From a virus, in the IMG/VR virus record IMGVR_UViG_3300048113_000292, positions 1 to 28,887 of that record: a DNA stretch of 28,887 nucleotides, one strand, 5' to 3'. Of the stretch, positions 1-28,887 are shown piece after piece. Within the stretch, counting starts at the first letter, position 1. The number at the start of each line of letters is the position of its first letter. The translations under genes and the position numbers were made by a program. Below the pieces are notes generated by a model, which was not told the origin of the DNA, searched no databases, and saw nothing but the letters and a program-made list of their open reading frames with translations.

Positions 1-1
1 A

Positions 2-145
2 ATGAGTAAGGATCGTTACAATGTTCCTCAGGACAAACGCAGGGGATGCCTTTGCAAAGATGGTAAGCGGTATTCTAGAGAATGCTGCGAGGGTAATTAT
101 GTTAATCAGGGGATTGGTAGCATCACAAAGAATGAGACTGAGTAA
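2..145 (+). CDS. Cys-rich 47-aa microprotein
   Basis: ATG at 2, TAA at 143-145. The product begins MSKDRYNVP and has a CLC pair at residues 16-18 and a CC pair at 29-30 within a Lys/Arg-rich context, which could bind a metal or form disulfides. The endolysin start (132) lies inside its 3' end, so translation is probably coupled. The start also matches the genome layout: if the window ends are joined, the stop of the preceding reading frame overlaps this ATG as ATGA. No signal peptide or membrane segment is visible. I do not recognise a function. Small proteins of this kind occur at the end of structural modules in phages of Bacteroidota, which is recollection rather than a search result. Confidence 0.6.
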   Translation: MSKDRYNVPQDKRRGCLCKDGKRYSRECCEGNYVNQGIGSITKNETE

Positions 146-581
146 GAACTTAACATTAGGGGAAGCGACAAAGAGTGCTACTGCTATTAAGCATGGGATT
201 AATAACAAGCCTAGCGGTGAGCATCTTTCTAATCTGATCCAGATAGCGAGTAAGATCTTTCAGCCTGTGAGGGATCATTTTAATGAGCCTATCATAGTGA
301 GTTCAGGATATAGATCAAAGGCATTGAATGATCTGATCGGTGGTGCTTCAGGATCTCAGCACTCAAAAGGTGAGGCTTTAGATCTTGATGGATCAGTAGA
401 GAATGCTTATATCTTTGAGTTCATTAAGAACAACCTAGAGTTTGATCAACTTATCTGGGAGTTTGGAGATGAAGAGAACCCTGATTGGGTTCATGTGTCT
501 TATAAGTCAGAAAACAACAGAGGAGAGGTTCTAAGAGCCGTTCGCCAATCTGGAAGGGTAATCTACAAGAGATGGGATTAA
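132..581 (+). CDS. Endolysin, M15-family peptidase (D-Ala-D-Ala carboxypeptidase-like)
   Basis: 149 aa from the ATG at 132. This start is preferred over an in-frame ATG at 21 because the extra 37 residues would lie over the 2-145 gene. The peptidase M15_3 signature is visible: SGYRS at 58-62, the zinc motif HxxGxAxD at 77-84 (H77, D84), and DWVHVS at 118-123 carrying the third ligand H121. Enzymes of this family cleave peptide bonds in peptidoglycan stem peptides or cross-bridges. There is no signal peptide, so export would need a holin, and candidate holins follow immediately. The stop overlaps the next gene by 10 nt. Family assignment is secure. The endolysin role, rather than virion-associated lysin, is inferred from the neighbouring lysis-type genes. 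Confidence 0.85.
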   Translation: MRLSKNLTLGEATKSATAIKHGINNKPSGEHLSNLIQIASKIFQPVRDHFNEPIIVSSGYRSKALNDLIGGASGSQHSKGEALDLDGSVENAYIFEFIKNNLEFDQLIWEFGDEENPDWVHVSYKSENNRGEVLRAVRQSGRVIYKRWD

Positions 582-943
582 AGAAAGCTAAAGCAATATT
601 TTTATATTCGGATTCTGAGCCTAATGAGATCTTGATCTCTTTATGTCATTTGATCTGCTTACCATTGAGCATATGTGCTGAATATCAGGATCCGAACTAT
701 TGGTTGATTCTAGGAGCGTTATCAGCAGGAGGGTTTCAGTTGTGGGCGGTCCTTTATGACGGATCTCTTAGAAATAGACTAAGAGCGGTAAAATTGGCTT
801 CTATAATTGCATTGGCTACGATCATAAACCTATCAATGGTAGGACTGATGGAAGGGAGCAGAACAGGATGGATCATTATATTCGCCTTTGCTTGTTGGAA
901 TGTGATCAGAGTAGAAAAAGAAAGAGCAGCAAGAAATGGATAG
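572..943 (+). CDS. Multi-pass membrane protein, possible holin
   Basis: 123 aa. Hydrophobic stretches near residues 20-36, 44-63, 74-92 and 98-110 suggest three or four membrane segments. The C-terminus is charged and ends EKERAARNG. It sits between the endolysin and a second small membrane protein and overlaps both (10 nt upstream, 8 nt downstream), which fits a lysis cassette. Size, topology and place are compatible with a holin or holin-associated protein, but no family motif identifies it. Confidence 0.6.
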   Translation: MGLKKAKAIFLYSDSEPNEILISLCHLICLPLSICAEYQDPNYWLILGALSAGGFQLWAVLYDGSLRNRLRAVKLASIIALATIINLSMVGLMEGSRTGWIIIFAFACWNVIRVEKERAARNG

Positions 944-1217
944 TCAGGTAATAATCACGATAGGTACAATCCTTGCTTCAGCAGGGATATGGAAGTTTTT
1001 AGAGTTTAGATTGAAACTCAAAACAGACTACAAAAAAGAATCCGTTCAGAACAGCGATGGTGTTCAGTATCGTGATGATCTGAAGAATAGAGTGGCTAGG
1101 TTAGAATTGTTGTTAGAAGAAAGCAACACGAAGGTCTTAGGACTCACCGCTGAGGTTCATGCGCTGAGAACAGAGGTTGGTTTCTTGAAGAAAGAAAATG
1201 ATAGATTAAGAGGATGA
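936..1217 (+). CDS. N-terminally anchored coiled-coil protein (lysis region)
   Basis: 93 aa. One hydrophobic segment (about residues 4-22) is followed by a long charged helix with heptad-like Leu/Val spacing from about residue 50 to the end (for example VARLELLLEE and VGFLKKENDRL). This N-in, C-out anchored coiled-coil layout resembles inner-membrane spanin subunits, and also the small coiled-coil membrane proteins that accompany holins. It overlaps its upstream neighbour by 8 nt and its downstream neighbour as ATGA. Because a lipoprotein with its own C-terminal anchor follows (1472-1891), this one may instead be a holin accessory or regulator. Its function is not established. Confidence 0.6.
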   Translation: MDSQVIITIGTILASAGIWKFLEFRLKLKTDYKKESVQNSDGVQYRDDLKNRVARLELLLEESNTKVLGLTAEVHALRTEVGFLKKENDRLRG

Positions 1218-1381
1218 TAGACAGGATTACAAAAAATTGGAAAACAACGGCATCAGGAGCCGTTTTGTTTGGAGCAGGAATTGCTTTAGTGGTTATGGAT
1301 AAGGCTACCTTGACTGAAGCGGGAACATTCTTTGCGGTAGCGTTTGTATTATTTTTTTCTAAAGACAAAATGAATGGGTGA
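1214..1381 (+). CDS. Small two-TM protein, holin candidate
   Basis: 55 aa, ATG at 1214 overlapping the previous stop as ATGA, TGA at 1379-1381. The product begins MIDRITKNWKTTASG. Two hydrophobic segments (about 14-28 and 36-49) are separated by a short polar turn (DKATLTEAG), and the C-terminus is short and lysine-rich. This hairpin topology, small size and charged tail are typical of class II holins and of small phage 'holin-like' proteins. Of the three membrane proteins in the cassette this is the best holin candidate by topology, but homology is not demonstrated. Confidence 0.6.
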   Translation: MIDRITKNWKTTASGAVLFGAGIALVVMDKATLTEAGTFFAVAFVLFFSKDKMNG

Positions 1382-1484
1382 TTTTGGTGAAGGCTTTGAG
1401 GACTTTGTAGATGAATTAACGAATATGGAGCAACCAAGTTGCAACATTGACAACCCTGAAGATTGCGAAGCATGTGGGGCGTAA
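1374..1484 (+). CDS. 36-aa acidic, Cys-containing microprotein
   Basis: ATG at 1374 lies inside the 3' end of the holin-like gene, and the stop at 1482-1484 lies inside the 5' end of the lipoprotein gene. The N-terminal half is acidic (GEGFEDFVDELTN). The C-terminus ends CNIDNPEDCEACGA, with cysteines at 23, 31 and 34. No membrane segment is present. Its retention between two overlapping lysis-type genes supports it being real. A metal-binding or regulatory role is possible but unproven. Confidence 0.45.
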   Translation: MGDFGEGFEDFVDELTNMEQPSCNIDNPEDCEACGA

Positions 1485-1891
1485 TAAAAACAAGAGCAGT
1501 TCTGATAGGGCTGCTTTTTTTACTTCAGGGATGTGGTGCGAGGTACTACCTGAATCGTGCGATTGCGAAAGATCCGACAATTCTAGATTCGGTTGTCGTA
1601 AAAGTGGACACGGTGATCATAACTCAAAAACAAGTCGTTAGAGACACTCTTGTTTTGAAATCAATAGATACCCTCAAATTAATCAAAGAAGGCGTTAGAA
1701 TTGATATTAGACGGTCCTACGACACTATACAGGTTGATGTTGAATGTCCTTCCGATACGATAAGGATCTCAAAAGAAGTTAGAGTACCTCAAGTCGTTTA
1801 TCGTGAGAAAGAATTTAATGCCAAACACCTTTGGCTTTTGATTATCTCAATAATTCTATATACATTGCTATTACTTAAGTATATTAAGTAA
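1472..1891 (+). CDS. Candidate unimolecular spanin (lipoprotein with C-terminal TM anchor)
   Basis: 139 aa from ATG 1472. Residues 1-21 form a lipoprotein signal: positive K6 and R8, hydrophobic VLIGLLFLL, and a lipobox-like LQGC with C21 as the lipidated residue. The central region (about 25-110) is rich in Val, Asp, Ile and Thr (DSVVVKVDTVIITQK), suggesting a beta-rich periplasmic domain. Residues about 118-137 form a strongly hydrophobic C-terminal membrane segment (LWLLIISIILYTLLLL) ending in KYIK. An outer-membrane lipoprotein that also carries an inner-membrane anchor is the architecture of u-spanins such as T1 gp11, which fuse outer and inner membranes in the last step of lysis of Gram-negative hosts. 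Position after endolysin and holin candidates agrees. An ordinary inner-membrane lipoprotein is the main alternative. Confidence 0.6.
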   Translation: MWGVIKTRAVLIGLLFLLQGCGARYYLNRAIAKDPTILDSVVVKVDTVIITQKQVVRDTLVLKSIDTLKLIKEGVRIDIRRSYDTIQVDVECPSDTIRISKEVRVPQVVYREKEFNAKHLWLLIISIILYTLLLLKYIK

Positions 1892-1898
1892 TAATATA

Positions 1899-1920
1899 TA
1901 TTACTCTTATAAGAGTAATA
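1899..1920. repeat. Perfect AT-rich palindrome after the lysis cassette
   Basis: ATTACTCTTATAAGAGTAAT (1900-1919) is a 20-base perfect palindrome, extended by one T/A pair on each side. It lies 8 nt after the spanin-like gene stop and 19 nt before the next ATG, inside an AT-repeat tract (TATATA runs to 1940). It could be a weak bidirectional transcription stop, an operator for a dimeric regulator, or a breathing site. There is no U-run typical of an intrinsic terminator. Confidence 0.6.
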
Positions 1921-1938
1921 ATATATATAATATATATA

Positions 1939-2091
1939 ATGACAAGAAGACAAAAAAGCATAGCTATTGAAACCCGATCTTTAGAAGATGATTACACAAA
2001 TCACTTCTTATCGCATTTTGGATTTCACGATGAACAGAGATCTGATCATTCAAACTTTTGGAAGTATTATCAAACAGAGCAGACCGTATGA
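1939..2091 (+). CDS. 50-aa hypothetical protein
   Basis: ATG at 1939, directly after the AT-rich palindrome region, TGA at 2089-2091. It begins MTRRQKSIAIE, is charged and aromatic-rich towards the end (FWKYYQTEQ), and has several His residues in the middle. No membrane segment and no known motif are visible. It is the first gene of a run of four overlapping small genes ending in the RusA-like resolvase, with an ATGA overlap to the next gene. Confidence 0.5.
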   Translation: MTRRQKSIAIETRSLEDDYTNHFLSHFGFHDEQRSDHSNFWKYYQTEQTV

Positions 2092-2225
2092 CAATGAGAG
2101 AAGCACAGACTTTAGCAGTAAGTCTTAATGACAAAGGATATGCTGCTTGGGCAGTTCAAGGGTTTAGCGTTAAGCTAACAATCAACGGAGTGGTATACGA
2201 AATAAAAAAAGAGGATGAGAAATGA
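2088..2225 (+). CDS. 45-aa hypothetical protein
   Basis: ATG at 2088 overlaps the preceding stop as ATGA; TGA at 2223-2225. The product begins MTMREAQTLAVSLNDKG and ends with a lysine/acidic tail (EIKKEDEK). The pattern of a helix followed by strands (WAVQGFSVKLTINGVVYEI) suggests a small folded alpha/beta domain. Its function is unknown. Confidence 0.5.
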   Translation: MTMREAQTLAVSLNDKGYAAWAVQGFSVKLTINGVVYEIKKEDEK

Positions 2226-2388
2226 ACAAATTGATGAATTACTTCATCATATGGCTATGTTGTACCAGAATCTAGGAACAGAGTCAACAGAAAAAGAAAG
2301 AGACGCAGCAAAGCAAGAGGAACTTTTGTTGATTGGAAGGATCGCTGAGATTGATAGCGAATACGCCTTAAGATTGCATTATGACTGA
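2215..2388 (+). CDS. 57-aa hypothetical helical protein
   Basis: ATG at 2215 lies inside the previous gene (11-nt overlap) and the stop at 2386-2388 overlaps the RusA-like gene start by 8 nt. The product begins MRNEQIDELLHHMAML and is almost entirely charged helix with possible coiled-coil spacing. A competing reading from the ATG at 2222 stops after 17 codons, so this frame is preferred. Its function is unknown. Confidence 0.5.
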   Translation: MRNEQIDELLHHMAMLYQNLGTESTEKERDAAKQEELLLIGRIAEIDSEYALRLHYD

Positions 2389-2749
2389 TCACACTAAAAT
2401 AGAGATTGAATTAGGAAAGATTCCAAGCCTAAACAAATTTTACTCCTCACCTCATTGGACATTCCGATCTAAGGAAAAGACCAAGTGGAAAGCGATCATA
2501 TCAGAACAACTTGATTACGATTTTCAATTTGAATACTGCGTAATCACCGCTAAGGTAAATTACAGGTACGATCTTGACAACTGCATAATGGCTATCAAAT
2601 TCACTCAAGACGCTTTGGTTGATGCGGGAATGATAGCTGACGATAACAAAAAATATATTAAAGCGGTTCGCATTGAACCCGCCAACGATATCCCAAAAAA
2701 CTCTTCAGTAATATCCATTGAAGGCAAAATAATCAACAAACTTTTTTGA
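2381..2749 (+). CDS. RusA-like Holliday junction resolvase
   Basis: 122 aa, close to the 120 aa of E. coli RusA. RusA enzymes are dimeric, Mg2+-dependent nucleases that resolve four-way DNA junctions formed by recombination or replication. The N-terminal PSLNKFY motif, the central YDLDNCI (D64, D66) followed by an FTQDALVDAG helix (D77), and the IADDNKKYI segment (D87/D88) reproduce the family's acidic active-site layout (D70, D72 and D91 in E. coli RusA). It is the last gene of a four-gene overlapping run at the start of the replication/recombination region, followed by a gap to 2810. A promoter for the following gene may lie in that gap. Confidence 0.8.
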   Translation: MTDHTKIEIELGKIPSLNKFYSSPHWTFRSKEKTKWKAIISEQLDYDFQFEYCVITAKVNYRYDLDNCIMAIKFTQDALVDAGMIADDNKKYIKAVRIEPANDIPKNSSVISIEGKIINKLF

Positions 2750-2809
2750 TATTTACTTTCGTATTTGAAAATTTCTTTCTTTCTTCGTTAAAGAATTTAA
2801 GAGAGAGAT

Positions 2810-3064
2810 ATGAAAACACAGAAGTTTAATACAGGAGGAAACGATATAATGATCAACGAAACCTTTGTAAATCAGATAGAAGGATATATCTGGAACCACA
2901 AAGGGATAGAGTATCACATCATTAAAGACTTTTATATGTTTTCTAGCAAATATGAAGTTTGTAAGATGAACAACTCGGGTAGAGGATTTTTAAGTTTTGA
3001 ATCTACAGGCTTAGGTGCTGATCTCTTAAAAGACATTGAGAGATTTGCTTATTATCAATTATAA
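2810..3064 (+). CDS. 84-aa hypothetical protein
   Basis: The ATG at 2810 follows the purine leader AAGAGAGAGAT, a leader type seen at several genes here. An in-frame ATG at 2849 has a perfect AGGAGG 10 nt upstream (2833-2838) and would give a 71-aa product. The longer start is preferred because Bacteroidota ribosomes use Shine-Dalgarno pairing little, but this is a genuine ambiguity. The protein is mixed alpha/beta with a Tyr/Phe-rich core (EYHIIKDFYMFSSKYEVCKM). Its function is unknown. Confidence 0.65.
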   Translation: MKTQKFNTGGNDIMINETFVNQIEGYIWNHKGIEYHIIKDFYMFSSKYEVCKMNNSGRGFLSFESTGLGADLLKDIERFAYYQL

Positions 3065-3077
3065 ATAAAAGAGAGGT

Positions 3078-3218
3078 ATGCAACCACAAACAATTTATCA
3101 GGTCTTAGATGATCTGACTGCGTTCGCAGAGAACTTAGGAAGCGAATGGATGGAAGAGCGATTAGCAATGCTAGAGGCTCACATCGGAGTATTAGAAATT
3201 AATCAATCAACTAAATAA
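3078..3218 (+). CDS. 46-aa hypothetical helical protein
   Basis: ATG at 3078 is preceded by AAAAGAGAGGT, the recurrent leader; TAA at 3216-3218, two bases before the ssb start codon. The product begins MQPQTIYQVLDDL and is predicted to form two amphipathic helices with many Glu and Leu residues. It is probably co-transcribed with ssb. Its function is unknown. Confidence 0.5.
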   Translation: MQPQTIYQVLDDLTAFAENLGSEWMEERLAMLEAHIGVLEINQSTK

Positions 3219-3220
3219 TC

Positions 3221-3733
3221 ATGAAGACAAGTAAAGTTATTAGCGTAACTCCTCAAGGAGATTACCAATTGAAAGACGGGAAAACACTGTATAAGTTTTC
3301 TCTCTCGTTTGAGAACGGGGATTCAGGTGAATACTCTTCGGTTAAGCCCGATCAAACCAAGTTTGTTGCAGGTCAGGAAGCGGAGTATGAATTGAATGCT
3401 ACTCAATACGGTAATCGCATCAAACCCGTTTACAATCAGGGAGGCGGTTACTCAAACAACTATTCTCAAAACAATCATTCGGGAGGATCGGACAACAAGC
3501 AAAAACTTATTGTTAAGCAGTCTTGCTTGAAAGCAGCGGTTGACTTGCTTAAAGACAAACAAGCAAAGAGCACTGATGTTCTAAAGGTTGCCGAATCATT
3601 CGTGACTTGGGTAATGGAAGAGGATAAGAAAGAAACTTCTTATGACAATCATTTTTCCTCAAGAGAGGAAAAGATAGAGGTAGCAAACGCTATCGTAAAC
3701 GGACAAGCAACAGATGATAATTTACCATTCTAG
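3221..3733 (+). CDS. ssb: Single-stranded DNA-binding protein
   Basis: 170 aa. The N-terminal ~70 residues have the alternating strand pattern of an OB fold (KVISVTPQGDYQLKDGK, then YKFSLSFENGDSGEY). A flexible Gly/Asn/Ser-rich linker follows (about 72-94), then a helical segment, and an acidic tip ending DDNLPF. That tip is the hallmark of bacterial and phage SSBs (E. coli ends DDDIPF) and recruits partner replication and repair enzymes. The helical insert between linker and tip is larger than in cellular SSB, so this is a divergent phage type. It is followed by a strong terminator (3755-3784) that separates it from the helicase gene. Confidence 0.8.
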   Translation: MKTSKVISVTPQGDYQLKDGKTLYKFSLSFENGDSGEYSSVKPDQTKFVAGQEAEYELNATQYGNRIKPVYNQGGGYSNNYSQNNHSGGSDNKQKLIVKQSCLKAAVDLLKDKQAKSTDVLKVAESFVTWVMEEDKKETSYDNHFSSREEKIEVANAIVNGQATDDNLPF

Positions 3734-3754
3734 TTGATTGATTGTGTTAGGTAG

Positions 3755-3784
3755 AGAGGGGTAGAAATACTCCTCTTTTTTTTT
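3755..3784 (+). terminator. Intrinsic terminator after ssb
   Basis: Stem AGAGGGGTA (3755-3763) pairs with TACTCCTCT (3768-3776), 9 bp with one G-U pair, closing a GAAA tetraloop. It runs straight into nine T residues (3776-3784). It ends the transcript carrying ssb. The next gene starts 43 nt later, so a promoter is expected in 3785-3826. Confidence 0.85.
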
Positions 3785-3826
3785 CTCAGGATCTGAGATA
3801 TTAAAAATGTTTGTTAAATTAGAGGG

Positions 3827-4750
3827 ATGATACATAAACACATAGTTCAATCAAACAAGACGCTGAGGTACTTAGAACGGGCAAGAGAGGGTAAGATTTC
3901 AGAGGCTTCAAGATTCGGCACTAATGAAATAGATGATTACCTAAGGTTCAAGAAGGGAAACTTCATTGTGGTCACGGGACACGCCAATGTAGGGAAGACT
4001 CACACAATGACATATCTTCAATTGCTTCACACCTTAGAGAACGGAACAAAATGGTTGATATACTCTTCTGAGAATGAGGTTCAATCTCTTCAAAGAAAGA
4101 TCATTGAATTTTTAGCAGGGAAACCGATCAATCAGATAGATGAGAGGACCTTTTGGAGACATCATAGTTTTGTAGAGGGTCATTGGGCTTTCCTAGATTC
4201 GGAGTTGATAGTGGATGCTTTTGAGTTATTAGAGATCGCAAGAGAGGTTTATGATTCTTGGGAGTTTCAAGGTATGATGATAGATCCTTACAACTCGCTT
4301 ACGATAAGAAAAGCGGACCTGAAAGGAGTCTCAACGCACGAGTATCATTATGAGGTAACAAGCCACATAAGAAAGTTTTGCAAGGAAAACGGGATAACAA
4401 CGATCCTCAACACCCACCCTGCTACTCAAGCCTTGAGGCAGGTTCATAAGGGAACGCATGAATACGCTAACCACACTATGCCTCCTATGGCTAGTGATGT
4501 TGAGGGTGGTGGTAAGTTCGTAAACCGCTCAGATGAGTTCTTTGTGATTCACAGGTACACTCAGCACAGTCAAGATTGGGTGTACACCGATATTCATGTA
4601 AGAAAGGTTAAGGAGTTGGAGTCAGGAGGAAGACCAACCCCTTTAGATATGCCTATCAGAATGGAAAGCACTCAAGGCAACTGCGGTTTTAGAATCAACG
4701 GATTAAATTTAGTAACTAAAGAGAAGCAAATAGATGGATCTCCATTTTGA
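3827..4750 (+). CDS. DnaB/RecA-fold replicative helicase-like ATPase
   Basis: 307 aa. It has Walker A GHANVGKT at 51-58, a SSENE segment at 81-85 (the Glu that activates water in DnaB-type helicases), Walker B MMIDPYN at 150-156, and NTHPAT at 195-200 in the place of the sensor motif. This matches the C-terminal ATPase domain of DnaB/Twinkle superfamily 4 helicases. There is no primase or N-terminal DnaB domain, only ~45 residues before the core, so it may need a loader or act with the host primase. The C-terminus ends DGSPF, loosely like an SSB tip, perhaps by chance. ATG follows TTAGAGGG. The stop overlaps the next gene by 17 nt. Confidence 0.8.
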   Translation: MIHKHIVQSNKTLRYLERAREGKISEASRFGTNEIDDYLRFKKGNFIVVTGHANVGKTHTMTYLQLLHTLENGTKWLIYSSENEVQSLQRKIIEFLAGKPINQIDERTFWRHHSFVEGHWAFLDSELIVDAFELLEIAREVYDSWEFQGMMIDPYNSLTIRKADLKGVSTHEYHYEVTSHIRKFCKENGITTILNTHPATQALRQVHKGTHEYANHTMPPMASDVEGGGKFVNRSDEFFVIHRYTQHSQDWVYTDIHVRKVKELESGGRPTPLDMPIRMESTQGNCGFRINGLNLVTKEKQIDGSPF

Positions 4751-5048
4751 AGGTAACAGGCTATACTACATGGAAAAGGAGTCAGAGTTGTATCAGGCTC
4801 TAGACTACCTGAGTAAAGAATTGAGCGATAAAGAATCAATGACTAAAGAGCAGATGTGGGAGGTGTTTCATATTTGTGCTGACACGGCTGCGATCTATAG
4901 ACACATAACAGATTACTTTACGACTCTAGACAAACTGATCCTAGATGCTAGGATTAAGAACGGGAAATTGAAGCAGGAGTTGTATGATGTTAAGAAAGAG
5001 AACGAGAACCTAACAAAAACTTTAGAAGGATATATGGATGGATTTTAA
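4734..5048 (+). CDS. 104-aa coiled-coil hypothetical protein
   Basis: It starts inside the helicase 3' end (17-nt overlap). An internal ATG at 4770 would give 92 aa and avoid the overlap. Two helical regions are visible, and the last ~35 residues (LKQELYDVKKENENLTKTL) have clear heptad spacing for a coiled coil. Position directly after the helicase suggests an accessory or loader-like role, but no motif supports this. Confidence 0.6.
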   Translation: MDLHFEGNRLYYMEKESELYQALDYLSKELSDKESMTKEQMWEVFHICADTAAIYRHITDYFTTLDKLILDARIKNGKLKQELYDVKKENENLTKTLEGYMDGF

Positions 5049-5268
5049 AAGAAAGATGCTCAACGGCCAGAGGTTTGAGATTAACGGTATGGATTTTATT
5101 TGTTTAGAAACTCACGCATATCTTCAAACAAGAACCGATCAAGAAGAATCTGATATAGATGTAGGATCTAGCTACTACATAGTTAGGAACACATCAACAG
5201 GGAAATTACACAGAATACCCTTTCAGAAAATTATAGACAAAGAAAACGAGATTAAATGGAAGACTTAA
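5038..5268 (+). CDS. 76-aa hypothetical protein
   Basis: The start overlaps the preceding gene by 11 nt and the end overlaps the DnaA-like gene by 13 nt. The sequence alternates short strands (GQRFEINGMDFICLE, SSYYIVRNTSTGKLHRIPF) suggesting a compact beta barrel. There are no catalytic motifs or membrane segment. Its function is unknown. Confidence 0.6.
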   Translation: MDFKRKMLNGQRFEINGMDFICLETHAYLQTRTDQEESDIDVGSSYYIVRNTSTGKLHRIPFQKIIDKENEIKWKT

Positions 5269-5705
5269 GCAAAGTGTTGAAGGAGTATTATGATGAGATC
5301 TGTCTCATCCCTAACGACACGAGAGAGACCGAACAGGTGTACGCTAGATCCGCTATGATGGTGTCAATGAGAAAGTATATGACATTGATGCAAATCGGTC
5401 GGATCTTTGACAAGAATCACGCTACAATTCATCACGCAGTGAAGAATCACGAGATAAATCACGATTGGAGCGAATTGTATAGATTCTATTTTTCAACGGC
5501 AACTCAAATGCTCTTGGATTGTCCTATTAAGAACATACAAAGCGATAACAGGCTTCAGGCTCAGTTCACTAGACAAAAGATGAGGATTGTAGAACTTGAG
5601 TACGAGGTTCAGAAATTAACATTGAAATGTCAAGAATTGCGTGATAATTGCAGTATATTACGAAAACAGAATAAAAACTTTAAGAAGTTGATTGATGCAG
5701 ATTGA
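5256..5705 (+). CDS. DnaA domain IV-like DNA-binding protein with coiled coil
   Basis: 149 aa. Residues ~27-66 resemble the DnaA C-terminal DNA-binding domain: YARSAMMVSMRKYM, then QIGRIFDKNHATIHHAV, comparable to the DnaA signature in which a GR(x)F(x)nH(x)TV(x)HA helix reads DnaA boxes. Residues ~100-145 are a coiled coil (VELEYEVQKLTLKCQEL) likely to oligomerise. There is no ATPase domain. It lies in the replication block after the helicase, so a role in origin recognition or in transcription control at iterons is plausible. The HTH similarity is visible; the role is inference. Confidence 0.65.
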   Translation: MEDLSKVLKEYYDEICLIPNDTRETEQVYARSAMMVSMRKYMTLMQIGRIFDKNHATIHHAVKNHEINHDWSELYRFYFSTATQMLLDCPIKNIQSDNRLQAQFTRQKMRIVELEYEVQKLTLKCQELRDNCSILRKQNKNFKKLIDAD

Positions 5706-5838
5706 GTTTAGTCCTCTTACGGGATTGATGTTTGGGATCAACTACGCCTATTACGATTCAGAAGAGAATCGCAAAGGACTTCATCTGATTCAGTTAGGTG
5801 CGGGTTTAGTTATGATTCAAATATCATGGGAAACATAG
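5695..5838 (+). CDS. 47-aa hypothetical protein
   Basis: ATG at 5695 overlaps the end of the DnaA-like gene by 11 nt, and the TAG at 5836-5838 overlaps the sigma-like gene by 13 nt. The product contains the phrases FSPLTGLMFGINYAYYD and LIQLGAGLVMIQISWE: strand-rich and moderately hydrophobic, without a proper membrane segment. Small proteins with this wording seem recurrent in phages of Bacteroidota (recollection). Its function is unknown. Confidence 0.5.
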   Translation: MQIEFSPLTGLMFGINYAYYDSEENRKGLHLIQLGAGLVMIQISWET

Positions 5839-6371
5839 AGAAATTTTACAAGAAGAATTTCAAGAGGTTAACAGGATTCATAAAGGATTACACCGATGGA
5901 TCTTATGAGATCGCATCTGATATAGTTCAGATGGTGTTTCTGCGTTTGTTAGAATTAGAGAGCGAAGGGAGGACCAACTTTTATGAGGAGGACTCCCTTA
6001 ACTTTTTTTATGTCTACAGATCCTGTATTAATACGGCTCTCAAATATCAGAGAACGAAAAAAAAGATCAACAAGATCTCGTTAGAAGACTTGCATTTTGA
6101 CTACCATCTAGATCAGCCATATCCAGAGGAGAAAGCAGCACTTGAGAAACTCATAACCTATATGGAGCATGAGATGAAGGACCTTCATTGGTATGACGAG
6201 AAGATCATTAGGATACATATGGAGGGCACAAGCATGAATCAGATCCACAGAGAGACGGATATAGGATTAACATCAATCAAGAACACTATTAAAAATGGCA
6301 AAGCAAAAATCTACGAAAGCATCAAAGAAGATTGGGAAGACTACCAAAACGGTGACTACGAAAAAATCTAA
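5826..6371 (+). CDS. Sigma-70-like (ECF-type) transcription factor
   Basis: 181 aa. Residues ~5-75 resemble sigma region 2 (YKKNFKRLTGFIKDYT ... IASDIVQMVFLRLLELE ... FFYVYRSCINTALKYQR). Residues ~125-165 form a region-4-like helix-turn-helix (YDEKIIRIHMEGTSMNQIHR then IGLTSIKNTIKNGKAKI). Length and domain spacing match ECF sigma factors. A phage-encoded factor of this type would redirect host RNA polymerase, for instance to late genes. The C-terminal 25 codons overlap the next gene by 77 nt, unusually long for this genome. A non-sigma HTH protein remains possible because the -10-melting residues cannot be confirmed. Confidence 0.65.
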   Translation: MGNIEKFYKKNFKRLTGFIKDYTDGSYEIASDIVQMVFLRLLELESEGRTNFYEEDSLNFFYVYRSCINTALKYQRTKKKINKISLEDLHFDYHLDQPYPEEKAALEKLITYMEHEMKDLHWYDEKIIRIHMEGTSMNQIHRETDIGLTSIKNTIKNGKAKIYESIKEDWEDYQNGDYEKI

Positions 6372-6714
6372 AGGATTAGGTGACACCATTGAGAAGATAA
6401 CCGATGCAACAGGAATTAAAGCGGTTGTTAAAGCAGTCGTTGGTGAGGACTGCGGATGCGATCAAAGAAGGGACAGACTGAACAAGATATTTCCTTACTC
6501 AAAGCAGCCTGAATGTTTAAGCCCTGAGGAGGTTCAATACCTTTCTTCAGGAGTCCTTAGAAAGAGGACTCTCAACCTTGAGGACCGCGAACAGATCGCT
6601 ACGATTCATTCAAGGGTTTTCAATCATAAGTTTGATGTGCCTTGCACTTGTTCTCCTAAGATATGGATGCAATGGATGAGAGAACTTCAAGATGTTCTAG
6701 ATGTCTCTGAATAA
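6295..6714 (+). CDS. 139-aa protein with Lys-rich tail and CxC...CxC cysteines
   Basis: ATG at 6295 lies 77 nt inside the sigma-like gene. No downstream ATG is usable before residue 125, so the overlap appears real. Residues 1-27 are a Lys/Thr/Ser-rich tail (KKIGKTTKTVTTKKSKG). A GLGDTIEKITDATGIKAVV segment follows, then CGC at 53-55, a C at 74 and CTC at 117-119, possible ligands for one zinc ion. The RLNKIFPY phrase near 61-68 is, from memory, recurrent in Bacteroidota phage proteins of unknown function. DNA or RNA binding is plausible from the basic tail. Confidence 0.65.
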   Translation: MAKQKSTKASKKIGKTTKTVTTKKSKGLGDTIEKITDATGIKAVVKAVVGEDCGCDQRRDRLNKIFPYSKQPECLSPEEVQYLSSGVLRKRTLNLEDREQIATIHSRVFNHKFDVPCTCSPKIWMQWMRELQDVLDVSE

Positions 6715-7216
6715 CTACCTAAAAAAGGGGCTGCAGCAGTCTGACGACAGAACGAATCACTGTGTTTCTATAGGCAAGGATGGAGAGGATCTGTTCAGGG
6801 AGTTAACAGGAGCCGTCAAATCTAAATTAGAAGACGACAAGAAGCACATTGACTTCTATTGGGAAGGTAAGTGCATTGATGTTAAAGGGCTAAAGCCTAT
6901 GCACAATCACGGTTTCATATTGCTTGAGTTCCTTAATGTTTGGGGTTATCACGGATGGTGTTCTAAAGAATCAAAAGCAGAATACATTGCGTTTCAATTC
7001 CCAGACAGATTCTATGTTTTCAAGAAAAACGATCTTAGAGAGAGAGGGATTGAGAGGTGCGATAAGTATAGCCCTGATGCAGTCCTTCGGAAAAACAGAG
7101 TTAAGCCCTCTAAAGGGCTTTATAAATGGATTGGGCGCTTCGGAAAGCAAGATGTGTTTACTTATTTAAGAATAGAAGACATACAAGATCTTCTGATACA
7201 AGAAATAAAATACTAG
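6701..7216 (+). CDS. PD-(D/E)XK-type nuclease candidate
   Basis: 171 aa. The sequence IGKDGEDLF (E29), then HIDFYWEGK with D51, then IDVKG with D60 and K62, follows the acidic-(x)n-DxK layout of the PD-(D/E)XK nuclease fold shared by resolvases and restriction-type enzymes. A strand-rich stretch and a basic C-terminal half (RKNRVKPSKGLYKWIGRFG) suit DNA binding. It overlaps the preceding gene by 14 nt in the early region. The exact substrate is unknown. It is distinct from the RecE-like nuclease at 7852 and from RusA, so the phage carries several structure-processing nucleases. Confidence 0.5.
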   Translation: MSLNNYLKKGLQQSDDRTNHCVSIGKDGEDLFRELTGAVKSKLEDDKKHIDFYWEGKCIDVKGLKPMHNHGFILLEFLNVWGYHGWCSKESKAEYIAFQFPDRFYVFKKNDLRERGIERCDKYSPDAVLRKNRVKPSKGLYKWIGRFGKQDVFTYLRIEDIQDLLIQEIKY

Positions 7217-7220
7217 AGAG

Positions 7221-7346
7221 ATGGTTTTAATATTGTTTGGGATCGGATTGGGCATAGCCCTCAATCAAACAAGAGTCTTACAGAAGAGGGTTGATGACTT
7301 AGAGGAGTTCATTGGAGAGACTTTTTTTGACGATAAAGAAAAATAA
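7221..7346 (+). CDS. 41-aa membrane-anchored microprotein
   Basis: ATG at 7221 after the leader TAGAGAG; TAA at 7344-7346. The N-terminal 14 residues are hydrophobic (MVLILFGIGLGIAL), followed by a short charged helix (RVLQKRVDDLEEFIG). It would be a small inner-membrane protein with a cytoplasmic coil. Its function is unknown. Confidence 0.45.
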   Translation: MVLILFGIGLGIALNQTRVLQKRVDDLEEFIGETFFDDKEK

Positions 7347-7412
7347 TTATCAAAAGCCTTTTTTTATAACTTTATTGTTTCTAAATTAGCCTTGTTATTA
7401 AAAGAGAGACAC

Positions 7413-7721
7413 ATGACACGATTTGAAACATTACAAGGAGAGAGTTTAGGAGTAACATTTTTTGCTGGGTCAGCGCTTGGTAAGGTTAAGTTCCTATGTA
7501 AATCAGAACTTCAAACACTTTGGTCTTTAGACGAGAGCGAATTTGTTATCAGCGACAACGGATGGTCAGGATCAGTAGCGGACCTGCTTGATTTGTTTTC
7601 AGGTTTGTCTCAATGCTCAGATGTTGAGATGGCTAGAAGAGGTTGGGCAGATCGCCTAGATTCGGGTTTAGCTTTACAGACTTGCGTGTCTGATTCAGGA
7701 GAGTTGTTTCACACAAGATAA
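7413..7721 (+). CDS. 102-aa hypothetical protein
   Basis: The ATG at 7413 follows AAAGAGAGACAC and a 66-nt noncoding gap, so a promoter probably lies in 7347-7412. A TTG seven codons upstream is a less likely start. The product is acidic and Leu/Ser-rich (VISDNGWSGSVADLLDLFSGL), with no signal peptide, membrane segment or known motif. As the first gene of its transcript in the early region it may be an anti-host protein, but that is speculation. Confidence 0.6.
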   Translation: MTRFETLQGESLGVTFFAGSALGKVKFLCKSELQTLWSLDESEFVISDNGWSGSVADLLDLFSGLSQCSDVEMARRGWADRLDSGLALQTCVSDSGELFHTR

Positions 7722-7732
7722 ATTAAAGAGAG

Positions 7733-7858
7733 ATGAAAAAGATTGATTGGAATAAGGTAGCAGTAGTCGCGTTCTTACAGACTATGGTCATTCTAGGAAT
7801 GGTTGCTATGATAGCGGTATTTGAATTAGTAGAAATTTTAACCTGTGTGCAATGTTGA
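7733..7858 (+). CDS. 41-aa single-TM microprotein
   Basis: ATG at 7733 after TAAAGAGAG; TGA at 7856-7858. It begins MKKIDWNK, followed by a ~25-residue hydrophobic helix (VAVVAFLQTMVILGMVAMIAV), and ends CVQC. It looks like a small inner-membrane protein with its N-terminus inside. The stop overlaps the RecE-like gene. Its function is unknown. Confidence 0.45.
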   Translation: MKKIDWNKVAVVAFLQTMVILGMVAMIAVFELVEILTCVQC

Positions 7859-8625
7859 TGCTAGACGGATCTGATTACGATCAGCATTGGCTGATTGATC
7901 AAGCAAGAGGCGATGACTTCTATTACGGACAACTCAACAAGTTGGCGTTATCTTCGTCAAGTTGCAAGATGCTCTTGGACAGTCCTAAGACCTTCAGCAA
8001 TGTTATGAAGTACGGATCAAACGACTCAAGCCCTGCTTTGCTTATGGGAAGAGTGATTCATGTGATGATCTTAGAGCCTCAGAACTTTGATGACATCTTT
8101 GAGGTTGTAGATGTCGCTTCTAAGAACACTAAAGCCTTTAAAGAGGCTCAGGCAGACAATCCCAAGACTTGCATCACAAGAAGGGATAAGGAAGCAGGAG
8201 AGCGAATGACAGATGCTTTTAACAGAAACGAGATTGCGTTGAGTTATCTGTCAGGATCGGAATGCGAAGTGCCTATGGTTGATCTTGTAGGCGGGTTTCC
8301 TTTTAGAGGCAAGGCGGACATACAGAGAGGAGGAGAGATAATTGATGTGAAGACAACCACAGATTTAAAAGCCTTCAGGTATTCAGCAGACAAATACGGA
8401 TACGATCTTCAATGCTATATCTACTGCAATCTGTTCAAGACCTCGTATAAGGATTTCACATTCATAGTTCTTGACAAGGCTTCTACAGACATCGGTATTT
8501 ACGATGTGAGTGAGGAGTTCTACAAGAGAGGTGAGGCGAAGTTTAACAGAGCAATTTCCTTGTACAGAGACTTCTTTGTTAGAGGTCAGGATCTAGATAC
8601 TTACACAATCAAGGGAACATTATGA
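7852..8625 (+). CDS. RecE-like PD-(D/E)XK exonuclease
   Basis: 257 aa. The nuclease core is visible: GRVIH (H70) as the family's early histidine, GKADI with D156, the IIDVK box (D165, K167), and GYDLQCYIY (Q187, Y189), the motif order of RecE/YqaJ-like and related phage exonucleases. Such enzymes resect double-strand ends to give 3' tails for annealing. I see no Bet/RecT/Erf annealase nearby, so it may use SSB or host RecA. Two starts are possible, ATG 7852 or ATG 7858, both overlapping the previous stop. The next gene overlaps as ATGA. Confidence 0.75.
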   Translation: MLMLDGSDYDQHWLIDQARGDDFYYGQLNKLALSSSSCKMLLDSPKTFSNVMKYGSNDSSPALLMGRVIHVMILEPQNFDDIFEVVDVASKNTKAFKEAQADNPKTCITRRDKEAGERMTDAFNRNEIALSYLSGSECEVPMVDLVGGFPFRGKADIQRGGEIIDVKTTTDLKAFRYSADKYGYDLQCYIYCNLFKTSYKDFTFIVLDKASTDIGIYDVSEEFYKRGEAKFNRAISLYRDFFVRGQDLDTYTIKGTL

Positions 8626-8759
8626 CAAAGCAAGAATTGTTAGACCATATTCAAAACAGATTAAGCGGATTAGGTCAATGTGATTGGTACACATCAGAGT
8701 GTTTTGTTAGAGAAATGCAATTACTTATTTATCACGAGAGAAATGAAAAAGCACACTAA
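8622..8759 (+). CDS. 45-aa hypothetical protein
   Basis: ATG at 8622 overlaps the exonuclease stop as ATGA; TAA at 8757-8759, 17 nt inside the HNH gene. It begins MTKQELLDHIQNRLSGLG and reads as two amphipathic helices with two cysteines. Tight coupling on both sides supports translation. Its function is unknown. Confidence 0.45.
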   Translation: MTKQELLDHIQNRLSGLGQCDWYTSECFVREMQLLIYHERNEKAH

Positions 8760-8988
8760 GATCTATATGAAGCACTTTAATTATGTGCTTGATGATTTCA
8801 TTCCCTGTGAGATCTGCGGAGGCAGAGCGGTTGATATTCATCACATAGAGAATAGAGGATCAGGAGGTGCTAAAGACAAGGACAGAATAGAGAACCTAAT
8901 GGCTCTGTGTAGAGCAGATCATATTAAGTATGGTGATGTTCCTGACAGAGTTCAATGGCTTAAAGAAATACACGAGAGAAGATTATGA
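8743..8988 (+). CDS. HNH endonuclease
   Basis: 81 aa from ATG 8743; an upstream GTG at 8680 is less likely because it would lie over the preceding gene. Zinc/HNH signature: CEIC (C22, C25), DIHHIENRG (H33, H34), ENLMALC (N51, C56) and ADHIKYGD (H60). This is the compact beta-beta-alpha-metal nuclease core with almost no extra domain. HNH proteins of this size can act in packaging with terminase or as free-standing homing-type nucleases. Here it sits in the early recombination region, far from terL, so a DNA-processing or mobile role is more likely than packaging. Confidence 0.8.
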   Translation: MKKHTKIYMKHFNYVLDDFIPCEICGGRAVDIHHIENRGSGGAKDKDRIENLMALCRADHIKYGDVPDRVQWLKEIHERRL

Positions 8989-9209
8989 GAAGGATGAATC
9001 ACTTGCGACAACAGAGGTCGGGAAAAATCAACAACACTCTGATAAACAGAAAACCTCCTCCACCGTTCAGAGAATTAGACGGTGTTATGAGGATCGGGAA
9101 GTTTAAAGGGAAACACATACAAGATCTTCCGAAGAACTACATAAAGTGGATGCTTAGAAATCTTGATTTGAATTACGGAAGAAAAGAGAAACTAAAGGAT
9201 TTGTTATGA
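8985..9209 (+). CDS. DUF3820-like small protein
   Basis: 74 aa, overlapping the HNH stop as ATGA. The C-terminal part (MRIGKFKGKHIQDLPKNYIKWML) contains the GKxKGxxIxDLPxxYxxWxL pattern of DUF3820, a small domain found alone in phages or fused to exonuclease-type proteins. The N-terminal ~25 residues are basic (RRMNHLRQQRSGK), consistent with nucleic acid binding. No biochemical function is established. Confidence 0.6.
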   Translation: MRRMNHLRQQRSGKINNTLINRKPPPPFRELDGVMRIGKFKGKHIQDLPKNYIKWMLRNLDLNYGRKEKLKDLL

Positions 9210-9346
9210 ATAAGATGAACCAATTCCTTCGCATCGCAAATGCGAGACTCAAAAAGATATATCCAAACAAGATACAGAGAAAGGCTTGGGCTGCTAATAT
9301 GTGGCGCAGGTATATTGAGAGACAGAATATAGAACACGACTTATAG
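9206..9346 (+). CDS. 46-aa basic hypothetical protein
   Basis: ATG at 9206 overlaps the previous stop as ATGA; TAG at 9344-9346. It is strongly basic and aromatic (RLKKIYPNKIQRKAWAANMW), helical, and probably binds nucleic acid. It is the last gene before the repeat-rich noncoding region. Its function is unknown. Confidence 0.5.
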   Translation: MNKMNQFLRIANARLKKIYPNKIQRKAWAANMWRRYIERQNIEHDL

Positions 9347-9407
9347 AGGGAGGGGTTTTACTAATTTAAAACTAAAATGAAATGGTTATTCGTTCCCTCC
9401 CTTTATA

Positions 9408-9454
9408 ACCTTTAATGATACAAGTAAGGGTATAAACTGACCTTTAATAATACA
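9408..9454 (+). repeat. Direct repeat pair ACCTTTAATRATACA
   Basis: ACCTTTAATGATACA at 9408-9422 and ACCTTTAATAATACA at 9440-9454 differ by one base and are 32 bp apart. A shorter ACCTTTAA recurs at 9539-9546, overlapping the last GGCGCAAA iteron. They are probably binding sites or promoter elements. Confidence 0.6.
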
Positions 9455-9481
9455 TTGTCAGGTGATAGCTTGACAAAAATA

Positions 9482-9539
9482 GGCGCAAACCGCTAATATT
9501 GGGCGCAAATAAGGTATCATAAAGAAATACAGGCGCAAA
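9482..9539 (+). repeat. Three GGCGCAAA direct repeats (iterons)
   Basis: Copies lie at 9482-9489, 9502-9509 and 9532-9539, each followed by C or T. The starts are 20 and 30 bp apart, which places them on one face of the helix. A GC-rich octamer repeated three times within 58 bp of an otherwise AT-rich region is unlikely to be chance. Confidence 0.75.
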
Positions 9540-9558
9540 CCTTTAACACCAAAGAGAG

Positions 9559-9624
9559 ATGAAAGACAATTTACTAGAATTAATGCAGAGAGATCTGGAT
9601 CAAAACGGAATAGAAAATGACTGA
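9559..9624 (+). CDS. 21-aa leader-like reading frame
   Basis: ATG at 9559 carries the leader AAAGAGAG found at other gap-preceded genes here, and its TGA (9622-9624) overlaps the next start at 9617. It is short and acidic (MKDNLLELMQRDL). It may serve mainly to deliver ribosomes to the next gene by coupling rather than to make a functional peptide. Confidence 0.35.
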   Translation: MKDNLLELMQRDLDQNGIEND

Positions 9625-9913
9625 GTTTGAATTGTTCAAGCATGGAGTAAAGCTAATGGCTTTGTATCAGGTGACTCTAGAGCAGATGGATCTGATGAAG
9701 GGAACACCTATATACTCGCAGAGGGTAAAGCAGCAGATGAATACTCTAGAGAAATCTGTAGAGAGAATGATCAGAGAGCCTATGAGCAAGTTAGATCAGA
9801 CAGATGAGATGATGATGAATGACATACAGAATAAGGTTAATGTGATTCTTGACTTATCTCTAGAAGAGATAGCACAATTGAAAGCAGTAATTAAAGAGGG
9901 TAGAGATGCATAG
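9617..9913 (+). CDS. 98-aa helical hypothetical protein
   Basis: It overlaps the upstream mini-frame by 8 nt and the downstream gene by 8 nt. It is entirely helical, Met- and Gln-rich and charged (LMALYQVTLEQMDLMKG; KVNVILDLSLEEIAQL), likely a coiled-coil or helical bundle. It is the first sizeable gene after the repeat-rich control region, so its expression may be regulated there. Its function is unknown. Confidence 0.6.
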   Translation: MTEFELFKHGVKLMALYQVTLEQMDLMKGTPIYSQRVKQQMNTLEKSVERMIREPMSKLDQTDEMMMNDIQNKVNVILDLSLEEIAQLKAVIKEGRDA

Positions 9914-10079
9914 ATATTTTGACATTGAATTATTTGGATGGAATAGTGTGAAGCCTAATTGGTGGAATGTAACGATCTTGAGAGTGGCTTCAGGGAATTG
10001 GAGTTGGCATTTGTTTATGATGGAGGAGAATCTTGATGGTTGCTTTGTTGAGTGGTTTAAGTTCAGCATCAACAAATGA
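9906..10079 (+). CDS. 57-aa Trp-rich hypothetical protein
   Basis: ATG at 9906 lies inside the previous gene; TGA at 10077-10079. It begins MHRYFDIELFGWNSV and contains six tryptophans in 57 residues (for example NWWNV and NWSWHLF). Alternating strands suggest a small beta-sheet protein. There is no membrane segment. Its function is unknown. Confidence 0.5.
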   Translation: MHRYFDIELFGWNSVKPNWWNVTILRVASGNWSWHLFMMEENLDGCFVEWFKFSINK

Positions 10080-10216
10080 ATCAAGCGGGATCCGATCTCA
10101 CATTAGTGAACAAAAATAACTATCACAAGCTGCTTGAGATTATGATCCAATTAGATCAGAGAGGTAAACTTGCTCCCCATGAGAGGGAGTTTTTGCGTAA
10201 CTTAGTTGAGTATTAA
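10076..10216 (+). CDS. 46-aa hypothetical protein
   Basis: ATG at 10076 overlaps the preceding stop as ATGA; TAA at 10214-10216. It begins MNQAGSDLTLVNKNNYHKLL, with a helical C-terminal half (PHEREFLRNLVEY). It ends 14 nt before the ParB-like gene that opens the DNA-modification block. Its function is unknown. Confidence 0.5.
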   Translation: MNQAGSDLTLVNKNNYHKLLEIMIQLDQRGKLAPHEREFLRNLVEY

Positions 10217-10230
10217 ATGGTTATATAATT

Positions 10231-10833
10231 ATGGAAAAAGTAGACATCAAGCAAGTGAGATCCAATCCAGATAACCCCAGAGTTATTAAGGATTACAAAT
10301 TTAAGAAGTTAGTCAAGAGCATCAAGGAGTTTCCTCAGATGCTTGAGTTGAGACCTATCGTGGTTAACAAGGAGATGATAGTGTTAGGCGGTAACATGAG
10401 GCTTCGTGCTTGTGAGGCAGCAGGACTCAAAGAAGTTCCTGTCATCTTCGCTGACAACCTGACTCCAGAACAAGAGATTGAGTTTGTAGTGAAAGACAAC
10501 TCTTCATTTGGAGAGTGGGATTGGGATGTGTTAGCTAATCAGTGGAACACGGACAATCTAAAAGATTGGGGACTTGATATACCAAAATGGGAAGACACGG
10601 AAGATTTTGATAGTGATGTTGTTGACACGGGTGACTACGACTTCCCTGAAGAAGCGGTTGAGGGATCTCATGTCAAGATGGTTCAGTTGTTCTTGAACAC
10701 TCAAACAGAGCCGTTGTTTAAAGAATGGGAGTTGGAATTGCGTAAGATCTTTGGGACGGACAACTTGACCGACACTGTTTATGAAGCGGTCAAAAAGCTA
10801 TATAAGGACAATCAGGATGATAAAGAGAATTGA
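10231..10833 (+). CDS. ParB-like (ParB/Srx fold) protein of the modification block
   Basis: 200 aa. The N-terminal ~90 residues match the ParB N-terminal fold: SNPDNPRVIKDYKFKKLVKSI, PIVVNKEMIVLGG, then GGNMRLRACEAAGL at about 54-67, equivalent to the ParB box II GxxRxxA nucleotide-binding loop. The acidic middle (EDTEDFDSDVVDTGDYD) is probably a linker. The C-terminal ~50 residues (MVQLFLNTQTEPLF onward) form a separate helical part. In phages such proteins often sit next to DNA methylases or base-modification enzymes, and could bind or nick specific DNA sites. It overlaps the oxygenase gene by 17 nt. A partition role is unlikely because there is no ParA. Confidence 0.75.
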   Translation: MEKVDIKQVRSNPDNPRVIKDYKFKKLVKSIKEFPQMLELRPIVVNKEMIVLGGNMRLRACEAAGLKEVPVIFADNLTPEQEIEFVVKDNSSFGEWDWDVLANQWNTDNLKDWGLDIPKWEDTEDFDSDVVDTGDYDFPEEAVEGSHVKMVQLFLNTQTEPLFKEWELELRKIFGTDNLTDTVYEAVKKLYKDNQDDKEN

Positions 10834-11710
10834 GTTAAGCCCTCGTTTAGATGATGATCAAGCAAAGAAGTTAGCAGGTGAACTTTTAGGAGAGAAAGAC
10901 TACAACACCTTGATAACATACGATGCTGATGTGTTTTGTTCTGAGACGGGAAAATGTATTGCTAAGTTTCGTAAGAAGATCATACCCGCAAACATCGCTG
11001 AAAACGCTTACGAAAGTCTTAAGAGCGTTTCTGCGGTATCTTCAAACAGAGGAGTGAGCGGAGGATCAACAGATGAAAAAGGATTGTTTAGCAAGAAAAA
11101 GATAAAGAAAGACGGGACCAGATCAAATACTGATTTAGTGGATCCTGTTTCAAGCGGCATAATCGGTTACTTTGACAGAAACCCCAGAACACCTTATTGC
11201 CGTCAAACGGCTTTCAATGAAAAGCAATTCTCAAAGTTTAAAAAAGCATATCCGATAATCAAGTTGGTTGACACCAAGTACGCTGAGTTGATGCCTGAGA
11301 ATTACGCTTTGCAAAGAGAAGTTGCTGACACGACATCTCAAGACTTTGTTATACCTAACACCGCTTTCACTACGGTGACTGTGAACAAGAATTGGCAAAC
11401 CGCAGTCCACACGGACAAAGGCGATTTTGAAAAGGGATTTGGAAACCTTGTTGTGCTTCGCAAAGGAAGGTACACAGGCGGTTATTTCGTGGTTCCAAAA
11501 TGGGGAGTCGCTTTTGATCTTCAGAACTGTGATTTGTTATTGGTTGATGTTCATCAATGGCACGGAAACACTCCGATACATAAGATTGACGAAGACGCGA
11601 AGCGTGTCAGCCTCGTTATGTATTATCGTAAGAACATGATTGTTTGCGGCACGGCTGATGAGGAAATGCGGATTGTCAAGAGCAGGAAACAAGGTGATAA
11701 GCTAAATTGA
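10817..11710 (+). CDS. TET/JBP-like 2-oxoglutarate/Fe(II) DNA base oxygenase
   Basis: 297 aa from ATG 10817 (an ATG at 10781 deeper in the ParB-like gene is less likely). The catalytic core is in the C-terminal ~110 residues: NKNWQTAVHTDKGD gives the HxD iron ligands (H198, D200), YTGGYFVVPKWGVAFDL is the characteristic TET/JBP G-G-x-x-x-x-P strand pair, LVDVHQWHGNTPI supplies the distal His (H249), and RVSLVMYYR gives the 2-oxoglutarate-binding Arg (R263). These enzymes hydroxylate the methyl group of 5-methylcytosine or thymine in DNA. The first ~180 residues are poorly conserved to my eye and may bind DNA. The next gene starts 1 nt after the stop. Other 2OG oxygenases share the HxD...H core, but the GGxxxxP and RxS context favours TET/JBP. 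Confidence 0.7.
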   Translation: MIKRIELSPRLDDDQAKKLAGELLGEKDYNTLITYDADVFCSETGKCIAKFRKKIIPANIAENAYESLKSVSAVSSNRGVSGGSTDEKGLFSKKKIKKDGTRSNTDLVDPVSSGIIGYFDRNPRTPYCRQTAFNEKQFSKFKKAYPIIKLVDTKYAELMPENYALQREVADTTSQDFVIPNTAFTTVTVNKNWQTAVHTDKGDFEKGFGNLVVLRKGRYTGGYFVVPKWGVAFDLQNCDLLLVDVHQWHGNTPIHKIDEDAKRVSLVMYYRKNMIVCGTADEEMRIVKSRKQGDKLN

Positions 11711-11711
11711 T

Positions 11712-12323
11712 ATGTGCGGTGTAGTAGGTTATAGTTGTTCAGATCCTAAGAAGGAACACTTTGAGATCCTTAACAGGATCATTGATCAAAGCAAAATCAG
11801 AGGTCTTCATAGCTTCGGGTACTCCTTCTTTGATGGTGAGGTGGTTACAATCAAGTATCACGACATCAACAAGGTTGAGTTCCCTTTTACAAACAAGATC
11901 ATATATCACAACAGATATTCTACAAGTGGTGATTACGCTAATCACGACAACAATCAGCCTGTTGCCGTTGGTAACGCTTCTTTGGTGTTCAACGGTGTTT
12001 TGGATATGAGGACCAAGCAAGAGATGGAAGAACATTATCAAATAGAGATGGAGACAGATAACGATGGTGAATTGATTCTAAAGCTATGCGGCTCAGATCC
12101 TGATAAGATTCAACAGTATGTTCAGAACACAACAGGATCTTTCGCAGGACTCGTTTTAACAGAGAACAACAAGATGATTGCCGTAAGAAACGGCAACAGA
12201 CCTCTTTGGAGATTAAACCATAGTGGCGCGATCTTTTACGCTTCCACAAGAGACATATTCAAAAGGGTTGATGATTCATTTGAGCCTGAGGAATTAGAAC
12301 CCAACATTGTGTATGAAAGTTAG
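11712..12323 (+). CDS. Stand-alone class II glutamine amidotransferase (Ntn hydrolase)
   Basis: 203 aa. Cys2 after the initiator Met (MCGVVGY) is the N-terminal nucleophile. Further family marks are HNRYSTSG at 66-73 (as in PurF GHVRYSTAG), FNGVLD at 93-98 (oxyanion Asn-Gly), DNDGELIL at 116-123, GSFAG at 142-146, RNGNRPLW at 159-166 and YASTRDIF at 176-183. This is a complete glutaminase domain of the PurF/GFAT/AsnB type with no synthetase or transferase domain attached. It should release ammonia from glutamine for a partner enzyme. It sits between the oxygenase and the transferase-type gene, which it overlaps by 11 nt, so the partner is probably in this cassette. Confidence 0.85.
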   Translation: MCGVVGYSCSDPKKEHFEILNRIIDQSKIRGLHSFGYSFFDGEVVTIKYHDINKVEFPFTNKIIYHNRYSTSGDYANHDNNQPVAVGNASLVFNGVLDMRTKQEMEEHYQIEMETDNDGELILKLCGSDPDKIQQYVQNTTGSFAGLVLTENNKMIAVRNGNRPLWRLNHSGAIFYASTRDIFKRVDDSFEPEELEPNIVYES

Positions 12324-13206
12324 ACCGCCACTCAACAAGGATTACATAACCTATCACATAGAGTCCTCTCAAGCTAAAGATATAGATCCAAGCAACGATT
12401 GCTTGAGGTATGTCGCAAACCGATTTGAACTCAACATTGAGCAGCGTTATTGGTTAGCGTTCTTGTTTGGCACTTGCTACTCAGCAACTATGGTCTACTA
12501 TGTCTACAACGAGTTCCCTGATTATGAGAATGTGAATGTGGACCGCCTTCAGAGATGGTGGGACCAAAACAAACACAAAACCCTCTTTCAAACGGACCGC
12601 CTCAGGGTAAAGACTCAAGACAAGTTTGTTGAGACCTTCGTCAGTTACAAGAATCTGCTCTCAGGAAGATCTCAGGCAGAACACTTTGCTTCACTAAAGC
12701 AACCAACGGTTCAGAACACCTACGACAACTGCTATTCAAACCTCTCTCAAATAAAGAACTTCGGGAGGTTCACTATGTTCATTTACCTTGAGATGGTCCA
12801 TGTGCTAACAGGATACGAGTTAGAACCAACACACCTAGATCTAAAGAACGCAGAGAGTTGTCGTAACGGACTCGTGTATCACTTAGGACACTATGAGTTA
12901 GATACGCACGGAAACGACAGGAAACTTACTAAAAAGCACATAGACTACCTTCAGTACAAGTTCAAGGAACTCAAGCGACAGATTGAGCAACACGATATCC
13001 AACACACCAACATCTGGAATATAGAAACAACCCTTTGCGCCTACAAGAAGTACGAGAAAGGGAAGAGGTACATAGGATACTATATTGACAGACAAAAGAA
13101 AGAGATTGAGAAGATGCAGAACAATGTGAGTGAAGGAGTTGATTGGAGTCCTCTTTGGGACTTCAGACAAGAAACATACGACAGAAAATGGCTCAAAGAA
13201 TTATAG
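12313..13206 (+). CDS. Base-hypermodification transferase-type protein (ADDT / HMUDK_hel / aGPT-PPlase-like)
   Basis: 297 aa from ATG 12313; a TTG two codons upstream is unlikely. It is all-helical, with phrases I associate with phage proteins annotated as amino acid:DNA transferase or 5-hmdU DNA kinase helical domain: YNEFPDY at 65-71, LFQTDRLRVK at 91-100, FGRFTMFIYLE at 150-160, NAESCRNGL at 179-187, NIETTLCAYKK at 236-246, RYIGYYIDRQ at 252-261 and WDFRQE at 282-287. Proteins of these groups are derived from helix-hairpin-helix glycosylases and replace the phosphate on 5-phosphomethyl-dU in DNA by an amine or amino acid, or assist the kinase. I cannot decide which clade this is. The kinase gene starts 19 nt before its end. 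Confidence 0.65.
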   Translation: MKVRPPLNKDYITYHIESSQAKDIDPSNDCLRYVANRFELNIEQRYWLAFLFGTCYSATMVYYVYNEFPDYENVNVDRLQRWWDQNKHKTLFQTDRLRVKTQDKFVETFVSYKNLLSGRSQAEHFASLKQPTVQNTYDNCYSNLSQIKNFGRFTMFIYLEMVHVLTGYELEPTHLDLKNAESCRNGLVYHLGHYELDTHGNDRKLTKKHIDYLQYKFKELKRQIEQHDIQHTNIWNIETTLCAYKKYEKGKRYIGYYIDRQKKEIEKMQNNVSEGVDWSPLWDFRQETYDRKWLKEL

Positions 13207-13703
13207 CGATAGGCGGTGAACCCGCAACAGGCAAATCAACCCTGATGAAGAGAATCATTAAGCAGCATATGCCTCTCAAAACATTCTCTTACGGATTGGT
13301 AAAGGGATTGTACTCTCAAGAGCACAATGTTTACTTCATAGGGATCTACGACAACTCAGTGTTCTGCGGAACAGATAAGCTAAGTATGGCGGTTCAACCC
13401 GTCTTTGTTAAGCTACTGAACAAGATGCCTGACGCAACATTTGTGTTTGAAGGCGATAGGCTCTTCAATCAAAGCCTCTTTGATCAGAAAGAATGCGAGA
13501 TATATGTGCTTGAGGTTAACGATGATGTGCTGAAAGCGAGACACGAAAAGAGAAACGACAATCAAACAGAACAATTCAAGAGAGCGAAGAGAACAAAGGT
13601 TCAAAACATAAAGGATAAGAACACCTTCACTTTGCTTCCAAACAACACGGCAGAACAAACTGAAGAGTGTTACAAAACAATCCTAAAAGCGATAAAACAA
13701 TGA
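13188..13703 (+). CDS. 5-hmdU DNA kinase-like P-loop kinase
   Basis: 171 aa from ATG 13188; an upstream TTG at 13143 is rejected. Walker A is GGEPATGKST (residues 9-18). The phrase YDNSVFCGTDKLSMAVQP (54-71) and the Walker-B-like FVFEGDRLFN (85-94) match the kinase family of hypermodified phages that phosphorylates 5-hydroxymethyl-dU within DNA. A basic C-terminal helix with Arg/Lys (HEKRNDNQ, KRAKRTKV) may form the lid and contact DNA. It is short and lacks a fused helical domain, which is apparently supplied by the preceding gene. The stop overlaps terS as ATGA, so cassette and packaging genes are transcribed together. Confidence 0.75.
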   Translation: MAQRIIAIGGEPATGKSTLMKRIIKQHMPLKTFSYGLVKGLYSQEHNVYFIGIYDNSVFCGTDKLSMAVQPVFVKLLNKMPDATFVFEGDRLFNQSLFDQKECEIYVLEVNDDVLKARHEKRNDNQTEQFKRAKRTKVQNIKDKNTFTLLPNNTAEQTEECYKTILKAIKQ

Positions 13704-14035
13704 ACAAAACCGAACAACATAAAAAAGCATTACTTGAAGCCCTTGAAAAGTCTCTTGGAGTAGTTACCTCAGCGTGTAAAACAGTTGGTGTAGGTCGCAC
13801 TACATTCTATCAATGGATGAAGGATGATGAGAAGTTTGCTGAAGCAGTAAGGGACATTGAGAACATCGCTTTGGACTTTGCTGAAAGTCAACTGCATCAA
13901 CAGATATCAGGAGGCAATTCAACCGCAACAATCTTCTACCTGAAGACAAAAGGCAAGAAGAGAGGGTATGTTGAGAGACAAGAGATAGCCCATGAGGGGC
14001 TTCGGACCTTTGAGATAGAAGAGGTGGATGAGTAA
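13700..14035 (+). CDS. terS: Small terminase subunit
   Basis: 111 aa from ATG 13700. The N-terminal ~45 residues form a helix-turn-helix of the phBC6A51/transposase-like type (SLGVVTSACKTVGVGRTTFY followed by QWMKDDEKFAEAV). A middle helical part (DFAESQLHQQISGG) is suited to ring assembly, and the C-terminal tail is acidic. TerS recognises the packaging site and regulates the large subunit. It lies directly before terL with an 8-nt overlap, and motif and position agree. Confidence 0.85.
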   Translation: MNKTEQHKKALLEALEKSLGVVTSACKTVGVGRTTFYQWMKDDEKFAEAVRDIENIALDFAESQLHQQISGGNSTATIFYLKTKGKKRGYVERQEIAHEGLRTFEIEEVDE

Positions 14036-15182
14036 GATACGAGTCAACAAAGTCTACGGACACTTAAACAAGTCTGATAAGAAGATCGTTGTTGAGCAGG
14101 GCGGAACACGCTCAGGAAAGACATACAACATCCTCTTATGGATTATCTTTCACTACTGCGGGAAGAATGTGGGCAAGACAATTACGATCGCTAGAAAGAC
14201 CTTTCCTGCGGTCCGATCATCCGTCATGAGAGATTTCATTGAGATCCTAAAAGGATCGGATCTATACAGAGAAGAGAGTCACAACAAATCAAATCACGAA
14301 TACATGCTCAACGGGAATATGGTTGAGTTCATCTCAATGGATCAACCTCAGAAGATCAGAGGGAGAAAGCGTGACTTAGCATTCCTGAATGAAGCTAATG
14401 AATTGACCTTTGAGGATTGGCAACAAATCGTATTCCGTACCAACGGCAGGATCATTCTTGACTACAACCCTTCAGATACATTCCATTGGATCTACGACAG
14501 GGTGATACCAAGAGATGACGCAGACTTCTATCAGACTACTTACAGAGACAATCCCTTTTTAGATCCTACGATCATTCAGGAGATAGAGAGACTAAAGGAA
14601 ACGGATGAGCATTATTGGAGAGTATACGGATTGGGAGAGAGGGGAACAAACAGAGCGCAGGTGTTTCAGTTTACCACCGTTCAGCAGATCCCTGTTACTG
14701 CTAAGTTTCTTTCCTTTGGTCTTGATTTCGGATTCACTAACGATCCTAGTGCGTTGGTCGGATGCTACCAAGAAGGTGACAACCTCTATTTCAAGGAACT
14801 TCTTTATTCAACTAACCTCACCAATCAGGATCTTGACAGAGAGTTCAGGAAATTAGAGATAGGCAGGTATGACGAGATCTTTGGAGATTCATCAGAACCT
14901 AAGAGCATTGAAGAACTTCACAGGATGGGATGGAACATCAAGCCAACTCAAAAAGGTGCTGACTCTGTTAACGCAGGAATTGATATGCTCAAGAGGTATA
15001 AGATCCATATCACAGGAAGCAACCTGATGAAGGAGATGGAGAACTACAAGTGGCTTGAAGACAAGAACGGAAACTTGCTGAACAAACCTGAAGACAAGTG
15101 GAATCACTTGATAGATGCCCTGAGATACGGGGTGTATAATAAATTAAGCAAACCTAATTATGGAAGGTACACAATCCGTTAG
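14028..15182 (+). CDS. terL: Large terminase subunit (ATPase/nuclease)
   Basis: 384 aa. Walker A is GGTRSGKT (25-32) and Walker B is LAFLNE (117-122) with the catalytic Glu; IILDYNPSD (142-150) is the coupling region. The RNase-H-like nuclease half shows GLDFGFTNDPSAL (231-243, first Asp 233), GDSSEPKSIEEL and HLIDALRYG with the later acidic residues. It packages DNA into proheads and cuts it into genome lengths. Length is somewhat short but within the range of this family (Terminase_3/6 type). The stop lies 23 nt inside the tail-chaperone gene, an unusual neighbour because portal genes normally follow terL. Confidence 0.95.
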   Translation: MSKIRVNKVYGHLNKSDKKIVVEQGGTRSGKTYNILLWIIFHYCGKNVGKTITIARKTFPAVRSSVMRDFIEILKGSDLYREESHNKSNHEYMLNGNMVEFISMDQPQKIRGRKRDLAFLNEANELTFEDWQQIVFRTNGRIILDYNPSDTFHWIYDRVIPRDDADFYQTTYRDNPFLDPTIIQEIERLKETDEHYWRVYGLGERGTNRAQVFQFTTVQQIPVTAKFLSFGLDFGFTNDPSALVGCYQEGDNLYFKELLYSTNLTNQDLDREFRKLEIGRYDEIFGDSSEPKSIEELHRMGWNIKPTQKGADSVNAGIDMLKRYKIHITGSNLMKEMENYKWLEDKNGNLLNKPEDKWNHLIDALRYGVYNKLSKPNYGRYTIR

Positions 15183-15810
15183 AATAGAAATACCTGAAAC
15201 CTTATCAGATGTTAAGTTGTCTGCGTACAAAAGGTTCATTCTCTTAGCAAACGAAGAGAACGGAGATGAGTTGGCGTTGCATCAGTTCTGCGGACTGAAT
15301 CCTGCTCAACAGGAGGGGATGAAGAAGAAGGATCTTGATATGATCAGAAACAAGATAGGTGAAATGCTTGTTGAAAAACCCGCCTTGACTAAGGCGTTTT
15401 CCTTCAAAGGGAAGGAGTACGGATTCCATCCCAAGATAGAAGACATATCAATGGGGGAATATATAGATCTTGAAGAGTACCTTAAGGATCCGTATAAGAA
15501 CGCAGAGAAGGTTTTAGGTGTGTTGTATAGACCTATCACAAACAAGGTCTTTGGAAGGCACGAGATTGAGAATTACAACCCAGAGATTCACGATGGGTTA
15601 GGCTTTCAAGACTTATCTGCTGACATCTTTTTAGGTTGTCTGCTTTTTTTTTATCGTATCGTGACAGAATTACAAATAACTTTTCTTCAATCTTTGGAGA
15701 AGGAGGAGAAGAAGGATATGACACTCAATCTCAATTCAGAAGAAAATGGGGATGGTATGGAGCGGTACATCAAATTGCTCAAGGCGATCTCTTACGATTT
15801 GACAAAGTAA
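15160..15810 (+). CDS. Tail assembly chaperone, zero-frame product
   Basis: 216 aa in the zero frame. The N-terminal sequence RIEIPETLSDVKLSAYKRF and the GEYIDLEEYL / VLGVLYRPI segments resemble tail-assembly chaperones of siphoviruses (lambda G-like), which coat the tape measure before tube assembly. A run of nine T residues (15644-15652) supplies the slippery heptamer T TTT TTT in frame (codons at 15646 and 15649). A -1 shift there joins this frame to one ending at 15902, giving a ~247-aa G-T-like fusion. The order TerL to chaperone, well before the tape measure, is unusual. Confidence 0.75.
   Translation: MEGTQSVRIEIPETLSDVKLSAYKRFILLANEENGDELALHQFCGLNPAQQEGMKKKDLDMIRNKIGEMLVEKPALTKAFSFKGKEYGFHPKIEDISMGEYIDLEEYLKDPYKNAEKVLGVLYRPITNKVFGRHEIENYNPEIHDGLGFQDLSADIFLGCLLFFYRIVTELQITFLQSLEKEEKKDMTLNLNSEENGDGMERYIKLLKAISYDLTK
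15644..15652 (+). other. Slippery T9 run for -1 programmed frameshift
   Basis: Nine T residues. The zero-frame codons are CTT TTT TTT TAT, giving a perfect X XXY YYZ heptamer (T TTT TTT) at 15645-15651. The -1 frame is open from well upstream to 15902, and the zero frame is open to 15810, as expected for lambda G/GT-type recoding. No obvious stimulatory stem-loop was found by eye. Confidence 0.75.
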
Positions 15811-15902
15811 CTGAATTACCTCTGAGGACCGCACTCACTTATTTAGAGTATGAGATAGACAAAGCTGAGGTGGAAAGATCTTTGATCAAAAAAAATAGTT
15901 AA
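15651..15902 (+). CDS. Tail assembly chaperone, -1 frameshift extension
   Basis: This is the downstream frame entered by a -1 shift on T TTT TTT; it adds 83 residues after residue 164 of the zero-frame product. It contains KWGWYGAVHQIAQGDLLRFD and TALTYLEYEIDKAEVE, the pattern W-(x)n-LAxGDxxxxDxVxxLxxxxxLxxLxYE seen in the C-terminal T part of chaperone fusions. An ATG at 15636 in this frame could in principle start it alone. The slippery run and family precedent favour frameshifting. Confidence 0.75.
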   Translation, partial: LSYRDRITNNFSSIFGEGGEEGYDTQSQFRRKWGWYGAVHQIAQGDLLRFDKVTELPLRTALTYLEYEIDKAEVERSLIKKNS

Positions 15903-15968
15903 AATTTTATTTTGATAACTCAAAAAGTATTTAGAGATTAGCGGTGTTGAAACGATAAAACAAGAGAG

Positions 15969-16229
15969 ATGAAGACATTTAACGAGTACGCATTTTTAGA
16001 AGATTTAAAAGATACTATTGAGCAGAGCGATTCAGGCGATGTTTGGGATCTGATCCATCAAGAGATTGACAGAGAATGTATCTACTACGCAGACTGCTTT
16101 GAGATCGTTCGTGCGTTGCACATTACCGATTGGAAGGATAACGAGTTTGGAGAGATCACGAGCATAACGCAACTAGCGTTTGTGTCTTTGTATGAGTTCG
16201 TTTCTGAGAACCTTGAAATACCTGCGTGA
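15969..16229 (+). CDS. 86-aa acidic hypothetical protein
   Basis: ATG at 15969 follows ACAAGAGAG after a 66-nt noncoding gap, so a promoter is likely just upstream. The product is acidic and helical (EYAFLEDLKDTIEQSDSG; LYEFVSENLEIPA), with no membrane segment. It is the first of three small coupled genes between the tail chaperone and a terminator. Small size, acidity and position are compatible with a host-takeover or DNA-mimic type protein, but nothing specific is recognised. Confidence 0.6.
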   Translation: MKTFNEYAFLEDLKDTIEQSDSGDVWDLIHQEIDRECIYYADCFEIVRALHITDWKDNEFGEITSITQLAFVSLYEFVSENLEIPA

Positions 16230-16435
16230 TGAATTTATACGAAAAGTTAAGCCCAGAGGCGATTAAGGTGTTAGATCAGGAGATGATTAAGTATCCGTAT
16301 TCAACAACCGCCTTGATAAGCGGATTGAAGGAAAACCGATATTGCTTAGACCTAACATTGAATCAATGTCACAGAGTAGCAGCGGTGTTCGGTTTTGAAT
16401 GCACATTAACTAACATTATAAACTTCTTTGAGTAA
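16229..16435 (+). CDS. 68-aa hypothetical protein
   Basis: ATG 16229 shares one base with the previous stop (TGATG); a GTG one codon upstream is the alternative. It is helical with cysteines at three spaced positions (YCLDL, QCHRV, ECTLT). The downstream gene begins with a one-base TAATG overlap. Its function is unknown. Confidence 0.55.
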   Translation: MNLYEKLSPEAIKVLDQEMIKYPYSTTALISGLKENRYCLDLTLNQCHRVAAVFGFECTLTNIINFFE

Positions 16436-16575
16436 TGGGATATTTAGATTGGGAATTAGAAAGCCATCAGTATTATCAAGACACCACTTGTGGAGTTTGC
16501 GGAGAGTCAAAAGATCCTGATTACTATGATTGCAGATGCGAAGAAGAAGAAGATGAAATACATTTAGGTATCTAG
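16435..16575 (+). CDS. 46-aa putative zinc-ribbon microprotein
   Basis: ATG at 16435, TAG at 16573-16575. It contains CGVCGE (C19, C22) and CRC (C33, C35), a CxxC-(x)10-CxC arrangement suited to one zinc ion, followed by an acidic run (EEEEDE). Small zinc ribbons of this kind often contact RNA polymerase or nucleic acids. A terminator follows at 16601. Confidence 0.5.
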   Translation: MGYLDWELESHQYYQDTTCGVCGESKDPDYYDCRCEEEEDEIHLGI

Positions 16576-16600
16576 TGGTGGTTCGCTAGATGGTTTGGTT

Positions 16601-16633
16601 GAGGAGGTCTGTGGTGGATCTCCTCTTTTTTTT
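16601..16633 (+). terminator. Intrinsic terminator before the tail-completion gene
   Basis: Stem GAGGAGGTC (16601-16609) pairs with GATCTCCTC (16617-16625), 9 bp with one G-U pair and a 7-nt loop, followed by eight T residues (16626-16633). A weaker second hairpin, CCCTA/TAGGG (16636-16640 and 16651-16655) with six T residues, follows directly. Together they separate the small-gene operon from the tail operon. A promoter for the tail genes must overlap or follow this. Confidence 0.85.
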
Positions 16634-16667
16634 ATCCCTATTTTTACAGTTAGGGTTTTTTAATTGT

Positions 16668-17123
16668 ATGAAGAAGGGATATTATCAAATAACAGAAGCA
16701 CTTGAGAGTGCTGCGGCAGGAAACGATCAAATCAACCAAGTGACTTGGGGGAACATCTTTGACTTAGATTTCAGGAAAATGGATATGTTCCCGATCGCTC
16801 ACATGATCACGGGTAACGCTACCTTAGGAGAACGGACCATCACTTATGAGTTTGACCTTTTGGTAATGGATATCGTAGATTATAGCAAAGAAGCGAAGGA
16901 CCTCTATGAGGGCAATATGACTAAGCAAGACATCTATCACAGAACTCTTGCCGTCATATCTGAGATCTTAGCCTCTTTCAGAAGAGGTGATCAATACGAT
17001 GCTTACTTTAGATTGACTAACGATCCTGTTGCAGAACCTTTTGATGAAGATATGGAAGCGAATGTTTGCGGATGGAAAGCAACACTTCTAATTGAAGCGA
17101 TGAATCCAAACAACATCTGCTAG
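16668..17123 (+). CDS. Probable tail terminator/completion (neck) protein
   Basis: 151 aa from ATG 16668; a longer frame from 16590 would cross the terminator and is rejected. The product begins MKKGYYQITEALESAAAGND and includes VTWGNIFDLDFRKMDMFPIAHM and a late acidic stretch (EPFDEDMEANVCGWKATLLIEAM). The pattern fits small proteins that cap the tail tube or join head and tail: an alpha/beta fold of about 150 aa, directly before an HK97-gp10-like gene. Assignment rests largely on order and size. Confidence 0.5.
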   Translation: MKKGYYQITEALESAAAGNDQINQVTWGNIFDLDFRKMDMFPIAHMITGNATLGERTITYEFDLLVMDIVDYSKEAKDLYEGNMTKQDIYHRTLAVISEILASFRRGDQYDAYFRLTNDPVAEPFDEDMEANVCGWKATLLIEAMNPNNIC

Positions 17124-17615
17124 ATGACGAACACAGAAAAGGCTTTAGAGCGCTTCGGAAGGTACTTGGTGATAGAGTCTAGAAAGAATCTAACAAGGAA
17201 GAAGAAGAATGTGACTAAGAGCCTATACGACTCTCTAGATTACAAGGTGAAGGCTATGCCAAACTCCTTTGAGTTTGACTTCCTGATGAATGAATATGGT
17301 GAGTGGGTAGATAAGGGAAGAAAGGCAGGAAAGAATCCACCATTCTCACCGATCAGGGAATGGGTTCAGAATCGCAGGATACAATTCAGGGACAACTCTG
17401 GAAAGTTTCAAACATACGATCAGACTGCTTGGGCAGTTGTAGGAGGTATAGGAAGAAACGGCATAGAGGCTTCTCACTTTTATTCAAGACCTTTTAAGCT
17501 AGGATACGATAGATTACCTGATCAGATCGTGGAGGCATACGCATTAGATATAGAGGACTTTTTAGAGTTCACAATAGATAAGTTAAATAAAGAATATAAG
17601 GATGGCAGTAATTAG
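17124..17615 (+). CDS. HK97 gp10-like neck/tail completion protein
   Basis: 163 aa, starting the base after the previous stop. Basic N-terminal helix (RYLVIESRKNLTRKKKNVT), then SLYDSLDYKV, NEYGEWVDKGRKAG, PFSPIREWVQNR and ASHFYSRPFKLG. The YGxxxDKGR and HFxSRPF elements are typical of HK97-gp10/tail-completion family proteins that sit at the head-tail junction. Overlap with the next structural gene is 14 nt. Confidence 0.6.
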   Translation: MTNTEKALERFGRYLVIESRKNLTRKKKNVTKSLYDSLDYKVKAMPNSFEFDFLMNEYGEWVDKGRKAGKNPPFSPIREWVQNRRIQFRDNSGKFQTYDQTAWAVVGGIGRNGIEASHFYSRPFKLGYDRLPDQIVEAYALDIEDFLEFTIDKLNKEYKDGSN

Positions 17616-18912
17616 CCCACAAGGATTAGTATCAGCTAGATCACCGTTGTTTTTCACTTGGGACGGATCAAACAGAGATCGCTTAGATGGAATGGAGTTA
17701 GAGATCTACGCATGGAGCGGTGAGGAATCAGCGAAGCCCTCAACACCTGTTTATACGATTAACAGAACATCAGGATTTGTAGACCTCTTCCCTACTGCTG
17801 ACATTGCTCCTTTGTTGGAGAACGAGTTTGTTAATCGCATCAGCAAGTTGCACAGTGATTCCGTTGTCTACAACTCTCCAAACTCGCAGTTGTTTGTTCA
17901 GATAGATTACGCCTTAGATTGGTTCAACACAGAATCTTCGCCTTCAGGGGCGGGGCAAGACACGGGATCAACAGAGATCTTCATAGTGACTTACGGATAC
18001 GGAAAGTTTGTAGAGGGAGCGAATCACAAGATACAAGGACCGTTGCTTCAGGAAAAGGAGCGATATGCTTACGAGTTGGATGCTTGGATGCTGCCCATAT
18101 ATTTAGGTCTTCGCGGTGAGGGCTTAGACATTATCTACGGATATCGTGACAGGGTTATAGCTGATGGAGGATCCGTTGAGGCTTTGTCTTGTTGCAACAT
18201 AGGACTCGCTAACATTAAGGTGTTGAATGATGATGGAACAAGCTATCAATATGCGGTAACAGAGGCTGATGTATACGAAACAAAAGCAGAAGAGAGAGTG
18301 TTGTTGTTCCCTTCTGGAATTGCGAACCTTTCAAATTGGAAGGCTAATCAAGGATATGGAGGCACTGCGCCTTACAGAACAGATTATTATGATGTTCAGT
18401 TGTTGGACGGATTCAACAATGTGATTGACTCGCTTAGAGTTCACAACGAGTGTGAGCCCAAATACGATCCTGTCTCACTTTACTTCGTGAACAGATACGG
18501 CACTTGGGACTACATAACATTCTTAAAGAGATCTGACAAAGATCTGACATTGGAGAAAGAGAGTTACAGATCAACGACAGGTAATGCTTCGGCATCAGGA
18601 TACACTTGGGGCAATCAAGCAAGGGGAGTTAGGACCTACAACCATCAAGTGACTCACAGAATGACTCTGAACACGGGGTTTGTCTCTGAAGATTACGGTG
18701 AGGTTATGGAGCAACTGCTGATGAGCGAGTATGTGTTGATGATATACGATCGCACAACTGAGAGATCAGGAAGCGAATACGACATATCTCAATCACAAAG
18801 AGCGGTAAACATACAAACAGAATCGCTGAGGCTTCAGAAGCACCTCAATGATAAGACTATCAACTACACGATAGACATTGAGATGGCGAACCCTGAGAAC
18901 GCAATGCTATGA
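17602..18912 (+). CDS. Large structural (tail/baseplate) protein
   Basis: 436 aa, acidic and Tyr/Ser-rich, without signal peptide or membrane segment. It starts MAVISPQGLVSARSPLFFTW and includes ECEPKYDPVSLYFVNRYG and WDYITFLKRSDKD in the second half. A beta-rich composition suggests a virion protein. It is flanked by neck proteins and the long tail protein, with a 4-nt overlap downstream. It may be a distal-tail or baseplate component. No enzymatic motif is visible. Confidence 0.6.
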   Translation: MAVISPQGLVSARSPLFFTWDGSNRDRLDGMELEIYAWSGEESAKPSTPVYTINRTSGFVDLFPTADIAPLLENEFVNRISKLHSDSVVYNSPNSQLFVQIDYALDWFNTESSPSGAGQDTGSTEIFIVTYGYGKFVEGANHKIQGPLLQEKERYAYELDAWMLPIYLGLRGEGLDIIYGYRDRVIADGGSVEALSCCNIGLANIKVLNDDGTSYQYAVTEADVYETKAEERVLLFPSGIANLSNWKANQGYGGTAPYRTDYYDVQLLDGFNNVIDSLRVHNECEPKYDPVSLYFVNRYGTWDYITFLKRSDKDLTLEKESYRSTTGNASASGYTWGNQARGVRTYNHQVTHRMTLNTGFVSEDYGEVMEQLLMSEYVLMIYDRTTERSGSEYDISQSQRAVNIQTESLRLQKHLNDKTINYTIDIEMANPENAML

Positions 18913-20900
18913 TAGAGGTCTATATAGGCTCAGGGAAGCTAGACACATTCAAAGACGAAGATGTCAACATCAACTTGAACCTTCAAAATGTGAGGGACAT
19001 AAGCAAGTTGTTTACTGACTACACTCAGAATTTCCAAGTACCCGCTTCTAAAGCCAACAACGCGGTGTTCAAACATTATTATAATGCAGATGTGTCAGGA
19101 GGCTTCTCAGCCTCCTTTAGACAGGACGCTACCTTGTTTGTGAACAAAGAGGTGTTTAGAGAAGGGAGCATTGAATTGCTTTCTGTTGAAATGAAAAACA
19201 ACAAGCCTTCAGCATACGAAATAGTGTTTTATTCGGCAGGGGTTAATCTCAAGGATCTGTTTGGTGAAGATGAATTGATTGATTTAGATCTGTCAGCGTA
19301 TGATCACGCATATGATGGAGCGGTGATCAGAGGAGCGATGGAGGGAACCACCCCTCTTCATTCAGGTAATGTTATCTACCCGTTAATATCTCCCGTCAAA
19401 GATTGGCATTATGATTCCTCACCTTCGGATCACAATGAAAACGATATTGCTTATCACAGTCAGAACGATGATCACGGGATCAATTACTATCAGTTGAAAC
19501 CTGCTATCAGGATCAGCAAGTTGATTGATGCCGTTGAGAGCAAATACGGAATAACCTTCACATCTACCTTCTTTACTGATTCTAAGTTTACGGATCTATT
19601 CCTGTGGGGACACAGAAGAGAGGGGTATATGTTCAAAGATCAGGCTAATGGATTTACGGCTCAGAAGATAAACTTCACCTCAGCAACAGGGTTGTTTGAC
19701 GCTGCAACAGATCTCTATACAAATAACACTTTTATAACATCACTGATCTGGAAGTATAGCATCACATCAACAAACGACTATCAAGTGCATTGGTATGTTA
19801 ACGGTCAGTATGTGATGAGCAGACAACATTCAGGGAGTGTTACCAATCAGGAGGTCTATTTAAATGCTTGGCTCAAGGGAGGTGACGAGGTTCAGATGAG
19901 GTTCTCACCGCCTATAGATTGGGGAGGAGAGACCATAACTATTACAGGAAGCAGCATATCAGGAAGACCTTCAGAGAATGCAGCCGATGTGTTCACGGCA
20001 ACAACAAGCACCTCTCAATCGTTTACGACTGATGTTGTGATGAGCGATCAGATGCCAGAGCAGAAGATTTATGACTTTATTCTAGGTCTAGTGAAGATGT
20101 TCAATCTAGTGATTGAGCCAACAAGCAGAACAAAGTTTAATGTAGAGCCTTTGGATGATTGGTATGCTACGGGAAGCAACTATGATATTACGGATTATGT
20201 GGATGTGTCTTCGCAGAAGATAACAAAACCAGAATTGAACAGAAGGATATCATTCAAGTATCAAGAGTCGGGATCTTACATTGAGGAGGCTTACAGAAAC
20301 ACGAATGGCGGTATTGGATACGGTGATTTGAGGGCTGACTTTTTGTTTGATGGAGGAGAGTTGACTGCTGAATCAACATTTGAATTAATGAAGTATGTCA
20401 AGTTAGATGACCTCAGCAACGGCATTACTAACTTTTTGGTGGGTAAAAGCATTGACAAGGAGGGTGATGCGTACATAGGATCTCCTGTGATCTTCTATTC
20501 GCCTTCAACTTTGAACATTACGAGCTACCCTGTTGGATTTTTAGATGAAACAGGATCAACCACAACCGCATCAAACCAAGTGTATCTATGTGGAAATACA
20601 AACAACAGAGTTGCAGCAAGTGTAACGCAGATGCTAACCTATGGACTTGAAGTTGATCCCTTTCATGAACAAAGTTTCGTGCAGACCTTATACAATCAAT
20701 TCTGGGAAGATTATATCACAGATCTCTACTCTTCTCAAAGGAGGGTGTATTCAATGAAAGCGGTACTGCCTTTTCAGATCGCTGCTCAGTTGAAGATGAA
20801 CGACAAGTTGGACATCTCAGGCAGGAGATATGTGATCAACGAGATCAAGATGAACCTCAGAACGGAGGAGGCTACTTTGGAACTTCTAAACGATGTGTGA
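18909..20900 (+). CDS. Large tail tip/baseplate protein
   Basis: 663 aa. The N-terminus VYIGSGKLDTFKDEDVNIN and the FTDYTQNFQVPASKANN segment (about 36-52) are, from memory, typical of long tail proteins in phages of Bacteroidota. The middle contains Thr/Ser-rich beta regions (TITGSSISGRPSEN), and a C-terminal region QIAAQLKMNDKLDISGRRYV resembles the hub-like end of tail-tip proteins. Position before the tape measure is inverted relative to lambda. It is probably part of the tail tip and host contact, but receptor binding is not demonstrated. Confidence 0.65.
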   Translation: MIEVYIGSGKLDTFKDEDVNINLNLQNVRDISKLFTDYTQNFQVPASKANNAVFKHYYNADVSGGFSASFRQDATLFVNKEVFREGSIELLSVEMKNNKPSAYEIVFYSAGVNLKDLFGEDELIDLDLSAYDHAYDGAVIRGAMEGTTPLHSGNVIYPLISPVKDWHYDSSPSDHNENDIAYHSQNDDHGINYYQLKPAIRISKLIDAVESKYGITFTSTFFTDSKFTDLFLWGHRREGYMFKDQANGFTAQKINFTSATGLFDAATDLYTNNTFITSLIWKYSITSTNDYQVHWYVNGQYVMSRQHSGSVTNQEVYLNAWLKGGDEVQMRFSPPIDWGGETITITGSSISGRPSENAADVFTATTSTSQSFTTDVVMSDQMPEQKIYDFILGLVKMFNLVIEPTSRTKFNVEPLDDWYATGSNYDITDYVDVSSQKITKPELNRRISFKYQESGSYIEEAYRNTNGGIGYGDLRADFLFDGGELTAESTFELMKYVKLDDLSNGITNFLVGKSIDKEGDAYIGSPVIFYSPSTLNITSYPVGFLDETGSTTTASNQVYLCGNTNNRVAASVTQMLTYGLEVDPFHEQSFVQTLYNQFWEDYITDLYSSQRRVYSMKAVLPFQIAAQLKMNDKLDISGRRYVINEIKMNLRTEEATLELLNDV

Positions 20901-21040
20901 TGGACTTGGGTTTTATAATTGAGCAACTTCAGAAAACAGATGCTATCAATCAGGATATGAGGATAGCAAAAGGAGAGTGGAAGATCATCACTAAATGGAG
21001 TGAAGCTAAAGAACAAATTAGATGGTTAAGAAAGAAATAG
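20900..21040 (+). CDS. 46-aa hypothetical protein
   Basis: ATG at 20900 shares its A with the previous TGA; TAG at 21038-21040 lies 19 nt inside the tape-measure gene. It begins MDLGFIIEQLQKTDAINQDM and is helical, ending with a basic tail (QIRWLRKK). It sits in the tail operon and may be a minor chaperone, but nothing identifies it. Confidence 0.5.
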   Translation: MDLGFIIEQLQKTDAINQDMRIAKGEWKIITKWSEAKEQIRWLRKK

Positions 21041-22818
21041 AGATCAATGTAAATTCTAAAGGTGCCAAGAAGGGCATTGATGATGTTAGTGATAGCATTG
21101 ATGGTGTTTCAGAGGCAACAAGTGGGCTAACAGGATCTCTAGACAAGATGACAGGCGGCGCTATCTCTGGATTCAAAGGCGTGGTGTCAGGAGCGAAGAA
21201 AGGTATAATGGCAATGAAGTCTCTGAAGGTTGCTATTGCGGCAACAGGGATTGGTGCTATTGTCATTGCGGTAGTAGCCTTAGGAAAGGCATTCACTTCA
21301 AGTGAAGAAGGGCAAAACAAGTTTGCTAAGATCATGGGAGTGATCGGATCTATAACAGGAAACTTAATTGATGTTCTCGCTGACTTAGGAAATAAGTTGA
21401 TATCAGTATTTGAGAATCCTAAACAAGCCCTTACAGATTTTGGGAATCTTATAAAGGAGAACATCCAAAACAGATTAGAGGGAATGCTGGAATTTATCCC
21501 TGCGGTGGGTAAGGCTATAAGCCTTGCTTTTAAAGGGAAATTTAAAGAGGCGGGAAAAGTAGCTGCGGATGCAGCAGGAAAGGTTGCATTAGGCGTAGAG
21601 AATGTTACGGATAAGATCGTAGATGCTACTAATAAAACAGGAGAGTTTATTGCTGAACTTCAGAGAGAGGCGGTCATAGCGGGTCGGATCGCTGATATGA
21701 GAGCCAATGCGGATAAGAAAGAAAGAGCGTTAATAGTTGAAAGAGCAGAAGCAGACCGCACAAGAGCGGAGTTGCTTGAGAAGGCGGTCAACAAGGAGAT
21801 GTTTAGCACTCAAGAAAGAATAGCGTTTTTAGAGGAGGCAGGTAAGCTAGAAGCAGACATCACGGCTAAAGAGATTGAGGCAGCAAGACTCCGATACGAT
21901 GCTAAGGTTGCTGAGAATGCTTTAGCGGGAAGTACTAAAGAGGATCTTGATCAGGAAGCCGAACTCAAAGCAAGGTTGATTCAGTTAGAAACCGCTAAAT
22001 TAACGAAGCAAAAAGAGGTCACAGGTCAAGTGATTGCTCTTAAGAATGAGGAGTTAGCTGCTGAAAAAGCAGCCCAAGCTGAAACAGATGCGGCAAATGC
22101 TGAGGTAGAGGCTGCGAGATTAGAAGCGATCAAGGCAGAGCAAGACGCTAGAAGACAAATAACAGAGGCTACCATTGCTGCTCAGGATCTTGAATTGCTG
22201 AAAGCAAGAGAGAAGTACGAAGGGTTAATTGCTGAAGCTGAAAAATACGGTATTGACACCGCAGCACTCGTCACCGCTCAGGCAGAAGAGATCAACGCAA
22301 TCAACGCAAAGTACGATAAGGAAGATTCTGACAGAGTAAAACAAAAAGCAGCAGATGACAAAGCGGTTAAAGAAGCAAACCTTGCCGCAATAGCGGGTGC
22401 TTTGGGTTCGCTTTCAACTTTAGCGGGTAAGGAAGCAGCAACAGGAAAGGCTCTGAGCGCAGCCCAAGCGGTGATCAACACTTACACGGGTGCTACGAAG
22501 GCACTTGCTCAGGGAGGTATAGCAGGACCGATCGCAGCAGCAGGGGTGATTGCCTCTGGTATCGCTTCTATAAGACAGATATACGCTACACCTTTACCCA
22601 CGCCTGAGGGCGGTCAAGCCTCTTCAGGCTCGTCACCTCAAATATCATCAACATCAATTACGCCTAGATTATCGTTTGACACTCAGGTGTCAGATCTAGG
22701 TAATCAGATCTCAAGGTCATTAGACAGATCACCAATGAGAGCGTATGTGGTAAGTCAGGATGTTCAGACTGCTGAGAAAATGAACAGAAAAATTAAACAA
22801 ACGGCAACAATAGGATAG
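21022..22818 (+). CDS. Tape measure protein
   Basis: 598 aa. N-terminal INVNSKGAKKGIDDVSDSID and GATK-type repeats; hydrophobic segments at about 58-90 (IMAMKSLKVAIAATGIG, then AIVIAVVALG) and again near 470-505; a long Ala/Glu/Lys-rich coiled coil from about 200 to 440 (for example EELAAEKAAQAETDAANAEV). This is the architecture of siphovirus tape measures, whose length sets tail length. At ~0.15 nm per residue it predicts a tail near 90 nm, an estimate only. It starts inside the preceding small gene. The chaperone gene lies far upstream (15160) instead of adjacent. Confidence 0.85.
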   Translation: MVKKEIEINVNSKGAKKGIDDVSDSIDGVSEATSGLTGSLDKMTGGAISGFKGVVSGAKKGIMAMKSLKVAIAATGIGAIVIAVVALGKAFTSSEEGQNKFAKIMGVIGSITGNLIDVLADLGNKLISVFENPKQALTDFGNLIKENIQNRLEGMLEFIPAVGKAISLAFKGKFKEAGKVAADAAGKVALGVENVTDKIVDATNKTGEFIAELQREAVIAGRIADMRANADKKERALIVERAEADRTRAELLEKAVNKEMFSTQERIAFLEEAGKLEADITAKEIEAARLRYDAKVAENALAGSTKEDLDQEAELKARLIQLETAKLTKQKEVTGQVIALKNEELAAEKAAQAETDAANAEVEAARLEAIKAEQDARRQITEATIAAQDLELLKAREKYEGLIAEAEKYGIDTAALVTAQAEEINAINAKYDKEDSDRVKQKAADDKAVKEANLAAIAGALGSLSTLAGKEAATGKALSAAQAVINTYTGATKALAQGGIAGPIAAAGVIASGIASIRQIYATPLPTPEGGQASSGSSPQISSTSITPRLSFDTQVSDLGNQISRSLDRSPMRAYVVSQDVQTAEKMNRKIKQTATIG

Positions 22819-22819
22819 T

Positions 22820-23776
22820 ATGAAGTTTTTTGAATTAGTGTTAGATGAGGATAAGCTGCTGCACGGGATTGACGCGATTAGCATAGTGGAACACCCTGCG
22901 ATAGAGGAGGATTTCATCACGATGAGCAAGGATCATAAATTTGAGTTTAAAGAGATTGATCAGGACAAGAAGATCCTTATGGGTGCTGCTATGATTCCTG
23001 AGAAGCCTATATACCGAAGAGAAGGAGAAGAAGAGTATTATGTGTTCTTCACCAAGGACACTATCAGGAGGGCTTCTGAGTTGTATCTTATGAACGGTAA
23101 GCAGGGCAATGCTACTTTAGAGCATCAAGAGAAGATTCAAGGGTTATCTTTAGTTGAAAGTTGGATCATAGAAGATCCCGAAAAGGACAAGAGCAGGGCA
23201 TACGGCTTAGAGTACCCTGTGGGCACTTGGATGGTTTCAATGAAAGTAAACAACGAAGACATTTGGGAGGAGTATGTCAAAAGCGGAAAGGTCAAAGGAT
23301 TTAGCATTGAGGGATGGTTCCTTCAAAGGGAGTCCGCTATTGAAATCAATACAGAACTATCAAGAATTGAACAAGAAGAAGGAGAGCATTTGCTTTCGCT
23401 TTATTTATTGGGAATAACAAAAGGTCTGGTAAGGAATGATAAGAGATACAAATCAGGTAAGAAGTTGGATCTTGAGTCATACAGAGACTATCCTGATTCA
23501 GCATCTAACAACGCAAAGAAAGGGATCTCACTCAATGAGAAGCAAGGGAACAAGTGCGCTACTCAAGTGGGTAAAATCAGGGCGCAACAGTTGGCAGACA
23601 AGAAGCCCGTATCATTAGCCACAATCAAGAGAATGCATTCTTACTTAAGCAGGGCACAGGAGTATTACGATGAGGGTGACACCGCTTCTTGCGGCTACAT
23701 AAGCTATATGCTTTGGGGCGGTTTGTCCGCCAAGAGATGGGCAGAAGGTAAATTAAAGGAATTGGGTGAATTATGA
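22820..23776 (+). CDS. XkdF-like capsid maturation protease with C-terminal accessory domain
   Basis: 318 aa. The protease half shows LMGAAMIPEKPIYRR, FFTKDTIRRASELYL, ATLEHQ (H102), VESWIIEDPEKDKS, PVGTWMVSMKV and KGFSIEGWF (S162), the His/Ser layout of XkdF-type prohead proteases that cleave scaffold during maturation. From about residue 222 a separate domain (DYPDSASNNAKKGISLNEK, then RAQQLADKKPVSLATIKRM, ending YMLWGGLSAKRWAEGKL) follows. Its GG-(x)n-W ending is shared with accessory domains on other phage capsid-region proteins. It begins one base after the tape-measure stop. Scaffold and capsid genes follow. Confidence 0.75.
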   Translation: MKFFELVLDEDKLLHGIDAISIVEHPAIEEDFITMSKDHKFEFKEIDQDKKILMGAAMIPEKPIYRREGEEEYYVFFTKDTIRRASELYLMNGKQGNATLEHQEKIQGLSLVESWIIEDPEKDKSRAYGLEYPVGTWMVSMKVNNEDIWEEYVKSGKVKGFSIEGWFLQRESAIEINTELSRIEQEEGEHLLSLYLLGITKGLVRNDKRYKSGKKLDLESYRDYPDSASNNAKKGISLNEKQGNKCATQVGKIRAQQLADKKPVSLATIKRMHSYLSRAQEYYDEGDTASCGYISYMLWGGLSAKRWAEGKLKELGEL

Positions 23777-23828
23777 AAATGACCCAAAATGAAGATAAAT
23801 CGTTGTTTAATTAGAAAAGTTCAAAAAA

Positions 23829-24440
23829 ATGAATCTACAAGAAGTGTTCAAAAAGATTGAAATGGCTCTCACTCCTTCTCAGGAAGAGGTTGCTCAAGTT
23901 CAAGAAGAAGTGAAAGTTGAGATGGCTACAATGAAACTCGCAGGAGGCGTTGTAGTAGAAGCAGAAGCGTTTGAAGCAGGTGAGAATGTATTCTTAGTTG
24001 GTGAAGACGATGAGAAGGTTGCTGCTCCCGTAGGAGAGCATGAGTTAGAAGATGGCAAGATTTTAGTGATCCAAGAAGAAGGTGTTATTGCTGAGATCCG
24101 TGAAGCTATATCTGAAGAAGTTTCAGAAGAGGTAGTTGAGGAAGCCGCACAGGAAGATATGGCAGAAGAGGAAATGTCTTATGTGACCAAAGAAGAGTTT
24201 GGTGCTGCTATTGACGAGATCAAAGAAATGATCGCAGGTATGATGCCTCAAGAAGAGGTTGAAATGAACACAGAGGCAACTGAAGAGGTTGCTGAAGAGA
24301 AAGTGGAGATGAGCGCTGACGAAGCACCTGCTGCTAAGAAAGTCGCTGCTGCTCCTGTTGAGAAGAAGCCAGAGATGCATAAGTTCGCCAACAAGGGCAG
24401 ACAAGACGCTTTGGCTCGTGTAATGAGTAAATTATCCTAA
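23829..24440 (+). CDS. Glu-rich capsid scaffold-like protein
   Basis: 203 aa, strongly acidic and Val/Ala-rich (EVSEEVVEEAAQEDMAEEEM). A short beta segment (VGEHELEDGKILVIQEEGV) is followed by a predicted coiled coil, and the end is basic (KFANKGRQDALARVMSKL). Composition and position between protease and major capsid protein are typical of scaffold proteins that are removed by the protease. The C-terminal basic helix would bind the capsid subunit. A 52-nt gap upstream may hold a promoter for the capsid genes. Confidence 0.7.
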   Translation: MNLQEVFKKIEMALTPSQEEVAQVQEEVKVEMATMKLAGGVVVEAEAFEAGENVFLVGEDDEKVAAPVGEHELEDGKILVIQEEGVIAEIREAISEEVSEEVVEEAAQEDMAEEEMSYVTKEEFGAAIDEIKEMIAGMMPQEEVEMNTEATEEVAEEKVEMSADEAPAAKKVAAAPVEKKPEMHKFANKGRQDALARVMSKLS

Positions 24441-24458
24441 TTTAAATAAAGAAGAAAA

Positions 24459-25385
24459 ATGGCTACAACCACTTCAATCACTACCACTTATGCTGGTGAA
24501 TTTGCAGGGAAATATATTTCTGCTGCATTATTGAGTGCCGACACTATTGAAGGTGGCGGTATTACTATCAAACCGAATGTGAAGTTCAAAGAGGTTATGA
24601 AGACCTTGAGCACAGATGCTATCGTAAAAGATGCAACTTGTGATTTCTCTGACACTTCAACTATCACATTGGCTGAGAAGATCCTACAACCTGAAGAGTT
24701 CCAAGTGAACCTTGAGTTGTGTAAGAAAGACTTTCATAGCGATTGGGAAGCAATCTCAATGGGTTACTCTGCGTTTGACGAGTTACCAAGCAACTTCGCT
24801 GACTTCTTAATCGGTCATGTTGCTGCTAAGGTTGCTCAGAAAACAGAGCAAACTATCTGGACAGGTGCAACTGCTACCGCAGGTGAGTTCAACGGGTTTG
24901 GCGCTTTGTTAGCTGCTGACACTGATGTAGTAGATGTTACAGGTACTGCGGTTACTGCTGCTAATGTTATTACTGAGATGGGCAAGGTAGTTGATGCTAT
25001 CCCAACTTCAGTATACGGAAAGGAAGACCTTTACATTTATGTTTCTAGCAATGTTGCTCGTGCTTATGTTCGCGCTCTTGGTGGATTCGGTGCTTCAGGT
25101 CTAGGTGCTAATGGTGTTCGCAACGAGGGAACAACTTGGTTCAACAATCAAGATCTAGCCTTTGACGGTGTGAAGATCTTTGTTGCTTCAGGTATGGCTG
25201 ATGACACTATGGTCGCTGCTCAGAAATCAAACTTGTTCTTTGGAACAGGCTTGTTAGCTGATCAGAACGAGGTGAAATTGCTTGACATGGCGGATCTTGA
25301 CGGATCACAAAATGTTCGTGTGGTTATGCGTTACACGGCAGGTGTTCAGATCGGTATAGGTGCTGACATCGTTTACTACGCATAA
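24459..25385 (+). CDS. Major capsid protein (HK97-fold)
   Basis: 308 aa. The length, the Ala/Thr/Gly-rich composition, the N-terminal extended region (TSITTTYAGEFAGKYISAAL) and the C-terminal strands (VRVVMRYTAGVQIGIGADIV) fit an HK97-fold capsid subunit. It lies after protease and scaffold and before a strong terminator, consistent with very high expression. GATC density is lower here than in early genes, which may reflect codon choice for high expression. The spine helix appears near DFLIGHVAAKVAQKTEQTIW. Confidence 0.85.
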   Translation: MATTTSITTTYAGEFAGKYISAALLSADTIEGGGITIKPNVKFKEVMKTLSTDAIVKDATCDFSDTSTITLAEKILQPEEFQVNLELCKKDFHSDWEAISMGYSAFDELPSNFADFLIGHVAAKVAQKTEQTIWTGATATAGEFNGFGALLAADTDVVDVTGTAVTAANVITEMGKVVDAIPTSVYGKEDLYIYVSSNVARAYVRALGGFGASGLGANGVRNEGTTWFNNQDLAFDGVKIFVASGMADDTMVAAQKSNLFFGTGLLADQNEVKLLDMADLDGSQNVRVVMRYTAGVQIGIGADIVYYA

Positions 25386-25408
25386 TAAGTAGATTGATTA
25401 ATTTAAAG

Positions 25409-25443
25409 GGGCAGGTAGGCTAGTGCTTGTCTGCCCTTTTTTT
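25409..25443 (+). terminator. Strong intrinsic terminator after the major capsid gene
   Basis: A 12-bp stem (25409-25420 with 25425-25436, including GGGCAG/CTGCCC and four G-U pairs) closes a TAGT tetraloop and leads into seven T residues (25437-25443). It would limit read-through from capsid into the next gene, which starts at 25458. Confidence 0.85.
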
Positions 25444-25457
25444 ATACTTTATAGAAT

Positions 25458-25982
25458 ATGGCTTGTGTATTAACAAAAGGAAGAAACGAACCCTGTAAGG
25501 ATGTTGTAGGTGGTATCACCGCAGTATACTTTGCAGACTTCGGTACATTAGGTGATCCTACCTATGACACTACCGATACGGATGTGATTGATTCATTCGG
25601 AGGCACTCCAACTTGGTTTAAGTTTGAGGTGAAAGGGAACTCTAGCTTTGAGCAGACAATAACATCGTCTCGTGAGAACGGCACTACATTCTTTGATCAG
25701 GTGTTGAACCTGACATTCAAGAAGATGAGTAAGCAGACTCACAACGAGTTGAAACTCATCTCTTACGCCCGTCCTCATGTGATTGTAGAGGATAACAACG
25801 GCAACAAATTCCTTATGGGATTAGATTACGGTGCTGAGGTTAACGGTGGTACAATCGTAACGGGAGCAGCAATGGGGGATCTATCAGGATACACCTTGAC
25901 TCTTAACGGTCAAGAGAAAGTTCCTGCTAACTTCGTAGATGCTACGATTACTGCTGATGCTTCATTGATCAACGATCTATAA
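25458..25982 (+). CDS. Probable major tail tube protein
   Basis: 174 aa, beginning MACVLTKGRNEPCKDVVGG, an N-terminus I associate with an abundant structural protein of Bacteroidota phages. It is beta-rich with acidic loops (FADFGTLGDPTYDTTDTDVI, FKFEVKGNSSFEQTITSSRE), of the right length for a tube protein, and isolated by terminators on both sides like the capsid gene. A capsid decoration or other head protein is the alternative because it directly follows the major capsid gene. Confidence 0.55.
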   Translation: MACVLTKGRNEPCKDVVGGITAVYFADFGTLGDPTYDTTDTDVIDSFGGTPTWFKFEVKGNSSFEQTITSSRENGTTFFDQVLNLTFKKMSKQTHNELKLISYARPHVIVEDNNGNKFLMGLDYGAEVNGGTIVTGAAMGDLSGYTLTLNGQEKVPANFVDATITADASLINDL

Positions 25983-26006
25983 CACAAGATCGTTATAGAA
26001 TCAAAA

Positions 26007-26038
26007 AAGCCCTTCCGTTATGGAGGGGCTTCTTTTTT
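26007..26038. terminator. Bidirectional-capable intrinsic terminator
   Basis: Stem AAGCCCTTCC (26007-26016) pairs with GGAGGGGCTT (26022-26031), 10 bp with one G-U pair and a 5-nt loop, followed by C and six T residues (26033-26038). A run of A residues precedes it (26003-26008), so it could also stop transcription from the other strand. It ends the tube-protein transcript. Confidence 0.85.
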
Positions 26039-26061
26039 GGTAGCAATGCTACCTGAGAGAG

Positions 26062-26115
26062 ATGAACTATGCAAATGTAACCATTATATTCCTTTTGGGT
26101 TTTATAATTAGATGA
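26062..26115 (+). CDS. 17-aa hydrophobic leader-like reading frame
   Basis: The ATG follows the leader CTGAGAGAG and the TGA overlaps the next start as ATGA. The peptide is mostly hydrophobic (ANVTIIFLLGFII). It may act only in translational coupling. Too short to be confident. Confidence 0.25.
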   Translation: MNYANVTIIFLLGFIIR

Positions 26116-26468
26116 TTATTACAGAAGAAAACACAACTCCGCAGATCAAGATGTATCTTAGAGACTTTGCAACAGAGTCTTTTGAGATGGAAATCATATC
26201 TGAGGACCAAAGAACCGAAAAGGTTGATCAAGCAATATCTGGAACATACGATGATTTCAGAAAGGTCCTGACCTTCTCTTATGACATTTCAGCTTTGTCT
26301 TCAGAGGCTTTTTATGTGATCAAGATTTGGGAAGCGAATAAGGTGAAACTGCTTTCTCAGGATCGCATGTATATTATTCCTTCAGGATCCGATGTTGCTA
26401 CTTATCAACCTAAATTAGCGGTAACTGAAAAAACCATGAATAACGAATTCAAGATATATGGAGAATAG
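26112..26468 (+). CDS. 118-aa structural-region hypothetical protein
   Basis: Acidic, beta-rich (TPQIKMYLRDFATESFEMEI; FYVIKIWEANKVKLLSQDRM), with no membrane segment or catalytic motif. It starts at the ATG overlapping the mini-frame stop and ends with an 11-nt overlap on the portal gene. Its place between tail tube protein and portal suggests a minor virion or assembly protein. Small beta proteins just before portals in related phages are also uncharacterised. Confidence 0.6.
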   Translation: MIITEENTTPQIKMYLRDFATESFEMEIISEDQRTEKVDQAISGTYDDFRKVLTFSYDISALSSEAFYVIKIWEANKVKLLSQDRMYIIPSGSDVATYQPKLAVTEKTMNNEFKIYGE

Positions 26469-28236
26469 CCAATTCAAGTTCGTGCAACTGTCTAGTTACA
26501 CAAGCCCTGTTGTCAGTGAGAACGCAAGGAAGGGATGGGTAGAGTACGGCAATGACAACGACTACTTTCAATATCTCATAGACAGATACAACGGATCACC
26601 CACGAACAACGCAGTTGTTTCAGGAGTCATTGATATGATCTTCGGTCAGGGAATTGACGCAACAGATTCGGGAAAGAATCCAGAAGGATATCTTCAGTTG
26701 AGAAAGTTGATCAAGGATCAGGAGTTGAAAAAAGTAATCAACGATTACTATATGTTGGGCAACGGAGCCTTTCAATTGATCTACAATCAAAACAAAACTA
26801 AGATTGTTGAGGTGTATCATATGCCTGTTGAAACTCTTAGAGCAGAGAAGTGTAACGAAGAAGGCGAAGTTGAGGCGTATTTCTACGCCTATGATTGGAG
26901 TGAGGTGCGCAGTAAGAAAGGCGTTGAACGCATTCCCGCTTTTGGACACGGAGGTCAAGGAGAAAAAGTTGAGATCTTATACTTCAGACCTTACCGCAGC
27001 GGTTCTTATTATTACTCACCTGTTGATTATCAAGGGGCTTTGCCGTATGCTGAGTTAGAAGGCGAGGTAGCCAACTACCATATCAACAACATCAAGAACG
27101 GTCTTGCTCCTTCAATGATTGTGAACTTCAATAATGGAGTTCCACCTGAAGAAGAAAGAGACAACATTGAATCTCAGATCAAACAGAAGTGGTCAGGATC
27201 AAGCAATGCGGGAAAGTTCATACTTTCGTTTAACGACTCTTCAGATAGTGCCGCGTCTATTGAGCCCGTTCAATTGTCGGACGCTCATAATCAATACGAG
27301 TTCTTGTCAAGAGAGTCTCAACAGAAGGTCTTAGTGGGTCATAGAATCACTTCTCCAATGTTGTTTGGGGTAAAGGACCAAACAGGCTTAGGAAACAACG
27401 CAGAAGAGATAAAAACGGCATTCACTTTGTTTGACAACAGCGTCATTAAGCCTAAGCAAAATCAAGTGATAACCGCTTTGGATGAAATCTTGGCGTATAA
27501 CAATGTTTCTTTAAGCCTTTATTTCAAGACTCTAACACCTTTAGAATTTACCGAAATTGAAGAGGTTGAAGATCAAGAGGTGGTTGAAGAAGAAACAGGC
27601 ATCAAAATGTCCTCTGAAGACATGCCTGAAGGTTACGATTTCATTGCTGACGATCTTGTTGAATTGGGAGAGGATGTTGATGAAAAAGAATGGGATCTTG
27701 TTGATGAGCGTGATGTGGATTACGAAAACGAAGAAGCGCTTGACAAGATGTTGACCTTTGCTTCAACGGGTTCGGCAAGACCAAACGCAAAAAGTTCACA
27801 AGACGGATCCAACGCAGAGGGATCTAGATTTTTAGTGAGGTACAAATATGAGGGAAGCACGAACCCTCAAAGAGAGTTCTGCCGCAAGATGATGTCCGCA
27901 AACAAGGTCTATCGCAAGGAAGACATTATTGCTATGGAGAATAAAGCGGTGAATCAGGGTTTTGGTCCTGAGGGTGCTTCAACCTACTCAATATGGCTAT
28001 ACAAGGGAGGAGCGAGATGTAAGCACAAGTGGATTCGCAGAACCTACATGAGCAAAAGCGGAGTCAAGCCTGATGTGAACAGTCCCAATGCTGAGACAAT
28101 CAGCACAACTAAAGCTAGACAAAAAGGCTTCAGACCTGAAGCAAACGATTCTAAGGTTGCGGTAACTCCAAGCAACATGAAAAACAAAGGATTTATTAAC
28201 CCACCTTCTAAGAAGGATGTTCAAGGCGGTATATAA
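26458..28236 (+). CDS. Portal protein with C-terminal extension domain
   Basis: 592 aa. The portal core spans about 1-380: WVEYGNDNDYFQYLIDRYN, VVSGVIDMIFGQG, DYYMLGNGAFQLIYNQ, FLSRESQQKVLVGHRITSPM with MLFGVKDQTGLGNN, and FTLFDNSVIKPKQNQ, the pattern of phage portals that form the dodecameric ring for DNA entry. An acidic linker (about 365-420) leads to an extra domain (about 425-540) with RFLVRYKYEGSTNPQREFC, YRKEDI and YKGGARCKHKWIRR, and a Lys-rich tail. The extension's two spaced Cys and His suggest a metal site or a head-morphogenesis-type module. It lies more than 11 kb from terL. Confidence 0.75.
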   Translation: MENSQFKFVQLSSYTSPVVSENARKGWVEYGNDNDYFQYLIDRYNGSPTNNAVVSGVIDMIFGQGIDATDSGKNPEGYLQLRKLIKDQELKKVINDYYMLGNGAFQLIYNQNKTKIVEVYHMPVETLRAEKCNEEGEVEAYFYAYDWSEVRSKKGVERIPAFGHGGQGEKVEILYFRPYRSGSYYYSPVDYQGALPYAELEGEVANYHINNIKNGLAPSMIVNFNNGVPPEEERDNIESQIKQKWSGSSNAGKFILSFNDSSDSAASIEPVQLSDAHNQYEFLSRESQQKVLVGHRITSPMLFGVKDQTGLGNNAEEIKTAFTLFDNSVIKPKQNQVITALDEILAYNNVSLSLYFKTLTPLEFTEIEEVEDQEVVEEETGIKMSSEDMPEGYDFIADDLVELGEDVDEKEWDLVDERDVDYENEEALDKMLTFASTGSARPNAKSSQDGSNAEGSRFLVRYKYEGSTNPQREFCRKMMSANKVYRKEDIIAMENKAVNQGFGPEGASTYSIWLYKGGARCKHKWIRRTYMSKSGVKPDVNSPNAETISTTKARQKGFRPEANDSKVAVTPSNMKNKGFINPPSKKDVQGGI

Positions 28237-28736
28237 TGGCTCAAATACTATTTGTCAGCCCTGCTGATGTTATAAAAAGAACGGGAATCAACGGCAATGT
28301 AGATCGTGATCAGATAATTCAATTCGTTAAGATCGCTCAGGATATTCATATTCAAGGTATCTTAGGAACTAAGTTGTTCAACAAGATAGCGAGTGACATC
28401 AACGCTGATACTTTGTCAGGCGATTATTTAAGCCTTTTTACGGACTATATTCAAGATATGGTGATACATTATGCCGCAATAGAGATATTGCCTTATATTC
28501 ACTTTAAAGTAGCAAACGGAGGCATCTACACGAAGGGATCAGAGAACGGTCAGAGCGTAACGAAAGAAGATCTTGATTATTTAGTTCAAAAGGAAAGAGA
28601 TATTGCGGAGCATTATGCTCGTAGATTTGTAGATCATATGGCATTCTACAACTCAAGATATCCAGAGTACAACACTTCATCCAATGATGATATGTACCCT
28701 AGTAAGAATCAAAACTTCAACGGATGGGTTTTATAG
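28236..28736 (+). CDS. Head-tail connector-like protein (DUF6712-like)
   Basis: 166 aa. It begins MAQILFVSPADVIKRTGING and has NVDRDQIIQFVKIAQDIHIQ followed by GILGTKLFNKI, then a helical middle and a Tyr/Asn-rich tail. The DxDxxxxxIxxAQxxxIxxxLG pattern matches connector or DUF6712-type proteins that bind below the portal. It directly follows the portal gene (one-base TAATG overlap), the usual place for connectors. Confidence 0.65.
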   Translation: MAQILFVSPADVIKRTGINGNVDRDQIIQFVKIAQDIHIQGILGTKLFNKIASDINADTLSGDYLSLFTDYIQDMVIHYAAIEILPYIHFKVANGGIYTKGSENGQSVTKEDLDYLVQKERDIAEHYARRFVDHMAFYNSRYPEYNTSSNDDMYPSKNQNFNGWVL

Positions 28737-28822
28737 TAAAGCAAACCTATAAACCGAAGATGGAGAACATTCAGAAGTTGAAGAAGTACCTCATGAAAAA
28801 GAATAAGAAGAATGGCAAGTGA
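28724..28822 (+). CDS. 32-aa Lys-rich microprotein
   Basis: ATG 28724 lies in the connector gene's 3' end; TGA 28820-28822 lies 11 nt inside the last frame. It begins MGFIVKQTYKPKMENIQKL and is extremely lysine-rich at the end. It might bind nucleic acid or be a coupling frame. Its function is unknown. Confidence 0.35.
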   Translation: MGFIVKQTYKPKMENIQKLKKYLMKKNKKNGK

Positions 28823-28887
28823 TGAAAGAGGATACGGAAGTATCTATGGATCTACTTGGTGGGGATCAGGAGATGCCTTCACCAATA
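28812..28887 (+). CDS. Gly/Ser/Trp-rich small protein running off the window end
   Basis: ATG 28812, open to the last base. The product starts MASDERGYGSIYGSTWWGSG. If base 28887 is joined to base 1, the frame continues for one Lys codon and stops at TGA (bases 3-5), giving 26 aa that overlap the gene at 2 as ATGA, the junction type seen throughout this genome. Small YGxxYGxTWWG proteins look familiar from phages of Bacteroidota; function unknown. Confidence 0.5.
   Translation, partial: MASDERGYGSIYGSTWWGSGDAFTN

Follow-up and report, generated by a model that had tools for sequence, protein, structure and literature searches.

Several routes to hypermodified thymidines are known from phages. 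In the PaMx11/Abidjanvirus-type pathway, a 5-phosphomethyl-dU (5-PmdU) glycinyltransferase, a flavin lyase and a GNAT give 5-aminomethyl-dU (5-NmdU), a base known from phages, together with its acetylated form, and the Kuttervirus (ViI-type) transferases are thought to use serine. Iyer 2013 reportedly predicted that phage hypermodification can start from the products of TET, and Lee 2022 is said to have noted combinatorial permutations of these genes. The logic of a 5-hmdU kinase followed by a substitution has been described for M6, ViI and phiW-14 (PMC6449724). The Rhodococcus phage Tonitrus carries, by annotation only, a five-gene set with ParB, TET/JBP, 5-hmU DNA kinase and transferase-type proteins (PMC11955845). 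With this precedent, a TET-kinase-transferase cassette is not new in kind.

Here we analyzed a related cassette in the window, which is the whole 28,887-base virus record IMGVR_UViG_3300048113_000292. The annotated genes for an endolysin, a RusA-like resolvase, a primase/helicase, an exonuclease, terminase, a protease and a portal mark it as a tailed phage, whose portal shares 38% identity with those of the Nonlabens phages P12024S/L. These two phages come from one host; P12024L carries TET with TAGT, and P12024S has neither annotated at that place. A sequence-only reading had proposed five overlapping or abutting genes, and we found all five ORFs at its coordinates on the + strand: a ParB-like protein (10231..10833), a TET/JBP 2OG-Fe(II) dioxygenase (10781..11710), a stand-alone class II glutamine amidotransferase (GAT, 11712..12323), an amino acid:DNA transferase family member, predicted to act on phosphomethyl-pyrimidine in DNA (ADDT, 12307..13206), and a P-loop kinase (13143..13703). 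The junctions are overlaps or a 1-nt gap, and the genes for the small and large terminase subunits (13667..15182, +) follow directly as a constant downstream flank outside the pathway. The ORFs of TET, ADDT and the kinase are given from their most upstream possible starts (10781, 12307 and 13143); likelier ones are 10817 for TET, 13188 for the kinase and, for ADDT, the ATG at 12313, which overlaps the GAT stop. The matches to ParB_N (PF02195, 1.7e-7), Tet_JBP (PF12851, 1.3e-28), GATase_6 (1.9e-9; GATase_7, 4.7e-9) and ADDT (PF18724, 2.5e-19) were judged against the Pfam gathering cut-offs, which ParB_N, Tet_JBP, GATase_6 and ADDT all exceed. The identities proposed earlier for these four proteins are hence borne out; the oxygenase falls in the TET/JBP family and the helical transferase-type protein in the ADDT family. 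Compared with the nearest relatives L002 and L005 (L-numbers denote relatives' loci), dN/dS is 0.03-0.13 for all five genes, showing strong purifying selection on each of them. Because the relatives encode the same set and dN/dS is low, the five-gene set is not a chance assembly.

The transferase fold (8z2m), the expected phosphomethyl intermediate and the presence of a kinase are shared with the PaMx11/Abidjanvirus-type pathway, as are a GNAT in most relatives and, in sister loci, homologues of its transferase and flavoprotein. In contrast, the window has TET in place of an hmdUMP synthase, GAT in place of glycine and a flavin lyase, a kinase of a different family, and no GNAT. With ViI/Kuttervirus and M6, which make 5-NeOmdU and 5-NedU, it has the ADDT family and the kinase step in common, but it adds TET and GAT, while neither a thymidylate-synthase homologue nor the HMUDK helical partner was found. 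Tonitrus differs in having aGPT-PPlase2 and a hypothetical protein where the window has ADDT and GAT (PMC11955845). Finally, the base J pathway and the TET-TAGT phage cassettes likewise open with TET/JBP oxidation in DNA, whereas the window encodes phosphorylation and substitution instead of glycosylation. The cassette is almost certainly a DNA hypermodification operon, probably a post-replicative one that shields the phage DNA from host nucleases. The scheme of oxidation, phosphorylation and substitution proposed earlier is supported by the family assignments and by the absence of an hmdUMP synthase; the three activities are predicted from homology and linkage.

The ParB-like protein consists of an N-terminal ParB domain and a C-terminal region common to other TET-linked ParBs, and its gene adjoins TET in almost all relatives. 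It is probably a DNA-binding or recruitment partner; ParB-domain proteins have been reported beside other phage DNA-modification genes, where their role is unknown (PMC12783734). In the oxygenase, the residues H198, D200, H249 and R263 of the HxD...H...R motif are invariant in an alignment of 22 homologues, and the enzyme is predicted to hydroxylate the 5-methyl group of T, or less likely of 5mC, in DNA. Because the AF2 model is poor (pLDDT 43), we did not infer the substrate from the fold. A comparison of the substrate residues with TET2 and with the enzyme of the Melnitz phages gave no decision between T and C, and phmmer searches with the single TET and ADDT sequences against the PDB returned nothing useful.

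ADDT combines the PF18724 domain with the helical fold of the 5-PmdU transferases. Its AF2 model (pLDDT 88.8) gave 8z2m/8z2n, the 5-PmdU glycinyltransferase of PaMx11, as the sole confident match in a Foldseek comparison with the PDB (prob 1.00, TM 0.57-0.61 for the pair and 0.59-0.61 for 8z2m), all others having a prob of 0.07 or less. A mixed ADDT profile, which included the M6 and Ab18 sequences, also matches 25qc and 8z2m. Seven residues (D27, Y58, R98, F152-G153, E240 and C244) are invariant among the window-type, Kuttervirus, Cr30, M6 and Ab18 ADDTs. The window type is nearer the Kuttervirus (ViI-type) transferases than the glycine enzymes, and its profile matches PhiSH19 AER70291 (1.7e-27). 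A 712-aa ADDT fusion in L161 yielded a 'PLP' profile, which was contaminated by ADDT and was ignored; the N-terminal part of this fusion showed no significant similarity to M6 gp52 or to Pfam.

The kinase, which had been likened to the 5-hmdU DNA kinases and which we propose to be a 5-hydroxymethyl-pyrimidine DNA kinase, falls in phrog_800 (1.5e-11), the PHROG that also holds the M6 kinase gp54 (HMUDK), and its Walker A motif is conserved. The likeness stands at this level but does not extend to the HMUDK Pfam family, and the relationship to the known HMUDKs is remote. No match to PF18748 was obtained at E up to 1, while the M6 gp54 control scored 7.7e-18, and the HMUDK helical partner PF18723, present as M6 gp55, was not found among the cassette proteins. 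All Pfam matches of the kinase (AAA_33, 7e-5; AAA_18, 1e-4; Ploopntkinase3, 0.0012) are sub-threshold. Homologues are encoded by the TET-carrying phages Cr30 and Melnitz.

GAT has 203 aa and consists of a class II glutaminase domain alone, to which no synthase domain is fused. The N-terminal Cys nucleophile and the glutamine-binding residues (C2, R68, N94, G95 and D118) are invariant in the alignment, and a GAT profile matched PurF and asparagine synthetase in the PDB. The neighbourhood of GAT was evaluated in the 32 distinct clusters with at least 3.5 kb of flank on both sides, most of them from a scan with GAT alone. TET and ADDT lie nearby in all 32, which makes ADDT the constant partner of GAT, and the same kinase is present in 30. 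Since GAT also adjoins amidoligases in phage tf and in L156-type loci, its ammonia or glutamyl group could serve another step.

Separate scans with TET, GAT, kinase and ADDT gave about 200 profile-annotated loci, which represent roughly 100 distinct clusters of TET or of the kinase. In these cassettes the TET and kinase ends are nearly constant, a ParB is usually present and the middle is variable, so that the window cassette holds one of several interchangeable modules, which refines the earlier reading. The commonest middle, type A, is GAT, GNAT and ADDT. Extended type A loci (L156, L163, L170, L172, L174) add an amidoligase-like gene and a second GNAT. In type B (L004, L009, L022, L030, L041 and others), a glycyltransferase homologue (TRB) and a flavoprotein (FADB) fill this site, with the same TET and kinase on either side; TRB matches M6 ORF051 and Ab18 ORF09, and FADB matches Ab18 ORF10 (26% identity, 6e-8). 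The swap is seen within a close relative in L004, in which ParB and TET are 81-83% and the terminase large subunit 92% identical to those of the window while the middle is type B. Over whole records the modules exclude each other: GAT is found in none of the 10 type B/C records and FADB in none of the 16 non-B records. This pattern suggests that the two lead to a single intermediate by different routes. We also saw a transferase-only form (L042-L044), a form with an unassigned 246-aa gene (L149, L171) and loci with TET and kinase but without a transferase (L142, L158, L165).

The GAT+ADDT module usually has a GNAT, and the window is without one. In most relatives a gene for a GNAT of about 134 aa lies at the GAT-ADDT junction (12313..12330, +, in the window), for example in L005 (2199-2603), L006 and L007; besides the window, L002, L003, L028, L031, L045 and L046 are type A without it. 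From this distribution, the GNAT would have been lost here rather than gained in the relatives. We considered whether MKVRP, with which the window ADDT begins, is left over from the GNAT gene, and rejected this reading: the bases overlap the C-terminal codons of GAT and so do not attest a deletion independently. The GNAT encoded at the GAT-ADDT junction resembles the Ab18 acetyltransferase (2e-11), a similarity that is partly superfamily-wide and that fits an amine product.

On this basis we propose the following pathway. TET/JBP would hydroxylate thymine at its 5-methyl group in the phage's own dsDNA to give 5-hmdU, with ParB probably helping to recruit the enzymes to DNA; the family of the oxygenase is well supported, and T rather than 5mC is the presumed substrate. 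The P-loop kinase, judged by family and linkage, would convert 5-hmdU into 5-phosphomethyl-dU, in which ADDT, by its fold and family, would replace the phosphate by a nitrogen nucleophile. We are confident, short of certainty, that the kinase acts first and ADDT second. GAT would split glutamine and supply ammonia to the displacement, furnishing 5-aminomethyl-dU directly, whereas in the sister phages this amine would arise through the addition of glycine and the action of a flavin lyase. The transfer of ammonia from GAT to ADDT is inferred from two observations: GAT stands where other loci have the glycine-transferase/flavin module, and it is usually followed by a GNAT akin to that of Ab18. 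In most relatives this GNAT would then acylate the amine; the window phage would keep the free amine. That ammonia is the nucleophile has about an even chance of being right, and we put the full sequence from TET via the kinase to ADDT and 5-aminomethyl-dU at similar odds. The wider idea that GAT and ADDT form a glutamine-dependent DNA-base aminase, in which ammonia displaces the phosphate with neither glycine nor a flavin lyase, starting from TET-oxidized T in finished DNA, is offered more tentatively. The end product had been expected to differ from 5-NeOmdU, 5-NedU and base J. It need not be any of these, but it does not have to be new either, as the already known 5-aminomethyl-dU is the simplest product.

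The first point to weigh is the base that is oxidized, which the earlier reading had left open between T and 5mC. TET could oxidize 5mC at host- or phage-methylated sites to 5hmC, from which the other enzymes would build a hypermodified cytosine. To our knowledge, the characterized phage TETs are 5mC enzymes, and the Melnitz phages pair a C5-methyltransferase and TET with the same kinase family, so that some members of this family may act on cytosine. However, a C5-methyltransferase scores above cut-off in just two of the 25 records of at least 25 kb, and the window belongs to the 23 without, which favours T as the substrate. 5-PmdU is the substrate of the ADDT relatives with solved structures, and R271 of TET is kept in phages without a C5-methyltransferase but is D in Melnitz, a single contrast. 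As anticipated, no thymidylate/hmdUMP synthase appeared above cut-off in the window record or in the other cassette records tested (25 IMG/VR records), while M6, Ab18 and PhiSH19 score. TET therefore plausibly takes the place of this enzyme, with the oxidation proceeding in DNA. The PaMx11-type flavin lyase was not found in the window record either, and neither a PLP enzyme nor a radical SAM enzyme is among the annotated window genes. Methylation by the host may nevertheless provide 5mC, and as the records are possibly incomplete, genes missing from them may lie outside. We consider T the likely substrate and the 5mC route rather improbable.

The second point is the nucleophile. Members of the ADDT family use amino acids, as the names of 8z2m and of the Pfam family tell, and the window enzyme is closest to the Kuttervirus type. 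ADDT could thus couple phosphorylated hmdU with a free amino acid, be it serine, glycine or some other, after which GAT would amidate the carboxylate or transfer a glutamyl group, leading to an amino-acid-amide or glutamyl-type thymidine. The co-occurrence of GAT with amidoligases in some loci would suit such a step, but no ATP-dependent synthetase or amidoligase was found in the window cassette, and GAT persists without either. The mutual exclusion of GAT and the glycine/flavin module also speaks against this route, which we regard as unlikely, with perhaps one chance among four. Far less probable still is that RNA or a small molecule, rather than DNA, is the target of the cassette. The GAT, GNAT and P-loop kinase superfamilies are generally known to have other substrates, yet TET/JBP and ParB are DNA-linked families, the solved relative of ADDT is a 5-PmdU transferase, and we know of ADDT solely from phage DNA hypermodification.

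In the literature searched we found no stand-alone GAT coupled to ADDT, no exclusion between GAT and a glycine/flavin module, and no swap of the kinase to another P-loop family. The GAT suggests an unrecorded route for an amino group onto a DNA base; with 5-aminomethyl-dU as the product, the novelty would lie in this route, the base itself being known. As a whole, the proposed modification would be a variant within the known chemistry by which viruses camouflage their DNA. If our proposal is true, small phages could build hypermodified bases wholly after replication by starting with TET, their dNTP pool being unaltered, and the chemistry would be modular, the substitution module being swapped between a fixed oxygenase and a fixed kinase in related phages. 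A glutamine-dependent base aminase would then represent a DNA-modifying enzyme pair of a new kind, one that might be used to label T in DNA. The alternative modules make particular products predictable.

The exchange also extends to the kinase itself. GAT loci without the usual kinase, unless the contig is simply cut off downstream, carry a different P-loop protein of 152 aa, which sits between ParB and GAT in a changed gene order. That this substitute is present despite the altered order points to a conserved set of activities rather than to inherited synteny, and the kinase step appears to be kept by non-orthologous replacement.

The TET/JBP oxygenase gene (TET) was also found beside partner genes other than those of the window. 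In the Nonlabens phage P12024L it lies at 7920-10185 together with a TAGT glycosyltransferase and a DNA methyltransferase, and because no C5-methyltransferase match was detected in this phage, its DNA could possibly carry a base-J-like glycosylated hmdU. The sister phage P12024S, which shares one isolation host with P12024L, has in contrast a gene annotated as ATPase-GNAT at the corresponding place (2814-4356). The pair hence offers a natural test of whether TETs of this clade hydroxylate T.

In the Pelagibacter phage HTVC112P (6973-9195), ParB and TET are followed by an FkbM-type methyltransferase, an arrangement suggesting that a hydroxymethyl-pyrimidine in the DNA becomes methylated; no C5-methyltransferase was found across the complete HTVC112P genome. 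The Methylophilales phage Melnitz-3 (3848-7928) encodes consecutively an HhaI-like C5-methyltransferase, TET, a further ORF and a kinase of the window-type family, for which a function as 5hmC DNA kinase is possible. Its TET has D at the position matching R271 of the window TET. The T4-like Caulobacter phage Cr30 carries at 9386-18279 TET and the amino acid:DNA transferase ADDT together with a kinase of the window-type family; the same region encodes a protein with weak similarity to TAGT and has a gene annotated as inositol-1-phosphate synthase.

The PHROG phrog_800, which the window kinase also matches, carries the label "terminase small subunit", yet it takes in the family of the M6 5-hmdU DNA kinase gp54, which matches PF18748 at 7.7e-18 and phrog_800 at 2e-39. 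Both M6 gp54 and Ab18 ORF12 bear this label, which is misleading for these proteins.

In the related locus L005, the amidotransferase, ADDT and kinase are ~95% identical to those of the window, while TET reaches only 80%; this unevenness suggests recombination within the cassette. ADDT also forms the C-terminal half of a 712-aa protein in the loci L161 (5863-8001) and L162, preceded by an N-terminal half of about 380 aa. ParB and TET occur in bacterial genome bins as well, as ParB-TET-TAGT in a Spirulina MAG (L184, 9241-11691) and ParB-TET in a betaproteobacterial MAG (L183, 9321-10924); both loci are perhaps prophages or phage contigs. Elsewhere in the window, a small protein encoded at 5256-5705 matches Bac_DnaA_C at 9e-8 and so contains the helix-turn-helix domain found at the C-terminus of DnaA.
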